Shown here in pieces: positions 1 to 64,000 of a DNA stretch of 64,000 nt. A model generated the notes under the pieces. It ran no database searches. It had not been told where the DNA came from and worked only from the letters and a program-made list of their open reading frames with translations. The stretch's first letter is position 1; every line of letters begins with the position of its first letter. Source of the DNA: Streptococcus suis (lineage in GTDB: Bacteria; Bacillota; Bacilli; Lactobacillales; Streptococcaceae). The position numbers and the translations under genes are program-made. The stretch covers positions 2,046,001 through 2,110,000 of the forward strand of contig CP102145.1 of assembly GCA_024583055.1 (NCBI GenBank), read 5' to 3'.

Positions 1-2189
1 ATGACATTGACTCAACATCTCTTTACTATGCTAACAAGGTCAAAGATGGCAAGGGACTCTTGGATACAGATAGCTACATCGTTGTCTGGACAACGACTCC
101 ATTTACAGTAACGGCATCTCGCGGTTTGACAATGGGAGCAGACATTGACTATGTCTTGGTTCAACCAGCTGGTTCTGAGCGTAAGTATGTCTTGGCAGAA
201 GCCTTGGTTGATAGCTTGGCAGTTAAATTTGGTTGGGAATCCTTCGAAGTGATTTCAAAACACAAGGGTGCTGAATTTGAATATATCGTGACCGAACACC
301 CATGGGATAGAGAAGTGGATGAATTGGTCATCTTGGGTGACCATGTTACCACAGACTCAGGTACTGGAATCGTCCATACGGCTCCAGGATTTGGTGAAGA
401 CGACTACAATGTCGGTGTCAAATATGGCTTGGAAGTTGCTGTAACTGTCAACGAACGTGGCTTGATGAATGAAGCTGCGGGTCCTGATTTTGAAGGTCAA
501 TTCTATGATAAGGTTGTGCCAACTGTTAAGGAAAAATTGGGTGACTTGCTCCTTGCTAGTGAAGTGATCAATCACTCCTACCCATTTGACTGGAGAACCA
601 AGAAACCAATCATCTGGCGTGCAGTGCCACAGTGGTTTGCCTCTGTTTCCAAATTCCGTCAGGAAATCTTGGACCAAATCGAAGCAACAACTTTCAATCC
701 ATCTTGGGGTAAAACACGTCTTTACAACATGATCCGTGACCGTGGTGACTGGGTCATCTCACGTCAGCGTGCTTGGGGTGTGCCGCTTCCAATCTTCTAT
801 GCAGAAGATGGTACAGCCATTATGACCAAGGAAGTGACAGACCACGTTGCTGCCCTTTTTGAAGAGCATGGTTCTATTATCTGGTGGAAATCAGAAGCAA
901 AAGACCTCTTGCCAGCAGGCTTCACCCATCCAGGTTCACCAAATGGCGAATTTACCAAAGAAACAGACATCATGGACGTATGGTTTGACTCAGGTTCATC
1001 TTGGAATGGCGTTATGAATGCCCGTGAAAACCTTGCCTACCCAGCAGACCTCTACCTAGAAGGTTCTGACCAATACCGTGGTTGGTTTAACTCATCCTTG
1101 ATCACCTCTGTAGCCGTAAATGGTCATGCCCCATACAAAGCTATCTTGTCACAGGGCTTTGTCCTTGATGGTAAAGGCATGAAGATGTCTAAATCATTGG
1201 GGAATACCATCCTTCCAAGTGATGTTGAAAAACAATTTGGTGCAGAAATCTTGCGTCTGTGGGTGACATCCGTTGATACTTCAAACGACGTACGTGTGTC
1301 TATGGATATTCTTGGACAGGTTTCTGAAACCTACCGTAAAATCCGTAATACCCTTCGCTTCTTGATTGCCAACACTTCTGATTTCAATCCTGCAAGTGAT
1401 GCGGTGGCATACGAAGAGCTTCGTTCTGTTGACCAGTATCTCTTGGTGAAATTCAACAAATTGGTAGCTCAAATTCGTGAAGCCTACGACAATTATGATT
1501 TCATGGCTATTTACAAATCTGTAGTAAACTTTGTAACACTTGATTTGTCAGCCTTTTACCTCGATTTTGCCAAAGATGTCGTCTACATTGATGGTGCTAA
1601 ATCACTTTCTCGTCGTCAGATGCAGACAGTTTTCTATGACATCTTGGTCAAAATTACCAAGCTCTTGACTCCGATCTTGCCACATACGGCAGAAGAAATC
1701 TGGTCATACTTGGAACACGAAGCAGAAGAATTTGTACAATTGGCGGAAATGCCAGAGGTGGAAACCTTTGCTAATGAAGCGCAGCTTTTGGTTGACTGGG
1801 AAAACTTTATGGTCTTCCGTACAAAAGCTCAAAAAGCCTTGGAAGAAGCACGTAATGCTAAAGTGATTGGTAAGTCACTTGAAGCTCATTTGACTGCCTA
1901 TGTCTCAGTTGAAACCCAGTCCTTCTTGGAGAGCTTGAATGCAGACCTTGCTCAGTTGCTCATCGTTTCAAACTTGACAGTAACCACGGAAGCAGCTCCT
2001 GAAAGTGCACTTGTGGTGGATGAAGTTGCCTTTGCAGTAGAACGTGCAGCAGGTGAAGTGTGTGATCGTTGTCGACGCATTGATACTAGTGTTGCAGAGC
2101 GCAGTTATGGAGCGACAATCTGTGACCACTGTGCAAGTGTTGTAGAAGAAAACTTTGCTGAAGCAGTAGCAACTGGATTTGAGGCATAA
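1..2189 (+). CDS. ileS: isoleucine--tRNA ligase, 5'-truncated by window
   Basis: Class Ia aminoacyl-tRNA synthetase that charges tRNA-Ile in the cytosol. The reading frame is open from base 3, so the start and the HIGH motif lie outside the window. Visible parts are the editing-domain motif WTTTPFT near base 90, the KMSKS loop (KMSKSLGN, about 1182-1205), the anticodon-binding region, and a C-terminal zinc knuckle (CDRC and CDHC, about 2060-2140). About 729 residues are present, against roughly 930 for the family. It ends at TAA 2187-2189 and is followed at once by a terminator. The identity is secure; only the 5' part is missing. Confidence 0.97.
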
Positions 2190-2199
2190 TGATATGACA

Positions 2200-2225
2200 A
2201 AGTCTATCGAAAGATAGGCTTTTTC
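2200..2225 (+). terminator. ileS terminator
   Basis: AAGTCTATC / GATAGGCTT hairpin with a GAAA loop, followed by a T tract, 10 nt after the ileS stop. Confidence 0.75.
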
Positions 2226-2234
2226 GTCTAAAAA

Positions 2235-2255
2235 AAGAAACCGTTCTGGTTTCTT
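2235..2255 (-). terminator. terminator of the DUF1827 gene
   Basis: AAGAAACC / GGTTTCTT stem. On the minus strand it runs into a T7 tract. The stop codon of the DUF1827 gene lies inside the stem, so the hairpin overlaps the last codon. Confidence 0.7.
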
Positions 2256-2562
2256 AGATTTCGCTGACGATTGGGAAGGACATCTCAATCAATTTATCTG
2301 TGTGGATTGTGCGGATGGCTGCTTTGTTTATCTTCCGTTCATCAATCTTGCGATGAAGGAAAAAATCACGGATTTTTTCAATTTCTGACTGTTGGACAGA
2401 GCGGTATTTATTGCTGATGAGGAGTTCGTAGTGGCGGGGAGCCTGAGTGAAGATAACATCAGTATTTCCCGCAGAATAAGTCTCTACCAAAAATGCATCC
2501 GTATTGGCAAGTTGATTTTGAACCAACTGGCTATGGCTATTGGTTGTATTTATAATTTTCAT
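2254..2562 (-). CDS. DUF1827 family protein
   Basis: A 102-residue small soluble protein starting MKIINTTNSH. From memory, this matches DUF1827, a family restricted to streptococci and relatives and often encoded near clpE, as here. There is no signal peptide or membrane segment. The C-terminal half is rich in charged residues with a likely helix (EIEKIRDFFLHRKIDERK). The function is unknown. It is convergent with ileS and lies downstream of the NUDIX gene on the same strand, 62 nt away. The family call rests on recalled sequence similarity only. Confidence 0.75.
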   Translation of the reverse strand: MKIINTTNSHSQLVQNQLANTDAFLVETYSAGNTDVIFTQAPRHYELLISNKYRSVQQSEIEKIRDFFLHRKIDERKINKAAIRTIHTDKLIEMSFPIVSEI

Positions 2563-2624
2563 GCAAAACCTCCTCTAACTCTATGGCTTCATTATAGCAC
2601 TATCAGCAAGATTTGACTAGTCTT

Positions 2625-3080
2625 TTATAGTGTTTTTTGATCTAAAATCCATTGTTGCACGCCCCATTTATGGCTACCTCGTTTTAATTTTTCAAGGGCT
2701 TCTTGGATGGGAAACCAGGCAAGATGATTAAAATCTTCTAGTGGTTGTCCGATTTGATGATAGCTCTTAACCTGGTAGATGTAGGCAGGGTTGTGGAAGT
2801 GGGTATCTCGGTGGCTGGAATAAAAATATTCATCCGCCTGGCCATAATAATGCCCAATTTCAGCTGTAAATCCCAGTTCTTCCATCAATTCTCTTTCCAG
2901 GGCAATGAGGTGGTTTTCGCCTTTTTCAATTTCTCCACCCGGTAAAAACCAGGCGCCATTTGGTGCTTGAACCAGGATAATCTTATCATTTTCTTCATTT
3001 GGAATAACAGCATAGACTCCCTGGCGTAATTGATAGTCGACTCCTACTTGTTTTTCTCCAAATACTGCAATCTGTTCCAT
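2625..3080 (-). CDS. NUDIX hydrolase
   Basis: A 151-residue NUDIX-fold pyrophosphohydrolase. It cleaves a nucleoside diphosphate linked to some other moiety; the substrate cannot be read from the sequence. The NUDIX box is complete at about residues 48-70: GGEIEKGE, then REL-EELGF, fitting Gx5Ex7REUxEExGU with all metal-binding Glu residues present. The N-terminal strand region (VDYQLRQGVYAVIP) and the tail WGVQQWILDQ are typical of MutT-like proteins in lactic acid bacteria. It is probably co-directional with the DUF1827 gene and divergent from the next hydrolase gene. Confidence 0.88.
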   Translation of the reverse strand: MEQIAVFGEKQVGVDYQLRQGVYAVIPNEENDKIILVQAPNGAWFLPGGEIEKGENHLIALERELMEELGFTAEIGHYYGQADEYFYSSHRDTHFHNPAYIYQVKSYHQIGQPLEDFNHLAWFPIQEALEKLKRGSHKWGVQQWILDQKTL

Positions 3081-3236
3081 ATTTTCCTCGCTTGATGTTT
3101 AAGAGCTTGAATTGTTAACATTATACCATTTTTTCATTATTTTTCCTTATGGAAGATGTTATTAAGTGTAATAATTTCCAGGCTCTATAATGTGCTATAC
3201 TTAGATTATGGAAAACGATTACAAAAGGAGGGGCTC

Positions 3237-4235
3237 ATGAAGGAAATCTATCCAAATATTTATACTTTTCCCATTGTATTGCCCAATAGTCCATTGAGAG
3301 AAATCCATGTTTACGTGATAAAAAGTCCGGAAAGGTCGGTCCTGATTGACACGGGCTACAATCATCCAGAATCTTTTGAAGCTATGTTAGCAGGATTGGC
3401 TGAATTAGGATTGGAAATGAAGGATGTTGACCTGGTTTTGACCCATCTTCATGCTGATCACACAGGGCTAGCGACAAGGTTTTATCAGGCTGGCGCTAAA
3501 ATTTATGCTGGTCATGTGGATGGGATTTTGATGAATGAGATGGCAACGGGTCCTTATTGGGACAGGATGAATGATTATCGTCAGCTATATGGTATCTCCA
3601 GGGATGAGATGGCTGTGGAGGACAACCCTGGTTTCAAGTTTCATCTACCTAGTCAGGTCCCTTTTGATATTCTTGAGATTGGCAAGTATTTCAAGGTTGG
3701 AGGCTTTAAATTTGAAATTATCAATCTCCAAGGCCATACACCAGGGCACATCGGTTTATTGGACCGTCAGAAACAGCTCTTAATTGGAGGAGATACGGTT
3801 CTGGATCCGATTACTCCTAATATTACCTTTTGGGGATGGGATTATCCCAATATCCTAGGAACCTATCTAGCAACCCTGGATAAATTAAGACGAACACCGC
3901 TGCGTTTAATCTTGCCTGGCCATCGTAAGCCTATTGAAAATCATTTGGAGCGGATTGGAGTTTTAGAAACCCATCATTTTGAACGTTTACAGGAAATTTT
4001 AGATAGCATTTCGGAGGGTGAAAAGGTCACTGTCAGGGATGTATCGGCACGGATTAGTTGGCGCATTAAGGCTGATAGTTGGGAGGCCTTTCCAAAGGCT
4101 CAGAAATGGTTTGCTAGCGGTGAGACCATGGCCCACCTAGATTATTTGGTGCATACGGAACATCTAACTATGACTATAGAAGATGGCGTTGCACAGTTTG
4201 TCAAATTGCGTTCCAACATCACTCCTGTTGATTGA
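3237..4235 (+). CDS. MBL-fold metallo-hydrolase
   Basis: A 332-residue metallo-beta-lactamase-fold hydrolase. The dinuclear metal site is intact: THLHADHTG (HxHxDH) near residue 75, a further His in GHTPGH, Asp in GGDTVLD, and the late His in LPGHRKP. The start is ATG 3237, preceded by AAAGGAGG at 7 nt. An upstream in-frame start at 3156 is possible but lacks such a site and would add a 27-residue tail. A -10-like TATAAT lies at 3186. The C-terminal 80 residues form a helical domain seen in glyoxalase-II-like or lactonase-like relatives. The substrate is unknown. It is convergent with clpE. Confidence 0.88.
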   Translation: MKEIYPNIYTFPIVLPNSPLREIHVYVIKSPERSVLIDTGYNHPESFEAMLAGLAELGLEMKDVDLVLTHLHADHTGLATRFYQAGAKIYAGHVDGILMNEMATGPYWDRMNDYRQLYGISRDEMAVEDNPGFKFHLPSQVPFDILEIGKYFKVGGFKFEIINLQGHTPGHIGLLDRQKQLLIGGDTVLDPITPNITFWGWDYPNILGTYLATLDKLRRTPLRLILPGHRKPIENHLERIGVLETHHFERLQEILDSISEGEKVTVRDVSARISWRIKADSWEAFPKAQKWFASGETMAHLDYLVHTEHLTMTIEDGVAQFVKLRSNITPVD

Positions 4236-4334
4236 TTTCTTCATCAGTTATAGGGCGGGCAAGGATGATTGGTTGCAAATAGGCGCTCTTGCGATCATCT
4301 CGATGTTCGCGATGATTTAGTTTTTTCTCTTTCA

Positions 4335-4371
4335 AAAACAGAACCTGTTCGTTTGAAACAGGCTCTGTTTT
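4335..4371. terminator. bidirectional terminator between hydrolase and clpE
   Basis: AAAACAGAACCTGTT pairs with AACAGGCTCTGTTTT (15 positions with one mismatch, a G-U pair on the minus strand). T-rich runs lie on both sides, so it can serve both convergent genes. Confidence 0.75.
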
Positions 4372-4404
4372 CTTTTTATAGATGAAACTAGACTGAGTAT
4401 CCCT

Positions 4405-6657
4405 TTAGACTTCTTTGACTTTGGCGACGGTTTGCGCCTTAATCTGAATGTCTCCCTTGCTGGACATGACAGCGCGAAGATTTTTCTCCGTTGGATTTTC
4501 CAGATAGAAGTCCGTGATAGCATCTTCAATCTGGTCTTGAATGGTTCGTCGGAGCGGACGGGCACCCATTTTTGGATCATAGCCCAGGTCGACCAATTTT
4601 TCCTTGACCTTGTCTGTCACATGGAGGCTGATGCCGTTGGCAAACAAGCGCTTGTTGACATCTTCCAGCATGAGGCTGACAATTTCAAGCAGATTATCCT
4701 TACTAAGCGGCTGGAATTCGATGATACCGTCGAAACGGTTCATAAATTCTGGGCTGAAGAAGTTACCAAGCTGACCGAGGACTGATTGAGCCCGCCCTTC
4801 CATAGCAGCACCGAAACCGACAGAGGCCTCAACCTTGCCAGTACCGGCATTGGAGGTCATGATAATGATAGTATCTTTGAAGGAAACAGTCCGACCTTGC
4901 CCGTCTGTCAAGCGACCGTCATCCAGGACCTGCAAGAACATGTGCATGACATCTGGATGGGCCTTTTCTACCTCATCCAGGAGAATGAGCGAGTAGGGAT
5001 TGCGGCGCACTTTCTCAGTCAATTGCCCGGCCTCTTCATAGCCGACATAGCCTGGAGGGGCACCGACCAATTTGGCAACGGCGTGTTTTTCCATGTACTC
5101 AGACATATCAAAGCGAATCATACTATCAGCTGAGCCGAAGAGCTCGATGGCCAGCTGTTTAGAAAGCTCGGTCTTACCGACACCGGTTGGACCAACGAAA
5201 AGGAAGGAACCGATTGGACGGTTGGGCGCACCCAATCCGACGCGATTGCGACGAATGGCCTTGGCAATCTTATCCACGGCATCGTCTTGGCCAATCACAT
5301 GAGCCTTGAGGTCGCTAGCTAGGTTGATGAGTTGAGATTGTTCTTTCTCCTTCAAATCGCCGACAGGAATATTGGTTTTCTGCTCGATAATGGCCTCAAT
5401 TTCCTTCTCAGTAATGAGTGGAATGTCCTCTTCACTGATAGTCGCCTGCTGCATTTCCTTGTATTTAGCAATCTGGTCGCGGAAGTAAGCAGCTTTTTCG
5501 TAGTCTTCATCACGAGTAGCCTGGGCTTTGCGATTTTCAGCATCGATCAGGCGTTGGTCAATCTCTTTCGGATCAATGAAATTGAGAGTCAGGTTCATCT
5601 TGGAACCCGCCTCATCCAAGAGGTCAATGGCCTTGTCAGGCAGGAATCGGTCCTGGATGTAGCGGTTGGAAAGGACAGCTGCAGCTTCAATAGCCTGATC
5701 TGAATACTTAACGTGGTGGTAGTCCTGGTACTTAGCCTGGATGCCCTTGAGAATGGTAATGGTCTCTTCGACGCTTGGCTCCTCAACCTTGACAGGTTGC
5801 ATGCGGCGTTCCAAGGCGGCGTCCTTCTCGATAATACGATATTCATTGAGGGTGGTTGCTCCGACCAGTTGCATTTCGCCACGGGCAAGAGCTGGTTTGA
5901 GAATGTTGCCGGCATCCATGTTGCCGTCGCCAGCAGAACCTGCTCCGACAATTTCATGGATTTCGTCGATAAAGAGGATGACTTCCTTACGGTTGCGAAT
6001 TTCCTCCATTAGTTTTTGCATGCGTTCTTCAAATTGTCCACGGATACCTGTTCCTTGCACTAAGCTAACAACGTCTAGGCGGATAACTTCCTTATTTTGG
6101 AGTTTATGTGGGACATCTCCGTCTACGATTTTCTGGGCCAGACCTTCGACAACGGCCGTTTTACCAACACCGGGCTCACCGATGAGGACGGGGTTGTTCT
6201 TGGTCCGGCGGTTGAGAATCTCAATTACGCGAGTGATTTCTTGGTCGCGTCCGATAACCGGGTCAATATCTCCACGACGAGCAATCTCGGTCACGTTAAT
6301 ACCAAATTCTTCCAAGAGGCCGTTTGGCTGTTGCGGTGCTTGCGGGATACCTCCGCCAGGCTGATTGGAGCGGCCGCCGCCTCGGTTCCCTCCTCCAGAC
6401 TGGGTCGGAGGTGTCTGGTTGCGGTCACGTCCAGCTGGTGTGTTGTCAGGGTATCCTCCCAAATGATTGAAAAATTCACTGAAGGGATCCATGTTGTTAG
6501 GGTTGAAGTCGCCTAGGCCACGGAGAATGGCGTTGTTGGGGTCAGTCTTCATGATTTGGTAGCAGTTGTGGCAGAGGTCGACCTGCTGTTGTTTGCCGTT
6601 GAGGTTGGTGTAGAGATGGATGGTTGCGTCATTGATGTTACAGTTTTTGCAGAGCAT
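4405..6657 (-). CDS. clpE: ATP-dependent Clp protease ATP-binding subunit ClpE
   Basis: A 750-residue class I HSP100 unfoldase that feeds substrates to ClpP and, by family knowledge, helps switch off CtsR repression after heat stress. It has an N-terminal zinc finger (CKNC at residues 3-6 and CHNC near 29-32), a Gly/Asn-rich linker, a first AAA+ module (GEPGVGKT, about 163-170), a short UVR-type coiled coil in the middle, and a second AAA+ module (GPTGVGKT). The start is ATG 6657 with AAAGAGGTAG upstream. The short N-domain with zinc finger distinguishes it from ClpC and ClpB. A CtsR operator overlaps its promoter. Confidence 0.96.
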
Positions 6658-6699
6658 AATTCTACCTCTTTCTTTGAAAAATGTGACCTTTGCTCAAAT

Positions 6700-6753
6700 G
6701 GTCAATAAAGGTCAAATATAATTTAATTATAACAAGTTTTAGGAAAAAATCAA
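6700..6753 (-). promoter_or_regulatory. clpE promoter with CtsR box
   Basis: On the minus strand, TTGATT (6753-6748), a 16-nt spacer, then TATAAT (6731-6726). Just downstream of the -10 lies a CtsR-type direct repeat, read on the plus strand as GGTCAAT-AAA-GGTCAAA (6700-6716), with one mismatch to the published heptad pair. This predicts CtsR repression and heat induction of clpE. Confidence 0.85.
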
Positions 6754-6879
6754 GAAATTGCTATGTGCTAGTCTATTTGCAGAAAAATGTGCGAGTATAT
6801 GCAACAAAAACGTGTAAAAAAGAGACTTTTCAGTTACTTTGTGGTAAAATATACCTATACTAAGAAGAGGAGAAAGATT

Positions 6880-7110
6880 ATGGAATCACACTTAGTGAGA
6901 ATCATCAATCGTCTGGAAGCGATGGCGGGTGATGGTGGTACCCTCAAGCGTAATTTTGAGCGTGAAGGTGTTGTCGTTGCTGAAGTTGCCTACAGCTACG
7001 ATGAAGAAAATGGTTCAGTATATACCTTGCGTGATGTTGCTGCTCGTGAAACCTATACGTTTGACAGCATCGACTTGATTGCAATGGAAATCTACGAATT
7101 GTTGTACTAA
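6880..7110 (+). CDS. DUF1797 family protein
   Basis: A 76-residue small acidic protein starting MESHLVRIINRLEAM. It matches the DUF1797/YkuJ-like family as I remember it, in length and in the conserved ending IDLIAMEIYELLY. The start is ATG 6880 after AAGAGGAGA; an upstream in-frame start would add 31 basic residues with no ribosome-binding site. The function is not established. It is a single gene with its own terminator, divergent from clpE. There is no transmembrane segment. Confidence 0.8.
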   Translation: MESHLVRIINRLEAMAGDGGTLKRNFEREGVVVAEVAYSYDEENGSVYTLRDVAARETYTFDSIDLIAMEIYELLY

Positions 7111-7123
7111 TAAGTAGTAGAAT

Positions 7124-7143
7124 GCACCTTCGGGTGCTTTTTA
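7124..7143 (+). terminator. terminator after DUF1797 gene
   Basis: GCACC-TTCG-GGTGC hairpin followed by TTTTTAGTTT. Confidence 0.85.
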
Positions 7144-7237
7144 GTTTAAATGATGAATATTTTAGACAGGGATGTTGCATATTTATTCACGACGTGGTAT
7201 AGTAGTGAGTATATGAAAAAATGGAGTAGTGGATGAA

Positions 7238-7918
7238 ATGAATTTTTCTTTTTTGAATGATTATATTGCTTATTTTAATTATGGAGCCTTGGTAACTCTC
7301 ATCATTGCCAGCTTTGTCGTGCTTTTCGGGAGCATCATCGGTATCTTGTTAGCCTTTGCCCAGCGGAGCAAGTATAAAATCTTGGCTTGGTTTGCCAATA
7401 TCTATGTATGGATTTTCCGTGGTACGCCAATGGTGGTGCAGATTATGATTGGTTTTACCATGACACACATTGCGGCACCGACCTTCCAGTTGGGGATTTT
7501 GTCTGTTGACTTGACCCGTCTTTTACCAGGTATTATTATCCTATCGATGAACTCAGGTGCCTATGTGTCAGAGGTGGTCCGGGCAGGTATCAACGCGGTT
7601 CCTAAAGGGCAGCTGGAGGCGGCCTATTCTCTAGGGATTAGACCAAAACAGGCCATGCGTTATGTCATCATGCCACAGGCCATTAAGAATATCCTTCCAG
7701 CTTTGGGAAATGAATTTGTGACCATTGTCAAAGATAGCTCACTCCTGTCTACGATTGGGGTTATGGAGCTTTGGAATGGGGCAACGACGGTTTCGTCTAC
7801 GACTTATATTCCTTTGGAGCCACTGATTTTTGCAGCATTTTATTACTTGATTTTGACCAGCTTGCTGACGCTTGTCATCCAGCATTTTGAGAAGAAAATG
7901 AACAAGGGAGGCCATTAA
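7238..7918 (+). CDS. amino-acid ABC transporter permease
   Basis: A 226-residue inner-membrane permease of the polar amino-acid (HisM/GlnP) family. About five membrane segments are visible. The cytoplasmic EAA loop is [22 protein letters not shown] (read in two parts), which contacts the ATPase. The start chosen is ATG 7238, with GGAG 11 nt upstream; a GTG at 7229 would sit only 2 nt from that site. It is followed 1 nt later by its ATPase gene. No substrate-binding protein gene is adjacent, so substrate choice (often glutamine or cystine) cannot be read here. Confidence 0.92.
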
Positions 7919-7919
7919 G

Positions 7920-8654
7920 ATGGCGGAAACAATTATTTCAATTAGAGATTTACACAAGTATTTCGGGGAAAATGAAGTTCTGAAAGGAATTGACTTGGAT
8001 GTGGAGCAGGGAGAGGTAGTGGTTATTATCGGACCGTCAGGCTCTGGGAAATCGACTTTCTTGCGGACCATGAACCTACTTGAGGTACCAACCAAGGGGA
8101 CGGTGACCTTTGAGGGCGTGGATATTACGGATAAGTCCAACGATATTTTCAAGATGCGTGAGAAGATGGGCATGGTCTTCCAGCAGTTTAATCTATTTCC
8201 CAATATGACTGTACTGGAAAATATCACCCTTTCGCCTATTAAGACCAAGGGGATTGCCAAGGTAGAGGCTGAGAAAAAAGCCTTGGAATTGTTAGAAAAG
8301 GTTGGTTTGCCAGACAAGGCCCAGGCCTATCCACAAAGTCTCTCAGGTGGTCAGCAACAGCGGATTGCCATTGCGCGTGGTCTGGCTATGGAACCAGATG
8401 TGCTCCTCTTTGATGAGCCGACATCTGCCCTTGACCCTGAAATGGTTGGAGAGGTATTGGCGGTTATGAAGGATTTGGCCAAGGCTGGGATGACCATGGT
8501 TATCGTGACCCATGAGATGGGCTTTGCCAAGGAGGTCGCAGACCGAGTAATCTTCATGGATGGGGGCTATATCGTTGAGATGGGTAGTCCTGAATCAGTC
8601 TTTGACCAGACCAAGGAAGAGCGAACCAAGGACTTCTTATCTAAGGTACTATAG
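7920..8654 (+). CDS. amino-acid ABC transporter ATP-binding protein
   Basis: A 244-residue GlnQ/HisP-type ATPase that powers the adjacent permease. Walker A is GPSGSGKS (about 37-44), the Q-loop is in [10 protein letters not shown], the signature is LSGGQQQR, Walker B with catalytic Glu is [12 protein letters not shown], and the switch His is in VTHEMGFA. The start ATG 7920 follows GGGAGG, and the upstream stop is 2 nt away, so the pair is translationally coupled. The solute-binding partner must be encoded elsewhere. The operon ends in a terminator at 8661. Confidence 0.94.
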
Positions 8655-8660
8655 ACCAGT

Positions 8661-8686
8661 AACTCCGGCATTGTTCGGGGTTTTTC
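8661..8686 (+). terminator. terminator of the ABC transporter operon
   Basis: AACTCCG / CGGGGTT hairpin with a T-rich 3' flank, 6 nt after the stop. Confidence 0.75.
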
Positions 8687-8714
8687 TTGTTTTTTTGAAA
8701 AATAGCAGAGCAGG

Positions 8715-8744
8715 TTGGGAAATTGTCCCTGTTTTTTGTATAAT
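8715..8744 (+). promoter_or_regulatory. folD promoter
   Basis: TTGGGA (8715-8720), 18-nt spacer, TATAAT (8739-8744), 24 nt before the folD start. Confidence 0.7.
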
Positions 8745-8768
8745 GAAAGAAAACAATAAGGAGTTGGC

Positions 8769-9614
8769 ATGACAATTATTGATGGTAAAGCCCTGGCGGT
8801 GAAATTGCAAACTGCCCTGGCAGACAAGGTCGCAGAAATGAAAGAAAAGACAGGCTTGGTTCCAGGTCTTGTGGTCATTTTGGTTGGTGAAGATCCTGCC
8901 AGCCAGGTCTATGTACGAAACAAGGAACGTTCGGCTTTGGCTGCTGGTTTTAAGAGTGACGTTGTTCGCCTTCCAGAGTCTATCTCAGAGAATGAATTAT
9001 TGGACCTGATTGACAAGTACAATCAAGATGAGAATTGGCACGGCATCCTGGTCCAACTGCCTCTACCTGTTCATATTGATGAAGAAAAGGTGCTCTTGGC
9101 TATTGATCCGGACAAGGATGTGGATGGGTTCCATCCGACAAATATGGGGAAACTCTGGTCTGGTCATGCAGTCATGATTCCTTCAACTCCTGCTGGAATT
9201 ATGGAGATGTTTAAGGAATACCAGATTGACTTGGAAGGTAAATCAGCCCTAGTCATTGGCCGTTCAAATATTGTTGGTAAGCCCATGGCCCAGCTCCTCT
9301 TGGATGCCAATGCGACTGTGACCATTGCCCATTCTCGGACCAAAAACTTGCCAGACTTGGCTCGTCAGGCGGATATTTTGGTGGTAGCTATCGGCCGTGG
9401 ACATTTTGTCACCAAGGAATTTGTCAAACCAGGTGCAGTTGTCATTGATGTGGGGATGAACCGTGATGAAAATGGCAAGCTGATTGGCGATGTCAAGTAT
9501 GATGAAGTTGCCGAACTTGCTAGTCACATCACCCCTGTTCCAGGTGGTGTCGGTCCGATGACCATTACCATGCTGATGGAGCAGACTTTCGAGGCTTTTA
9601 AGCGGTCATTATAG
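8769..9614 (+). CDS. folD: bifunctional methylene-THF dehydrogenase / cyclohydrolase
   Basis: A 281-residue cytosolic enzyme that interconverts 5,10-methylene-THF, methenyl-THF and 10-formyl-THF, supplying one-carbon units. Visible signatures are the catalytic Tyr and Lys region QVYVRNKE (about 50-57), [18 protein letters not shown], the Rossmann motif [13 protein letters not shown], and the C-terminal [10 protein letters not shown]. The length is typical. The start ATG 8769 has AAGGAG 7 nt upstream. It is monocistronic, with its own promoter and terminator. Confidence 0.97.
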
Positions 9615-9622
9615 AAGATGGA

Positions 9623-9646
9623 AGGGCAGGTTATTCTGCTCTTTTA
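9623..9646 (+). terminator. folD terminator
   Basis: AGGGCAG-GTTATT-CTGCTCTT hairpin running into TTTT, 9 nt after the stop. Confidence 0.7.
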
Positions 9647-9691
9647 TTACTGGTCAATATACATTTTTATAAATTCAGTCTTTAGACTGAT

Positions 9692-9836
9692 TATAATTTA
9701 TATGTAAAAGTTTACAATAAAGGTGTTCCTAGTAATGGGAACATCCTTTTACCCCAGGATTCAAGAATGCTTACAGTGGTTTTCTTGAATTTTCCTAATC
9801 TCCTTTAGGTGTCGACTGAGGTCGGCGCCTTTTCTG
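9692..9836 (+). ncRNA. possible structured small RNA in the folD intergenic region
   Basis: No gene lies between 9615 and 10021. This part holds a TATAAT at 9692-9697 without a convincing -35 box, then three successive hairpins: AAAGGTGTTCC / GGAACATCCTTT (9719-9748), ATTCAAGAA / TTCTTGAAT (about 9769-9790), and AGGTGTCGAC / GTCGGCGCCT (9806-9830) followed by TTTTCT. The last is a good rho-independent terminator. The series suggests a transcript of about 130 nt, but it could also be stacked terminators. No known RNA family was recognised. Confidence 0.3.
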
Positions 9837-9843
9837 TCACAAA

Positions 9844-9966
9844 AAAGGAGCGGGAAAGAACTCGACTAATGAAAAGAGAGTTCGTCTTCCCGCCCCCGCT
9901 CAGTTGATTAGGACTAGTTCGGAGCGTTAAACGCGAACGAAACTGCCAATCAACCCCTGCGTCAAT
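9844..9966 (-). repeat. degenerate intergenic repeat (family 1, minus copy)
   Basis: Read on the minus strand this contains GCAGGGGTTGATTGGCAG, TTTCGTTCGCGTTTAACGC and TCCGAACTAGTCC in order. The same string of words recurs at 44017-44120 and 44240-44292 on the plus strand with many substitutions, so it is one member of a dispersed family. It ends in inverted GC-rich words (GCGGGAA / TTCCCGC). It lies between folD and the zinc peptidase gene. Confidence 0.6.
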
Positions 9967-10021
9967 ATGTTTTTGCTAATCAAATAGCCAGAAGTTAGAC
10001 TTTATGCCCAACCTTAACATC

Positions 10022-10945
10022 TTATGGATTTGGAACAGAGAAACTGTCAGCATGTGCCAGGTCTCCGTAGGTATAACCACGGTCAAACCAGCGTTTGCGC
10101 TGTTCGGATGTACCGTGAGTGAAACTGTCTGGGACAGTCCGGCCGTAGGCTTCTTTTTGCAGGGTATCGTCACCTACTGCATGGGCTGCCTGCATGGCCT
10201 CGTCGATGTCACCAGCATCTAGCATGCCTTGGCCATCGACAAATTTGGCCCAAGCACCAGCATAGTAGTCTGCCTGCAGTTCCAGACGAACATTGAGGGC
10301 GTTTCCTTCCTTGTCAGACAGGCGGGCGCGCTCTTTATGGTAGGCACCGAGGACCTCTAGCTCGTTTTGAACATGGTGACCCACTTCGTGGGCAATGACG
10401 TAGGCCATGGCAAAGTCACCTTTAGCCTTGTAGCGGTTCCCTAATTCTTGATAGAAAGAGGTATCGATATAAATTTTTCGGTCAGCAGAACAGTAGAAGG
10501 GACCGGCTTGGGCTGATCCCATTCCGCATCCTGTGCTGGTTTGGTCAGTGTAGAAGACCAGAGTTGGAGCCTTGTAGGTCATGCCGTTTTTGTCAAATTC
10601 CTGGGTCCAGAAATCTTCTGTAGAGGCTAGGACCTTACTCATAAAGACAGCATCCTCATCGGAGACCTCAGTTCCTGCAGTTGATACCTGAGCGGATTGA
10701 TAGGGATTGACTCCAGATGAACCGCCCAATAGACCTCCCAGTCCTGAACTACCACCAAAGAGTATGAGGACTAGGAAGAGGATGATTTTTCCCTTCCAGC
10801 CTAGTCGTGAAAAGAGAAGCCCCAAGAGCATGCCACCACCGGAAGAGCCACTTCGACTGGTTCCTCCAGGAAAGAAGGAGCCACCGTTGGACTGACCACG
10901 TCTGTCCTCTATATTTTTACTTTGTCGTTGATTGTCTAACTTCAT
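10022..10945 (-). CDS. YpfJ-type neutral zinc metallopeptidase, membrane-anchored
   Basis: A 307-residue protein with a disordered Gly/Ser-rich N-terminus (GGSFFPGGTSRSGSSGGG), one membrane segment (about 42-65, IILFLVLILFGG), then an extracytoplasmic domain with the zinc motif HEVGHH (about 187-192). Further family hallmarks are QADYYAGAWA (the third ligand Glu/Asp region) and GTSEQRKRWFDRGY. It belongs to the 'putative neutral zinc metallopeptidase' family; the substrate is unknown. It is monocistronic and divergent from xseA, with ATG 10945 after TAGGAG. Confidence 0.88.
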   Translation of the reverse strand: MKLDNQRQSKNIEDRRGQSNGGSFFPGGTSRSGSSGGGMLLGLLFSRLGWKGKIILFLVLILFGGSSGLGGLLGGSSGVNPYQSAQVSTAGTEVSDEDAVFMSKVLASTEDFWTQEFDKNGMTYKAPTLVFYTDQTSTGCGMGSAQAGPFYCSADRKIYIDTSFYQELGNRYKAKGDFAMAYVIAHEVGHHVQNELEVLGAYHKERARLSDKEGNALNVRLELQADYYAGAWAKFVDGQGMLDAGDIDEAMQAAHAVGDDTLQKEAYGRTVPDSFTHGTSEQRKRWFDRGYTYGDLAHADSFSVPNP

Positions 10946-11089
10946 ATAAAACTCCTAAGTTTGTTCAAGTATATTATATAGTAAAATTCCTAAAAAGGCA
11001 CAAGAAAGCAATTACAAATTTATTCTCTAATTCTGAATAATCTTGCGATTTTTGGTATAATGAAAGAGATATAGACAGAAGGAGCTGAC

Positions 11090-12433
11090 ATGGTTGACTA
11101 TTTGTCGGTTAGTCATTTAACCAAGTATTTAAAATTAAAATTTGACCGTGATCCCTATCTAGAAAAGGTTTATTTGACAGGGCAGGTATCCAATTTCCGC
11201 AAGCGTCCGACCCACCAGTATTTTTCCCTCAAGGATGACAAGGCAGTTATCCAGGCGACCATGTGGGCAGGTATTTACAAAAATCTGGGCTTTGAGCTGG
11301 AAGAAGGTATGAAAATCAATGCGATTGGTCGGGTCCAGCTCTATGAGCCAAGTGGATCCTATTCGATTGTCATTGAAAAAGCTGAGCCAGACGGCATCGG
11401 AGCCTTGGCAATCAAGTTTGAGCAACTCAAGCAGTCCTTGACTGCAGAAGGCTTGTTCAAGCAGGAATTTAAGCAGCAACTGCCTCGCTTTACCCAGAAA
11501 ATTGGTGTCATTACCAGTCCAAGCGGCGCGGTCATTCAGGACATTATCACGACAGTCAGTCGGCGTTTTCCTGGTGTGGAAATTGTTCTCTACCCGACCA
11601 AAGTGCAGGGTGAGGGAGCGGCTCAGGAAGTAGCTGCCAATATCCAGAAAGCCAATAGCAGGGAGGATTTGGATGTCTTAATTGTCGGTCGTGGTGGTGG
11701 GTCTATTGAGGACCTCTGGGCATTCAACGAGGAAATGGTGGTTCGAGCCATTTTTGAATCGCGAATTCCGATTATTTCTAGCGTGGGTCATGAGACGGAC
11801 ACGACCTTGGCGGATTTTGTGGCAGATAGACGGGCAGCGACCCCGACGGCAGCAGCAGAATTGGCGACACCGGTGACCAAGGCGGACCTCTTAGGCTATT
11901 TGAACCAGCAGGAAAACCGTGCCTACCAGGCTATGACCAATCGGATTAAGTTTCGGCAAAGCCAGCTGGACAAAATCAGTCAGTCGGTTATTTTCAGGCA
12001 GCCAGAACGGCTTTATGATGGCTATGTGCAAAAATTAGACCGGTTGACCAGCCAGCTACAGACTAGGATGAAAGAGATTTTCGGGGATAACAAGCAGGCC
12101 AGTGTCCTGCTCCAGCAACGCCTACAGGGCTTGCAATTGCCCCAGAAAGTCAGCCGTTATCAGGAGAAGGTCAGCCAGTTGCAACGCTTGCTCAAGAGCA
12201 ATATGGCCAACATTTATGACAATAAAATGGCCAAGGCTGACAAGCTGATAGAGGCCATGACCATGCTGGATACCAGCCGCATCGTGGCGCGCGGTTATGC
12301 CATGCTGGAGCAGGCTGGTCGGGTCATTGATAGCGTAGAAAAGATTGAAAAAGATGAGCAGTTGACCATTGTCATGAAGGATGGTCGTGTGGATGTGGAG
12401 GTAAAGGATGTCCAAAAAAATGAAAACATTTGA
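11090..12433 (+). CDS. xseA: exodeoxyribonuclease VII large subunit
   Basis: A 447-residue catalytic subunit of exonuclease VII, a processive single-strand-specific DNA nuclease used in repair. It has an N-terminal OB fold (residues 1-105, with [22 protein letters not shown]), then the catalytic core with [15 protein letters not shown] and [22 protein letters not shown], then a long helical coiled-coil region that binds many XseB copies. An extended -10 (TGGTATAAT near 11055) precedes it. Its 3' end overlaps xseB by 26 nt, so the subunits are coupled. Confidence 0.97.
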
Positions 12434-12623
12434 AGAAAATTTAGCAGAACTTGAGGGAATTGTGACCCGCTTGGAGCAGGGAGATGTAGCCTTAGAAGAG
12501 GCTCTGGCTGAGTTCCAAAAGGGTATGGTCCTGTCCAAGGACTTGCAGAAAACCTTGGCTGATGCAGAAAAAACTCTGGTTAAGGTCATGCAGGCAGATG
12601 GTAGTGAAAGTGAGATGGTTTAG
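12408..12623 (+). CDS. xseB: exodeoxyribonuclease VII small subunit
   Basis: A 71-residue helical hairpin protein that coats the XseA coiled coil. Its family motif is [26 protein letters not shown], read in two parts, at residues 8-33. The start ATG 12408 overlaps the xseA 3' end, with GGAGGTAAAGG as ribosome-binding site. A second in-frame ATG at 12420 is possible. It is followed 2 nt later by ispA. Confidence 0.96.
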
Positions 12624-12625
12624 GT

Positions 12626-13498
12626 ATGGATAAATTCAATCTCATAGGCTCAACCATTGAAAACTACTACAGAAACACCCACGCCTGTGTTTCGGAAAAG
12701 TTGATTGAGTCGATTCTCTACTCAATAGAAGCAGGAGGGAAACGCCTTCGTCCCCTCATCCTGCTGGAGGTTTTGGAGGGATTTGGCAAGACAGTGACAG
12801 ACGCCCACTATCAAATTGCTGCTGCTTTGGAAATGATTCACACGGGAAGTCTTATCCATGATGATTTACCTGCCATGGACAACGATGATTACCGTCGAGG
12901 TCGGTTGACAAACCACAAACAGTTTGACGAAGCTACAGCTATTTTGGCGGGGGATAGCCTTTTTCTGGATGCCTTTGATTTGGTAGCCCGTGCCGACTTA
13001 CCATCACCCATTATTGTTCAGTTAGTTCAGTTCCTAGCCACTTCCTCAGGCACATTTGGTATGGTTGGGGGACAGATGTTGGATATGAAAGGGGAGGGGC
13101 AGATGCTGGAGGCTACGGAACTCTTCAAGATTCATGAGAACAAAACTGGTCGTCTCCTGACTTATCCTTTCTATGCAGCTGGTATTATCGCAGAGCAGTC
13201 AGAATATGTCCAAGGGAGATTGTGGCAATTGGGCTCGCTGATTGGGTATGCATTTCAGATTCGGGATGATATTTTGGATGTGACAGCAAGTTTTGAAGAA
13301 TTAGGGAAAACGCCTAATAAGGATCTTGTGGCTGAGAAAGCAACTTTTCCAGCTTTGTTGGGCTTAGATGAATCTAAGAGTCTTCTTGAGGAAGCCTTGG
13401 ATAAGTCTATAAAAATTCTTGAGGAATTGACTCAGGATTATGATTTCAAGTCTGACAATATCATTAAGATTTTAGAAAGTTTACGAATCAATGAGTAA
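12626..13498 (+). CDS. ispA: polyprenyl (farnesyl/geranyl) diphosphate synthase
   Basis: A 290-residue trans-prenyltransferase that condenses IPP with allylic diphosphates to make farnesyl diphosphate for undecaprenyl carrier and quinone-type products. The first Asp-rich motif is DDLPAMD (about 83-89), followed by RRGRLTNH. The second is DDILD (about 216-220), with QIR before it. GGKRLRP at the IPP site is present. It lies in the order xseA-xseB-ispA-tlyA seen in many Firmicutes, and overlaps tlyA by 8 nt. The product chain length cannot be read with certainty. Confidence 0.93.
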   Translation: MDKFNLIGSTIENYYRNTHACVSEKLIESILYSIEAGGKRLRPLILLEVLEGFGKTVTDAHYQIAAALEMIHTGSLIHDDLPAMDNDDYRRGRLTNHKQFDEATAILAGDSLFLDAFDLVARADLPSPIIVQLVQFLATSSGTFGMVGGQMLDMKGEGQMLEATELFKIHENKTGRLLTYPFYAAGIIAEQSEYVQGRLWQLGSLIGYAFQIRDDILDVTASFEELGKTPNKDLVAEKATFPALLGLDESKSLLEEALDKSIKILEELTQDYDFKSDNIIKILESLRINE

Positions 13499-14312
13499 AG
13501 AACGAGTAGATGTGCTAGCCTACAAGCAGGGGCTTTTTGAGACTAGGGAGCAGGCCAAGCGAGGCGTCATGGCGGGCCTGGTGGTCAATGTCATCAATGG
13601 CGAGCGCTATGACAAGCCGGGCGAGAAAATCGATGAGGGGACCGAGCTCAAGCTCAAGGGTGAGAAATTAAAATATGTCAGCCGTGGTGGCCTCAAATTA
13701 GAGAAGGCCTTGCAGGTCTTTGGAATTTCTGTTGAAGGGCAGACGACCATTGATATTGGTGCTTCCACAGGCGGCTTTACGGATGTCATGCTCCAGTCTG
13801 GCGCCAAGCTGGTTTACGCCGTGGACGTTGGGACCAATCAATTGGCTTGGAAACTTCGGCAAGATGAGCGTGTAATTTCCATGGAGCAGTACAATTTCCG
13901 ATATGCTGAACTGGTTGATTTTGACCAGGGACAGCCAAGTTTTGCCTCTATTGATGTCAGCTTTATTTCGCTCAGTCTGATCTTGCCAGCCCTGCATAAT
14001 ATTTTGGCAGACGGCGGTCAGGTCGTAGCCCTGGTCAAGCCTCAGTTTGAAGCGGGACGGGAGCAGATTGGTAAAAATGGTATCGTTAAAGACAAGCAGG
14101 TTCATGTCAAAGTTTTGCAGGACGTGACCAAGATGGCCGTGGAGACTGGCTTTACCGTTAAGGCGCTCAGCTTTTCTCCGGTTCAGGGCGGTCAGGGCAA
14201 TATTGAATTTTTGGCTCATTTGGAAAAATCTGACCAGCCAGAAAATATGGTTGTGGGTCAGATTGGTGACTTGGTTGAGCAAGCACACGAGGAATTTAAG
14301 AAAGATGAATAA
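13491..14312 (+). CDS. TlyA/YqxC-family 2'-O-rRNA methyltransferase
   Basis: A 273-residue protein with an N-terminal S4 RNA-binding domain (residues 1-62) and a FtsJ-like SAM methyltransferase domain (IDIGASTGGFTDVML, about 85-99). In mycobacteria, TlyA 2'-O-methylates 16S and 23S rRNA; 'haemolysin' names for this family are historical. In Firmicutes it nearly always precedes argR and recN, as it does here. It overlaps argR by 8 nt. The start ATG 13491 lies inside the ispA 3' end. Confidence 0.93.
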   Translation: MSKERVDVLAYKQGLFETREQAKRGVMAGLVVNVINGERYDKPGEKIDEGTELKLKGEKLKYVSRGGLKLEKALQVFGISVEGQTTIDIGASTGGFTDVMLQSGAKLVYAVDVGTNQLAWKLRQDERVISMEQYNFRYAELVDFDQGQPSFASIDVSFISLSLILPALHNILADGGQVVALVKPQFEAGREQIGKNGIVKDKQVHVKVLQDVTKMAVETGFTVKALSFSPVQGGQGNIEFLAHLEKSDQPENMVVGQIGDLVEQAHEEFKKDE

Positions 14313-14730
14313 ACGAGAACGCTTAGAAGTAATAAAAGATTTGGTGGTCCGCTATCCGATCGATACCCAGGAAGAGATTGTGGAACGCTTGGAGGCTATG
14401 GGGGTCCATGCAACCCAGGCGACGGTTTCCCGGGATATCAAGGAGTTGGGTATCATCAAGGTGCCAGCAGCTGACAAGGGCTATATTTACGGTCTGCCTA
14501 AGGTGGGCCTGGCAAAGGTCCGCTCGAAAAATATCCTTGATTTTTCATATTCGGGTAACATGGTCAATATCAAATTGGTGCCTGGAAGTGCCATTGTTGT
14601 CAAACGGCAGATTGTGGAACAATTTGAGGACCAACTGTTCACCATCATTGCGGACGACGATAGTATCTTTTTAATCTTGAAGGACCAGGAAAAACTGCTT
14701 CAGTTGGAGCGCATGGTTAAAGGGTGGTAA
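14305..14730 (+). CDS. argR: arginine repressor ArgR/AhrC family
   Basis: A 141-residue transcription factor with an N-terminal winged helix (residues 1-70, ATQATVSRDIKELGI) and a C-terminal hexamerisation and arginine-binding domain (FTIIADDDSIFLI). The start is ATG 14305 inside the tlyA 3' end; upstream in-frame starts would read 34 residues of tlyA sequence in the wrong frame. Streptococci carry several ArgR paralogues, and this is the copy linked to recN. Whether it senses arginine itself cannot be read here. Confidence 0.93.
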   Translation: MNKRERLEVIKDLVVRYPIDTQEEIVERLEAMGVHATQATVSRDIKELGIIKVPAADKGYIYGLPKVGLAKVRSKNILDFSYSGNMVNIKLVPGSAIVVKRQIVEQFEDQLFTIIADDDSIFLILKDQEKLLQLERMVKGW

Positions 14731-14733
14731 GGG

Positions 14734-16395
14734 ATGTTACTAGAAGTTTCGATTAAGAATTTTGCCATTATCGAGCAGGTCTCTCTTAACTTTGAAAAGG
14801 GTATGACCATTCTCTCTGGTGAGACGGGAGCTGGGAAGTCTATCATTATCGACGCCATGAACCTTATGTTGGGGGCGCGGGCGACTACTGATGTCATCCG
14901 CCACGGGGCTGCCAAGGCGGAGATTGAGGGGCTTTTCTCTTTTGAACATAGCAGAGCCTTGGAGCAGATTTTGGAGGAGCAGGGGATTGAAGTGGCTGAC
15001 GAGCTGATTATCCGTCGGGAAATCCTGCAAAATGGTCGGTCGGTCAGCCGGGTCAACGGTCAAATGGTCAACCTGTCTGTCCTCAAGCAAATTGGTCAGC
15101 ACTTGGTCGACATTCACGGTCAACATGACCAGGAAGAATTGATGAAGTCCCAGCACCATATCCGTCTGTTGGATAGCTTTGGAGAAGAGGATTTTTGGAC
15201 CCTCAAGGACAACTACCAAGCGACTTTTGATGCCTACCGTAGCCTCCGCAAGCGCGTGCTTGAAAAGCAGAAAAACGAGCAGGAACACAAGTCTCGTATC
15301 GAGATGTTGGAGTATCAGATTGCGGAGATTGAATCCGCTGACCTCCAGCTTGGTGAGGATATCCAGCTCAATCAGGAGCGGGATAAGCTACTCAATCATA
15401 AGCAGATTGCAGATACGCTGACCAATGCCTACGCCCTCCTGGACAATGAGGATTTCTCCAGCGTCAACAATATCCGCTCAGCCATGGGGGATTTGCAGAG
15501 TTTGGAAGAATTCGACCCAGAATACAAGGCCCTATCGACCAGCCTGACCGAGGCCTACTATGTGATGGAGGATGTGGCCAAGCGATTGGGTGATGTGGTG
15601 GACAATTTGGAGTTTGACGGCAACCGTCTCATGCAGCTGGAAAGTCGCTTAGACCTGCTCAACACCATGACCAAGAAATATGGCGGTTCGGTCGACGATG
15701 TCCTCGATTATTTGGCAAAAATCACTGAAGAGTACAATCTTTTGACCGGTAACGACCTGTCTGGTGATGACCTGGAAGTCCAGCTCAAGACCTTGGAGAA
15801 AGACTTGGTTAACTTGGCTGGTCAATTGAGTCAGGCCCGTCATGAGTTGGCCCAGATTTTAGAAGAGGTTATTCGCCAGGAATTGCAGGACTTGTATATG
15901 GAGAAGGCCAAGTTCCAGGTTCGATTTACTAAGGGTAAATTCAGCAAGGAGGGCCATGAAACGGTGGAATTTTATATTTCTGCCAATCCTGGAGAGGATT
16001 TCAAACCCCTGGTCAAGGTGGCCTCAGGAGGAGAATTGTCTCGCCTCATGTTGGCCATTAAATCAGCCTTTGCCCGCAAGGAAGGCAAGACATCCATTGT
16101 ATTTGACGAGGTGGACACGGGTGTATCTGGTCGCGTAGCCCAGGCCATTGCCCAGAAAATTTACAAAATCGGTCAATACGGTCAGGTCTTGGCGATTTCG
16201 CACTTGCCACAGGTGATTGCGATTGCGGATTACCAGTTTTTTATTGAGAAAGTATCGGACGAGCATTCGACCGTTTCTCGTGTGCGTCTCTTGACGACGG
16301 ATGAACGGGTGGAAGAGATTGCCAAGATGTTGGCTGGTGACACAGTGACGGAGGCAGCCAGAACGCAGGCCAGAGAATTAGTGATGAAAGGTTGA
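14734..16395 (+). CDS. recN: DNA repair protein RecN
   Basis: A 553-residue SMC-like ATPase that acts early in double-strand break repair. Walker A is SGETGAGKS (about 29-37). Two long coiled-coil segments surround the middle, and the C-terminal ATPase half has ASGGELSRLMLAIK followed by IVFDEVDTGVSG. ISHLPQVIAIADYQF closes the head. The start is 3 nt after argR. Last gene of the xseA operon. Inference: no strong terminator follows, only 156 nt up to the next gene. Confidence 0.97.
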   Translation: MLLEVSIKNFAIIEQVSLNFEKGMTILSGETGAGKSIIIDAMNLMLGARATTDVIRHGAAKAEIEGLFSFEHSRALEQILEEQGIEVADELIIRREILQNGRSVSRVNGQMVNLSVLKQIGQHLVDIHGQHDQEELMKSQHHIRLLDSFGEEDFWTLKDNYQATFDAYRSLRKRVLEKQKNEQEHKSRIEMLEYQIAEIESADLQLGEDIQLNQERDKLLNHKQIADTLTNAYALLDNEDFSSVNNIRSAMGDLQSLEEFDPEYKALSTSLTEAYYVMEDVAKRLGDVVDNLEFDGNRLMQLESRLDLLNTMTKKYGGSVDDVLDYLAKITEEYNLLTGNDLSGDDLEVQLKTLEKDLVNLAGQLSQARHELAQILEEVIRQELQDLYMEKAKFQVRFTKGKFSKEGHETVEFYISANPGEDFKPLVKVASGGELSRLMLAIKSAFARKEGKTSIVFDEVDTGVSGRVAQAIAQKIYKIGQYGQVLAISHLPQVIAIADYQFFIEKVSDEHSTVSRVRLLTTDERVEEIAKMLAGDTVTEAARTQARELVMKG

Positions 16396-16551
16396 TGAGG
16401 GAGTGGTCAAACCTTAGCTGATTTGACAGGCTGGGACCAGTTTGAGGCTGTTATGAAATGTAGAATACAGCATATAAATCCTTTACAGAAAAACGGAAAA
16501 CTGCTAAAATATATGTAAATAATCACTCTCTATATAAAGTAGGTGGCTAGC

Positions 16552-16935
16552 ATGAAACAGTATCTAGGTCGGTTTGTAGGTGTTTTATTGGTCTTGAGTT
16601 TATTCCTTCCCTTTGCCTTTACTCCCAATCTGAAGACTTTTGAGGTTGTCACGATTTCTGGATGGGCCTATTTCAGCGGTAGTCTCTTTGCTCTCCTTTG
16701 TCTGGCTCTGGTACTTGCCTTCTGTTTTAAATTGGTGCTGTTTTCCAAGACCGTCAACCTGTTACTCTTTGCTGGTGCTGGGCTCACGACACTATATTTT
16801 TATAGTTTGCAGCTACAGGCAGTTGGCAGCTCATTTCTGACTCGATTGGATGAATTTCCTGTTGGCTACTTTCTCTGTGGTGTCTTCTTGGTACTTGAGC
16901 TTGGATTCACCTTGAAAGAATTGCTTTCTCAGTAA
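16552..16935 (+). CDS. hypothetical four-helix membrane protein
   Basis: A 127-residue protein with four predicted membrane segments (about 7-24, 38-64, 68-88 and 100-122) and short loops. No motif was recognised. The start ATG 16552 has AGGTGG 5 nt upstream. An in-frame GTG 9 nt earlier lies within that site. It is a single gene between recN and degV, with its own -10-like TATAAA near 16532 and a terminator at 16981. Probably a small integral membrane protein of unknown role. Confidence 0.65.
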   Translation: MKQYLGRFVGVLLVLSLFLPFAFTPNLKTFEVVTISGWAYFSGSLFALLCLALVLAFCFKLVLFSKTVNLLLFAGAGLTTLYFYSLQLQAVGSSFLTRLDEFPVGYFLCGVFLVLELGFTLKELLSQ

Positions 16936-16980
16936 GTGTGACATATCTTACTTTTTATCAATAATGCTTGAAAGCAGTAT

Positions 16981-17011
16981 AGGGCTAGGTTTTAGTGGTC
17001 TAGCCTTTTTT
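16981..17011 (+). terminator. terminator of the membrane protein gene
   Basis: GGCTAG / CTAGCC hairpin (loop of 11) followed by T6. Confidence 0.75.
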
Positions 17012-17087
17012 CATTTCTAGCGTTTTATTTTTGAGGTGATTTTTGCTATAATAGTAGACATATTTGTAGAGAATTGTAGGATGAAAT

Positions 17088-17921
17088 ATGTCAAGGATTA
17101 AAATTGTAACAGATTCAAGCACCACTATCGAGCCACACTTGCTGGAAGAACTGGGAATTACGGTTGTTCCTCTTTCGGTGATGATTGATGGAGTGGTCTA
17201 TTCGGATAGCGACCTGACAGAGGGGCAATTTTTACAACTGATGCGCAATGCTAAGAGCTTGCCGAAGACCAGTCAACCTCCAGTGGGGGTCTTTGCAGAA
17301 ACCTTTGCTGATTTGGCCAAGGACGGTAGTCAAGTGATTGCCATCGTCTTATCTCACGCCCTTTCGGGCACCGTTGAGGCTGCTCGTCAAGGGGCAACCT
17401 TGTCCGGTGTTGATGTGACGGTTATTGATTCAAGCTTTACAGACCAGGCTGCTAAATTCCAGGTGGTTGAGGCTGCTCGTCTGGCTCAAGCTGGGGCTAG
17501 CAAGGAGGAAATCTTGGCGGCCATCGAGCAGGTGCGAGAAAAAACAGAATTGTATATTGGCGTATCGACGCTTGAAAATCTGGTTAAGGGAGGCCGTATT
17601 GGTCGCGTTCAAGGGCTCTTAAGCAGCTTGCTCAATATCCGTATCATTATGACCATGAAAAATCATCAGCTAGAGCCCATTGTGAAGGGTCGGGGCAACA
17701 AGACCTTCAAGAAATGGTTGGATGAGTTTATTGGTCAATTAGCCGATAAAAAGGTGGCTGAAATCGGCATTTCCTATGCAGGCGCAGCAGATTTTGCCCA
17801 GCAGATGAAAGAACAGTTACAGCCCTACCTAGCCAAGGATATCGCTGTCCTAGAAACCGGCTCTATCATACAAACCCACACTGGTGAAGATGCCTGGGCT
17901 ATCTTAGTACGCTATGAATAA
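17088..17921 (+). CDS. DegV family fatty-acid-binding protein
   Basis: A 277-residue DegV protein. By family knowledge (FakB type) it binds a fatty acid and presents it to the FakA kinase. The N-terminal signature [19 protein letters not shown] and the binding-site patterns SQPPVG and [11 protein letters not shown] are present, with GRIGRVQG in the second half. An extended -10 (TGCTATAAT, about 17045) and AGGATGAA precede ATG 17088. It overlaps the SGNH hydrolase gene by 8 nt. Which FakB paralogue it is, and its acyl preference, cannot be told. Confidence 0.92.
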
Positions 17922-18744
17922 TCGAAAAGTTTTTCATGGGCTCTTTTATTTCTTTCTGTGCTTGATATTGACCGTCTTTCTGTTTGACTGGCTGATTCCA
18001 AAGGCTGCATCAAGGGTGTCTCCTTCAGAAATCAGTCAGTCAGACGAGCGCCCCATCCTACACTATGTTGCGATTGGTGATTCATTGACGGAAGGTGTGG
18101 GGGATACCACGGGCCAAGGAGGCTTTGTTCCGCTTCTGGCTCAAGATTTGGCCAACCAGCTCTCAGTGGATGTTGTCGATGCCAATTATGGCATTGCAGG
18201 CAATACCAGCAACCAGATTTTAAAAAGGATGAAGTCTGATAAGAAATTGCAGGCAGATTTGAAGCGGGCGGATTTGATGACTTTGACGGTTGGTGGAAAT
18301 GATTTGCGAAAGGTGATTATGAACAATATCACCGATTTAAAAGTATCTTCTTTCAATAAGCCATCCAAGGATTATGCCAAAAGACTGAAAGAGATTATTG
18401 ACTACGCCCACAAGCAAAATAAGGATTTACCTATTTACGTTGTTGGTATTTACAATCCTTTCTTTTTAAGTTTTCCAGAAATGACCGAAATGCAGACTAT
18501 CGTGGATAATTGGAATGAAGTGACTGCCAAGACGCTTGAAGAGCAGGACAAGGTTTACTTTGTTCCCATCAATGATTTGCTTTACAAGGGATTGGAAGAA
18601 GAGGTGGGTATCAGTTCCACTGATGCAGGTACTAGAAATAATCTACTCTACAACGAAGATAGTTTTCACCCCAATAATACGGGCTATGAAATTATAAAGA
18701 AAGCAATCGTGGAGAAAATACATGAAACCCCAAAAGAATGGTAA
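17914..18744 (+). CDS. SGNH/GDSL hydrolase, membrane-anchored
   Basis: A 276-residue lipase/esterase of the YpmR-like SGNH type. An N-terminal membrane segment or uncleaved signal (about 9-27) is followed by an extracytoplasmic catalytic domain: block [10 protein letters not shown] with the nucleophile Ser, GGND in block III, and [11 protein letters not shown] with catalytic Asp and His near the end. Its position before a YpmS gene matches the B. subtilis ypmR-ypmS order. It overlaps its neighbours on both sides (8 nt with degV, 23 nt with the ypmS-like gene). Likely acts on envelope lipids or glycans; the substrate is unknown. Confidence 0.9.
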
Positions 18745-19321
18745 GATAAAGATTTGGAAATGGTTGTTTTTGGCACTTCTAGCTTGTAATGTCGGTGCCT
18801 ATATTGTCCTTATCAATCGTGTGCAGGATAAGCGTGAAGACTTGACGGTTTTCGTAAAAAATAATCCTGACGATGTCAAAATAGGGACATTTACGACCAC
18901 AAGAGAACAGCTGAATCAGACACTTGAAAACTATCTCAAAGAATATCAAACCAAAGATTTTGAATATTCCATTGCCCTGACCAGCCAACAGATTGTCTTT
19001 GAGGGCAGTTACAAGTTGTTTGGTGTGGAAATTCCCCTCTATCTCTATTTCCAGCCAAGTAAGATGAAGGATGGAAGTATCATGTTGCAAATAATGGAAG
19101 TTTCAGCAGGCAGTCTATCTTTACCCAAAGCAGAGGTTCTAAATTATTTGAAGAAAAATTATAAATTTCCAGACTATGTCCATGTGGATACGGAGGCATC
19201 TAGAGTGCAGGTCCAGCTCCAGGAAATGGAGAATAAGCTAGGGATTTATGCCAAAATGAATACGCTTGATTTATATAATGACCAATTTATTATTGATATT
19301 TACAAAACAGAAATAAAATAA
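18722..19321 (+). CDS. YpmS family (DUF2140) membrane-anchored protein
   Basis: A 199-residue protein with one N-terminal membrane helix (about 9-29), then an extracytoplasmic domain rich in beta strands. The family pattern PLYLYFQPSKMKDGSIML is visible. The function is unknown; it is regularly encoded beside an SGNH hydrolase, as here, so a joint envelope role is inferred. The start ATG 18722 lies within the SGNH gene, with GTGGAG upstream. Confidence 0.85.
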   Translation: MKPQKNGKIKIWKWLFLALLACNVGAYIVLINRVQDKREDLTVFVKNNPDDVKIGTFTTTREQLNQTLENYLKEYQTKDFEYSIALTSQQIVFEGSYKLFGVEIPLYLYFQPSKMKDGSIMLQIMEVSAGSLSLPKAEVLNYLKKNYKFPDYVHVDTEASRVQVQLQEMENKLGIYAKMNTLDLYNDQFIIDIYKTEIK

Positions 19322-19323
19322 CA

Positions 19324-19360
19324 CTTTAAGCTTGACCAAAAGCTTAAAATTGGATAAGAT
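19324..19360 (+). promoter_or_regulatory. HU gene promoter with palindrome over the -35 box
   Basis: TTGACC (19332-19337), 17-nt spacer, TAAGAT (19355-19360). The -35 sits in the loop of a perfect inverted repeat, TTTAAGCTT-GACCAA-AAGCTTAAA (19325-19348). The palindrome could be an operator, or the upstream terminator overlapping the promoter. Confidence 0.6.
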
Positions 19361-19406
19361 ATTAGAGTGAGTAGTCACTCAGAAAATAATTGGAGGATTT
19401 AGCAAA

Positions 19407-19682
19407 ATGGCTAATAAACAAGATTTGATCGCAAAAGTTGCAGAAGCAACTTCATTGACTAAAAAAGATTCTGCAGCAGCAGTTGATGCGGTATTCGCAG
19501 CAGTAGCTGACTACCTTGCAGCTGGTGAGAAAGTTCAATTGATTGGCTTCGGTAACTTCGAAGTTCGTGAGCGTTCAGCACGTACAGGTCGCAACCCTCA
19601 AACAGGTGCAGAAATCAAAATCGCAGCTTCTAAGGTTCCTGCTTTCAAAGCTGGTAAAGCACTCAAGGATGCTGTAAAATAA
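19407..19682 (+). CDS. hup: HU DNA-binding protein
   Basis: A 91-residue histone-like nucleoid protein, homodimeric, which bends DNA non-specifically. The family signature is [21 protein letters not shown] (residues 47-67), covering the DNA-binding arm. It is full length. The codon choice appears strongly biased, as expected for an abundant protein. TGGAGG precedes ATG 19407. It is monocistronic, with a strong terminator. Confidence 0.98.
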
Positions 19683-19691
19683 TTCAGCATT

Positions 19692-19739
19692 AAAAAGCCC
19701 GTCATATCAAGCTTTCTAGCTTGTTCGACGGGCTTTTTT
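19692..19739 (+). terminator. HU gene terminator
   Basis: AAAAAGCCCGTC / GACGGGCTTTTTT long stem, with a second AAGC / GCTT hairpin nested in the loop. Very strong. Confidence 0.92.
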
Positions 19740-19744
19740 CTGTG

Positions 19745-19766
19745 TTTTGGGGCATTTTTGGGGCAT
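19745..19766 (+). repeat. perfect tandem 11-bp repeat behind the HU gene
   Basis: TTTTGGGGCAT occurs twice without a gap, just after the HU terminator. Such GGGGCAT repeats resemble integrase arm sites of streptococcal mobile elements. No integrase is present, so a scar or unused attachment site is only a possibility. Confidence 0.35.
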
Positions 19767-19860
19767 AAAATCAGTATTTCAGAACGTCGACAAACTGTAT
19801 TCTGGATAAATAAACTAAGTAGCTCTGCTAAGAAAAAACTATAATTTAGTTTATTTTGCA

Positions 19861-20066
19861 AGCGGAGCGAGCCCTAAGCCAGGACTTTCCGCTGTGATGA
19901 AAATGAGAAACGTTGTCGTTTCGGACATTCGGAGTATTTGAGACCTTAGGCTCAAATACTAGGTATGGAATTCCGTAGGTAGCTCAAAACAGTCTGGGGG
20001 ACTGTTTGAGGAGTAAACCCAGAAACAAGAAAGTTTACTACCGTCCGACATCACCTCAGGAAAGTC
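19861..20066 (+). repeat. structured intergenic repeat (family 2, copy A)
   Basis: It begins AGCGGAGCGAGCC. The outer stem GACTTTCC (19883-19890) pairs with GGAAAGTC (20059-20066). A second stem GTGATG (19894-19899) pairs with CATCAC (20049-20054). Inside is a perfect 10-bp hairpin AGTATTTGAG / CTCAAATACT (19933-19960) with loop ACCTTAGG, plus a CAAAACAGTC / GACTGTTTG hairpin resembling a streptococcal BOX module. Copy B lies at 33090-33250. The rest of the 482-bp HU-yidC gap shows no gene. Confidence 0.7.
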
Positions 20067-20164
20067 TGAAAAGAGACTTTGTCTACAATCTCAGGATTTT
20101 TCCTTAACTTTTGACTTCTAATCACAAATAAAACAACCACCTGCTTCAGATGGTTGTCTTCTTT

Positions 20165-21082
20165 CTATCTCGAACGTTGTTTACCAGCGTTGCGTTTTTT
20201 CTTTTTAGATGCTTTTTCTTCGATGATAGCTGATGCAGCTGGGGTCACATCTTTGACCTTTCCTGGTGCAGCTTTCAAGGGTTTGTTCTTAAATTCTTCC
20301 TCTACCTGCTTACGAATGCGTGGCTTGAGGATGAAGTTGGTGATGGCTTGTTGGATAAGACTAATCAGACCACCGATTACCCAGTAAAGGGTTACACCAG
20401 CAGGAGAGCCAAATGAGATCATCACAATCATGAGCGGATTCATCAGTGCCATGGTTTTCATTTGCTTTTTCTGTTCTTCATCCATACCGACCTGCATGAG
20501 GAGGGATTGTCCATAGTAGAGTACACCTGCAATAGCTGTTAAAATCAGGCTGGATTTGCCCAGGTCGATACCGAGGAAACTAGCCTCAGCAATACCTGGA
20601 GTGTGGCGAGCCGCAAAGTAGATAGCCGAGAAGAAAGGCATCTGAATCAGGAGTGGTAAACAACCCATGCCTCCCAACATACTCACACCGTACTGTTTTT
20701 GCGTAGCGAAGTATTCTTGTTGGGCAGCCAGCTGTTCTTCCTGAGAACTTGCATTCTTCATACGTTCCTGGATTGGACCAAGAATTGGCTTGAGGTAGTT
20801 CATCTTTTCAGACTGGATAGCTGCCTTATAAGATTGGTAAATACCTAGTGGAAGGATAATCAAGCGGACAATCAGGGTCACGATGATAATGGCCAAACCA
20901 TAGCCCAGGGCCTGGTTCTCAGCAAAGTATTCGATGAGATAAGACATTGGTTGCCCCAGATAGTTCCAGATGAAACCGGTCGGATTACCACTTTTATCTG
21001 TCTGCACACAGCCCGACAAGAAGAGCAGAGTTGCCAGTGACAAGCCTGACAATTTGATGAATCGTTTATTTTTCAATTTCAA
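20165..21082 (-). CDS. yidC: membrane protein insertase YidC2/OxaA2
   Basis: A 305-residue insertase that integrates and folds membrane proteins with or without the Sec translocon. It is a lipoprotein: the signal ends LFLSGC, with the lipid-modified Cys at residue 25. Five membrane segments follow, with YIDC-type features (KMNYLKPILGPIQERMKNASSQEEQ region, PLLIQMPFFSAIYFAAR, NPLMIVMISFGSPAGVTLYWV), and then a long basic tail (KKKKRNAGKQRSR) that is typical of YidC2 and binds ribosomes. Streptococci have two paralogues; the tail favours YidC2. Confidence 0.94.
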   Translation of the reverse strand: MKLKNKRFIKLSGLSLATLLFLSGCVQTDKSGNPTGFIWNYLGQPMSYLIEYFAENQALGYGLAIIIVTLIVRLIILPLGIYQSYKAAIQSEKMNYLKPILGPIQERMKNASSQEEQLAAQQEYFATQKQYGVSMLGGMGCLPLLIQMPFFSAIYFAARHTPGIAEASFLGIDLGKSSLILTAIAGVLYYGQSLLMQVGMDEEQKKQMKTMALMNPLMIVMISFGSPAGVTLYWVIGGLISLIQQAITNFILKPRIRKQVEEEFKNKPLKAAPGKVKDVTPAASAIIEEKASKKKKRNAGKQRSR

Positions 21083-21175
21083 ACTTCCTTTTTTACAATA
21101 TAGTCTCTATTGTACTTGTTTTGGTCAAAATTCTCAAGTCTTTCACTTACCAGCCTTAAAAATCCTTCTCAAGCC

Positions 21176-21457
21176 CTAGCCATGATTGACTTTAAAATCT
21201 GTCATATCCGGGAAATTGGCCAAATTCACATCTAGATAGTTGACCCTGGCCATACGAGAAGGTCCTTTTCGTATTTCATGGATAAAATGGCTGAGCTTGT
21301 CAGCTTGATCCGACTGGGCCAGGATGGTGACTGTTCCATCGTCATTGTTCCAGACACGGCCGTAGACGTCACCGATTTCCAGAGCCAGAGCCTGGACTGA
21401 CCAACGAAAACCAACTCCCTGGACACGACCAGAGGCAATCATTTTGACCTTTCTCAT
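21176..21457 (-). CDS. acyP: acylphosphatase
   Basis: A 93-residue enzyme that hydrolyses acyl phosphates. The phosphate-binding loop GRVQGVGFRW contains the catalytic Arg (about 18), and the Asn partner is in VWNNDDGTVTI (about 36-41). It is full length. It lies upstream of yidC2 on the same strand and diverges from the rRNA methylase gene; this order (methylase, acyP, yidC) is common in streptococci. Its physiological substrate is not known. Confidence 0.94.
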   Translation of the reverse strand: MRKVKMIASGRVQGVGFRWSVQALALEIGDVYGRVWNNDDGTVTILAQSDQADKLSHFIHEIRKGPSRMARVNYLDVNLANFPDMTDFKVNHG

Positions 21458-21527
21458 GGGGTTCTCCTTTTTGACAAGTAACTCACTTTATTATATCATG
21501 GACAATAAGAAATATAAAGGAGCAGCC

Positions 21528-22268
21528 ATGGACATTATCCGCTCAAAGACCAATAATCTGGTCAAGCAAATCAAGAAATTGCAGCAGAAAAAATACCGGA
21601 CCTCCTCCTATCTGATAGAGGGCTGGCACCTGCTAGAAGAGGCTGGTGTTGCTGGTGCGACTTTCGAGCATATCTTGGTCTTGGAAGAATACGCAGAGCG
21701 GGTTGCTGGTTTGCCCAATGTTAGTCTAGTGACACCTGACATCATGCGGGACCTGGCCGATTCCAAGTCTCCCCAGGGTGTCCTTGCCCAGCTGGCCCTT
21801 CCTAGACAAGACTTGCCAACAAGCCTTACCGGCAAATTCCTGGTCTTGGAAGATGTCCAGGACCCAGGCAATGTGGGCACCATGATTCGGACAGCAGACG
21901 CGGCTGGTTTTGACGGTATTTTTTTGACGGATAAGTCGGCTGATATTTACAATATTAAAGTTCTACGGTCCATGCAGGGAAGTCATTTTCATCTGCCGAT
22001 TTATCGTCTGCCTGTGGAGGAGCTTGTCAGATACCTGCAGGCTCAAGGGTTGCCAATCTTAGCAACGACCCTGTCAAGCCAGTCGGTGGACTATAAGGAC
22101 TTCCAACCTGGTCCTAGCTTTGCTATGGTTATGGGCAATGAAGGTCAAGGAATTTCAGCCTACATGGAGGAAGTGGCGGCCCAGCTGGTCCACATCAGCA
22201 TGCCGGGTCAGGCGGAAAGTCTTAATGTGGCCATAGCGGCCGGTATTCTTATGTTTAGTTTTATTTAA
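21528..22268 (+). CDS. SpoU/TrmH-family RNA 2'-O-methyltransferase
   Basis: A 246-residue SPOUT methyltransferase. Its N-terminal substrate-binding domain has YLIEGWHLLEEA. Motif 1 is DPGNVGTMIRTADAAGF, motif 2 is VMGNEGQGIS, and motif 3 is ISMPGQAESLNVAIAAGI, which forms the trefoil knot that binds SAM. The start ATG 21528 has AAAGGAGC 6 nt upstream; earlier in-frame starts lack this. The exact target (rRNA or tRNA position) cannot be read. Divergent from acyP. Confidence 0.92.
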   Translation: MDIIRSKTNNLVKQIKKLQQKKYRTSSYLIEGWHLLEEAGVAGATFEHILVLEEYAERVAGLPNVSLVTPDIMRDLADSKSPQGVLAQLALPRQDLPTSLTGKFLVLEDVQDPGNVGTMIRTADAAGFDGIFLTDKSADIYNIKVLRSMQGSHFHLPIYRLPVEELVRYLQAQGLPILATTLSSQSVDYKDFQPGPSFAMVMGNEGQGISAYMEEVAAQLVHISMPGQAESLNVAIAAGILMFSFI

Positions 22269-22314
22269 GGCTATCTTGGTAGACTATGCTATAATAGTCC
22301 GAGGAGGTCAAGAT

Positions 22315-22797
22315 TTGACAGCTTACAAAAAAGATAAAGAGTATATGCACTATGTGGGCCATCTGATTGCGACGCCCAAGGTGCAAAAATTGGGCACTAT
22401 TCCCCACCACTACCATTCGACACGGCTGGAACATTCCATTAATGTGTCCTACACCAGCTATAAAATTGCCAAAAAATTTGGCTGGGATGCCAAAGCGACA
22501 GCTAGAGGCGGTCTCTTGCACGATTTGTTTTTCTATGACTGGCGGGATACCAAATTTCAGAAGAGCCATGCCTGGGTCCACCCAAGGATTGCCAAGCGCA
22601 ATGCCCAGAAATTGACCAAGCTCAATAAGGTCGAAGAGGATATTATCGTCAAACACATGTTCGGTGCTACCATTGCCCCTCCCCGCTACAAGGAATCTTG
22701 GATTGTCACCTGCGTGGACAAGTATTGGGCGGTTCGTGAATGGAGTCTGCCCCTGCAGCACAAGTGGAAGCATCGCAAAATTCTACGTTTTCAATAA
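22315..22797 (+). CDS. HD-domain phosphohydrolase
   Basis: A 160-residue cytosolic HD-superfamily protein. Metal ligands are visible in HSTRLEHSINVSY (first His), LLHDLFFYDW (the HD pair) and HPRIAKRNA. The start is TTG 22315, placed 7 nt after a perfect GAGGAGG; the in-frame start at 22276 would precede both that site and the -10 (TGCTATAAT near 22290). Nucleotide or phosphoester hydrolysis is the family role; the substrate is unknown. Followed 15 nt later by the Bax-inhibitor-like gene. Confidence 0.82.
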   Translation: MTAYKKDKEYMHYVGHLIATPKVQKLGTIPHHYHSTRLEHSINVSYTSYKIAKKFGWDAKATARGGLLHDLFFYDWRDTKFQKSHAWVHPRIAKRNAQKLTKLNKVEEDIIVKHMFGATIAPPRYKESWIVTCVDKYWAVREWSLPLQHKWKHRKILRFQ

Positions 22798-22812
22798 ATA
22801 AAGGAGTTTTCT

Positions 22813-23514
22813 ATGAATAATGATTCAGTAATTATCAACCAGGTGGACAATACCGCCCTCAACCGTTTCTTTGGTAAGGTTTACGGCGTTGTCGCTATGG
22901 GAATTGGCTTGTCGGCCTTGGTGTCGTTTTTGACAGTGACAGTTTTCCGAGACACTTTATTCGCTCTCATGCGTGGTGGTTCCATGCTCATGATGATTAT
23001 CATGATTGCCCAGATTGCCCTGGTCTTTGCGGCCTCAGCTATGGCGGCTAAAAATAGTCCGCTGGCTCTGCCTATGTTTTTGGGCTATTCAGTGACAAAT
23101 GGTTTCACTCTGAGTGTCGTGCTGTTGGCCTATACAGGTGAAACAGTGGCCCTGGCCTTTGTATCAACTGCCCTCATGTTTGCGGTCATGGCTATTATCG
23201 GGATGACCACTAAGAAAAATCTGTCCGGCATGGCCCAGGCTCTTCGAGCAGCTCTCTGGGGAGTGATTATTGCCAGTGTTGTCAATATCTTTCTACGTAG
23301 CTCAGGTATCAGCTTTGCTATGTCTATCATCTCTGTCTTGATTTTCTCAGGTTTGATTGCCTATGATAATCAGCGCATCCGCACTGTTTTCGAGCAAACA
23401 GGCGGAAATGTCGGTCAAGGCTGGGTCGTTTCTATGGGCCTGCAGCTCTATCTTGACTTTATTAACTTGTTCCTGAACTTGCTCCGCATTTTTGGTAACT
23501 TAAATCGAGATTAA
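22813..23514 (+). CDS. Bax inhibitor-1 family membrane protein
   Basis: A 233-residue integral membrane protein with seven predicted helices (first about 25-50, last near 200-222), starting MNNDSVIINQ. The BI-1/YccA signature includes NGFTLSVVLLAYTG and the final DxxxLF-type stretch LDFINLFLNLLRIFGN. Bacterial homologues are pH-sensitive calcium leak channels (YetJ); the role here is inferred. AAAGGAG precedes ATG. A terminator follows 6 nt after the stop. Confidence 0.92.
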   Translation: MNNDSVIINQVDNTALNRFFGKVYGVVAMGIGLSALVSFLTVTVFRDTLFALMRGGSMLMMIIMIAQIALVFAASAMAAKNSPLALPMFLGYSVTNGFTLSVVLLAYTGETVALAFVSTALMFAVMAIIGMTTKKNLSGMAQALRAALWGVIIASVVNIFLRSSGISFAMSIISVLIFSGLIAYDNQRIRTVFEQTGGNVGQGWVVSMGLQLYLDFINLFLNLLRIFGNLNRD

Positions 23515-23519
23515 AACTT

Positions 23520-23541
23520 CCCACTCTCCGAGTGGGTTTTT
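23520..23541 (+). terminator. terminator of the BI-1 gene
   Basis: CCCACT-CTCCG-AGTGGG hairpin followed by T5. Confidence 0.85.
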
Positions 23542-23599
23542 CATTTTCTGAAAATGCCTTTCTATGCTATAATGGTTAGAAAATTGAGGAGAATGAGTT

Positions 23600-24847
23600 A
23601 TGACCAAAATACCATTTATTGATAAGGAAACCCTTGCGACGATTACAGACCAATTTCCAACGCCTTTTCACTTGTACGATGAGAAGGGAATTCGTGAAAA
23701 AGCGCGTGCGCTCAATGCTGCTTTTGCTTGGAACCCAGGCTTTAAGGAATATTTTGCGGTTAAGGCGACACCGACACCAGCTATCTTGAAAATTTTGCAA
23801 GAAGAGGGCTGCGGTGTGGATTGTGCGACGGATGTGGAAGTGCTGATGAGTGCCAAAATGGGCTTTACGGACATTATGTTTACTTCCAATGATACCCAGG
23901 CGCAAGAATTTGTCTATGCGAGCGAAGTTGGAGCGACCATTAACTTGGACGCCTATGAGCATATCGAGTTTTTGAAAAATGTAGCCGGTATTCCTGAGAC
24001 AGTCTGCCTACGTTATAATCCGGGTGGCATCTTCTCGCTTGGTACAGACATCATGGACCATCCAGAAGAGTCCAAATTTGGCATGACCAAGGACCAGCTC
24101 ATGCAGGGTTACAAGGACTTGAAAGAATTGGGCGTTAAGGAATTTGGTATCCATGCCTTTTTGGCCTCCAACACTGTGACCAATGACTACTATCCAGAAT
24201 TGGCGCGCCAGCTCTTCGAATTGGCCCTGGAAATCCGTGAGGAGACAGGGGTCACACTTGATTTTATCAACCTGTCAGGTGGTATTGGGGTCAACTACCG
24301 TCCAGACCAGGAGCCAAATGATATTGCCGTGATTGGCGAGGGTGTCCGCAAGGTTTACGAAGAAATTCTTACGCCTGCTGGCATGGGACATGTGAAAATC
24401 TTTACGGAGCTAGGACGTTTTATGCTGGCGCCACATGGGCATCTGATTACTAAGGTTCTCCACCGCAAGGAAACCTATCGGACTTATGTCGGTGTGGATG
24501 CCTCAGCAGCCAACCTAATGCGTCCAGCCTTCTACGGTGCCTACCACCATATCACCAATATCAGTCGACCAGACGCTCCGATTGAAGTAGTGGATGTGGC
24601 GGGCTCTCTCTGCGAAAACAACGATAAATTCGCAGTCAATCGTGAATTGCCACGCGCAGAAGTGGGGGACACCCTGGTCATCCATGATACGGGTGCTCAC
24701 GGTTTCTCCATGGGCTATAACTACAACGGACGCCTGCGTTCAGCGGAGATTCTCTTGGAGGAAAATGGCGGAGCGCGTATGATTCGACGGGCTGAAACGC
24801 CAGAAGACTACTTTGCTACCTTGTACGGTTTTGAATTTGACAAGTAA
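23600..24847 (+). CDS. lysA: diaminopimelate decarboxylase
   Basis: A 415-residue PLP-dependent fold-III decarboxylase that makes L-lysine from meso-diaminopimelate. The PLP-binding Lys is in [11 protein letters not shown] (about 53), [11 protein letters not shown] follows, the Gly-rich phosphate loop is LSGGIGVNY, and the active-site Cys is in GSLCENND. The start ATG 23600 has TTGAGGAGA upstream and an extended -10 (TGCTATAAT, about 23567). Divergence from classical LysA is moderate, and carboxynorspermidine decarboxylase is a relative, but the length and motifs fit LysA. It is monocistronic. Confidence 0.88.
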
Positions 24848-24918
24848 GTCTTGGAAAAGACGGGAAAATTTGGTATAATAGGTCTAGAAAATTAGAATAC
24901 GGTCTAGAGGAGATTGAA

Positions 24919-25164
24919 ATGCAAATTGGAATTGGAATTGTTATTTTATTGGTTGTCTTAGCACTTGCTGGTGGGGTTGCTCTCGGTATTTACCTATCAC
25001 GCAAACAGGTTGAAAAAATGATTGCGGATAAGCCTATTTTGGATGAAAATGCTCTTCGTTTGATGATGAGCCAAATGGGTCAAAAACCAAGCGAGGCTAA
25101 GGTTCAGCAGGTATTGCGCCAAATCAAGAGCCAACAAAAAGTAGCAACTAACAAGAAAAAATAA
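24919..25164 (+). CDS. yneF: YneF family (UPF0154) small membrane protein
   Basis: An 81-residue protein with one N-terminal membrane helix (about 4-26, [20 protein letters not shown]) and a cytoplasmic helix carrying the family signature [21 protein letters not shown] (read in part) before a basic tail. The function is unknown. GGAGATTGAA precedes ATG 24919, and a GGTATAAT extended -10 lies near 24871. It precedes the murI operon by 65 nt. Confidence 0.92.
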
Positions 25165-25229
25165 GCAAGCACTGGGGCTGGGGATTCATTCCCAAGTCCT
25201 TTTGTTTGGAGAAAGTCCTAGGAAACTAT

Positions 25230-26024
25230 ATGGATAATCGACCAATCGGATTTTTAGATTCAGGTGTGGGTGGTCTGACGGTGGTTCGTGAACTCATGCG
25301 TCAACTACCCCACGAAGAAGTCGTCTATATCGGAGATTCGGCCAGGGCCCCTTACGGCCCAAGGCCAGCTCAACAAATCAGAGAGTATACCTGGCAGCTG
25401 GTCAATTTTCTCTTGACCAAGAATGTTAAAATGATTGTTTTCGCCTGCAATACAGCGACGGCTGTTGCCTGGGAAGAGGTTAAGGAAAAGTTGGATATTC
25501 CAGTTTTAGGTGTGATTTTGCCAGGGGCATCGGCTGCTATCAAGGCGACCCAGTCTGGCAAGGTGGGAGTGTTGGGCACAGCTATGACTATCCAGTCAGA
25601 TATTTACCGGGAAAAAATTCAGGCCCTGTCGCCGGAAACTCAGGTTGAAAGCTTGGCATGCCCACGCTTTGTCCCCCTGGTGGAGTCCAATAGCCACCAG
25701 TCTAGCCTGGCCAAGAAGGTGGTCTACGAAACCCTCAAGCCCCTTATGGGGAGGGTGGATACCCTGGTGCTGGGCTGCACCCACTATCCCCTCCTGCGGG
25801 CTATCATTCAAAATGCCATGGGGCAGGATGTAAAACTGATTGACTCTGGGGCAGAAACAGCGCGGGATATCTCCGTTTTGCTCAATTATTTCCAGCTCAA
25901 TCGCAGTCGGACGGAGGCCAATCTTCAACATCGATTTTATACAACAGCCAGCCCAGAGGCTTTTAAGGATATCGCAGAAAGCTGGTTGGGCATTGATATT
26001 CAAGTGGAGCATGTAGAACTATGA
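25230..26024 (+). CDS. murI: glutamate racemase
   Basis: A 264-residue cofactor-independent racemase making D-glutamate for peptidoglycan. The two catalytic cysteines are in FACNTATA (about 73) and LGCTHYPLL (about 184). The N-terminal [16 protein letters not shown] and the loop GDSARAPYG are typical. The start ATG 25230 has TAGGAAAC 4 nt upstream; an in-frame TTG at 25206 is less likely. It overlaps rdgB by 4 nt and heads a long overlapping operon. Confidence 0.96.
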
Positions 26025-27028
26025 CAGAAAAGATTTACGAATACAGGGACGAGCAGAATTGGTTTATTGGCAAGGCGAGCTTTGCCAATCTATTTGGGAG
26101 CTTTGGTGAGACTGGAAGAGAGCAGGAAATATATCAATTGGGGCATGCTTTCGATCAACTTATTGCCTCAAAATATGAAGATGACTACAACCAGTGCGTC
26201 CAGATTGAGATTATTCGATTGCATTCGGATTTCAAACTCATCCAGTTTGCTCTCGATGTCTTAAATGACCTCAACAACCGCCAATTCAAGGCTATCCAGC
26301 ACCAGGGAACTGTGCTGGTGACCGAAGGCGAAAAACTGCACCTGGTTTACTTGCCCAAGGAAGGGGTGTCCACAGAGGCTTTCTTTGGTCAGGAGCAAGG
26401 CTTGTCCGGTCTTGGAGACAGTATTCTGATTGCCACTAAAAATGAAGGCAAGACCAAGGAATTTCGTAAGTTCTTTGAGAAATTGGGCTATCAGGTCGAG
26501 AATCTCAACAACTATCCTGACCTGCCAGATGTGGCTGAGACAGGGACCACTTTTGAGGAGAATGCCCGTCTCAAGGCGGAAACCATTGCAGAGCTGACAG
26601 GCAAGATGGTCCTGGCAGATGATTCGGGTCTCAAGGTAGATGTCCTCGGCGGTTTACCAGGAGTTTGGTCAGCTCGTTTTTCAGGTCCAGAGGCGACAGA
26701 CAGCCGTAACAATGCCAAGTTGCTCCACGAATTAGCCATGGTTTTTGAGACCAAGGACCGCTCGGCCCAGTTCCATTGCACCTTGGTCATGGCAGCACCG
26801 GGTCGGGAAAGCCTGGTGGTTGAGGCAGATTGGGCAGGCTATATTGGCACAGAACCCAAGGGAGAAAATGGCTTTGGCTACGATCCGCTCTTTTTGGTCG
26901 GTGAGACGGGCAAGACGTCGGCTGAACTTAGTCTAGAAGAGAAGAATAAGATTTCCCACCGGGCGCAAGCCTTAGAAAAATTGTTGGAGGCATTTCCAGT
27001 ATGGCAGGAGCAAGCAAGACAATCCTAG
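26021..27028 (+). CDS. rdgB: XTP/dITP diphosphatase with N-terminal extension
   Basis: A 335-residue protein. The last 200 residues are a complete Ham1/RdgB pyrophosphatase that removes non-canonical purine NTPs: [39 protein letters not shown] and GFGYDPLF. The first 130 residues form an extension with no recognised domain that is usual in streptococcal RdgB. The start ATG 26021 overlaps the murI stop (ATGA). The 3' end overlaps the phosphodiesterase gene by 28 nt. Confidence 0.95.
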
Positions 27029-27528
27029 TCATGAGTGATTCTCATGGAGACCGTAAGATTGTAGAGGAAATTAAGAACCGTTACCTTGGCAAGGTTGATG
27101 CAATCTTTCACAATGGAGATTCGGAGCTAGACAGCCAAGACCAGCTTTGGGAGGGAATGTACGTTGTCAATGGCAACTGTGACTACTTTGGTGGCTATCC
27201 AGATAGGCTGATTACCCAGTTGGAGGATGTGACCATTGCCCAGACCCACGGCCATCTCTATGGCATCAATTATGGTTGGCAGCGGTTGGATTATTGGGCC
27301 CAAGAAGTGGAGGCGGATATCTGTCTCTACGGGCATCTCCATGTGCCCGATGCAGAGCTGCGGGGCAAGACCCTCTTTCTCAATCCTGGATCAGTCAGTC
27401 AGCCACGGGGCTTGGTCAGAGAGTGCCTCTATGCCCTGGTGACCATTACAGATAGTCACTTCCATGTTGAACACTACAATCGTCAGCACCAGATTTATCA
27501 GCCACTAACAAAGGACATTCCACGATGA
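27001..27528 (+). CDS. YfcE/MJ0936-type metallophosphoesterase
   Basis: A 175-residue calcineurin-like phosphodiesterase. Metal ligands lie in MSDSHGD (D and H), HNGDSE, GNCD, THGHLYG and LYGHLH, all intact. The start at ATG 27001 is preceded by GGAGG at 12 nt. A second in-frame ATG at 27031 would remove ten residues just before the first motif. Substrate unknown. It overlaps rdgB upstream and the CBS gene by 4 nt downstream, as in other streptococci. Confidence 0.93.
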
Positions 27529-27983
27529 TTGCACGCGAATTTGAAGCATTTTTGCTGGATCAAGAAGAGACTTTTTTGACTCCGGCCAATAAGTTGGCGG
27601 TCATTATTGATAGCCATAATATCGACCATGCCAAGCTCCTGCTCAGCCACATGTCCTATTCACGGGTACCTGTAGTGACCGAAGAAGGACAATTTTTCGG
27701 CACCATTGGCCTGACGGAAATCAATCGTTACCAGGCTGAAAATGGTTTGAGCGATGATGAGCTTAATAGCGATATTTCCCTGATTGCAAAGACAGATGAG
27801 GAGACAGTTGGTCAAGATTACGACTTGACAGAAGTCATGCGAAAATTGGTCGACCAGTCCTTCCTTCCTGTTCTGGGTGAAAATGGGGAGTTCAAGGGGA
27901 TTATTACTCGGAAATCCATTCTCAAGGCCATCAATGCCCTGCTCCACAACTTTCCCCTGCCGTCTAAAGAGGCAAAAAAATGA
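27525..27983 (+). CDS. cbpB: CBS-domain protein, CbpB-like
   Basis: A 152-residue cytosolic protein made of two CBS motifs (about 14-75 and 78-140; SRVPVVTEEGQFFGTIGLTEI and FLPVLGENGEFKGIITRKSIL, each read in part). Related CbpB/YkuL proteins bind cyclic di-AMP and stimulate (p)ppGpp synthesis; that role is inferred from family knowledge. It overlaps its neighbours by 4 nt on both sides, inside the murI operon. Confidence 0.88.
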   Translation: MIAREFEAFLLDQEETFLTPANKLAVIIDSHNIDHAKLLLSHMSYSRVPVVTEEGQFFGTIGLTEINRYQAENGLSDDELNSDISLIAKTDEETVGQDYDLTEVMRKLVDQSFLPVLGENGEFKGIITRKSILKAINALLHNFPLPSKEAKK

Positions 27984-28711
27984 AAGATTGGATTGCAGCA
28001 TTTATCAGGAGCAAGTCCATAAGCAGCAACAGTCAGAAGTCCTACACCTATGACCTACAGCAATTCATGGAGGTGACCCAGGGCCAGGTCAACCAGCAGA
28101 CACTCTTGACCTACCAGCAGACGCTCTTGAGTCTGAAGCCTGCTGCCCAGAAGCGCAAGTTGTCAGCAGTCAATCAGTTCCTCTATTTTCTCTACGAGGA
28201 GGGGCAGCTGGAGCGATTTTATAAGCTCAAGGCCCTGACCAGCCCTGCCTCTATCAAGCAGCGACCACAGGTGGAAGATTTGTCCCCCTTATGGACGGAG
28301 ACAGCCTTTCTTGATGGGCAGACCATTGCTCTTTTGATTGGCTTTTTAGGGCTGACGCCTAGTGAAATAGCAGAGCTGACTGTGGATGACCTCAACCTAG
28401 ATTTTCAGGTGTTGACTGTCCAGAAGGGGCAGACCAAGCGGGTCCTGGATATTCCTAAAGAAATTCTGCCCTACCTAGAAAATCACTTGACCGGTGTCTA
28501 TCTTTTTGACAAAAAAGGGCAAACCTATTCCCGCCAGTGGTTCTTTAATCGCTTGACTGAATTTGTTAGCTCCATAGGTCGGTCAGATTGGACCGCCCAG
28601 AAATTGAGAGAACAGTATATTCTGGGGCAAATCAAGCAAGGCAAGTCTCTGGACCAGCTGGTCAAACAATTGGGCTTGAAATCAAGCATGAGTTTGGAAA
28701 AATACAAGTAA
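27980..28711 (+). CDS. XerD-like tyrosine recombinase homologue, probably inactive
   Basis: A 243-residue protein with a SAM-like N-terminal domain (1-75) and a recombinase-like C-terminal domain. The terminal Tyr is present in SLEKYK, and the second Arg in KLREQYI. The first catalytic Arg seems replaced ([10 protein letters not shown] where active enzymes have GLRxSE), and the usual HxLRH histidines are absent. By family knowledge, streptococci resolve chromosomes with XerS, and this short XerD-like gene is always beside scpA. A structural or DNA-binding role is inferred. Confidence 0.85.
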
Positions 28712-29430
28712 TGGATATTAAACTGAAAGATTTTGAAGGACCTCTGGACCTCTTGCTCCACCTGGTGTCCAAGTACCAGATGGACATCTACCAGGTGCCG
28801 ATTACAGAGGTCATTGAGCAGTATCTAACCTATATTGCCACCTTGCAGGCCATGCGGCTGGAAGTGGCAGGTGAATACATGCTCATGGCCAGTCAGTTGG
28901 TGGTCATCAAGAGTCGGAGGCTCCTGCCCAAGGTAGTGGAGCAGACAGACCCAGAAGATGACCCAGAGCTGGAGCTATTGGACCAATTGGAAGAGTACCG
29001 CAAATTCAAACTTCTCAGCGAGAAGCTGGGAGAGCAGCATGATGAGCGGGCTAAGAGTTTCTCCAAGCCCAAGGAAGAGCTGGTCTACGAAGATGTGCAG
29101 CTGGTCCAGGACAAGACCGTTGTCGATTTGTTCCTGGCTTTTTCCAAAGTCATGGCTGAAAAGCAGGCCAGCCTGCGCCAATCGCATACGACCATTGCCA
29201 GAGATGAGTACAAGATTGAGGACATGATGGACCTGGTCCGTAGTCACTTTAAGGCTGGTTCGCGTCTGGAGTTGCGCCAGCTCTTTAAGGATAGTCAGGA
29301 TATCAATGAGGTTATCACCATTTTTCTGGCCACTTTGGAGTTGGTCAAGGTCCATGAGATTAGCTTTGAACAAACGGAGGCTTTTGGGGACATTTACCTA
29401 GTAAGGAGGGAGCATGAGCCGATTAGCTGA
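28711..29430 (+). CDS. scpA: segregation and condensation protein A
   Basis: A 239-residue kleisin subunit of the SMC-ScpAB condensin. The N-terminal signature is [20 protein letters not shown] (residues 8-27), followed by [15 protein letters not shown]. The C-terminal winged helix ends [20 protein letters not shown]. The start ATG 28711 shares its A with the preceding stop codon. Longer in-frame starts would read through the recombinase gene. It overlaps scpB by 17 nt. Confidence 0.96.
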
Positions 29431-29983
29431 AATAGAAGTCCTGCTATTTGTGGCAGGTGAGGAAGGCCTGACCTTGCGTAATCTAGCGGAGATGCTGGAC
29501 ATGCAGCCGACCGCCCTCATCCAGCAGTTGGAGAAATTATCTGAAAAGTACATGTCGGATAAGGATTCTGGTCTGGCACTCTTGGAATCATCCAACCGCT
29601 ACAAGCTGGTAACCAAGAAGGAATTTGCCGAGCTCTTGCGGATTTATGCCAAGACACCGATAAACCAGACCATGTCCCGGGCCCTATTGGAAACCCTGTC
29701 TATTGTTGCCTACAAGCAGCCCATTACACGGATAGAGGTGGATGACATCCGTGGGGTCAATTCCAGCGGTGCCATTAGTAAGCTCCAGGCTTTTGATTTG
29801 ATTCGGGAAAATGGCAAGAAGGAGGTGTTGGGCCGACCAAATCTCTATGTGACCACCGATTATTTTTTGGACTACATGGGGATTAACAGCCTGGACCAAT
29901 TGCCGGATGTGTCAGATTTGGACCTGAAAGATGAGGAAACAGAGCTTTTCCTAGAAAGAAATGAGTTAGAAGATGAGAATTAA
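29414..29983 (+). CDS. scpB: segregation and condensation protein B
   Basis: A 189-residue partner of ScpA, a dimer of tandem winged helices. Family patterns are [46 protein letters not shown] (read in part) and [18 protein letters not shown]. The start ATG 29414 has AAGGAGG at 5 nt. It overlaps rluB by 11 nt. Confidence 0.96.
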
Positions 29984-30707
29984 CAAATATATTGCCCACG
30001 CAGGCATTGCTAGCCGACGCAAGGCTGAGGAATTGATCAAGCAGGGGTTGGTGACTGTCAATGGTCAGGTGGTGCGTGAATTGGGAACTGTCATCAAGTC
30101 TGGTGACAGGGTTGAGGTAGAAGGCCAGCCTATTTACAATGAAGAGAAGGTCTATTACCTGCTCAACAAGCCTCGTGGAGTGATTTCCAGCGTATCGGAC
30201 GACAAGGGTAGAAAGACGGTCGTAGACCTTTTGCCTACGGTCAAGGAACGGATTTATCCTGTGGGTCGTCTGGACTGGGATACATCAGGTGTCCTGATTT
30301 TGACCAACGATGGAGATTTCACAGACGAGATGATTCACCCGCGCAATGAGATTGATAAGGTCTATCTGGCGCATGTCAAGGGGGTTGCCAATAAGGACGT
30401 TCTTCGTCCCTTGACCCGTGGAGTGGTCATTGACGGTAAGAAAACCAAGCCAGCTGTCTATGAGATTATCAAGGTGGACCCTGTCAAGAACCGATCGGTG
30501 GTCGAATTGACTATCCATGAGGGGCGCAATCACCAGGTTAAGAAGATGTTTGAAGCGGTTGGTCTACAGGTGGACAAGCTGTCTCGGACTCGTTTTGGTA
30601 ATCTAGACTTGACAGGTCTGCGTCCAGGTGAGTACCGCAAGCTCAATAAGAAGGACATCAGCAAGCTCCATACCATGGCTGTTACCAAGCCAGCTAAGAA
30701 GAAATGA
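29973..30707 (+). CDS. rluB: 23S rRNA pseudouridine synthase RluB-like
   Basis: A 244-residue RsuA-family pseudouridine synthase that modifies 23S rRNA near position 2605 in characterised homologues. An S4 domain (residues 1-60, [21 protein letters not shown]) precedes the catalytic domain, with the nucleophilic Asp in [17 protein letters not shown]. The downstream [11 protein letters not shown] is conserved. The scpA-scpB-rluB order is typical of Firmicutes. It overlaps yidD by 4 nt. Confidence 0.94.
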
Positions 30708-30940
30708 CCAGGCTCATCATCGGCCTGGTCCGGCTGTACCAACGATTTATCTCTCCCCTCTTTCCACCGTCTTGCCGTTATCGACCTACCTGCTCGGCCT
30801 ATATGATTGTGGCCTTGCAGAAGCACGGCTCAAAGGGATTCTTGATGGGCCTGGCCCGTATTGGGCGCTGTCATCCCTTTGTGGAAGGTGGTGAAGATCC
30901 AGTACCGGACCATTTTAGCCTGAGAAGAAATAAAGTATGA
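30704..30940 (+). CDS. yidD: membrane protein insertion efficiency factor YidD
   Basis: A 78-residue amphipathic membrane-associated protein that assists YidC. The signature is complete: [20 protein letters not shown], then [15 protein letters not shown]. The start ATG 30704 overlaps the rluB stop by 4 nt. An IS30 element follows almost immediately, so the native 3' flank and terminator are displaced. Confidence 0.95.
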
Positions 30941-30941
30941 A

Positions 30942-32022
30942 AAGGTGTAAAAAAGGCAAATTTCAATTCCGAGTTAGCCACCTATAAGAAATTCTCTCGG
31001 TGACTTGTAGCCCAAACATTTTTTGGGATAGTTATTGATCCAATTTTCGATAAAAGCGACTTCTTTCGGGGTCGTTTTTGTGGTTCCTTTCGGCAACCAT
31101 CGTCGGATAAGCCTATTGTGATTCTCGTTCGTGCCTCTCTCCCAAGAGGAATAAGGGTGAGCGTAGTAGATATGTTCCTTCAGAAACACTTCTGACAAAC
31201 GACTAAACTCGGTTCCATTATCTGTAGTAATGGATTTGATTTGGAACTCCTTCAAGACGATTTTCAAGGCCTGATTCACAGCCTCAGCCGATTTATTTGG
31301 AATCAATCGAATGATTTGGTGGCGACTTCTCCTGTCCGTCAAGACCAAAAGGCATTTGTTTCTCGCTCTCGTCAATAGAACCGTGTCAATTTCATAGTGT
31401 CCAAGCTCCAGTCGAAGATTGATCACCTCTGGCCGCTCTTCAATTGACTTTCCAGCAGGCTTAAAGTTTGGACTCGCCTGTTTTTTAGTAGTCCTCCCTT
31501 TTCTAGGATAAAGCATATCCTTCTTGGTCAAGCCGAGATGCCCCTTGTGAATCCAGTAGTAGATGGTTGAAATCCCCACATTGATGTCCTTGGTTCTAAC
31601 CATCATTTCAGGCGAGAATTTTTCCATATTGTAGTGCCGAATTTTATCAGCGAGTTCCTTTGTTAAGCTCAGTTTTCTAACGGACTTTTTCCGATTTTTC
31701 TCATACAGATTTTGGGCATAATCAGCGGAATAGAGTTTTTTGAAGCGACCTTTTCGGACTTGTTGTAGGGTCGTCCCTCGTATCACTTCATTGTGAATGG
31801 TCTGCGGAGCCTTTCCCAATAAGCGAGCGATTTCCCGATTGGATTTCCCTTCGCCTTTCCACCGTTCAATTTGTCTGCGGTTTTCGATTGTCAAATGTTT
31901 TCCTTTTGGTGTATAATGTGTATGCATCTCCGTGTCTTCCTACCTTGTGTTTGTGGTGAACTACAAGTATAACACGGAGGTGTTTTCTTTTACCTACAAG
32001 GAACTTTCATTTGTCAACAGGT
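30942..32022 (-). mobile_element. IS30-family insertion sequence
   Basis: About 1.08 kb with one transposase gene. Imperfect terminal inverted repeats are visible: the left end contains GGCAAATTTCAATTCC, and the right end, read on the minus strand, TGACAAATGAAAGTTCC. The exact ends and target duplication could not be fixed. It lies right behind yidD and in front of a terminator hairpin and the trmL leader. Confidence 0.85.
30974..31927 (-). CDS. IS30-family transposase
   Basis: A 317-residue DDE transposase, apparently intact. The N-terminal helix-turn-helix contains KSNREIARLLGKAPQTIHNEV (read in part). The catalytic core has Asp in YEIDTVLL, Asp in TTDNGTEF, and Glu in RGTNENHNRLIR, the typical IS30 DDE spacing. 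The length matches the family (about 310-350). The leader is about 90 nt long, from 31928 to the element end. Confidence 0.95.
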   Translation of the reverse strand: MHTHYTPKGKHLTIENRRQIERWKGEGKSNREIARLLGKAPQTIHNEVIRGTTLQQVRKGRFKKLYSADYAQNLYEKNRKKSVRKLSLTKELADKIRHYNMEKFSPEMMVRTKDINVGISTIYYWIHKGHLGLTKKDMLYPRKGRTTKKQASPNFKPAGKSIEERPEVINLRLELGHYEIDTVLLTRARNKCLLVLTDRRSRHQIIRLIPNKSAEAVNQALKIVLKEFQIKSITTDNGTEFSRLSEVFLKEHIYYAHPYSSWERGTNENHNRLIRRWLPKGTTKTTPKEVAFIENWINNYPKKCLGYKSPREFLIGG

Positions 32023-32120
32023 ACCCTTGAACCTGTTTTGTTGGCTCAGCCAAGGCTCTCATTCGCCTTGGTAAACCAGCCTAACAGGTCCAAGCCTGTT
32101 AACAAACGAAACCAGAACAG

Positions 32121-32152
32121 ACAGCTGAACCAGTTGAAACAGCTGTTTTTTG
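32121..32152 (+). terminator. displaced terminator downstream of IS30
   Basis: ACAGCTG / CAGCTGT hairpin followed by T6. No plus-strand gene lies directly before it except yidD across the IS, so it was probably the terminator of the murI-yidD operon before the insertion. The preceding 32016-32090 also holds nested AACAGGT / ACCTGTT and CCAAGG / CCTTGG inverted repeats. Confidence 0.55.
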
Positions 32153-32237
32153 GCTAGGTTGGGGTGGCTAACTTCATTATAGAACTTTCGAAAGGTGTAA
32201 AAAATAGCGAAAAATGGTGATTTTTGGGAATAAATCC

Positions 32238-32267
32238 TTGACAGAGGCATCAACTGAGCGGTATAAT
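32238..32267 (+). promoter_or_regulatory. trmL leader promoter
   Basis: Consensus TTGACA (32238-32243), 18-nt spacer, TATAAT (32262-32267). Transcription should start near 32274. Confidence 0.85.
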
Positions 32268-32273
32268 AGTAAC

Positions 32274-32380
32274 ACGATTTCATTGATTTAACTCAAACCT
32301 GTTGTGAGTTAAGTGAATGAATCATCATTCACCATGCTGTTTGCTGAGCTTGACTCCGGGCAGTGTGGCATTTTTTTTAC
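32274..32380 (+). ncRNA. leader or small RNA with terminator upstream of trmL
   Basis: Two perfect 7-bp hairpins (TTAACTC / GAGTTAA and GTGAATG / CATTCAC) are followed by a terminator-like stem ATGCTGTTTGCT / GGCAGTGTGGCAT with one bulge, and then T8 at about 32373-32380. The terminator lies 20 nt before the trmL start. Transcription would therefore end before the gene unless read-through is regulated. It is either an attenuator leader or a small RNA of about 105 nt. No known riboswitch class was recognised. Confidence 0.5.
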
Positions 32381-32400
32381 TTGAAATGAGATGAAAGATA

Positions 32401-32943
32401 ATGAATATCGAAGAATTGCACTACAAAGAAGAAACAGCTAAAAACCACGTCGTTCTGTTTGAGCCACAAATTCCCCAGAATACGGGCAATATCGCCCGGA
32501 CCTGTGCTGCGACCAACAGTCCTCTGCACATTATCAAGCCCATGGGTTTTCCTATTGATGATAGCAAGATGAAACGAGCTGGTCTTGATTACTGGGACAA
32601 GCTGGACGTACGTTTTTATGAAAATTTAGATGAATTTATGACCTACGCCAGCCAGCATGGCCAGGTACATCTGGTGTCAAAATTCGCTGATAAGACCTAT
32701 TCCAACCAGTCCTATCAGGAGGGAATCCATTATTTTCTTTTTGGGCGTGAGGACAAGGGCCTGCCAGAAGAATTCATGCGCCAGTATCCAGAACAGGCTA
32801 TCCGCATTCCCATGAACGATGAGCATGTCCGTAGCCTCAATGTATCCAATACAGTCTGCATGATTGTCTATGAAGCCCTGCGTCAGCAGGAATTTGCAGG
32901 CCTTGACCTGGTCCATACCTATGAAGGGGACAAACTCAAATAA
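32401..32943 (+). CDS. trmL: tRNA (cytidine(34)-2'-O)-methyltransferase TrmL
   Basis: A 180-residue SPOUT methyltransferase that methylates the wobble position of tRNA-Leu. Motif 1 is [17 protein letters not shown] (residues 20-36), motif 2 is [12 protein letters not shown], and motif 3 is [18 protein letters not shown]. It is full length for the CspR/TrmL group. The ribosome-binding site is weak (GATGAAAG). A leader with its own terminator precedes it, and a terminator follows it. Confidence 0.94.
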
Positions 32944-32959
32944 TGTGATATCATTACCA

Positions 32960-32985
32960 AAGTCTTGCAGAGGCAAGGCTTTTTT
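32960..32985 (+). terminator. trmL terminator
   Basis: AGTCTTGC / GCAAGGCT hairpin followed by T5. The 3' arm overlaps the presumed promoter of the ribU leader. Confidence 0.75.
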
Positions 32986-33000
32986 GGTATCATTAAATAG

Positions 33001-33335
33001 TCTTCAGGGCAGGGTGAAATTCCCGACCGGCAGTGATTTTGTTAAGACAGTTTCTCTATTTTGAAAATTTTTCTTTGAGGGCGGCAGCAGGAGCGACCGA
33101 AGGTCGCAAGTCCGACGCTTGTCGCCGTGGTGAAAGTTATCCTATTTTTGAATAGGATGACAGGGGATTTTCGAGACCTTAGGCTCGAAAATAAGTCATG
33201 AAACCGAAGGTTTGCTGACGTCCCCACCACCTTAGACAAGTGTCAAAAAAGAAATTATCTAGTAAATAAGTCTGCGAGCGCAAGCTGATGTGGTGCAATT
33301 CCACAACCGACAGTACAGTCTGGATGGGAGAAGAC
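33001..33335 (+). promoter_or_regulatory. FMN riboswitch with enlarged variable loop
   Basis: The 5' half carries the conserved words TCTTCAGGGCAGGGTGAAAT and TCCCGACCGGCAGTGAT. The 3' half carries TCTGCGAGCGCAAGCTGATG, CCGACAGTACAGTCTGGATG and GGGAGAAGA. P1 is TCTTC / GAAGA. Together they form a full FMN aptamer, except that about 200 nt separate the two halves. A likely promoter is TTGCAG (32965), 17 nt, TATCAT (32988). Downstream, GGCC / GGCC and CAATTTT / AAAATTG hairpins (33343-33388) probably form the terminator or the site that hides the ribosome-binding site. Confidence 0.93.
33090..33250 (+). repeat. structured intergenic repeat (family 2, copy B) inside riboswitch
   Basis: It begins GGAGCGACC. 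The outer stem GACGCTTGTC (33114-33123) pairs with GACAAGTGTC (33235-33244). GTGGTG (33127-33132) pairs with CACCAC (33225-33230). The inner hairpin is ATTTTCGAG / CTCGAAAAT (33167-33192) around the loop ACCTTAGG. Copy A at 19861-20066 has the same loop and layout but different stem sequences, so the stems covary. The element sits in the variable arm of the FMN aptamer. Confidence 0.7.
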
Positions 33336-33399
33336 GAAGTAGTTGGCCTCGGCCTGCTCTTTTGGCCTTCTTCAATTTTCAAAAATTGGAGGAACCTTT

Positions 33400-33957
33400 A
33401 TGACAAACACACGCAAAATGACGATTATCGCCATTCTCTCAGCAGTATCTTTTCTGCTCATGTACTTGAAATTTCCGCTGATTCCAACAGCTAATTTCCT
33501 GGAAGTGGACTTTTCAATCGTACCCATTCTCTTTGGTCTCTTGATGCTGGATCTGAAATCAAGCTTTGCGATTCTTTTCATCCGGACCTTGCTCAAGTTG
33601 ATTTTGAACAACCAAGGTGCATCGACCATTATTGGTCTGCCAATGAATATTGCAGCTATGTCAGTCTTCATTCTAGCTGTGGCCTACATTTGGAAAAAAG
33701 ACCAGACAGTGAAAAATTATATGAAAACAGCAGCTGTGGCAACTATTGCATCGACCTTGGTTATGCTGGTCATGAACTATGTTTATGCTGTGCCAGTCTA
33801 TGCGACCTTTGCAGGCTTCGATATCAAACAAATTCTAGGACTTGGCAACTATCTCTTTGCCATGGTCCTTCCCTTCAACCTCTTGCAGGGAATCGTGCTG
33901 TCGCTGGCTTTCTATGTATGTTACAAGGCAGCCCAGCCAATTTTAAAGAAAGTTTAA
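33400..33957 (+). CDS. ribU: riboflavin ECF transporter substrate-binding subunit
   Basis: A 185-residue S component with about six membrane helices, which captures riboflavin and works with the shared EcfA-A'-T module encoded elsewhere. The start is ATG 33400 after TTGGAGGAACC; an in-frame start at 33343 would lie inside the riboswitch expression platform. The FMN riboswitch upstream is direct support for the substrate. The family pattern FLEVDFSIVPILFGLLML near residue 35 is present. Confidence 0.94.
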   Translation: MTNTRKMTIIAILSAVSFLLMYLKFPLIPTANFLEVDFSIVPILFGLLMLDLKSSFAILFIRTLLKLILNNQGASTIIGLPMNIAAMSVFILAVAYIWKKDQTVKNYMKTAAVATIASTLVMLVMNYVYAVPVYATFAGFDIKQILGLGNYLFAMVLPFNLLQGIVLSLAFYVCYKAAQPILKKV

Positions 33958-33980
33958 CCATTCTATGGTAAACTAAATAC

Positions 33981-34634
33981 ATGAAAAACAAACAAACACA
34001 TTTACGAAACGCATCTTTTTTGGCCCTGGCCTTTGTTATTCTAGGCTATACGGTCAAATTTTATCCAGAGGCAGTCGCAGGCTTTGACACGGCAATTCAG
34101 ACACTTGTCCGTGGCAATCTACCTAGCACTGCCAGCCAGTTTTGGACCTCGATTACGGTTCTTGGAAATACAGTGATTATTCTGACTATTTCCTTGCTCC
34201 TTGCAGCTTTCTTCTATTTTTATAAAAAGTGGAAGATGGAGGCTTCCTTGATTCTTGCTAGTTTTGCGGTTATGGGGGTGGCATCAACAGCCCTGAAATA
34301 TGTCTACCAACGGCCGCGCCCTAGTATTGAATGGTTAATCGATACGATTGGTTATTCCTATCCTAGCTGGCACACTGCCTCGACCATGATGATTGCAGGA
34401 GCGGTGGTTATCATTATTCAGCAACGAATGAAGAAGGGAGCACTAAAGCTCTTGCTTCAAGCTGGTCTGCTCATTTTAGCGGCTCTAGTTGCGATTTCAA
34501 GGATTTACATCGGCGTTCATTTTCCAACAGACATTATCGGTGGTTGGCTGTTGGCAGGCTTTCTGCTGTCAGTCCTCTATCCTTTCTATGATCAAAAACG
34601 CTTCGAATGGCGTTTTCAGAGTAAACAAAAATAA
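33981..34634 (+). CDS. PAP2-family phosphatase
   Basis: A 217-residue integral membrane phosphatase with about six helices. The three catalytic motifs are intact: KYVYQRPRP (KX6RP), SYPSWHTAS (the PSGH-like motif with catalytic His) and SRIYIGVHFPTDIIGG (SRX5HX3D). It may dephosphorylate undecaprenyl pyrophosphate or a phosphatidate-type lipid outside the membrane. It lies 23 nt after ribU and may share its transcript. Confidence 0.93.
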   Translation: MKNKQTHLRNASFLALAFVILGYTVKFYPEAVAGFDTAIQTLVRGNLPSTASQFWTSITVLGNTVIILTISLLLAAFFYFYKKWKMEASLILASFAVMGVASTALKYVYQRPRPSIEWLIDTIGYSYPSWHTASTMMIAGAVVIIIQQRMKKGALKLLLQAGLLILAALVAISRIYIGVHFPTDIIGGWLLAGFLLSVLYPFYDQKRFEWRFQSKQK

Positions 34635-34662
34635 TAAGCGAGGCTCCTGCCTCGCTTATTTG
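34633..34662. terminator. bidirectional terminator, PAP2 gene / acyltransferase gene
   Basis: AATAAGCGAGGC-TCCT-GCCTCGCTTATT, a perfect 12-bp stem overlapping the last base pairs of the PAP2 stop codon. Confidence 0.85.
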
Positions 34663-34676
34663 CTTTCAACAATGGT

Positions 34677-36497
34677 CTATTTATTCTTAATCGGTCCGTT
34701 TTCTGCTTCTTTTAGAGCTTCTTGAACCGTTTGGGCAAAGAGTTGTCCACCTTCATTGATGGTGCTTGGTTCGCTACCAAAATGAATATTGTCTGTGCCG
34801 GCCCAAATCTGAGGATTTTGCTTGGCAACGGCATTCCAATCAGCCACGGTGATAAAGTCATAATCCTTGGCTAATTGACGAATGTAACGCGCATGTTTTT
34901 CAGCTATTGGGTCATCGTACGTAGCAGAGTTACCATCGTAGGGGGTCACTAGAATCAAGCGGTAACCATTCGGCAGGATATCAACCATTTTCTTCAGCTC
35001 TTCCTGGTAATTGGTGACCACATTGGCACCGGTTGCTACCACAACATTTTTCAAGAGTGTTCCATTGTCAATATTGGTCTGCAGGATTTCGTTAGCCTGG
35101 ATGGTATTCCGGCTCTTCTCCGCATCAATCATAGCATCAGGCAGGGCTGCTTGTAGGTGCTCGCTTGCTCGAAGTGTCACAGAATCACCGATAATGGTCA
35201 CTCCGTCTGTGATATCAAAATGGCTGGCTTTTCCCTTTTCGGCAAAGTTTTTGGTCTGTGTCATGCGGGTATCTGCCTGCTTGAGGCTTTCCACCATAAG
35301 CGAATGGTCTAAATCACCGAGTTTTGGAACAAACAAACTAATGCCTAAGGTAAGCAAGCTGAGAACACCGAACGTTATAGTCAACCATTTGGTATAGGGA
35401 ACTAAATCAATTTCCAGACCAAAGAGTTTTCCCGTCCTGCCTGCAATGTAAGGCTCTAGCACATAGTAGGATAGGCTAGCCATCAGCAGTGTCACAAGCA
35501 AGGTCAGTCCAACGGCCAGAAGGTGGTTGGAAATCAGTTGATTGAAGATAATGTAGAGGGGCCAGTGGAAAAGGTAGATACCGTAGGAAATATCCGCCAG
35601 AAACTGGATAGCTGCCGGCTCCTTCACGTTTGCTGTCTTTTCGTGTAAGATTCTAGCCGCAAGAATCATGGCACAGGTTGCCAGACTTGAGAGGAAGAAA
35701 CCGAAAAGATAGGTGAAAATCGAATCAAACCGTAGGAAGAAGAGGAGGAGGGCTTCTAAGCCCAGACCACTTGAGAAAACCAATAGGGTCTTCCGTAAAT
35801 CCCATTGTTGCATCATTTTCTGGAAACCGGTAGTAGTGTGCTTGATGCCTACGATGGTCGCAAGCAGGCTCCCCATAAAGAAGGGGAAGGAGTGAGCTAG
35901 GGTAGAGAAGTAAATCCTAGAATAGCTTGTGACAAAGAAGCTAGAAATAAACATTCCAAAGAAGCTAAGGACAAATAGGAGGCCTGAACTGAGGAAAATA
36001 GTTCCTCTAAGTTGTCCTACAGACCTGGCTTGCCGCGTTATCCACCAGAGGGCTAGCCCCCAGATGATGTAGAATTGGACTTCAATTGCAAGGGTCCAGG
36101 TGTGAACAAAGAGATGGGGGGTAAATTGATTTTCGTATCCACCACCGGCCAAAATTTCATAGATGTTGGTCATAAAGCCCAGAGCAGCTGTGATTTGCCG
36201 TCCGATATTGGCTGTAAAATCATTACGAATCAGGAGAGCCAGGGGTGTGACGGTCAGAATCAGCAGGACCAAAGGTGGGAAAATACGGTACAAGCGCCGT
36301 TTTAGAAAGGCCTTGAAATCGAACTCCTTGTCGGTATGAAATTGGTCAATAATCAGGGCAGTCGTCAGATAGCCGGATAGGGTGAAGAAGAGGTCAACTC
36401 CGACAAAGCCTCCAGAGAAGTATTTGATGTAAAAATGATAGAGCAGGACCATTACCAGTCCTAGCACTCGAATTGTTGAAAACCATTTAATCCTCAT
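34677..36497 (-). CDS. OatA-like membrane acyltransferase with SGNH domain
   Basis: A 606-residue two-domain protein. The N-terminal acyltransferase-3 domain (about 1-380, 10-11 helices) has RVLGLVMVLLYHFY with the conserved His, and FVGVDLFFTLSGYL. The C-terminal extracytoplasmic SGNH domain has IIGDSVTLRASEHL (nucleophile Ser) and DNIHFG (catalytic Asp and His). This is the plan of peptidoglycan O-acetyltransferase OatA, which gives lysozyme resistance. A teichoic acid or capsule acceptor is also possible. It overlaps the upstream MORN gene by 11 nt. Confidence 0.9.
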   Translation of the reverse strand: MRIKWFSTIRVLGLVMVLLYHFYIKYFSGGFVGVDLFFTLSGYLTTALIIDQFHTDKEFDFKAFLKRRLYRIFPPLVLLILTVTPLALLIRNDFTANIGRQITAALGFMTNIYEILAGGGYENQFTPHLFVHTWTLAIEVQFYIIWGLALWWITRQARSVGQLRGTIFLSSGLLFVLSFFGMFISSFFVTSYSRIYFSTLAHSFPFFMGSLLATIVGIKHTTTGFQKMMQQWDLRKTLLVFSSGLGLEALLLFFLRFDSIFTYLFGFFLSSLATCAMILAARILHEKTANVKEPAAIQFLADISYGIYLFHWPLYIIFNQLISNHLLAVGLTLLVTLLMASLSYYVLEPYIAGRTGKLFGLEIDLVPYTKWLTITFGVLSLLTLGISLFVPKLGDLDHSLMVESLKQADTRMTQTKNFAEKGKASHFDITDGVTIIGDSVTLRASEHLQAALPDAMIDAEKSRNTIQANEILQTNIDNGTLLKNVVVATGANVVTNYQEELKKMVDILPNGYRLILVTPYDGNSATYDDPIAEKHARYIRQLAKDYDFITVADWNAVAKQNPQIWAGTDNIHFGSEPSTINEGGQLFAQTVQEALKEAENGPIKNK

Positions 36498-36903
36498 GTT
36501 GATAAATCCCCTGCTTAAACGTTCCTTCGTAGACTGATTTTGCCTTGGTTGTTAGTTTACCTTTTCCATCAGCCAGGCCATTGACAAATCGTCCTGAATA
36601 GCTCCAACCATCTTTTGAAGTGAAGGTTCCCTGACCATTGAAACTGCCATTTTTAAACTGTCCTTCATAGGTATCTCCATTTTCAAAGGTCAGCTTGCCC
36701 TTACCGTCCATTTTATTAGCCAAGACGGCGCCGCTATACTTGATTTTACCGTCATCTAGGGTCAAGGTTCGTTGGCTGGGAATGCGTCCGATAAAGACGG
36801 AAATCAGGCAGATTAGGATAAATAGGAGTGTCAACCGTTCGATATTTTGCCTTGTGAGGAAGGCCTTCCAATCTTCTGGAAGCGAATAATGCATGCTTTT
36901 CAT
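36487..36903 (-). CDS. MORN-repeat membrane-anchored protein
   Basis: A 138-residue protein with an N-terminal cytoplasmic stretch, a membrane helix (about 23-42, LTLLFILICLISVFIG), then at least three and probably four MORN repeats (GKGKLTFENGDTYEGQFKNG, GQGTFTSKDGWSYSGRF, GKGKLTTKAKSVYEGTF), presumably outside the cell. Its 3' end overlaps the OatA-like gene by 11 nt, so the two are translated together. A joint envelope role is inferred. The function of bacterial MORN proteins is largely unknown. Confidence 0.85.
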   Translation of the reverse strand: MKSMHYSLPEDWKAFLTRQNIERLTLLFILICLISVFIGRIPSQRTLTLDDGKIKYSGAVLANKMDGKGKLTFENGDTYEGQFKNGSFNGQGTFTSKDGWSYSGRFVNGLADGKGKLTTKAKSVYEGTFKQGIYQHED

Positions 36904-36987
36904 GTCTTGTCCCTTACTAGAATAGATTCGCCTACTATTTTACCATTTTTTCTCATATATTACAAAAATGTTACGTAATTCCTCTGC

Positions 36988-37407
36988 TTATTTTAGCCGT
37001 TCCAACCAATCCTTGCAGCCCTGGCTGACCATTTGATAGGTTTCCTCGAAATCCCCTGTGTACCAAGGGTCGGGAACGGATCTGTCGGCAAATTGGTAGA
37101 TTTTATCTTGGGCAGAAGTAGGAGCCATCTTTTTTAAGTCACGGACATTGTTGCTGTCCATGCCGATGATATAGTCAAATTCCTCAAAATCCGCTGCTGA
37201 AACCTGCTGAGATGTCTTACTACTACTGTAGGGAATCTGGTATTTTTTGAAAATCTTCTGGGTTCCCGGATAGATAGGATTGCCGTGTTCCCAGCCTGAT
37301 GTGGCACGGCTTTCGATGTGGTAGTCGTCGGTCAAGGCTTTCATGACAAATTCAGCCATGGGACTGCGACAGATATTTCCAAGACAGACAAATGCAATTT
37401 TTTTCAT
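36988..37407 (-). CDS. low-molecular-weight protein-tyrosine phosphatase
   Basis: A 139-residue cytosolic phosphatase. The P-loop is CLGNICRSP (residues 8-16, Cys8 nucleophile and Arg14). The general-acid Asp is in VPDPWYTG (about 111). The length is typical. In streptococci such enzymes act on tyrosine-phosphorylated proteins, including capsule regulators. It is not in a capsule locus here. It ends 84 nt before the MORN gene start on the same strand. ATG 37407 follows AAAGGAAAATC. Confidence 0.94.
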   Translation of the reverse strand: MKKIAFVCLGNICRSPMAEFVMKALTDDYHIESRATSGWEHGNPIYPGTQKIFKKYQIPYSSSKTSQQVSAADFEEFDYIIGMDSNNVRDLKKMAPTSAQDKIYQFADRSVPDPWYTGDFEETYQMVSQGCKDWLERLK

Positions 37408-37458
37408 GATTTTCCTTTCACTTCACAAGAAAAGGCAACCGAAGTTACCTTAGCATGT

Positions 37459-37692
37459 TTATTTTTCGTCCTTGTCAAAAGCGTTTTTGATACCGTTGAC
37501 AGCACCTTCGAGGCCGTCTTTAGCATCTTCTACAAAGCCCTTGGCATCTTCGACCAACTCTTTAGCTTTGCCGAGCCCTTTTTCAACAAGACCTTCCGCT
37601 TCAAGCTCTTTATCACCTGTCAATTTGCCCAAGCCCTCTTTGACAGAACCAGTCAATTGATCTAATTTAGCACCGAATTTTTCTTCTGACAT
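37459..37692 (-). CDS. CsbD-family stress protein (first copy)
   Basis: A 77-residue hydrophilic helical protein of the CsbD type: [29 protein letters not shown], read in two parts, followed by Lys/Asp/Glu-rich helix repeats ([14 protein letters not shown]). The start ATG 37692 has GGAGG 5 nt upstream; an in-frame ATG four codons earlier overlaps that site. A paralogue lies at 38690-38896, so the two flank dpr. CsbD is a general-stress protein in Bacillus; its molecular function is unknown. Confidence 0.88.
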
Positions 37693-37754
37693 ATGAACCT
37701 CCAATAGATGTTATAGGGAGTGATGGGAGAAATTCCCACGTGTTGACTATCTAT

Positions 37755-37792
37755 AGAATACCTTAAATATCCTCATTTTGCAAGCGCTTTGC
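37755..37792 (-). promoter_or_regulatory. csbD (first copy) promoter with cre-like site
   Basis: Minus-strand TTGCAA (37783-37778), 17-nt spacer, TATTCT (37760-37755). A TGCAAGCGCTTTGC word (37779-37792) overlaps the -35. It fits the CcpA cre consensus at 12 of 14 positions, so carbon control is possible. Confidence 0.55.
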
Positions 37793-37829
37793 TTGTCTAA
37801 AAATGGACTTCTCACTAGAGGGTAATTAG

Positions 37830-37866
37830 TTGCACATTTATTGAAATAACATTATAATAAATATAA
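37830..37866 (+). promoter_or_regulatory. dpr promoter with PerR box
   Basis: TTGCAC (37830-37835), 17-nt spacer, TATAAT (37853-37858). TTATAATAAATATAA (37852-37866) covers the -10 and matches the PerR consensus TTATAATNATTATAA at all but one defined position. Peroxide-inducible, iron-linked control of dpr is predicted. Confidence 0.85.
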
Positions 37867-37893
37867 ATAAAAAAAAGAAAGAAGGTTTCTTTT

Positions 37894-38415
37894 ATGAAAA
37901 AAGAAATATTGAAGCCATCAGCTGAAGTTGCTAGTCTGTCTCTGGGGAAATCTCTGAACTATCAGGATACCAAGGCTGTTCTCAATCAGGCAGTAGCAGA
38001 TTTATCAGTAGCCCATTCTATCCTCCATCAAGTTCATTGGTATATGCGTGGTCGTGGCTTTATGATTTGGCATCCAAAGATGGATGAATATATGGAAGAA
38101 ATTGATGGCTATTTGGATGAGATGAGTGAACGTTTGATCACCTTAGGTGGGGCACCATTTTCTACCCTTAAAGAGTTTAGTGAAAATAGTCAGCTCAAGG
38201 AAGTTCCTGGTGATTATACTGTAACGATTGAAGAGCAATTGGCGCGTGTGGTAGCGGTGTTCCGCTATCTAGCTACTCTTTTCCAAAAGGGATTTGATGT
38301 CAGTGATGAAGAAGGTGACAGTGTAACCAACGATATTTTCAATGTGGCTAAGGCAAGTATTGAAAAACATATTTGGATGTTGCAGGCAGAACTAGGACAA
38401 GCTCCGAAATTGTAA
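37894..38415 (+). CDS. dpr: Dps-like peroxide resistance protein
   Basis: A 173-residue ferritin-like protein that forms dodecamers, oxidises and stores iron, and protects DNA from Fenton chemistry. The ferroxidase ligands lie in [27 protein letters not shown] and related helices. The first 25 residues form the extended N-terminus known for S. suis Dpr. AAGAAAGAAGG precedes ATG 37894. It is monocistronic, with a PerR box over its promoter and a terminator behind. Confidence 0.95.
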
Positions 38416-38423
38416 ATAGATGA

Positions 38424-38446
38424 AGGGTCCAGAAGGACTCTTTTTT
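38424..38446 (+). terminator. dpr terminator
   Basis: AGGGTCC-AGAA-GGACTCT hairpin with T5, 8 nt after the stop. Confidence 0.8.
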
Positions 38447-38456
38447 GCTGCATAGA

Positions 38457-38603
38457 TGATAGTCGAATGAATTTGCAATTAGACAGGGTGGAAAACCCAT
38501 GTAAAGCAAGACACTAATGAAGAGTGTAGCAAGTTGAAAGTGATCATGCCTTGAAGCGAATATATCATGATTAAATAGTGAGCGAAATAGATTTCGACTG
38601 AAC
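38457..38603. repeat. possible MITE-like repeat between dpr and second csbD gene
   Basis: The segment is bounded by imperfect inverted ends, ATAGTCGAA (38457-) and TTTCGACT (-38600). It has an internal ACACT / AGTGT hairpin and no open frame of note. The size (about 145 bp) and ends resemble a non-autonomous element. A second copy was not seen in this window, so the call is weak. Confidence 0.35.
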
Positions 38604-38609
38604 AAAAAT

Positions 38610-38652
38610 AACACCCCAGAAGTTAGATTTTTTTATCTACCTTTTGGGGTGT
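38610..38652 (-). terminator. terminator of second csbD gene
   Basis: A long hairpin: ACACCCCAGAAGTTAGAT pairs with ATCTACCTTTTGGGGTGT with few mismatches. A smaller CACAAGG / CCTTGTG stem (38664-38689) lies between it and the gene. Confidence 0.65.
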
Positions 38653-38689
38653 GGTTCATTGACACAAGGCTTTTTCCATAACCTTGTGC

Positions 38690-38896
38690 TTATTCCTTAT
38701 CGAAAGCTTTTTTGATGCCGTCAACAGCACCTTCAATGCCATCTTTGGCATCTTCGACTAATTCTTTAGCCTTGCCTAGGCCTTTTTCCACAAGACCTTC
38801 GACCTCAAGGCCTTTATCGCCTGTTAGTTTTCCAAAACCTTCTTTGACAGAACCTGTCAACTGGTCGAGTTTTGCATTCAATTTATCTTCTGACAT
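38690..38896 (-). CDS. CsbD-family stress protein (second copy)
   Basis: A 68-residue paralogue of the protein at 37459-37692. It shares [12 protein letters not shown] and GKLTGDK plus [18 protein letters not shown], but lacks one helix repeat. Start ATG 38896 after AAAAGAGGTTTC. It is highly charged and lacks Cys. Together with the first copy it brackets dpr, suggesting a stress-response island; that grouping is inference. Confidence 0.87.
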
Positions 38897-38972
38897 AAGA
38901 AACCTCTTTTCTCTGCGTCACGGGTGGATAGCCACCGAGTAATCCTACCTCGTAGAACACGTTGATATATCT

Positions 38973-39001
38973 ATAATAAGTTAAAATGCAGCAAAAGGCA
39001 A
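38973..39001 (-). promoter_or_regulatory. promoter of second csbD gene
   Basis: Minus-strand TTGCCT (39001-38996), 17-nt spacer, TATTAT (38978-38973). No cre-like word overlaps it, unlike the first copy. Confidence 0.6.
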
Positions 39002-39032
39002 GAGATTTGCTTGGATAATGGAATGCCGATAA

Positions 39033-39059
39033 TGACATTTGTCACATGAGTCCATGACA
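39033..39059 (+). promoter_or_regulatory. candidate operator of the ABC/two-component operon
   Basis: Inverted repeat TGACA-TT-TGTCA (39033-39044) plus a further TGACA half-site (39055-39059), about 190 nt before the ABC gene. TGACA half-sites fit DesR/YvfU-type regulators in general, and the operon encodes such a regulator, so autoregulation is plausible. Confidence 0.4.
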
Positions 39060-39085
39060 AAGGCTTCTAGTGGGAGTTTCATTTT

Positions 39086-39190
39086 CGATATATACTATGT
39101 ATGTATCGTCATTTAGTTTTTCTTTTATTACTTCGTTAACTCGCCTTGCCTAACTCCAGTTATGCCTGCGGCTCGTTGCCTAGTACTAAA
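39086..39190 (+). promoter_or_regulatory. palindrome and repeat-like leader before ABC operon
   Basis: CGATATATAC-TAT-GTATGTATCG (39086-39108) is a near-perfect palindrome. It is followed by ACTTCGTTAACTCGCC and GCCTGCGGCTCGTTGCC (39129-39183), a string I recall as a common streptococcal intergenic repeat. No gene is seen between 38897 and 39237. Confidence 0.4.
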
Positions 39191-39237
39191 AGTAAACTAA
39201 AAGACTATAAGATGTTCAAGAAGTAGGAGGTAGAAAG

Positions 39238-40116
39238 ATGATAGAAGTACGAGCACTAGACAAAGTCATCAAAGGTCGGACAATCTTGTCCAATATTTCC
39301 TTTGAGATAAAGAGCGGAGAATGTGTGGCTTTAATCGGTCCAAACGGGGCTGGAAAGACGACCCTCATGTCTTGTTTATTGGGGGATAGGAAGGCAACGA
39401 AAGGCCAGGTTATGTTGGACGGTCTGGCTCCACAGGCTCGGTCCAATAAAGAAACGGTAGCAGTCTTACCACAAGAAAATGCTATCCCGACAGACCTGAA
39501 GGTCAAGGAATTGCTCCGCTTTTTCCAAGCCATCTACAAGGATAGTCTGACAGATGTGGAAATCGACAGCCTGCTCTGCTTTTCCCCAGAGCAAAAAAAT
39601 CAACTGGCCGGCAAGCTATCGGGTGGTCAGAAGCGGCTCTTGGCTTTCGTCATCTGTCTGATTGGCAAGCCCAAGTTGCTTTTCTTGGACGAGCCAACGG
39701 CGGGCATGGATACCTCGACTCGCCAGCGTTTTTGGGAGATTGTCCATGAACTTAAGGCTCAGGGTGTGACTATTTTTTATACCAGCCACTATATCGAGGA
39801 AGTGGAGCATACGGCGGAGCGGATTTTGGTCTTGCACCAGGGGCGGCTACTAAGAGATACCACGCCATTTGCTATGCGGAGTGAGGAGCAAGAAAAAGAA
39901 GTGACTTTGCCGATTGCCTTTGCGGCGGTGGTGGAGCGGTTGGCTATGGTTGATGAAATCAGCTACAAACAAGACACGGTCAGCTTCAAGACCCGAGCCA
40001 TTGAGCAGGTTTGGGCTAGTTTGCAGGAGGCAGGTTGTCGGATTTCAGACCTAGAGGTTCAGAACAAAACCCTGCTCAACAGCCTATTTGACAAGACAAG
40101 GGAGGAAGAATCATGA
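39238..40116 (+). CDS. ABC transporter ATP-binding protein
   Basis: A 292-residue ATPase of the drug/lantibiotic exporter type. Walker A is GPNGAGKTT (about 34-42), the Q-loop is in LPQENAI, the signature is LSGGQKRL, Walker B is LLFLDEPTAGMD, and the switch His is in TSHYIEEVEH. About 80 residues after the core form the usual C-terminal extension. AGGAGG precedes ATG 39238. It overlaps the permease gene by 4 nt. Operon partners are a permease and a two-component system. Confidence 0.94.
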   Translation: MIEVRALDKVIKGRTILSNISFEIKSGECVALIGPNGAGKTTLMSCLLGDRKATKGQVMLDGLAPQARSNKETVAVLPQENAIPTDLKVKELLRFFQAIYKDSLTDVEIDSLLCFSPEQKNQLAGKLSGGQKRLLAFVICLIGKPKLLFLDEPTAGMDTSTRQRFWEIVHELKAQGVTIFYTSHYIEEVEHTAERILVLHQGRLLRDTTPFAMRSEEQEKEVTLPIAFAAVVERLAMVDEISYKQDTVSFKTRAIEQVWASLQEAGCRISDLEVQNKTLLNSLFDKTREEES

Positions 40117-40844
40117 AAGCATTAGTTCAAGTAGAGGCGGTAAAGTTATCCAGAAGTTTGGGAGTATTTCTCCTGTCTATCGGTATGCCCGTCATCTTTT
40201 TCCTGATTTTCTCATCGACGCTCCAGTTTGACGATGCAGCCATACAAAAGGCTTTTATCCAGTCCTATATGCTGACCATGACAGGTTTTTCCATGTCGGG
40301 CTTTGCCCTTTTCACCTTTCCCACGATGCTGGCAGAGGACAGAAAAAATAGCTGGTTGACCTTTATCCAGCATTCGCCCCTGCCAATCTGGCAATACTAC
40401 CTGTCCAAACTGGTGCGGGTCTTGCTCTGCTTTGTATCTTCCATCGCCATTGTCTTTGCGGTGGGTGGCTTGGTCAAGGGGGTAGACTTGTCAGCTCAGG
40501 AATGGGTCGTGTCCGCACTCATACTCCTTGTAACCTCTATCGTATTTCTAGCCATTGGCTTGCTCTTGGTGCAAATCCAATCTGAACAGGCCATGTCGGT
40601 TGTGGCAAACTTGCTCTACTTTGTTCTGGCCATCATGGGTGGCTCTTGGATGCCTGTTTCCCTCTTTCCAGACTGGGTGCAGCGGATTTGTAAACTCATG
40701 CCCAGCTACCATGTCAACCAACTGGTGACCACTTACGCTCAAGAAGGAGATTTTCTCTGGAAATCCTTGCTAATTGTCCTAGGCTATGCGATAATTTTCT
40801 TAGGAATTGCTCTGATACTGAATAGAAAATCGGAGCAGCAGTGA
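40113..40844 (+). CDS. ABC-2 type permease
   Basis: A 243-residue membrane protein with six predicted helices (about 17-37, 50-75, 97-121, 130-155, 163-188 and 213-236). It forms an exporter with the preceding ATPase. The ABC-2 pattern GGSWMPVSLFPDWVQRICKLMPSYH is visible in part. The substrate is unknown; similar operons in pneumococcus (TCS11 type) and Bacillus respond to envelope or antibiotic stress. It is followed 8 nt later by the histidine kinase gene. Confidence 0.9.
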   Translation: MKALVQVEAVKLSRSLGVFLLSIGMPVIFFLIFSSTLQFDDAAIQKAFIQSYMLTMTGFSMSGFALFTFPTMLAEDRKNSWLTFIQHSPLPIWQYYLSKLVRVLLCFVSSIAIVFAVGGLVKGVDLSAQEWVVSALILLVTSIVFLAIGLLLVQIQSEQAMSVVANLLYFVLAIMGGSWMPVSLFPDWVQRICKLMPSYHVNQLVTTYAQEGDFLWKSLLIVLGYAIIFLGIALILNRKSEQQ

Positions 40845-40852
40845 GGTGACAG

Positions 40853-41947
40853 ATGATATTTGAAAAAAGAAAGGTACCGCTCATGTTTTTCGTGGGCATG
40901 GTCTTTCTCTATTTTCCCTTTTACTATGCCCAGTATAGTCCTAATCCGACGGCAGTTGTCCTAGCGACCATTCTCTTTGCCTTGGTCTATTGCTCCCTCT
41001 TTTATACCGACCACAAGCTCTATTCCATGCTGGCTTGGTTTTACCTGATTGGCTATATCGCTGTCATGAGCTTTTGGGGCAATCTGCAATTTTCACTCTT
41101 TATCTTCAACCTGTCCAATATGCTGGGCTGGTATTATAAAGAGAATCGACCGACCTATCGGACGGTGTCTTATGGGATCTTGTTGCTGGCTATTATCCTA
41201 TGGGCTCTATTTGGCCCAGTTCCTTTTGAGATGAGAGCTTTTGCACTTGTTATCCATTTCTTTGGCTTGGCCTTGCTGATTTTCAGCTGGATTGAGACCA
41301 AGCGGGCAGCCCTTCAGCAACGCCTACAGGAGCAGAATGCTTCCATCAATCTCCTGCTGGCTGAGAATGAACGCAACCGTATCGGTCAGGACTTGCACGA
41401 TACACTTGGTCATGTCTTTGCCATGCTATCTGTCAAGGCCGAGCTGGTCCAGACACTTTTAGACCACGACCAGATTGACCAGGCCAAGAAGGAGGTGGCA
41501 GCCCTTCAGACCTTGGCCAAGGACTCCATGCAGGAGGTCCGCCAGATTGTCCAGTCCCTCAAGCAGCATACCGTGGCAGAGGAACTCCAGATTTTACAGC
41601 AGATGTTGGACTTGGCAGGAGTGGACTTAGTTGTCTGGGGCGGGGAAATAGCAGAGCAGCTCAGCTTGCCTGCCCAGAACAAACTGGCTATGGTGCTGAG
41701 AGAGTTGGGCAATAACCTGCTCAAGCACAGCCAGGCTAGCAAGTGCCGTTTGATTTTTGAAAAAGACCAGCAAGAATTGGTTTTACACTATGAAGACAAC
41801 GGTGTGGGCTTTACCCAGTTGACTGGTCAGGAATTGCATACCATAAAGGACAGGTTGGTGACGGTGAAAGGAAGTTTGGAATTTATCTCTCTAGCCAAGC
41901 CCACCCGCCTGTCCATCCGAATTCCGTTTGAGGAGGTGGTAGAATGA
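40853..41947 (+). CDS. sensor histidine kinase, DesK/NarX-like
   Basis: A 364-residue membrane sensor with about five N-terminal helices (first 150 residues) and no large external domain, followed by a coiled coil. The HisKA_3 phospho-acceptor is in [15 protein letters not shown] (His about 184). The HATPase part has [15 protein letters not shown] (N box) and YEDNGVGF (G1). The small extracellular portion suggests it senses a membrane state or the adjacent transporter. It overlaps the response-regulator gene by 4 nt. Confidence 0.92.
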
Positions 41948-42543
41948 GAATCTTAGTCGCAGAAGACCAAGCCATGCTGCGGGACGCCCTCTGTCAGCTC
42001 TTGGGCTTTCAAAATGCGGTTGAGGCTGTTTTACAGGCAGAAAACGGTAGTCAGGCCATTGCTCTTTTGAAAAAAGAGCCCGTAGATGTGGTGCTACTAG
42101 ATATAGAAATGCCTGAAAAGACGGGCCTAGATGTCTTGGAATGGGTGCGAGGGCAAGCCTTGCCTGTCAAGGTTGTCATCATGACCACCTTCAAGCGACC
42201 GGGCTATTTCGAGCGGGCGGTCAAGGCTGATGTGGATGCCTATGTGCTCAAGGAACGCTCCATCGCAGACCTCATGCGGACCCTTGAAACGGTCTTGGCG
42301 GGGCGGAAGGAATACTCACCAGAATTGATGGACATTCTCCTGACCCAACGTAGTCCCTTAACCAACTTGGAAAGTCAACTACTCAAGCTGGTGGCAGAAG
42401 GTCTATCCAATAAGGAAATCGCCTGCCAGCTCCACCTGTCTGACGGGACAGTCCGCAACTACATGACCTCTATCCTGTCCAAGCTAGGTGCTGAAAACCG
42501 CACCGCAGCTGTTAAGGTGGCACAGGAAAAGGGCTATATATAG
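41944..42543 (+). CDS. LuxR-type response regulator
   Basis: A 199-residue regulator. The receiver domain has the acidic pocket (AEDQAM), the phospho-acceptor Asp in [13 protein letters not shown] (about 56), and Lys in YVLKERS. The NarL/FixJ HTH is in [21 protein letters not shown] (read in part). It is the partner of the preceding kinase and probably controls the ABC genes through the TGACA palindrome at 39033. It is the last gene of the operon. Confidence 0.93.
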
Positions 42544-42565
42544 CTAGAACCTCTATTCACAGGAA

Positions 42566-42592
42566 AAGGCTTGCACTCGGCAGGTCTTTTTC
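42566..42592 (+). terminator. terminator of ABC/two-component operon
   Basis: AAGGCTTGC-ACTCG-GCAGGTCTT hairpin (with G-U pairs) and T5. Confidence 0.7.
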
Positions 42593-42625
42593 TAGTCGAA
42601 TTTTGCTTTAACCTTCATTTCTCTA

Positions 42626-42654
42626 TTGAAAATATCCCTATATTTTGCTAGAAT
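42626..42654 (+). promoter_or_regulatory. yqgQ promoter (leaderless transcript predicted)
   Basis: TTGAAA (42626-42631), 17-nt spacer ending in an extended TGC, then TAGAAT (42649-42654). The expected start point is base 42661, the A of the yqgQ ATG. Confidence 0.7.
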
Positions 42655-42660
42655 TTTCTT

Positions 42661-42876
42661 ATGGAACGACTTTACGATGTGCAGCAGTTGCTCAAACGTT
42701 TTGGTATCATTGTGTATATGGGAAATCGTTTGTATGATATTGAAATGATGCAGATTGAGCTCAATAGGGTCTACCAGGCTGGAGTTCTGGATAGGCTGGA
42801 ATACATGGAGGCTGAGTTGGTTTTACGCCGGGAACATCGTTTGGAATTAGAGTACCAGAGATTGAAGGAGAAGTAG
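42661..42876 (+). CDS. yqgQ: YqgQ family (DUF910) protein
   Basis: A 71-residue helical cytosolic protein with the family signature YDVQQLLKRFGIIVYMGNR (residues 5-23). The function is unknown. In many Firmicutes it precedes a glucokinase gene; here a rhodanese gene follows directly and no glucokinase is present. No ribosome-binding site precedes ATG 42661, and the promoter spacing suggests a leaderless mRNA. Confidence 0.9.
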   Translation: MERLYDVQQLLKRFGIIVYMGNRLYDIEMMQIELNRVYQAGVLDRLEYMEAELVLRREHRLELEYQRLKEK

Positions 42877-43263
42877 ATGGAAACCTTGTGGACACTTTTA
42901 TTATTTGTAGCCCTATTGGGTGCCTGGATGGGCTTTAATTATTGGAGATTGCGCCGTGCCGCCCAGGTCATTGACAATGCGGAATTTGCGCAGAAAATCC
43001 ATGGTGGTCAGCTGATTGACCTGCGCGAGCCAGGCGAGTATAACCGCAAGCACATTTTGGGTGCGCGAAATATTCCCTACCAGCAGCTCAAGCAAAGTAC
43101 TAATGCCCTTCGCAAGGACAAGCCTGTTTTGATCTATGAAAATGACCGTGGTCAATTGGTTACGCCTGCAGCTCTGTATTTGAAAAAGCAAGGGTTTAAT
43201 GACATCTATATCTTGAGCTATGGTTTGAATGGCTGGGATGGCAAGGTGAAGACCGCAAAATAA
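42877..43263 (+). CDS. membrane-anchored rhodanese-like protein without catalytic Cys
   Basis: A 128-residue protein with an N-terminal membrane helix (about 4-21), then a single rhodanese domain (LIDLREPGEYNRKHILGARNIPY is visible in part). The active-site loop that normally holds Cys (CxxGxR) reads YENDRGQLV, so sulfur transfer is not expected. A binding or regulatory role is inferred. It starts directly after the yqgQ stop, with AAGGAGAAG inside the preceding gene. Confidence 0.9.
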   Translation: METLWTLLLFVALLGAWMGFNYWRLRRAAQVIDNAEFAQKIHGGQLIDLREPGEYNRKHILGARNIPYQQLKQSTNALRKDKPVLIYENDRGQLVTPAALYLKKQGFNDIYILSYGLNGWDGKVKTAK

Positions 43264-43310
43264 GTAGATTTTTCATTACGAGTGTAGAATGTTAGTATGA
43301 GGAAACGAAA

Positions 43311-43943
43311 ATGAATCGAAAAGATGAAAAATTATCCTTGGATGAAATTGGCATAATTGCAGGTATCGTGTTGATTTTATCCATTAGTTTATTGGCAATT
43401 TGGTTCAATGGCTCAACTGCAACAAAAGAGACTAGGGCTGAGCAGTCTGAAACGGTTGATACCAGTCTCTCTTCGGCTGAAAAAGCTGTGAAAAAATTGG
43501 AAAATTCTTCCAGTGAGGCTGACTTGAAAGCTGCCCAGGCTGCTGTGGATAAGTTACAGGCTACGACTGCAAAAGAGAGCCTGCAGAAGCGAATCGATAC
43601 GGTCAAGCAAGCGATTGCTAAGCAGAAAGAAGCAGAAACACAGGCAAAATTAAAGGCTGAAAAGATTCGGGCAGAAGAAACCCGCAAATATGTTGAGGAG
43701 CACCAGAAAGACCAGGCGGCAGACAATCAAACCGAACCAAGCCAGGCTGAACCGGCTCCTGCACCAGAAGTAGTGCTAGAACAACCAGTTGTAGAGGAAT
43801 ATTATGAAGTACCAGCGGTTGTAGAGGTTCCTGTGGAGCCTTCTGTAGCACCGCCGGCTGAACTAGCTCCAGAGGAAGTTGCACCTACAGCTCCCACAGC
43901 AGAGGTTTCAGCATCAGAAACACTGGCCACAGAAGGTCAGTAA
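43311..43943 (+). CDS. membrane-anchored coiled-coil protein with Pro/Glu-rich tail
   Basis: A 210-residue protein not recognised as a named family. Residues 1-15 are cytoplasmic, followed by one membrane helix (about 14-33, IIAGIVLILSISLLAIWF). A predicted coiled coil (about 48-130, Ala/Lys/Glu-rich) leads to a low-complexity tail rich in Pro, Glu, Val and Ala. There is no LPXTG motif. The layout suggests a cell-surface or wall-spanning protein. Start ATG 43311 after GAGGAAAC. It is monocistronic. Confidence 0.7.
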   Translation: MNRKDEKLSLDEIGIIAGIVLILSISLLAIWFNGSTATKETRAEQSETVDTSLSSAEKAVKKLENSSSEADLKAAQAAVDKLQATTAKESLQKRIDTVKQAIAKQKEAETQAKLKAEKIRAEETRKYVEEHQKDQAADNQTEPSQAEPAPAPEVVLEQPVVEEYYEVPAVVEVPVEPSVAPPAELAPEEVAPTAPTAEVSASETLATEGQ

Positions 43944-43960
43944 TTGAACTTATTTTGAAA

Positions 43961-44155
43961 GAGGAGGTTGGGCATAAAGTCCAACCCCTAGTTCTTTGGT
44001 TAACAAAATTACATTAGCGCAGGAGTTGATTGTTCAAATGGTCGGGAAACTGTGAAAGGTGGGAAACAGGGATTGTGAAACAATCCTCGATAGTTCGAAT
44101 TTTACGCTCCAAACTAGACCTAACGAATGGTGCGAACTCCGTTCGCTCTATTTTC
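43961..44155 (+). repeat. degenerate intergenic repeat (family 1, copy 1)
   Basis: Starts with a GTTGG-GCATAAAGT-CCAAC hairpin that can also terminate the preceding gene. It continues with GCGCAGGAGTTGATTG (44017), then TTCGAATTTTACGCTCCAAA and CTAGACC, then GGTGCGAACTCCGTTCGCT. The same words recur in order at 44205-44330 and, reversed, at 9844-9966. A 50-nt stretch (GGGAAACTGTG...) is extra to this copy. Confidence 0.6.
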
Positions 44156-44189
44156 AATCTTTAACTGTCTTCTACAGCTTTTTGGATGC

Positions 44190-44415
44190 GTCTGGGTAGA
44201 AAGTCCAGCCTCGCTTCTCAGAGTTCGTGTCAACATCTCAGCGCAGTGGTTGATTGGCAGATTTATTCGTGTTTCACACTCCAAATCTGACCATTACGAC
44301 TGTTGCGGACAAAGTTCGCTTTATCTCCAACCTCAAACTGTCTCCCAGACAGTTTGAGCTGTGCGGGGGTGGGACTGAAACAGTCTGGGAATAGACTGTT
44401 TCAGCTCAACAACTT
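44190..44415 (+). repeat. degenerate intergenic repeat (family 1, copy 2) with BOX-like hairpins
   Basis: CTGGGTAGAAAGTCCAG, GCGCAGTGGTTGATTGGCAG (44240), TTCGTGTTTCACACTCCAAA, CTGACC, then TTGCGGACAAAGTTCGCT. After this come two hairpins: CTCAAACTGTC / GACAGTTTGAG (44332-44358) and CTGAAACAGTCT / AGACTGTTTCAG (44376-44404). The first matches a hairpin at 45966-45992 with compensating stem changes. No gene is seen in 43944-44530. Confidence 0.6.
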
Positions 44416-44530
44416 AAACGAAAAATTGTTGACGAACTCTTTTTAGACTGGTCAAGTTCTTATACGAAAACTCAAAAGAATGCAAAAACTCCCTCTCTAT
44501 GATATAATCAAAGCGAAAAAATTTTTTATG

Positions 44531-45703
44531 TTAGGCTACTAGCTCGTCCCTAGTAGTCTTTTTCTGTGCTAAAAATTCAGGATACGTTATCTGCTCTTTT
44601 AAAAGGATATAAGCTATTTTTAATAATTGATGTGCGAGTGCAATTGTTGCTTTTTGTGAACCACGCCGACTTTGAATCTGATAAAATTGGTCTGCTAGAG
44701 GACTTCCTTTTTGTTTTTTGACAGCGAAAGCGGCCTGGCATAAACATTTCTTCAAATAAGAATTTCCGTGTCGAATCTTAGTACTTCGTTTTTTACCAGC
44801 ACTCTCATTATTACCTGGACAAAGTCCAGTCCAAGAAGCTAAATGTCCAGCAGTGGGAAACTGACTCATGTCAACACCAACCTCAGAAATGATAACAGAA
44901 GCTGTAATGACATCAATGCCTGGGATGGAATCCAATATTTCTACATGGTTTTCATATTGTGATAGATAGACATTCATTCGCTCTTCCAACAACTCAATCT
45001 GCTTCTGATAAAAATCATAAATCTCTAAGGACTGCTTTAACATGAAGCGGTGATGGTCAGAAAAATAGCCATCCAAGGCTTCCAGAAGCTGCGGCACTTT
45101 CTTCTTCAAGCTGGTGTAAACTGATTGATGGACAATACGAGGTGTAATAGGCGTCCCATCAACCAGTAGCTGAAGGAGATTGCGACCAGATAGCCCCATA
45201 ATATCTTCGATATAGGTTGTTAGCTTGATGCCACCTGACTGAAGAATTTTATGGATACGGTTGGTTTCTCGATTGCGACTTTCCACATAATGTTTTCGTT
45301 GTCTGGTCAACTCCCTCAATTCTTGAATGGTTTCATCGGGAACGAAACTCCGAGGAAGCAGACCAATTCGTGTTAATTTGGCAATCCAGTGAGCATCCTT
45401 CTTGTCGGTTTTCTGACCTGGAATAGCCTTCATGTGGGCTGGTTGAGCGAGTATCAACTTGAAGTCATCACATAGAGCATGCCAGACAGGTCGCCAATAA
45501 ACACCTGTACTTTCCATGCCAACAGCTTCCACATGAAATTGACTGAGAAAATCGTGGCAAGCACGTAGGCCTTTAGTCGTTGTATCAAACGTAGCCATCT
45601 CACGCTTTGGACGAGTTGAGGTGAGTGGTCCGTGTAGGATACAGACAACGATATTAGCTTGATGAACATCAATACCTGCACAAGATTGATAGAGAACATC
45701 CAT
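44531..45703 (-). CDS. IS110-family transposase (DEDD/Ser recombinase)
   Basis: A 390-residue IS110 transposase, apparently intact. The N-terminal RuvC-like DEDD domain has Asp in GIDVHQAN, Glu in GMESTGVYW, and the paired Asp in KTDKKDAHW. The C-terminal Tnp20 domain has PGIDVITASVIISEVG and the catalytic Ser in NNESAGKKR. ATG 45703 follows GAAGGGAGGG. The family inserts by an RNA-guided mechanism using a 'bridge' RNA encoded next to the gene. Confidence 0.95.
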   Translation of the reverse strand: MDVLYQSCAGIDVHQANIVVCILHGPLTSTRPKREMATFDTTTKGLRACHDFLSQFHVEAVGMESTGVYWRPVWHALCDDFKLILAQPAHMKAIPGQKTDKKDAHWIAKLTRIGLLPRSFVPDETIQELRELTRQRKHYVESRNRETNRIHKILQSGGIKLTTYIEDIMGLSGRNLLQLLVDGTPITPRIVHQSVYTSLKKKVPQLLEALDGYFSDHHRFMLKQSLEIYDFYQKQIELLEERMNVYLSQYENHVEILDSIPGIDVITASVIISEVGVDMSQFPTAGHLASWTGLCPGNNESAGKKRSTKIRHGNSYLKKCLCQAAFAVKKQKGSPLADQFYQIQSRRGSQKATIALAHQLLKIAYILLKEQITYPEFLAQKKTTRDELVA

Positions 45704-45850
45704 GACAATTCCCTCCTTCTAAAAATTAGAGAGCTTATCTACTGATTTTTAGTCGTATTTTTATACTCATGCCTATCGCATATTTTGGGGTGCTCGTCAG
45801 TAGAGTGGGTTAGTTTTTCCCGCGATGACTAACATCATTAACTCGTCAAC
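45704..45850 (-). ncRNA. possible bridge RNA region of IS110 element
   Basis: The noncoding sequence upstream of the transposase contains two clear hairpins: CTAAAAAT / ATTTTTAG (45719-45752, perfect 8 bp) and GTTAGT / ACTAAC (45809-45833, 13-nt loop). In IS110-group elements the bridge RNA is encoded in this left-end region. Position, size and hairpins fit; the guide loops cannot be assigned without the flanks of other copies. Confidence 0.35.
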
Positions 45851-45853
45851 CAC

Positions 45854-45893
45854 AAAGCCCTCACTAAGATTATACACCTAGTGAGGGCTTTAT
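45854..45893. terminator. orphan terminator hairpin
   Basis: AAAGCCCTCACTA / TAGTGAGGGCTTT, perfect 13-bp stem. No gene ends here on either strand, so it may be the remnant of a lost gene beside the IS110 element. Confidence 0.65.
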
Positions 45894-45894
45894 G

Positions 45895-46022
45895 TTCGTT
45901 TTCATTATTCTGTGGGTGAGGGCGAAGCCATCATGGATGTCTTTCCCACTCCCATTATCTCCAACTTCCAAAGGTTTTGGGAGCCTTTGGAGGTATGCGA
46001 AAGTAAATTCTAGATAAATTCT
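45895..46022 (+). repeat. BOX-like hairpin remnant
   Basis: TATCTCCAACTTCCAAAGG / CCTTTGGAGGTATGCG (45956-45999) mirrors TTATCTCCAACCTCAAAC...GTTTGAGCTGTGCG at 44321-44364: the same flanks, with different but complementary stem bases. It lies between the orphan terminator and a second terminator-like hairpin. Confidence 0.5.
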
Positions 46023-46046
46023 GAAGAGGGGAAACCCTCTTTTTTA
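46023..46046 (+). terminator. terminator-like hairpin
   Basis: AGAGGG-GAAA-CCCTCT followed by T5, about 50 nt before the decayed gene cassette. No complete gene precedes it. Confidence 0.6.
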
Positions 46047-46094
46047 GTTGTTTCTTCTGCTAAAATTTGCTATACTGAGAAAAAGGAGTAGGCT

Positions 46095-46432
46095 ATGGAA
46101 GAGTTGAATATGTGGTATCTTGTCTGGCTTGGATTGGTCTTGGTGATTGCAAGTTCTGTCTTCTATGATGATAAGCGGTATAAGCCTTTCGGTTTCGCTA
46201 TTGGCTAAGTGTTGTTGGAGCCTTCTGTCTGGTTTTGGTTGCCCTAATTTCCTGCTTGATCTTTGTAACTAGCATTTCCTTGATGCTCTATCATCGATTT
46301 GGTAATGGCACCGTTTTGCTCGGAATTCTATTTTTTCTGATGACGTTTGCTTTAGTGAGCTATGCCTATTTTGCCTGTAAAAGGGTTGTTGCTCGTACAC
46401 GGTTTTATCGGTCAATGACGAGGAGGGACTAG
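46095..46432 (+). pseudogene. frameshifted small membrane protein gene
   Basis: ATG 46095 with AAGGAG upstream opens a frame of 37 codons (MEELNMWYLVW...KPFGFAIG) that stops at TAA 46206. From 46202 the -1 frame continues without a break (WLSVVGAFCLVLVALISCLIF...) to TAG 46432. Joined, they give a protein of about 110 residues with three or four membrane helices. The break sits at GGCTAAG, where loss of one TGGC from GGCTGGCTAAG would explain it. The family is unknown; it resembles the next gene. Confidence 0.7.
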
Positions 46433-46433
46433 T

Positions 46434-46745
46434 ACGAATTTAATTGGTGAATTAATCGTTGAATTTTTGACGGAATTGCCAGATTTTGATCCCAAAAAGC
46501 ACAAGCCTTTCGGAGGTCGCTATTGGTTGGGCTGGCTAGGGATTTTGGTGAATCTGATTATGGGAGCTTTCTTGACCTTCTTAGTAGGTTATACACTTTT
46601 TTCCATAGGCAAAGGCAATCTAGCGTTCATTCTCATTTTCAATCTCTTTCTTATTCCAACTACCTTATTTTGGTTTTGGCGGACCAGTCGCCTGTTCAAA
46701 AAAATGTGGCAGACCACCCTTTATTATCTTGATAACAAATCTTAG
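46434..46745 (+). pseudogene. small membrane protein gene with mutated start (ACG)
   Basis: The frame reads (T)NLIGELIVEFLTELPDF...KKHKPFGGRYWLGWLGILV for 103 residues, with two or three membrane helices. The codon at the start position is ACG (46434-46436), 7 nt after AGGAGG and 1 nt after the preceding stop, exactly where ATG would be expected. The first usable alternative is TTG 46467, far from that site. The gene is either silenced or initiates poorly. It shares KPFG and following residues with its neighbour, so the two are likely paralogues. Confidence 0.65.
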
Positions 46746-46769
46746 CATCAGCCTTGCTGATGTTTTTTC
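46744..46769 (+). terminator. terminator of the decayed cassette
   Basis: CATCAG-CCTTG-CTGATG followed by T6. Confidence 0.8.
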
Positions 46770-46802
46770 AACTGTGTTTTAAGGAAAAGATTGGTTGTTT
46801 TG

Positions 46803-46821
46803 TGCTATAATAGACCCTATG
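46803..46821 (+). promoter_or_regulatory. rsmD extended -10 promoter (leaderless)
   Basis: TGCTATAAT (46803-46811) is an extended -10 without a clear -35. The predicted start point is 46818-46819, at the A of the rsmD ATG. Confidence 0.6.
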
Positions 46822-47358
46822 AGAATTGTATCAGGAAACTATGGCGGACGGCTCCTCAGGACCTTAGATGGCAAGACGACACGACCGACTTCGGACAAGG
46901 TTCGTGGAGCCATGTTCAATATGATTGGTCCCTATTTTGAAGGTGGGCGAGTGCTGGATTTGTATGCTGGTAGCGGTGGCTTGTCCATTGAGGCAGTATC
47001 TCGGGGCATGGATGAGGCGGTCTTGGTCGAACGTGATCGCAAGGCCCAGGCCATTATCCGAGAAAATATAGTCATGACCAAGGAGGAAGGTAAGTTCCGT
47101 CTCTTGCCCACGGAGGCCCGTCAGGCCTTGACTCAACTGGAAGGAGTCTTTGACCTGGTCTTTCTGGATCCGCCCTATGCGGAGCAGGAGATTGAGGCAA
47201 TGGTCACTGAACTCTGCCAGCGAAAACTTCTGTCCGAGGATGTCATGGTGGTTTGCGAGACGGATAAATCTGTCACACTTCCTGAAGAAATCGCAGAGCT
47301 GGGCATCTGGAAGGAAAAAGTCTACGGAATAAGTAAGGTAACAGTCTATGTCAGATAA
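46819..47358 (+). CDS. rsmD: 16S rRNA (guanine(966)-N2)-methyltransferase
   Basis: A 179-residue SAM methyltransferase that modifies G966 of 16S rRNA. Motif I is [14 protein letters not shown] (about 49-62), and the catalytic DPPY is in [11 protein letters not shown]. The start [10 protein letters not shown] is the conserved N-terminus of the family. There is no ribosome-binding site before ATG 46819, and the -10 box lies 8 nt upstream, so the message is probably leaderless. It overlaps coaD by 11 nt, the usual pairing. Confidence 0.94.
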
Positions 47359-47836
47359 AATTGGAATGTTTACAGGCTCCTTTGATCCCATTACCAAGGG
47401 ACATTTGGACATTATCGAACGGGCCAGTAGCCTTTTTGACAGGCTTTATGTGGGGATTTTTTACAATCCCAATAAAAATGGTCTCTTTACTGGTCAAGAG
47501 CGGCTGGACTTATTGGAGAAGGTCTTTGCCAAAGATGAGAAGATTCAGGTCTTTCTAGCGGGTCAAGAGCTGGTGGTCGATGCAGCCCATGAACGGGGAG
47601 TGACCCATATTGTCCGCGGTTTGCGCAATGGGATTGACCTGGAATATGAGGCCAATTTTGATTATTTCAATCGCCAGTTGGCCCCAGACTTGGAGACGGT
47701 ATATTTGATTTCCAAGCCGGAATACCGCAATATTTCGTCCAGCCAAATCCGTGAACTGATAGCCTACAAGCAGGATATTAGTCCTTATGTGCCCGAGCTT
47801 GTTAGTAAGGAAATAGAAAAACATGAAAAAAAATAA
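47348..47836 (+). CDS. coaD: phosphopantetheine adenylyltransferase
   Basis: A 162-residue enzyme that makes dephospho-CoA from 4'-phosphopantetheine and ATP. The nucleotidyltransferase motif is [14 protein letters not shown] (residues 9-22), with the TxGH variant [17 protein letters not shown] and [10 protein letters not shown] are the other signatures. It overlaps rsmD (11 nt) and sepM (14 nt). Confidence 0.96.
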
Positions 47837-48860
47837 AGGTCTCATTTTAATTTTATCTATCATTTTAGGAGTACTCTTGCTCTGGTTTACGGTCTTTGTT
47901 CCCCTGCCCTATTATATCGAGAGTCCTGGCGGAGCTATGGATGTGCAACAGGTCCTGACGGTTAATGAGGAAGAGGACAAGAAGGACGGTTCTTATGAGT
48001 TTACCTATGTCTCTGTTCAGCAGGCAACGGCTCTGCAGCTGCTCTTTGCCCAATTTGATCCCTATGCGGATATTACTTCGGCTGAGGAGATGACGGGAGG
48101 AGCAGACAGCGAGGAATATTTCCGGATTGCGCAATTTTACATGGAAACTTCGCAGAATATGGCCAAATACCAGGGATTAACCTTGGCCAAAAAAGATGTT
48201 GAAATGGATTTCTTTGGGGTCTATGTGCTTGATTTGGCGGAGGATTCGACCTTTAAGGACGTTCTCAAGATTGCGGATACGGTTGTCAGTATCAATGGCA
48301 AGACCTTTGAGTCGTCGCCTGATTTGATTAAGTATGTCAGCGGTTTGGAACTGGGCAGTCCTGTGACGGTGGGCTATGTGACAAACGGTCAGGAAAAATC
48401 AGCTGACGGTAAGATTATCAAGCTGGTCAATGGAAAAAATGGTATCGGGATTACCCTGGTGGACCACACAGAGGTCAAGTCCTCAGTACCTATTGACTTC
48501 CAGACGGGCAATATCGGCGGTCCTAGTGCAGGTCTCATGTTCACTTTGGCTATCTATACCCAGCTGGCTGAGCCAGATTTAAGGGATGGCCGGACCATTG
48601 CAGGAACGGGAACCATTGAGCAGGACGGCAAGGTCGGCGATATTGGCGGGGCGGACAAGAAGGTCCTATCTGCTGCCAAGGCCGGTGCCAGCATCTTCTT
48701 TGTTCCTAATAATCCTGTGGATAAGGAAATCCTAAAAGAAAATCCAGATGCCAAGACCAACTATGAGGAGGCCAAGGAGGCTGTAGAGAAAGCGGGAGTA
48801 GACATCGAGGTCGTACCTGTCAAAACAGTCCAAGATGCCATTGATTATTTAAAGAAATAG
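47823..48860 (+). CDS. sepM: SepM/YlbL-type membrane protease with PDZ domain
   Basis: A 345-residue membrane-anchored serine protease. One N-terminal helix (about 6-25) is followed by a PDZ domain (about 120-205, [15 protein letters not shown]) and a Lon-type S16 domain with the Ser in [11 protein letters not shown] and the Lys in [15 protein letters not shown]. The S. mutans homologue trims the competence pheromone CSP; other substrates are possible. The rsmD-coaD-sepM order is conserved in streptococci. A terminator follows at 48868. Confidence 0.93.
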
Positions 48861-48867
48861 AGTTTGT

Positions 48868-48893
48868 GGAGTAACCTAGTTGCTCCTTTTTTC
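48868..48893 (+). terminator. rsmD-coaD-sepM terminator
   Basis: GGAGTAAC / GTTGCTCC hairpin and T6, 8 nt after the stop. Confidence 0.75.
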
Positions 48894-49003
48894 TTAAAAT
48901 TGTCAGAAATTTCTTTGAAAACTGATAGGAGGAGCATTCCTGTTAAAATCATGGTATAATGGTAAGGTTAGAATGTATGAGAAACCAATAGAATGGAGGC
49001 CCA

Positions 49004-49675
49004 ATGAAAAAAGAAATTACACCAGAAATGTATAACTACAACAAGTATCCTGGTCCTAGTTTTGCTCGGGTTGGGGACAAGGTTGTCTCTGAAAATATCG
49101 AGTTGGACTTGCTAGAAAATCACAAGGATGCCTTTGACCAGACCATTTTCGGTCAACGCTTTTCCCAGCTTATGCTCAAGTTTGACTATATTGTGGGCGA
49201 CTGGGGCAATGAACAATTGCGTCTCAAGGGATTCTACAAGGATGATAAGACGGTCAAGTCTGACTTGAAAATCGGTCGCTTGGATGACTATCTGACCGAG
49301 TTTTGTAATTTTGGTTGTGCTTATTTTGTCTTGGAAAATCCAAATCCACAGGAGCTGCCTGAAGAGGTGGAGGACAGACCACGTCGTAAGCGGAGCCGGT
49401 CTCGTAACCGCAATCGCAACCAGCAGCGGACGGAGCATATTTCCCATAAGGAACAACAAAAGGCTCAACCGGAGAAGAAGGGGCGGGACAATCGTGCCAA
49501 GTCCAACCGGAATGACCGTAAGAAGGTGGTGCGCCAGGATAAGGTGGCAGACCAGTCTCGGCACTTTACGGTACACCATGATAAGAAAGCTGGCAAGCAG
49601 GCGCCCAAGCAGGAGCGTAGACAAGCATCGGATGCCAAAGAGACCAAGCGTAGTTTTGTCATTCGTCAGAAGTAG
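49004..49675 (+). CDS. YutD-domain protein with basic tail
   Basis: A 223-residue protein. The first 110 residues match the YutD family ([48 protein letters not shown], each in part). The remaining 110 are low-complexity and strongly basic ([18 protein letters not shown]), suggesting nucleic-acid binding. The function is unknown. It is encoded directly before rlmN (8 nt), as in related species. GGAGGCCC precedes ATG 49004. Confidence 0.87.
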
Positions 49676-49683
49676 GGAGAAAC

Positions 49684-50796
49684 ATGAAACCATCAATTTA
49701 TTCATTTAGCCAGGCCAATTTGGTGGACTGGATTTTAGAAAATGGCGAGAAGAAATTCCGCGCAACTCAGATTTGGGAGTGGCTCTACCGTTCGCGGGTT
49801 CAGTCCTTTGAAGAGATGACCAATTTGCCCAAATCTTTGATTGAAAAACTGGAGGAGAACTTTGTTGTCAATCCTTTGAAACAGCGGATTGTGCAGGAGT
49901 CAAAAGACGGTACGATTAAATACCTGTTCGAGTTGCCAGACGGCATGCTGATTGAGACGGTGCTCATGCGTCAGCACTACGGTTTGTCTGTCTGTGTGAC
50001 GACCCAGGTCGGCTGTAATATCGGATGTACCTTCTGTGCCTCTGGTCTCATACCCAAGCAACGGGACTTGACCAGTGGTGAAATTGTGGCTCAAATCATG
50101 CTGGTGCAGAAATATTTGGACGAACGTGGACAGAGTGAACGTGTCAGCCACATCGTTGTCATGGGGATTGGTGAACCGCTGGATAATTACGATAACGTCA
50201 TGACTTTCTTGCGGGTTGTCAATGATGACAAGGGGCTGGCTATCGGTGCCCGTCACATTACTGTGTCGACGTCTGGCTTGGCACCAAAAATCAAGGATTT
50301 TGCCCGCGAAGGCGTTCAGGTCAACCTGGCCGTGTCCCTTCACGCGCCAAATAATGACCTACGTTCCAGCATCATGCGCATCAACCGTAAGTACCCTATT
50401 GAGGTTTTGTTTGAGGCGATTGAGGATTATATCCAAACGACCAACCGTCGCGTGACCTTCGAGTACATCATGCTCAATGAAGTGAATGACGGTTTGGAAC
50501 AGGCTCAGGAATTGGCAGACTTGACCAAGAATATCCGCAAATTGTCCTATATCAACCTGATTCCTTACAATCCGGTATCTGAGCATGACCAGTACAGCCG
50601 GTCGACCCGTGAGCGGACCCTTGCCTTCTTTGACCTGCTTAAGAAAAATGGGGTCAACTGTGTCGTTCGTCAAGAGCATGGCACGGATATTGATGCCGCT
50701 TGTGGTCAGCTGCGTTCCAATACGCTCAAGAAAGACCGTGAAAAGGCGCGTGCCCGCATCGCTGCAGCCAAGGCCAAGGCAGGTATTCAGGCATGA
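49684..50796 (+). CDS. rlmN: dual-specificity 23S rRNA/tRNA adenine-C2 methyltransferase RlmN
   Basis: A 370-residue radical-SAM enzyme that methylates A2503 of 23S rRNA and A37 of some tRNAs. The 4Fe-4S motif is CNIGCTFC (CX3CX2C, about 115-122). GIGEPLDN and HTISTSG-like HITVSTSG follow, and the C-terminal Cys lies in DIDAACGQL. The start ATG 49684 has AGGGAG 6 nt upstream. It overlaps the vanZ-like gene by 4 nt. Confidence 0.96.
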
Positions 50797-51311
50797 GAAG
50801 ATTATTCCTCAGTGACGGCAATTTGACTGGTCTTGGAAGAAAGATATACAAAATCTTAGCTGGAGCCTATGCTCTGGCTATTGTTTTCATGTGTTTCCTC
50901 CCGCAGTCCTGGTATCCCCAGTACAAGGATTTTTCCACTCCGGGCATCATCCAGGTCGGGCGCCTCTATTTTCTGCCGGTTCCCTTTAATAGCATCGTCA
51001 ACGGTGACAAGGTCGACAGTCTGGCGGATTTGGGCTGGATTTTCCTGCAAAATGCCACCAATATTTTCCTGCTCTTTCCTCTCGTTTTGGCTCTTGTTTT
51101 TCTTTTTGAAAAATGGCGGAGCCTTCGAGCAGCTGCCCTCTATAGTTTTTGTATCAGCCTCTTTATTGAGTGCACCCAACTCTTGTTGGATCTTCTGATT
51201 GATGCCGGCCGTGTCTTTGAAATTGATGACCTCTGGACCAATACGCTGGGTGGTGTGTTGGCTTACCTGTTCTATCGGTTCTGGTACCGTATCTATAAGC
51301 AGAAGAAATAA
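50793..51311 (+). CDS. VanZ-family membrane protein
   Basis: A 172-residue protein with four predicted helices (about 20-40, 83-106, 112-132 and 147-166). The VanZ pattern is visible in [15 protein letters not shown] and [20 protein letters not shown]. VanZ gives low-level teicoplanin resistance in enterococci; chromosomal relatives are widespread and mostly uncharacterised. It overlaps rlmN by 4 nt. No terminator directly follows; the next hairpin is at 51485. Confidence 0.9.
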
Positions 51312-51355
51312 AATGAATGATTATTCGGATTTTTCAGAAAATTCCGCAAAAACCA

Positions 51356-51384
51356 TTGACTGCTTTCATATAATCTTGTAAAAT
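51356..51384 (+). promoter_or_regulatory. orphan strong promoter
   Basis: TTGACT (51356-51361), 17-nt spacer, TAAAAT (51379-51384), with no annotated plus-strand gene downstream before the terminator at 51485. Confidence 0.65.
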
Positions 51385-51390
51385 ATGTAT

Positions 51391-51523
51391 AATTAATCAA
51401 ATGACTTACGGGATTTGGTTAGTGGATGAAATAATGATGGGATTCCTTGAATATTCGTGCATGTTTATTCGTCTTGTTTCATAGAAAAACCTCACTGTTT
51501 AGCTGTTACAGTGAGGTTTTTTT
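51391..51523 (+). ncRNA. possible small RNA between vanZ-like gene and nadE
   Basis: The predicted transcript of about 130 nt runs from the orphan promoter to the hairpin AAAACCTCACTGT / ACAGTGAGGTTTT (51486-51521). The only frame inside is 16 codons (ATG 51432, MMGFLEYSCMF...) with a poor ribosome-binding site. No RNA family was recognised. The terminator half overlaps the end of the nadE transcript in antisense. Confidence 0.4.
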
Positions 51524-51524
51524 C
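51485..51524. terminator. bidirectional terminator, nadE and upstream plus strand
   Basis: AAAAACCTCACTGT / ACAGTGAGGTTTTTTT, 13-bp stem, T tracts on both strands. Confidence 0.85.
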
Positions 51525-51539
51525 TGTGTTTCAAGTGAT

Positions 51540-52364
51540 TTATTTCCAAAAATCGTCAAATACCGTAATCGGTAGGTGGCGTTTGTGTTCTGTTTTTTTC
51601 CACCAGCCTTCGATGATTTCTTGGGCCTGGGCGTCGATGGTTTTTCCCTCTAGATAATCATCAATCTGATCATAGGTCACGCCGAGGGCTACTTCATCTG
51701 CCAGACCAGGCTTGTTTTCCTCCAAATCAGCCGTAGGAATTTTATCATAGAGCTTGCGGTCCGAACCGAGAGCAGCCAAGAGCTGCTTGCCTTGACGCTT
51801 GTTGAGGCGGAAGAGTGGGAGAATGTCTGCACCGCCATCGCCATGCTTGGTGAAAAAGCCTGTAATATTTTCTGCGGCATGGTCGGTTCCGATAACGGCA
51901 CCCTTGCGTTCGCCAGCGACAGCGTATTGGGCAATCATCCGCATGCGGGCCTTGGCATTTCCCTTGTTAAAATCAGACATTGGCAGGCCAGTCGCTTTGA
52001 CGGCATCTGCTATAGCATCCGTCGCATCCTTGATATTGATGGTCAGGCTGACATCTGGCTGAATGAAAGCAAGAGCGGCTTGGGCGTCGGATTCATCAGC
52101 CTGAACGCCATAAGGGAGACGAATCGCTATGAATTGGTAGTCCTCATCTCCTGTCTCAGCCCGCATTTCTTCCATGGTTAATTGGGCCAGGCGACCAGCC
52201 AAGGTCGAATCTTGACCGCCAGAGATGCCCAGAACATAGGTTTTTAGGAAGGGGTGTTTTTTCAGGTAATCCTTGAGAAATTGGATAGACGTACGGATTT
52301 CTTCTTGTGGATCAATTTCGGGCTTGACGCCCAGCTGTTGGATAATCGTTTTTTGTAAGGACAT
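51540..52364 (-). CDS. nadE: NH3-dependent NAD+ synthetase
   Basis: A 274-residue enzyme that amidates nicotinate adenine dinucleotide to NAD+. The PP-loop is [17 protein letters not shown] (about 46-62). [24 protein letters not shown] is the ammonia-site signature, read in part. It is full length. It lies 11 nt after pncB on the same strand, so NAD salvage and final synthesis are coupled. AGGAGCC is weakly placed; ATG 52364 follows ATAAGAGAGGCTCCT on the minus strand. Confidence 0.96.
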
Positions 52365-52375
52365 AGGAGCCTCTC

Positions 52376-53836
52376 TTATATAGATTTTGCTTGACTTTGC
52401 TTGCGAATGCGATGGATGAGGTCCATCTTGTTATCCCAGACATCTTGGGCAAGGTCAACAGGGTAGAGCTGTGGATTGAGTACGCGCTTGTATTCGTCCC
52501 AGAGTTGGTCAATTTCTTGGTTGGCATAGGATTGAATATCCGCCAAACTTGGTAATTCATAGACCTGCTTGCCTTCTTCAAAAATAGGAACCAAGAGCGG
52601 ACGAGCCTCAAAATTCTCAATCGTCTTTTTGATATAGGTGTAGGTCGGGTGGAACATGTAGATGCTGTCCATCTTGGTCACATCTGTGTCGGCAAAAGTA
52701 ATATAATCGCCTTCTGACTTGCCTTTTTCCTTAGAAGTAATGCGCCAAACCTGTTTTTTACCCGGGGTAGACACTTTTTCTGCGTTGGACGATAGTTTGA
52801 TTGTGTCACGCATGACTCCATTTTCCTCTTCGATGGCAACAATCTTGTAGACAGCACCGAGAGCTGGTTGGTCGTAGGCTGTAATCAATTTTGTTCCGAC
52901 ACCCCAGACATCAATTTTAGCCTTCTGCATCTTGAGGTTGAGGATGGTATTTTCATCCAAGTCGTTAGAAGCGTAAATCTTGGCTTCAGTAAAACCAGCG
53001 TCGTCCAGCTGTTGACGGACTTTTTTAGAAATGTAGGCCATGTCACCAGAGTCAATACGAACACCTTTGAAATTGATTTTGTCGCCCATTTCCTTGGCGA
53101 CACGGATAGCGGCTGGCACACCAACACGGAGGGTATCGTAGGTATCGACCAAGAAAACGCAATCCTTATGAGTCTCTGCATAGGCCTTGAAGGCTTGATA
53201 ATCGTCGCCATAGGTTTGAACCAAGGCATGAGCATGGGTACCAGCTACAGGAATGCCAAATATTTTGCCGGCTCGGACGTTGGAAGTGGCTGAAGCACCA
53301 CCGATAAAGGCTGCGCGTGTTCCCCAGATGGCTGCATCCATTTCTTGGGCCCGGCGTGTCCCGAATTCCATCAAGGGTTCGTCCTCGATAACGGCTTTAA
53401 TGCGACGGGCCTTGGTAGCAATCAAGGTCTGGTAGTTGACGATATTCAAAATAGCCGTTTCAATCAATTGGCACTGAGCCAGCGGTCCCTCAACCTGCAT
53501 AATCGGTTCATTGGCGTATACCAAATCCCCTTCCTTGGCTGAACGAAGGCTCAACTTCATCTCTAAATTGGCTAAATAATCCAGAAAATCCTCTGGATAG
53601 CCCAATTCGGTCAAGTAGTCAATATCTGTCTGGCTAAAGGTCAGGTTGTTAAGATAGTGGACAACCCGCTCTAGCCCTGCAAAGACTGCGTAGCCATTTT
53701 CAAAGGGTTGCTTACGGAAATACACTTCAAAAACCGCCCTTTTATTGTGAATGTTTTGCTTGAAGTAGACCTGCATCATATTGATTTGATAGAGGTCGGT
53801 GTGCATGGTCAGGCTGTCGTCTGTATATAGAGTCAT
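52376..53836 (-). CDS. pncB: nicotinate phosphoribosyltransferase
   Basis: A 486-residue enzyme of the Preiss-Handler pathway that makes nicotinate mononucleotide from nicotinate and PRPP. Signatures are [13 protein letters not shown] (about 12-24), [13 protein letters not shown] with catalytic residues, and [14 protein letters not shown]. The start is ATG 53836 with AAAGGAGAATACC upstream; earlier in-frame starts lack a site and add 23 hydrophobic residues. With nadE it forms a two-gene NAD operon. Confidence 0.96.
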
Positions 53837-53894
53837 GGTATTCTCCTTTGCTAACAATAATATCATTATAACAAAAAAATCGGGAAAACCCGAT

Positions 53895-54539
53895 TTAAAG
53901 AACAATAGTCACCAAAATACTGGCCAAAAAGAGGAAGGGGACATAGGGCAGGGACCGAGATTTAAAGATGTAGAAGATAGCCAGACCCAGGAGGGAGCTG
54001 ATTTGGACAATCCAGAGAATTTCGGTAAAGCCAAAAAGCAGGGATAGGCTGGCTAGATAGAGGAAGTCGCCTGAGCCGATAGACTTGGACATTTTTTCTG
54101 TCACAAAGGCTAGGACCAAAAAGCCACAGAAGAGCCAATTGAGTTGAGATAAGATTAGGGCTACAAGGGTAAAGACCAACCAGACCATGAAGGGATATTC
54201 CTGGTGTTTGATGTCATAAATAGTCAAGACCAGGCCGCCAAGGACCAGCACCATTTCCATAAGGGAAAGGACTTGAAAATGGCAGAGCAGGACCAAGAGA
54301 CCAGACAAGACTTCCAGTCCCAGATACCAATAAGGGATTTTGGCTCTGCAGTAGCGGCATTTGGATTTGGTCAGGACTTGGGAAACAATGGGAATCAAAT
54401 CCCAGGCCTTGAGCCTACGCTTGCAGGCATTGCAGTGGCTGGCAGGTGCAACGATAGATTGCTCGGGAAACCGGTCGATGACCAGACCGAGGAAGGAACC
54501 GATAGAGGCTCCAAGGAAAAATAAGATAATTGCTTTCAT
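53895..54539 (-). CDS. type IV prepilin peptidase (competence)
   Basis: A 214-residue A24 aspartic membrane protease (PilD/ComC type) that processes prepilins of the DNA-uptake pilus and may N-methylate them. The N-terminal cytosolic domain keeps two Cys pairs (CNACKRRL, CRYCRAK). The catalytic Asp residues are in TIYDIKHQEYP and GSGDFLYLA (GxGD). The start ATG 54539 has only a weak upstream site (ATAGGT). A longer form from 54626 is possible. A word TGCGAACTA sits 8-16 nt upstream. Confidence 0.92.
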   Translation of the reverse strand: MKAIILFFLGASIGSFLGLVIDRFPEQSIVAPASHCNACKRRLKAWDLIPIVSQVLTKSKCRYCRAKIPYWYLGLEVLSGLLVLLCHFQVLSLMEMVLVLGGLVLTIYDIKHQEYPFMVWLVFTLVALILSQLNWLFCGFLVLAFVTEKMSKSIGSGDFLYLASLSLLFGFTEILWIVQISSLLGLAIFYIFKSRSLPYVPFLFLASILVTIVL

Positions 54540-54591
54540 ACCTATTAGTTCGCAAATGGGAGAGGAAAATGAGATATTTTTTAAAATTTTT

Positions 54592-55410
54592 TTACAAAAT
54601 TTCGATGGTGCTTTGGACAATGCCAAAGGTAATGAGAGAATTTCGTATGTTTGCTTTGGTCTTGTCTGCTACAGCAGGATTTGTTAGTTTGACCGTCACT
54701 GTCGCACAATGGTCATATCCATCCATGGTCCAGACATTTAGCTGAGTGATTTCGTGAACATTTTCAAGAGCCAGGAGGACTCCTTTAACTTCTTCAAGAT
54801 TTACTCCTTGCGGACTGGTTTCAAGTAAAATCTTAACATTGTTCCAAGCTTTTGGCAGGGCTTTGGAGAGGATGAAGATAGCAATACCGAGTGAGAGTAA
54901 TGGGTCTAGAAAGTACCAATCAGTGAATTGAAGAATGATGGAAACAAGGATGACCGCCAGCCATCCCAAAATATCCTCTAAAAAGTGTAAGCTGAGAATG
55001 GATTCATTATGGCTATGGCCATTTTTTACAATACGAGAAGCAAAGAAATTGATGATGACAGCGATAATCCCAAGTATCAGCATCCCATCCTGATTGACAG
55101 GCTGGGGATGGAAAAGATTGGGAATGTTTTCTACAAGGATCAAGCTGGAGCCGATAATCAGAATGCTGGAAGTCAAGAGAGCAGCCAAAATATTCCATCT
55201 CTTGTAGCCAAAAGGATAGAACTTGTCAGCAGGTTTATTGGCATAGGTTTGCATGATGGCAGAGCTTCCGATGGCGAGGGCGTCACCCAAATCATGAACA
55301 GCATCTGCTAAGATGGCGCTGGAACCAAAGAGCCAGCCAAAGATAAACTCGATGATAGAAAAGCTGAGATTGAGGAGAAAAGCGATAAATGTATTTTTAG
55401 AAGATGACAT
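54592..55410 (-). CDS. czcD: cation diffusion facilitator (zinc efflux)
   Basis: A 272-residue CDF transporter with six membrane helices. The metal site is visible in ADAVHDLGDALA (helix 2, HDxxD) and HFLEDILGW (helix 5, with Asp). The cytoplasmic C-terminal domain (about 200-272) is ferredoxin-like. The start ATG 55410 has AAGGGAATC upstream. It is divergent from a TetR gene; the pneumococcal czcD-sczA pair has the same layout, and SczA activates czcD in zinc. Zinc as the main substrate is inferred. Confidence 0.88.
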   Translation of the reverse strand: MSSSKNTFIAFLLNLSFSIIEFIFGWLFGSSAILADAVHDLGDALAIGSSAIMQTYANKPADKFYPFGYKRWNILAALLTSSILIIGSSLILVENIPNLFHPQPVNQDGMLILGIIAVIINFFASRIVKNGHSHNESILSLHFLEDILGWLAVILVSIILQFTDWYFLDPLLSLGIAIFILSKALPKAWNNVKILLETSPQGVNLEEVKGVLLALENVHEITQLNVWTMDGYDHCATVTVKLTNPAVADKTKANIRNSLITFGIVQSTIEIL

Positions 55411-55531
55411 GAGATTCCCTTTCTGTGTTATACTGTTTATAGGTTTATTATGTACTGTAATGAGCCGAAAAACTAGAAACAAGAGAAACGGTTTGTCTTT
55501 TTCTGAACAAATTGTTTGAAATGTACGAAAA
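55411..55531. promoter_or_regulatory. divergent czcD/sczA-like control region
   Basis: A 121-bp gap holds promoter-like words for both genes and the imperfect palindrome TGAACAAATTGTTTGA (55503-55518), 13 nt before the TetR start. A minus-strand TATAAC lies near 55427. The palindrome is a candidate site for the TetR protein. Confidence 0.45.
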
Positions 55532-56050
55532 ATGGATAGACGAATTGCAAAAACAAAAAGAGCTATTTTTCAGGCTTTTTTGACCTTATTAAATGATAAA
55601 GGTTATGATGACATGCGCGTGCAGGATGTTATTGACCTGGCAGATGTGGGGCGTTCCACTTTCTATGCCCACTATGCCAGTAAAGAGGCTCTTTTGGAAG
55701 AACTTTGTCATGACCTCTTTCACCACTTATTTACAGGTCGTGAAGATGCGGATGTGAAGACTTTGTTGGCTCATATTTTCAAACACTTTCGAACCAATCA
55801 AGACCGAGTTGCCAGCCTTTTATTGTCCCGCAATGCCTATTTTCTAAGAGAACTGGAAGCGGAGCTGAAACACGACATTTTTCCAAAAGTGGTTGAAGAC
55901 TACATGCAGGGCAAGGGGAATCTTCCAGAGGATTTGCTGGTACATTTTGTTGTGACCACTTTTGTGGAGACGGTCAGCTGGTGGTTGCAGCAACGCAAAA
56001 AGGTGGACGAAGCCACCTTGACCGAATATTATGTAAGATTATTAGCTTAA
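55532..56050 (+). CDS. TetR-family regulator, SczA-like
   Basis: A 172-residue regulator. The N-terminal HTH has the TetR signature GYDDMRVQDVIDLADVGRSTFYAHY (read in part, about 25-49). The C-terminal helical domain is shorter than in drug-sensing TetRs and contains possible metal ligands (CHDLFHHLF at about 63-71; HIFKHF). Divergent from czcD. By analogy with pneumococcal SczA it may sense Zn(II), Co(II) or Ni(II). It is followed 9 nt after its stop by mnmM. Confidence 0.85.
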   Translation: MDRRIAKTKRAIFQAFLTLLNDKGYDDMRVQDVIDLADVGRSTFYAHYASKEALLEELCHDLFHHLFTGREDADVKTLLAHIFKHFRTNQDRVASLLLSRNAYFLRELEAELKHDIFPKVVEDYMQGKGNLPEDLLVHFVVTTFVETVSWWLQQRKKVDEATLTEYYVRLLA

Positions 56051-56059
56051 GGAGTGAAA

Positions 56060-56602
56060 ATGCTTAGACCTTTACACATGGCTCATGCCTTTTTAGAAGA
56101 GATTTTAACAGACCAGGACCTAGCGGTCGATGCGACTATGGGAAATGGCCATGACACGCTATTTTTAGCCCAGCGAGCAGGAAAAGTTGTGGCCTTTGAT
56201 ATTCAGGAACAAGCCCTGACCACAACAGCTGAAAAACTAGAAAAAGCTGGCTTGACCAATGCCAAATTGGTTTTGTCAGGGCACGAAAATTTAGACCAGT
56301 ATGTGGATGAATGCAAGGCAGCAATTTTTAATCTAGGCTATTTACCGTCAGCGGATAAATCGGTCATCACCCTACCTGATACGACCTTGGAGGCCATTCA
56401 AAAAGTCCTGGACTGCCTGGTGGTAGGTGGCCGTCTAGCTATCATGATTTACTATGGTCATGAGGGTGGAAGTAGAGAAAAGGATGCTGTGCTGGACTTT
56501 GTGAAAGGATTGGACCAGACTGTCTTTACAGCCATGCTCTACCAGCCCCTCAATCAGGTCAATACACCGCCATTTTTGGTCATGGTAGAACGGATGAAAT
56601 AG
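56060..56602 (+). CDS. mnmM: tRNA mnm5(s2)U34 methyltransferase MnmM (YtqB)
   Basis: A 180-residue Rossmann SAM methyltransferase. By recent family knowledge (YtqB/MnmM), it adds the terminal methyl in mnm5s2U34 of Gram-positive tRNAs. Motif I is VDATMGNGHDTLFLA (about 23-37), followed by ENLDQYV and FNLGYLPSADKS. The start ATG 56060 has AAGGAG 5 nt upstream; a GTG at 56054 lies within that site. It is co-directional with the TetR gene. Confidence 0.88.
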   Translation: MLRPLHMAHAFLEEILTDQDLAVDATMGNGHDTLFLAQRAGKVVAFDIQEQALTTTAEKLEKAGLTNAKLVLSGHENLDQYVDECKAAIFNLGYLPSADKSVITLPDTTLEAIQKVLDCLVVGGRLAIMIYYGHEGGSREKDAVLDFVKGLDQTVFTAMLYQPLNQVNTPPFLVMVERMK

Positions 56603-56639
56603 TTTAGTGTTATCCTACTGAGAAAGCGGAGGTGATTTT

Positions 56640-58640
56640 ATCAGTCATACATTTATCTTGATACTCTTATTGATTTTATTGATTGTGTCCAATACCCTTT
56701 ATAGGCTCAATCCAAAACTGCCCCTGCCCTTTGTCCAGCTGCTCTTGGGGGTCCTGGTCGGTGCCTTGTTTGGTGACGAGACTGTGGGGATTGACGCCGG
56801 GCTTTTCCTGGCCCTGGTCATTGCTCCTCTCAACTTCCGTGAGGGACAGGAGAGTGATATTGAGAGTTTGAAGCGACATAAGTCCACTATTGCTTACTTG
56901 ATTTTTCCTCTGGTCTTTTTGACCACTCTGGCTATTGGTGGCTTGGCAGGTTATCTTCTCCCTGTGGAAATTCCCCTGCCACTTAGCTTTGCCCTGGGAG
57001 CTGCCTTAGCTCCGACGGATGCTGTGGCCTTTCTGGCCTTGTCCAAACGCTTTAAGTTTCCCAAGAAGTTAGAAGAAATCCTGACCCTGGAAGGCTTGCT
57101 CAACGACGCGAGTGGCCTTGTTGCCTTCCAATTTGCCATCCTGGCCTTGACGACCGGGACCTTTTCCCTCCTGCAGGCCAGTGGGCAATTGGTCTGGGTT
57201 TTGCTTGCTGGTGCCCTTGTTGGCTTACTCTTTGTATTCTTGCACCGAGCGGCCGTTTCTATTCTGGAAAAATTAGATGCGGCTGATGTTGCTGGGGTCC
57301 TCTTGCTGGAAATCTCCTTGCCTCTCTTGGCCTATCTAGTAGCTAGTTATCTAGGCGGGTCAGGCATTATCGCCGTCGTGATTGCTGGTCTTTTCCAGTC
57401 CAAGCAATTGAAGAAAATGTCCCTCTTTGATGCGCGTGTCAACCGAGTGACGTTCATTATCTGGGAAACCTTGAGCTTTATTCTCAATGGCTTTGTCTTT
57501 ATCGTTTTTGGTTATGAATTTACCCGGATTGTCCAGCCGGCCTTGAAGAATCCCTTCATCAGTAATGCTTGGCTGATGACGACGGTCTTGGTCTTGACTG
57601 CCAGTCTCTTTCTGGTTCGATTTGTGGGTATTTTCCTGTTGAAATTAGTCAAGAAATCTGGCGATTACCAACTAAAGAACCTGCTTATCTTGACCTTTTC
57701 TGGAATGAAGGGCTCGGTTTCCATAGCAACCATTCTCCTGCTGCCGGAAGTGGATCAGACAACCTACAGTCTCATCCTCTTTACGGTCGGCATGGTTACC
57801 CTCTTTAGTTTCCTGACCGGTCTCCTTGTCCTGCCCCTTTTAGCAGAACCTCGAACAGAGGCGACCATCCCAGAAGGTCCCGCACGCTTGGCGATTTTGA
57901 AGGAAGTGATTGATGTCTTAGAAATAGATGTGGAGCATGCCAACAATCCTAGTACTATCTATGCAGTTATCGGTCAATACTATAAGCGGATGGAAAATCT
58001 GCAACGCCAGCTCATTCCTGTGGAGCGACGACGTGAAGTTGCCAAATTACGCTTGAAAATCCTAGAAATTGAACGAGCTGGTCTTGAAAAACGGTTTGAA
58101 GAGGGCCTGTTGGATATGTCTTCCTACCGGATTTACCAATCCTATCTCAGCGAAATGGAGCAGGACATCAACCGAGACTTGGTAGCTACCTGGACCTATC
58201 TCTTTATGATTGGTCGCCGGGTCCTGGCCAAGTGGTACCATGAATGGGTGGAATTGGTGAAAAACAAGGGACGATGGATGAAAGCTGACAATCAACATGG
58301 TCATCCAGACCTGTCAGATTTGTTTATTGCAAATACGGTTGATATCATTGCCTTCCTCAATAGTTGCCAGTCAAACTATCCCAAGGACTATCTGACTATT
58401 CTCAAGCGCTACCGGGTCTACCAGTCCCAGCTTGTCTTGGCTGGGGTTCGAGTAGAAGACCTGATTGGTCGTCTCAAACCGGATAATTTGGAGGATTTGC
58501 TGCGAGGATTTTACTTGGAAAGGAAGATTGTGGCGGAATACGAGGCAGATCAGCTCATTTCTGATCAGGTTGCCAAGGACCTGCGCCGCAATATCAACCA
58601 GCTGGAAAGCTACAGTTTACGGGAATTTGATTCATTTTAA
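56640..58640 (+). CDS. Na+/H+ antiporter of the CPA1/NhaP type
   Basis: A membrane antiporter of about 666 residues with 12-13 helices in the first 400 residues. It has the CPA1 features ALAPTDAVAFL and LLNDASGLVAF with the catalytic ND pair, and a cytosolic C-terminal domain of about 250 residues (coiled-coil region around 450-520). A GGAGGT lies 6 nt before ATC 56640 (ISHTFILILLL); the first ordinary start is TTG 56658, 24 nt from that site. Initiation therefore seems to use ATC, or the ATG has mutated. Otherwise intact. Confidence 0.88.
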   Translation: MSHTFILILLLILLIVSNTLYRLNPKLPLPFVQLLLGVLVGALFGDETVGIDAGLFLALVIAPLNFREGQESDIESLKRHKSTIAYLIFPLVFLTTLAIGGLAGYLLPVEIPLPLSFALGAALAPTDAVAFLALSKRFKFPKKLEEILTLEGLLNDASGLVAFQFAILALTTGTFSLLQASGQLVWVLLAGALVGLLFVFLHRAAVSILEKLDAADVAGVLLLEISLPLLAYLVASYLGGSGIIAVVIAGLFQSKQLKKMSLFDARVNRVTFIIWETLSFILNGFVFIVFGYEFTRIVQPALKNPFISNAWLMTTVLVLTASLFLVRFVGIFLLKLVKKSGDYQLKNLLILTFSGMKGSVSIATILLLPEVDQTTYSLILFTVGMVTLFSFLTGLLVLPLLAEPRTEATIPEGPARLAILKEVIDVLEIDVEHANNPSTIYAVIGQYYKRMENLQRQLIPVERRREVAKLRLKILEIERAGLEKRFEEGLLDMSSYRIYQSYLSEMEQDINRDLVATWTYLFMIGRRVLAKWYHEWVELVKNKGRWMKADNQHGHPDLSDLFIANTVDIIAFLNSCQSNYPKDYLTILKRYRVYQSQLVLAGVRVEDLIGRLKPDNLEDLLRGFYLERKIVAEYEADQLISDQVAKDLRRNINQLESYSLREFDSF

Positions 58641-58673
58641 TAGTGGGCTCGTAAGCTAATTCAAATAAACAGC

Positions 58674-58700
58674 AAAAAACCAGGTTTTCCTGGTTTTTTA
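58674..58700. terminator. bidirectional terminator, antiporter / ABC ATPase
   Basis: AAAAAACCAGG-TTTT-CCTGGTTTTTT, perfect 11-bp stem. Confidence 0.9.
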
Positions 58701-59480
58701 GTCTAATATTGGCTTGATAAAAATCCGTTCCTCCCCGAGTTCAATCAGTTCGACCTGATTGCCATAGAAGTCACCCAAAAGTTCAGGCGTCAGGATTTTC
58801 TCCTTTGGTCCTTGGGTCAAAACCTTGCCTTCCTTGAGCAGGAGGACATGGCTGAAGTTGCTGGTGATTTCCTCCGCATGGTGGGTCACAAAGATGATAG
58901 CAGGCGCCGTCGGTAGCTGACAGATATGGTCGATATGCTGGAGTAGGCGCTCACGAGCCAAGAGGTCCAGACCAACCGTTGCCTCGTCCAAAATCAAAAT
59001 TGCTGGATTTTCCATAAGACTGCGGGCAATCAACAGCAGCTGACGCTCCCCCTGCGACAGACTAGCATAGGTCCGCCCAATCAAATGCCCCGCACGAATT
59101 TCCCGCAACATGGCTGTGGCCTCATCGATTTCTGCCTGACCGTATTCCTTGTAAAGAATGGAGGACTTATACTTTCCTGTCAGGACAATCTGCTCTGCCG
59201 TCAGGTCGATAGGAAAACGTTCGGCTAGAAAGGAGCCAACCACACCGATTTTTGTACGGAGGCTGGGGATGTCCCCTCTGCCAAATTCAACTCCGAGAAC
59301 AGTCAGGTCCCCAGACGATTTCCAAAATTCTGCCATGAGAATGCGTAGCAGTGTAGATTTTCCAGCCCCGTTGAGACCCAGGATGGCCCAGCGCTCACCT
59401 TCCTTGAATTCCCAGTTGATGTCCTCTAGTAAGTTTTTACCCTGTCTGCGGTAGCTGACATTTTTCATTGAAATAATCAT
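58698..59480 (-). CDS. ABC ATPase, YlmA-like
   Basis: A 260-residue stand-alone ATPase. Walker A is GLNGAGKST (about 35-43), the signature is LSQGERQL, Walker B is ILILDEATVGLD, and the switch His is in VTHHAEEI. The start ATG 59480 has GGAGAAGGG upstream; longer in-frame starts add 18 basic residues without a better site. No permease is nearby. The role of YlmA proteins is not established. Confidence 0.88.
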   Translation of the reverse strand: MIISMKNVSYRRQGKNLLEDINWEFKEGERWAILGLNGAGKSTLLRILMAEFWKSSGDLTVLGVEFGRGDIPSLRTKIGVVGSFLAERFPIDLTAEQIVLTGKYKSSILYKEYGQAEIDEATAMLREIRAGHLIGRTYASLSQGERQLLLIARSLMENPAILILDEATVGLDLLARERLLQHIDHICQLPTAPAIIFVTHHAEEITSNFSHVLLLKEGKVLTQGPKEKILTPELLGDFYGNQVELIELGEERIFIKPILD

Positions 59481-59606
59481 AACCCTTCTCCTCATCTTTT
59501 TGACTATTTTACCACAGAATGAAAGGTTCAGCACATTTCTAGCAAATTTTAGAAATTGTGGTATAATAGGAATGCTATAACTTTTATTTTAGGAGACATT
59601 CATATC

Positions 59607-60944
59607 ATGGAAGACCCCGGTAGTCAGACCATTTACATTCAATTACTTGTTTTGCTCTTGTTGACCCTGCTCAACGCCTTTTTCTCGGCTTCAGAGATGG
59701 CCCTGGTGTCACTCAACCGCTCTCGTGTGGAGCAGAAGGCAGCCGAGGGGGAGAAGAAGTACATTCGCCTGGTTTCCGTCTTGGAAAATCCAAATAACTT
59801 CTTATCGACCATACAAGTCGGCATCACCTTCATCTCCATTCTTTCGGGTGCAAGTTTGGCTAGTGATTTAGGTGCGATTTTGGCCCAGTGGCTGGGCGAT
59901 TCGGCTACAGCTCAGACAGTTGGCTATTGGTTGGCTCTGGCACTTTTGACTTTTATTTCCATTGTCCTTGGTGAGCTTTATCCCAAGCGGATTGCCATGA
60001 ATATGAAGGAAAATCTAGCAGTTGTGACGGCTCCTGTCATTATTTTTCTTGGCAAGATTGTCAGCCCCTTTGTCTGGCTGCTTTCAGCTGCGACTAACCT
60101 GATTAGCCGTATCACGCCTATGAATTTTGATGATGCGGATGACCAGATGACCCGTGACGAGATTGAGTACATCTTGACCAAGAGCGAGCAGACCTTGGAT
60201 GCGGAAGAAATCGAGATGCTGCAGGGGATTTTCAATCTGGACGAGCTCATGGCCCGTGAGGTTATGGTTCCTCGTACCGATGCTTTCATGGTGGATATTG
60301 ATGATGAAATTGACGCCATTATGGCTGAAATTCTCAAGCAAAACTTTTCTCGTATCCCAGTCTACGAAGGCGATAAGGACAATGTGATTGGCCTGATTCA
60401 TACAAAGAAAATCTTGGCGGAAGGCTTTACCAACGGCTTTGATAATCTCAAGATTCGCCGCATCATGCAAGAACCTCTCTTCGTACCGGAGACAATTTTT
60501 GTGGATGATTTGCTCAAGGCCCTTCGCAATACCCAAAACCAAATGGCTATTTTGCTGGACGAATACGGTGGCGTTGCTGGTCTTGCTACCTTGGAAGACC
60601 TTCTGGAAGAAATTGTCGGTGAAATCGATGATGAGACCGATAAGACAGAAGTCTTTGTCCGTGAAATTGCAGACAATACCTTTATCGTTCAGGGGAATAT
60701 GACCCTCAACGACTTCAATGAACATTTTGATATGGAGTTGGAGAGCGATGATGTGGATACCATTGCCGGCTATTATCTGACAGGTGTGGGTACCATTCCA
60801 AGCCAGGAGGAAAAAGTTTCCTTTGAGGTGGACAGCAAGGGCCACCACCTGGTTCTCAGCAATGATAAGGTGAAAAATGGTCGTGTGACCAAGCTGAAGA
60901 TTCTTATCACACCGATTGAAGAAGATTCAAACGAGAAGGATTAG
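59607..60944 (+). CDS. CNNM/HlyC-CorC transporter-like protein
   Basis: A 445-residue protein: CNNM membrane domain (about 1-190, 3-4 helices, SASEMALVSLNRSRVEQKA), two CBS domains (about 205-330, VPRTDAFMVDIDD and LFVPETIFVDDLLKAL) and a C-terminal CorC_HlyC domain (about 350-430). Related proteins export Mg2+ or Na+; 'haemolysin' is a historical name. The start ATG 59607 has TTAGGAGA upstream. An extended -10 (TGGTATAAT, about 59565) lies within the 50 nt upstream. Confidence 0.92.
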   Translation: MEDPGSQTIYIQLLVLLLLTLLNAFFSASEMALVSLNRSRVEQKAAEGEKKYIRLVSVLENPNNFLSTIQVGITFISILSGASLASDLGAILAQWLGDSATAQTVGYWLALALLTFISIVLGELYPKRIAMNMKENLAVVTAPVIIFLGKIVSPFVWLLSAATNLISRITPMNFDDADDQMTRDEIEYILTKSEQTLDAEEIEMLQGIFNLDELMAREVMVPRTDAFMVDIDDEIDAIMAEILKQNFSRIPVYEGDKDNVIGLIHTKKILAEGFTNGFDNLKIRRIMQEPLFVPETIFVDDLLKALRNTQNQMAILLDEYGGVAGLATLEDLLEEIVGEIDDETDKTEVFVREIADNTFIVQGNMTLNDFNEHFDMELESDDVDTIAGYYLTGVGTIPSQEEKVSFEVDSKGHHLVLSNDKVKNGRVTKLKILITPIEEDSNEKD

Positions 60945-60966
60945 GAAACTAGTCCTTCTTTTTTTG
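60935..60966 (+). terminator. terminator overlapping the CNNM gene stop
   Basis: GAAGGATTAG-GAAA-CTAGTCCTTC followed by T7. The stop codon is in the 5' arm. Confidence 0.88.
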
Positions 60967-61023
60967 CATTTTTATCGGAAATAGGCTAGACTAATAGCTT
61001 ATTAAGAAACGTGGAGAAGTGCT

Positions 61024-61539
61024 ATGAGAAATTTGGTTGTATTTTTGCATTCGTCAGTAGACGGCATGGTTGAGGGACCAAATGGTACCATGGATATTGG
61101 CTTTGTAGCTTATAATGAAGAATTGGAGGCGGTAGCCAATCAGGTCCTGTCTACTGTCGATACAATCCTGTGGGGACTCAAGACCTATGAGATGATGTAT
61201 GGCTACTGGCCGACTATGCTGGACAATCCTGATGCTAGTGACCATGAGAGAAATCATGCTGCCTGGATTGAGAAGGTTGAAAAGTTGGTCTGCTCGACCA
61301 GCCTAGAGAAAGCAGGTTGGAACAATACGAGCTTGCTTAAAGGTGACATTGTTTGACAGTTGAAGCAGCTAAAAATGCAAGAAGGTGGAGATATTCTGGT
61401 CTTGGTGAGCTCACGTCTGGCTAAATTTCTCATGGAAGAAGGCCTAGTAGATGTATTGAAATTAAGCATTTCTCCTGTATCTTTCGGTGGTGGATTCCGT
61501 CTTTTGGAGGGGATTACAGCAGAATTTCAGCTTCAATAG
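61024..61539 (+). pseudogene. RibD C-terminal/dihydrofolate-reductase-like gene with internal stop
   Basis: The frame encodes 171 codons interrupted by TGA at codon 111 (61354-61356). The first part (MRNLVVFLHSSVDGMVEGPNG, LWGLKTYEMMYGYWP) and the part after the stop (QEGGDILVLVSSRLAKFLMEEGLVD, FGGGFRLLEG) are both typical of the YyaP/RibD-C dihydrofolate-reductase-like family. Only one point mutation is needed to restore it. Recently inactivated, or a sequencing error. SD GTGGAG precedes ATG 61024. Confidence 0.8.
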
Positions 61540-61634
61540 AGCCAGGTTCTGAAGTCTGGCGTGCTGGCTGTGACTTATGAGATAAAATAAAAATCCTGAA
61601 TATAGGATTTTAAATAAAATTTGGTAAAAAGAAG

Positions 61635-61656
61635 AGGCATCCCGATTGGAATGCCT
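61635..61656 (-). terminator. rplS terminator
   Basis: AGGCATCCC-GATT-GGAATGCCT hairpin; on the minus strand it is followed by CTTCTTTTT. Confidence 0.8.
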
Positions 61657-61690
61657 TTTTCTACCGATTAAGCTAGCCTCTGGGACTATC

Positions 61691-62038
61691 TTAACGACGG
61701 ATTTCTTTGATACGAGCTGCTTTACCTTGAAGAGCACGCAAGTAGTACAATTTAGCACGACGTACTTTACCGTAACGAACAACCTCAATCTTGTCAACAC
61801 GTGGAGTGTGGATTGGGAATGTACGTTCAACACCTACACCACCAGAGATTTTACGTACAGTGTACATTTCTGAGATGCCTTGGCCTTTACGAGAGATAAC
61901 AACACCCTCGAAAATCTGGATACGTTCGCGGTTACCTTCGACAACCTTAGCGTGAACACGTACAGTGTCACCAGGACGGAAAGAAGGGATGTCAGTGCGA
62001 AGTTGACCTTCTGTCAAACTTTGGATCAATGGATTCAT
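61691..62038 (-). CDS. rplS: 50S ribosomal protein L19
   Basis: A 115-residue ribosomal protein at the 30S-50S interface. Family signatures are [20 protein letters not shown] and [19 protein letters not shown], read in part, with the basic tail [22 protein letters not shown] 62038 follows TAGGAGAAAA. Monocistronic here, convergent with the reductase pseudogene. A long leader of at least 150 nt precedes it, with no recognised element. Confidence 0.98.
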
Positions 62039-62347
62039 TTTTTTCTCCTATCTTTGTCAATCATAGGTGCTTTTAAACCCAGCGGATAAACTGTATTTTT
62101 GTGCGTCCATTACACACGAAAAATATTCTACCTTATTTTGATAGATTTGTAAAGTAATATGCTGGATCTTAGAAAAAAGTGAAAGAAGGATGGGCTCGGT
62201 TTTGGGACAAATCATGAAAACGTATTATTTATATTTTCAAGGTAAATCCCAACCTTTCTCTCGGGTTTGTGTTATACTGGATAAGTTGCAAGTCTGATGT
62301 CGGCTCGTTCGCGACCGATAGAATGTATTGTTACAAAAAAAGCCGTA

Positions 62348-62369
62348 TAAGACAGCTTCGCACTGTCTT
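62348..62369 (+). promoter_or_regulatory. cshA leader hairpin
   Basis: AAGACAG-CTTCGCA-CTGTCTT, a perfect 7-bp stem 19 nt before the TTG start of the helicase gene. Could modulate its translation or mRNA stability, as is known for other DEAD-box helicase leaders. Confidence 0.4.
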
Positions 62370-62387
62370 GTTAGAAAAGAGAAAACA

Positions 62388-63959
62388 TTGAAATTTACAG
62401 ATTTACAGTTGTCAGAAGACATTTTGCTTGCCGTTGAGAAGGCGGGGTTTGAAACACCATCACCTATCCAAGAGCAGACCATTCCGCTTGCTCTTGAAGG
62501 CAAAGATGTGATTGGTCAGGCACAGACAGGTACAGGGAAAACTGCAGCTTTTGGTCTGCCAACCCTCAACAAGATTGATATCGACAATCAAGCTGTCCAA
62601 GCCTTGATTATTGCCCCAACACGTGAGTTGGCGGTGCAAAGTCAGGAAGAACTCTTCAAATTTGGTCGTGAAAAGGGTGTAAAAGTTCGCTCTGTTTACG
62701 GCGGTTCTAGCATTGAAAAACAAATCAAGGCCCTCCGTTCAGGTGCCCATATCGTAGTCGGTACACCAGGTCGTCTCTTGGACTTGATTAAGAGAAAGGC
62801 TCTCAAGCTTGACGGTGTTGAAACCCTCATTCTTGACGAAGCGGATGAAATGCTCAATATGGGCTTCTTGGATGATATTGAAGCCATCATAGAACGTGTG
62901 CCAGCAAGTCGCCAGACCCTTCTATTTTCTGCGACCATGCCTGAGCCAATCAAGCGTATCGGTGTCAAGTTCATGAAAGAGCCTGAGCACGTTAAAATTG
63001 CGGCCAAGGAATTGACCAACGTCAACGTGGATCAATACTATATCCGTGTCAAAGAGAATGAAAAATTTGACACCATGACTCGCCTCATGGATGTTGATCA
63101 GCCAGAATTGTCTATCGTCTTCGGTCGTACCAAACGCCGTGTCGATGAATTGACTCGTGGACTCAAACTGCGTGGTTTCCGTGCGGAAGGGATTCACGGA
63201 GATTTGGATCAAAATAAACGCCTGCGTGTTATCCGCGATTTCAAGGGAGATCAAATTGATGTTCTCGTTGCGACAGACGTTGCAGCGCGTGGATTGGATA
63301 TTTCAGGTGTGACACATGTCTACAACTACGATATTCCACAAGACCCTGAAAGTTACGTACACCGTATCGGTCGTACAGGTCGTGCTGGCCAGTCTGGTCA
63401 ATCGATCACCTTTGTTTCGCCAAATGAAATGGGTTACTTGGCTATCATCGAAGATTTGACCAAGAAGCGTATGAAGGGGCTCAAGCCTGCGACAGCTGAA
63501 GAGGCATTTGAAGCCAAGAAAAAAGTTGCTCTGAAAAAGATTGAGCGTGACTTCGCAGACGAGGCTATTCGTGGAAACTTTGATAAGTTTAAGAAAGACG
63601 CAGTTAAGTTGGCGGCCGAATTTACCCCTGAAGAGCTTGCTCTATATGTACTCAGCCTGACCGTACAAGATCCAGATAGCTTGCCAGAAGTGGAAATCGC
63701 GCGTGAAAAACCACTGCCATTCAAGTTTGCTCCTGGTCAAGCCAAGGGCAAGGGTGGACGTGGAGGTCGCGACCGTGATCGTGGTGGCCGTCGTGACGGT
63801 GACCGAAATCGTGATCGTGGAGGACGCCGTGGAGACCGCAACCGTCGCGAAGACAAGTTCAAACGTGACAACCGCCGTCAAGACAACAAAAAACCACACC
63901 AACGCACCTCAAGTGAAAAGCAAACAGGCTTTGTAATTCGCAATAAGGGTGAGAGATAA
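62388..63959 (+). CDS. cshA: DEAD-box RNA helicase CshA
   Basis: A 523-residue ATP-dependent RNA helicase of the degradosome and cold-response type. Motifs: Q motif PSPIQEQTIP, motif I AQTGTGKTA, Ia APTRELAVQ, II LDEADEMLNMG, III SATMP, and VI HRIGRTGRAG. The C-terminal 80 residues are Arg/Gly/Asp-rich (GGRGGRDRDRGGRRDGDR), an RNA-binding tail. The start chosen is TTG 62388, which gives the conserved MKFTDLQLSEDIL; upstream frame lies in the leader. AGAAAAGAG is a weak ribosome-binding site. Confidence 0.95.
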   Translation: MKFTDLQLSEDILLAVEKAGFETPSPIQEQTIPLALEGKDVIGQAQTGTGKTAAFGLPTLNKIDIDNQAVQALIIAPTRELAVQSQEELFKFGREKGVKVRSVYGGSSIEKQIKALRSGAHIVVGTPGRLLDLIKRKALKLDGVETLILDEADEMLNMGFLDDIEAIIERVPASRQTLLFSATMPEPIKRIGVKFMKEPEHVKIAAKELTNVNVDQYYIRVKENEKFDTMTRLMDVDQPELSIVFGRTKRRVDELTRGLKLRGFRAEGIHGDLDQNKRLRVIRDFKGDQIDVLVATDVAARGLDISGVTHVYNYDIPQDPESYVHRIGRTGRAGQSGQSITFVSPNEMGYLAIIEDLTKKRMKGLKPATAEEAFEAKKKVALKKIERDFADEAIRGNFDKFKKDAVKLAAEFTPEELALYVLSLTVQDPDSLPEVEIAREKPLPFKFAPGQAKGKGGRGGRDRDRGGRRDGDRNRDRGGRRGDRNRREDKFKRDNRRQDNKKPHQRTSSEKQTGFVIRNKGER

Positions 63960-63964
63960 AGTTG

Positions 63965-63992
63965 AAACTGCTTCCTAATTGGAGCAGTTTTT
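63965..63992 (+). terminator. cshA terminator
   Basis: AAACTGCT / AGCAGTTT hairpin followed by TTG, 5 nt after the stop. Confidence 0.75.
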
Positions 63993-64000
63993 GTTATACT

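Follow-up and report, generated by a model that had tools for sequence, protein, structure and literature searches.

The leader of ribU in the Streptococcus suis genome analysed here (GCA_024583055.1) contains an FMN aptamer whose two halves lie on either side of a 237-nt P3 loop, and the questions that this arrangement raises are what occupies the loop, how it came to be lodged in the arm of a sensing RNA, and whether the riboswitch is likely to have kept its function. The window, by which we mean the whole stretch of DNA that was analysed, comprises 64,000 nt (positions 2,046,001 to 2,110,000 of contig CP102145.1). The explanation that we favour, to which we would assign a probability of roughly 0.75, is that this is a genuine ribU FMN riboswitch bearing a structured repeat at the tip of P3, and that the fillings of this tip are exchanged among strains and species largely independently of ribU.

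The initial annotation of the locus had described two intact aptamer halves set far apart within a variable arm and joined by a closing stem, and each of these points is borne out. Comparison with other ribU aptamers finds all core words present in both halves (Table 1), and the locus resembles the FMN riboswitch of Rfam (RF00050) in these words, in the order of P1 to P6 and in its location before a riboflavin gene; it differs in the length and structured content of its P3 loop and in the loss of a full-length match to the model. The name ribU for the downstream open reading frame follows established knowledge of the family. In the minimum-energy fold of the leader P1 (6 bp), P2 and the base of P3 all form, the last as GCAG (33030-33033) paired with CTGC (33272-33275) around the long loop, and the closing stem pairs as well, with 33046-33055 interruptedly matched to 33250-33259 within it; P4 to P6 do not take their native form in the fold of the free leader.

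Table 1. Features of the ribU leader and its P3 insert, in coordinates of the window
Feature	Position	Strand	Basis
P1 5' strand GTCTTC, partner GAAGAC at 33330-33335	33000-33005	+	sequence; paired in minimum-energy fold
FMN aptamer, 5' half (P1, J1-2, P2, start of P3)	33000-33031	+	sub-threshold RF00050 match; comparison of ribU aptamers
P3 loop, 237 nt (conserved AGTGA at start, A adjoining AGTC at end, insert between)	33032-33268	+	
Interrupted stem at the foot of the inserted arm, 33038-33063 pairing with 33244-33266	33038-33266	+	minimum-energy fold
5' hairpin of inserted element, GCGACC-GAA-GGTCGC	33093-33107	+	folds
Insert core: outer stem GACGCTTGTC (33114-33123) / GACAAGTGTC (33235-33244) around nested stems	33114-33244	+	alignment A1, row 1; outer stem in this row read by eye
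Match to Rfam RF02616 (SSRC8_2), model positions 140-240 of 281, 45.1 bits, E 1.9e-11	33155-33249	+	covariance model
FMN aptamer, 3' half (P3 3' strand, P4, P5, P6, P1 3' strand)	33269-33335	+	RF00050 match 33238-33339
Putative expression platform	33327-33392	+	first hairpin from fold; second helix by eye
ribU, substrate-binding subunit of riboflavin transporter, 185 aa	33400-33957	+	open reading frame; relatives by sequence

Downstream of the aptamer the fold includes a hairpin, GGGAGAAG/CTTCTTC, that competes with P1, and a candidate helix recognized by eye, CTTCAATTTT/AAAATTGGAG, would cover the ribosome-binding GGAGG of ribU. If FMN were to hold P1 together, CTTCAATTTT would be free to mask this GGAGG and the device would act as an off switch. 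The competing hairpin is no better than those of shuffled sequences (z -0.87; 34 of 200 equally good), so this mechanism is offered as a sketch, and a scan for promoters and terminators returned consensus matches only. Elsewhere in the window, a 23S-methyl RNA motif (RF01065, 84 bits) lies at 32277-32375, directly 5' of a trmL-like gene; a 317-aa reading frame on the reverse strand (30974-31927) reads by eye as an IS30-family transposase; and two copies of a sequence with the look of a CsbD-type stress protein gene, 77% identical and 1204 nt apart, occupy 37498-37697 and 38702-38901.

The RF00050 model, with its cut-off of 66.2 bits, divides the window aptamer into two overlapping pieces, 33238-33339 (41.8 bits) and 32996-33172 (38.5 bits), both below that cut-off, and it returns no above-threshold FMN match anywhere in the genome. 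This is the only, and an indirect, point in favour of regarding the locus as a relic that the insert has broken, with ribU expressed constitutively or dead. When the same model was run on 12 related loci, nine gave a single full match (99.6-119.3 bits for P3 loops of 6-128 nt, divided into 108-119.3 bits at 6-43 nt and 99.6-103.4 bits at 109-128 nt), whereas the three that were missed (L072, L170 and L074) have loops of 230-237 nt; the missing annotation here therefore goes with the length of the insert and not with loss of the aptamer. Core positions, moreover, are equally conserved in long-loop and short-loop aptamers across the genus, ribU is open in the window, and RibU is encoded downstream of all 213 aptamers tested. 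A broken riboswitch is in our judgement highly improbable.

It is clear that the filling of the arm is itself a structured RNA. Folded alone, the insert reaches -83.4 kcal/mol (z -6.6, with none of 200 shuffles equally good), and 83 of the 84 pairs of this fold are kept in that of the leader. Its core (33108-33262) belongs to a dispersed and strongly covarying family related to SSRC8_2 (RF02616), with which it shares the same nested stems over model positions 140-240; the match in Table 1 is partial and below the Rfam cut-off of 72 bits, and the insert is accordingly described as a relative of SSRC8_2 and not filed as a member. It differs further in lying inside an mRNA leader and not in a free-standing gene, its own relatives being a dispersed repeat. 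SSRC8 (Streptococcus sRNA 8) was detected in S. pyogenes by Northern blot (PMC3675131). The RF02616 search of the S. suis genome gives nine matches at E <= 0.001, the insert included and none above the cut-off, of which another falls within the window at 19927-19993; in the genus at large matches occur in 126 of 147 genomes, as against none of 14 controls.

The family was aligned with unguided MAFFT (alignment A1; 36 rows, comprising the window and 35 of the 63 loci matched among 66 searched). Of 42 base pairs, 33 show changes on both sides; the alignment scores 0.598 for covariation, where shuffled alignments give 0.169 (none of 500 reaches the observed value) and sliding of the pairing partners gives no more than 0.122, and 95.9% of cells are paired, against 72.8% and at most 44.9%, respectively, in a set of which several rows are closely related to one another. 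SSRC8-like repeats are a real dispersed family of structured RNAs, of which the window insert is a fairly complete short form. That the second repeat proposed by the initial annotation might be a product of chance was considered, and is ruled out by the covariance-model matches together with the covariation. The proposal holds at the level of structure and fails at that of DNA identity: a search for repeats of at least 40 nt found no other copy in the window, blastn of the insert against its own genome returned only itself, and in other genomes the best of its partial relatives reach 85-88% identity across 66-93 nt.

Several observations on the family elsewhere may be set down here. Two full-length relatives in the same genome, L051 (1502-1811) and L062 (1498-1860), lie between two copies of one hairpin, which in L051 is a 24-nt palindrome, AACCAGTAACACCTGTTACTGGTT, exact on either side, and in L062 shares 13 exact nt of a similar pair, as if these elements had inserted into and duplicated terminator-like palindromes; L064-L066 have no comparable long shared flanking word. 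In comparison with L051 some copies (L062, L064-L066) carry an extra internal module of about 50-60 nt, seen by eye, which brings to mind the modular E-B-F organization of BOX elements in S. suis. Copies in opposite orientation stand some 13-28 kb apart in several genomes, for example at 235221(+)/249450(-) on C1 of G060, 27233(+)/41550(-) on C4 of G062 and 351059(+)/364254(-) on C1 of G119. Short-form members are found just 5' of genes read by eye as metK (L063), rfbB (L067, L003) and purE (L016), where a cis-regulatory use is possible.

A more economical account would treat the long P3 as ordinary variation of FMN riboswitches, for which a mobile repeat is unnecessary. RFN elements have variable and facultative stem-loops, the Rfam consensus has a variable P3 loop, many aptamers bear short P3 extensions, and 18 of the 215 loops compared below could not be classified by our reference inserts. 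For the window insert itself nothing speaks for such an account; the insert core has homologues across the genome and the genus that covary as one family, the distribution of RF02616 matches sets the genus apart from the controls, and a related insert, the B type, has partial matches elsewhere in the same genome. Ordinary variation is very unlikely as an explanation of this arm.

The arm was then placed among its counterparts in the genus. The search covered 284 genomes of the genus, 280 of them with a 26-nt pattern from the 5' half of the aptamer; the ribU leaders of 204 loci were taken from these further genomes, which with the window and 12 named loci made 217 complete aptamers, one more (L083) being dropped for want of a complete aptamer by the search pattern. 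Two loci, L207 and L221, were removed because their contigs equal those of L081 and L080 in length and they were taken to be duplicates, which left 215 (1 + 12 + 202). The constancy of the 5' half in this collection is in part a consequence of selection, since the loci were found by it; the 3' half, which was much less part of the pattern, is also constant, the block from the P3 3' strand to P6 (AGTC..GGGAG[AG]) measuring 63 nt in 199 of 217 aptamers and 63-70 nt in all of them. P3 loops range from 6 to 331 nt, with at least 80 nt in 136 of the 215, 46-79 nt in three and no more than 45 nt in 76. All 136 long loops keep [AG]GT[GA][AT] at their start and 125 end in an A adjoining AGTC, which places the inserts above a conserved base of P3. 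The arm had been thought unusual, and as an isolated oddity it is not.

The P3 tip is occupied by different repeats in different genomes of the genus. The inserts include SSRC8-like sequences, RepSU1/BOX-like repeats in either orientation, and nested types; by likeness to reference inserts they are labelled D (59 loops), E (25), B (10, one with the first unit only), BOX-like plus E (6), C (6), H (5), G (4), R (3), A (2, the window and L074) and D with a nested BOX-like repeat (1, L269), besides the 18 unclassified and the 76 short loops. The references are not wholly distinct: E, B1 and H are mutually similar, D weakly resembles B1, C resembles D reversed, and R and B2 resemble C. The names BOX and RepSU1 are presumptive for these inserts, given by likeness to the BOX consensus and to the description in Croucher 2011. 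The B-type insert found in ribU leaders of S. suis has a partial match elsewhere in the window, a RepSU1/BOX-like repeat at 39117-39196 (80% identity across some 80 nt). Second FMN aptamers of the same genomes have P3 loops of at least 80 nt in 7 of 16 cases; the seven (L288-L290, L292, L293, L299 and L302, 106-148 nt) are probably those of rib operons.

Among 17 S. suis-like genomes every ribU arm is long (93-331 nt), with inserts of type A in two, B in nine, C in five and an unclassified one in the last; the loop of S. gallinaceus (L081) is 25 nt. It had been proposed that a repeat landed in an arm tolerant of changes in length. What stands of this is that the P3 tip holds a family member with the aptamer core and closing stem kept; arrival in a previously compact arm finds no support in this lineage, all 17 of these arms being long. 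The comparison with other S. suis leaders that the initial annotation suggested as a check yielded other inserts and no empty arm in this group, and 15 of the 17 long arms are of other types, an outcome that by the initial annotation's own standard counts in part against it. The window insert may have replaced an earlier insert.

That insert and gene have separate histories is suggested by comparisons at several distances. The window insert is identical to that of L074 (S. suis HCJ31) at 232 of 236 positions (98.3%), in contrast to 430 of 558 (77%) for ribU and 410 of 543 for trmL upstream. L129 and L106 share an aptamer and insert that are 95-98% identical, with unrelated DNA beyond about 60 nt upstream and a diverged ribU; conversely, L129 and L130 agree at 85-100% over the 960 nt that precede the aptamer and at 95-100% over about 700 nt after it, and carry inserts of type D and E, respectively. 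The B insert of L080 matches that of L072 at 95-100% by segment, with 25 gap columns, and the flanking genes of L080 are closest to those of the C-type genomes L076-L079.

The same separation can be followed on a tree of ribU, bearing in mind that this was built from 360 nt by a quick search, that the gene may itself recombine, and that seven of the 215 loci (L170, L183, L269, L275, L278, L279 and L285), with less than 300 nt of ribU, were omitted from trees and pair counts, which removes five of the six BOX-plus-E loci and the nested one. Among the 84 D and E genomes insert type requires 21 changes, against a shuffled mean of 21.9 (lowest 19), whereas bases of the flanking aptamer follow the gene: the J1-2 base requires 11 changes (24.7 shuffled, lowest 20), the L2 bases 31 (44.8, lowest 37) and the L5 bases 14 (31.7, lowest 26). 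Type differs in 27 of the 57 D/E pairs with ribU identity of at least 0.98, and nearest neighbours share a type in 58 of 84 cases, slightly above the 48.5 expected by chance (P 0.032). Insert similarity correlates with ribU similarity well within E (Mantel r 0.79) and poorly within D (0.18), and the expression platform compared with ribU gives r of 0.83 and 0.84. Swapping is not unlimited, because the distributions of all insert types (53 changes against 113.3 shuffled) and of long and short arms (19 against 61.7) are phylogenetically structured, both over 208 of the 215 sequences.

These data bear directly on the possibility that the inserts are old, vertically inherited and kept by a function of their own, such as tuning of folding or stability, with ribU either evolving fast or itself replaced. 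Between the window and L074 the insert shows the same degree of conservation as the two halves of the aptamer, D and E loops have median pairwise identities of 0.93 and 0.92, both types are single-copy and confined at full length to the ribU leader in the 32 genomes searched by blastn, and E follows ribU, all as vertical descent would have it; strong purifying selection on the insert could be an alternative source of such high identity. It is harder to accommodate L129 and L130, whose near flanks and ribU are so alike and which differ mainly in the insert, the frequent differences in type between nearly identical ribU genes, aptamer bases that follow ribU where the insert hardly does, and the 76 aptamers that do without an insert. 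We consider vertical descent unlikely.

A different alternative is that the repeats transpose afresh each time with a preference for hairpins, P3 being a recurrent target and exchange between strains playing no part. It would account for different repeat types at one place, in either orientation, and for the BOX-like repeat nested within D in L269, and the full-length relative L051, between its two hairpin copies, is what such a preference might leave behind; short and filled arms differ, by eye, by a segment bounded by 5-nt direct repeats (TTAGC, TTTCC), a pattern that fits deletion as well. No target duplication is claimed for the window insert, as the longest word duplicated on its two sides measures 9 nt and falls outside the junctions with the aptamer. 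Transposition requires donors, however, and the window insert has no close one in its own genome. For D and E the other matches in the 32 genomes either span just 23-51 nt or, in G000 and G176, are weak at 74-78% identity across about 80 nt, which makes ongoing transposition from local donors unlikely for these types, and the suggestion that they are repeats currently multiplying finds no support. The spreading envisaged by the initial annotation calls for caution, the two commonest insert types of other streptococci being single-copy by blastn in these genomes apart from such short or weak matches. Where close donor copies are lacking, local transposition does not readily account for inserts that are almost the same in distant backgrounds, and as a complete account it appears rather doubtful.

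Exchange of arms between strains is the reading to which we return. D and E appear to travel in this way, and the simplest route would be uptake of DNA followed by homologous recombination, with the conserved halves of the aptamer as anchors. In our reading the tip of P3 is a tolerant socket which repeats refill and whose fillings recombination swaps. A more specific formulation, which we hold tentatively and at somewhat less than even odds, is that the aptamer halves are recombination anchors and the P3 tip a site for exchangeable cassettes in naturally transformable streptococci, with arms that may tune the switch; the swapped tracts would have to be short enough for bases of the aptamer some 20-30 nt to either side to stay linked to the gene. 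Natural competence is a property of mitis-group streptococci.

How such an insert could be tolerated is suggested by its structure. The P3 base with its conserved GGURA/AAGUCC element remains where it was and the insert is seated above it; P3 and P5 are in contact in the FMN aptamer. The ends of the repeat are complementary, and the RNA therefore folds back so that they lie side by side and the P3 hairpin is extended without separation of the aptamer halves. Folds and covariation establish that the insert folds on itself, and from this we infer its tolerance in the cell. As the insert precedes the 3' half, completion of the aptamer during transcription would be delayed, and the spacing between the completed aptamer and the platform would stay the same.

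It seems likely that function is retained with an insert in place. Genome G039, presumed to be S. pneumoniae, has a ribU aptamer (L121) with a 128-nt P3 loop of type E, besides a second FMN aptamer (L297). The FMN riboswitches of S. pneumoniae TIGR4, that of SP_0488 (ribU) included, repress in reporter assays (PMC10942264), and it is the conjunction of this repression with the 128-nt insert that makes function likely. A 0.2-kb transcript of the FMN riboswitch was seen in S. pyogenes in riboflavin-replete medium (PMC6460267).

Some elements of this picture are already known. Repeats have been described in leaders, among them that of the pneumococcal trp genes, where a BOX element separates two T-box riboswitches (Croucher 2011; PMC3049150), and variable P3 loops are part of the Rfam consensus. 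BOX/RepSU1 elements of S. pneumoniae and S. suis are small, structured, dispersed and modular, and other P3 inserts resemble them; the trp element, however, lies between riboswitches, whereas the window insert lies inside a single aptamer. The main text of Croucher 2011 (PMC3049150) contains no mention of 'FMN' or 'riboflavin', and among the matches listed from open-licence PMC papers, in such text as they offered, none concerned repeats inside an arm of the FMN aptamer or the exchange of riboswitch arms. What the analysis adds is that this known riboswitch has in its P3 arm a hotspot for structured repeats that appear to be exchangeable.

For annotation the consequences are practical: the Rfam model missed all three tested aptamers with loops of at least 230 nt, as well as that of the window, and P3 loops of at least 200 nt occur in 19 of the 215 ribU aptamers, so that automated annotation may under-report such aptamers. 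The genus also provides a natural panel, with P3 loops of 6-331 nt on a near-identical core, on which the effects of arm length and co-transcriptional timing can be tested. If the proposed explanation is true, a sensing RNA would possess a tolerated docking point for mobile repeats, and the architecture of a riboswitch could evolve through arm swaps between species.
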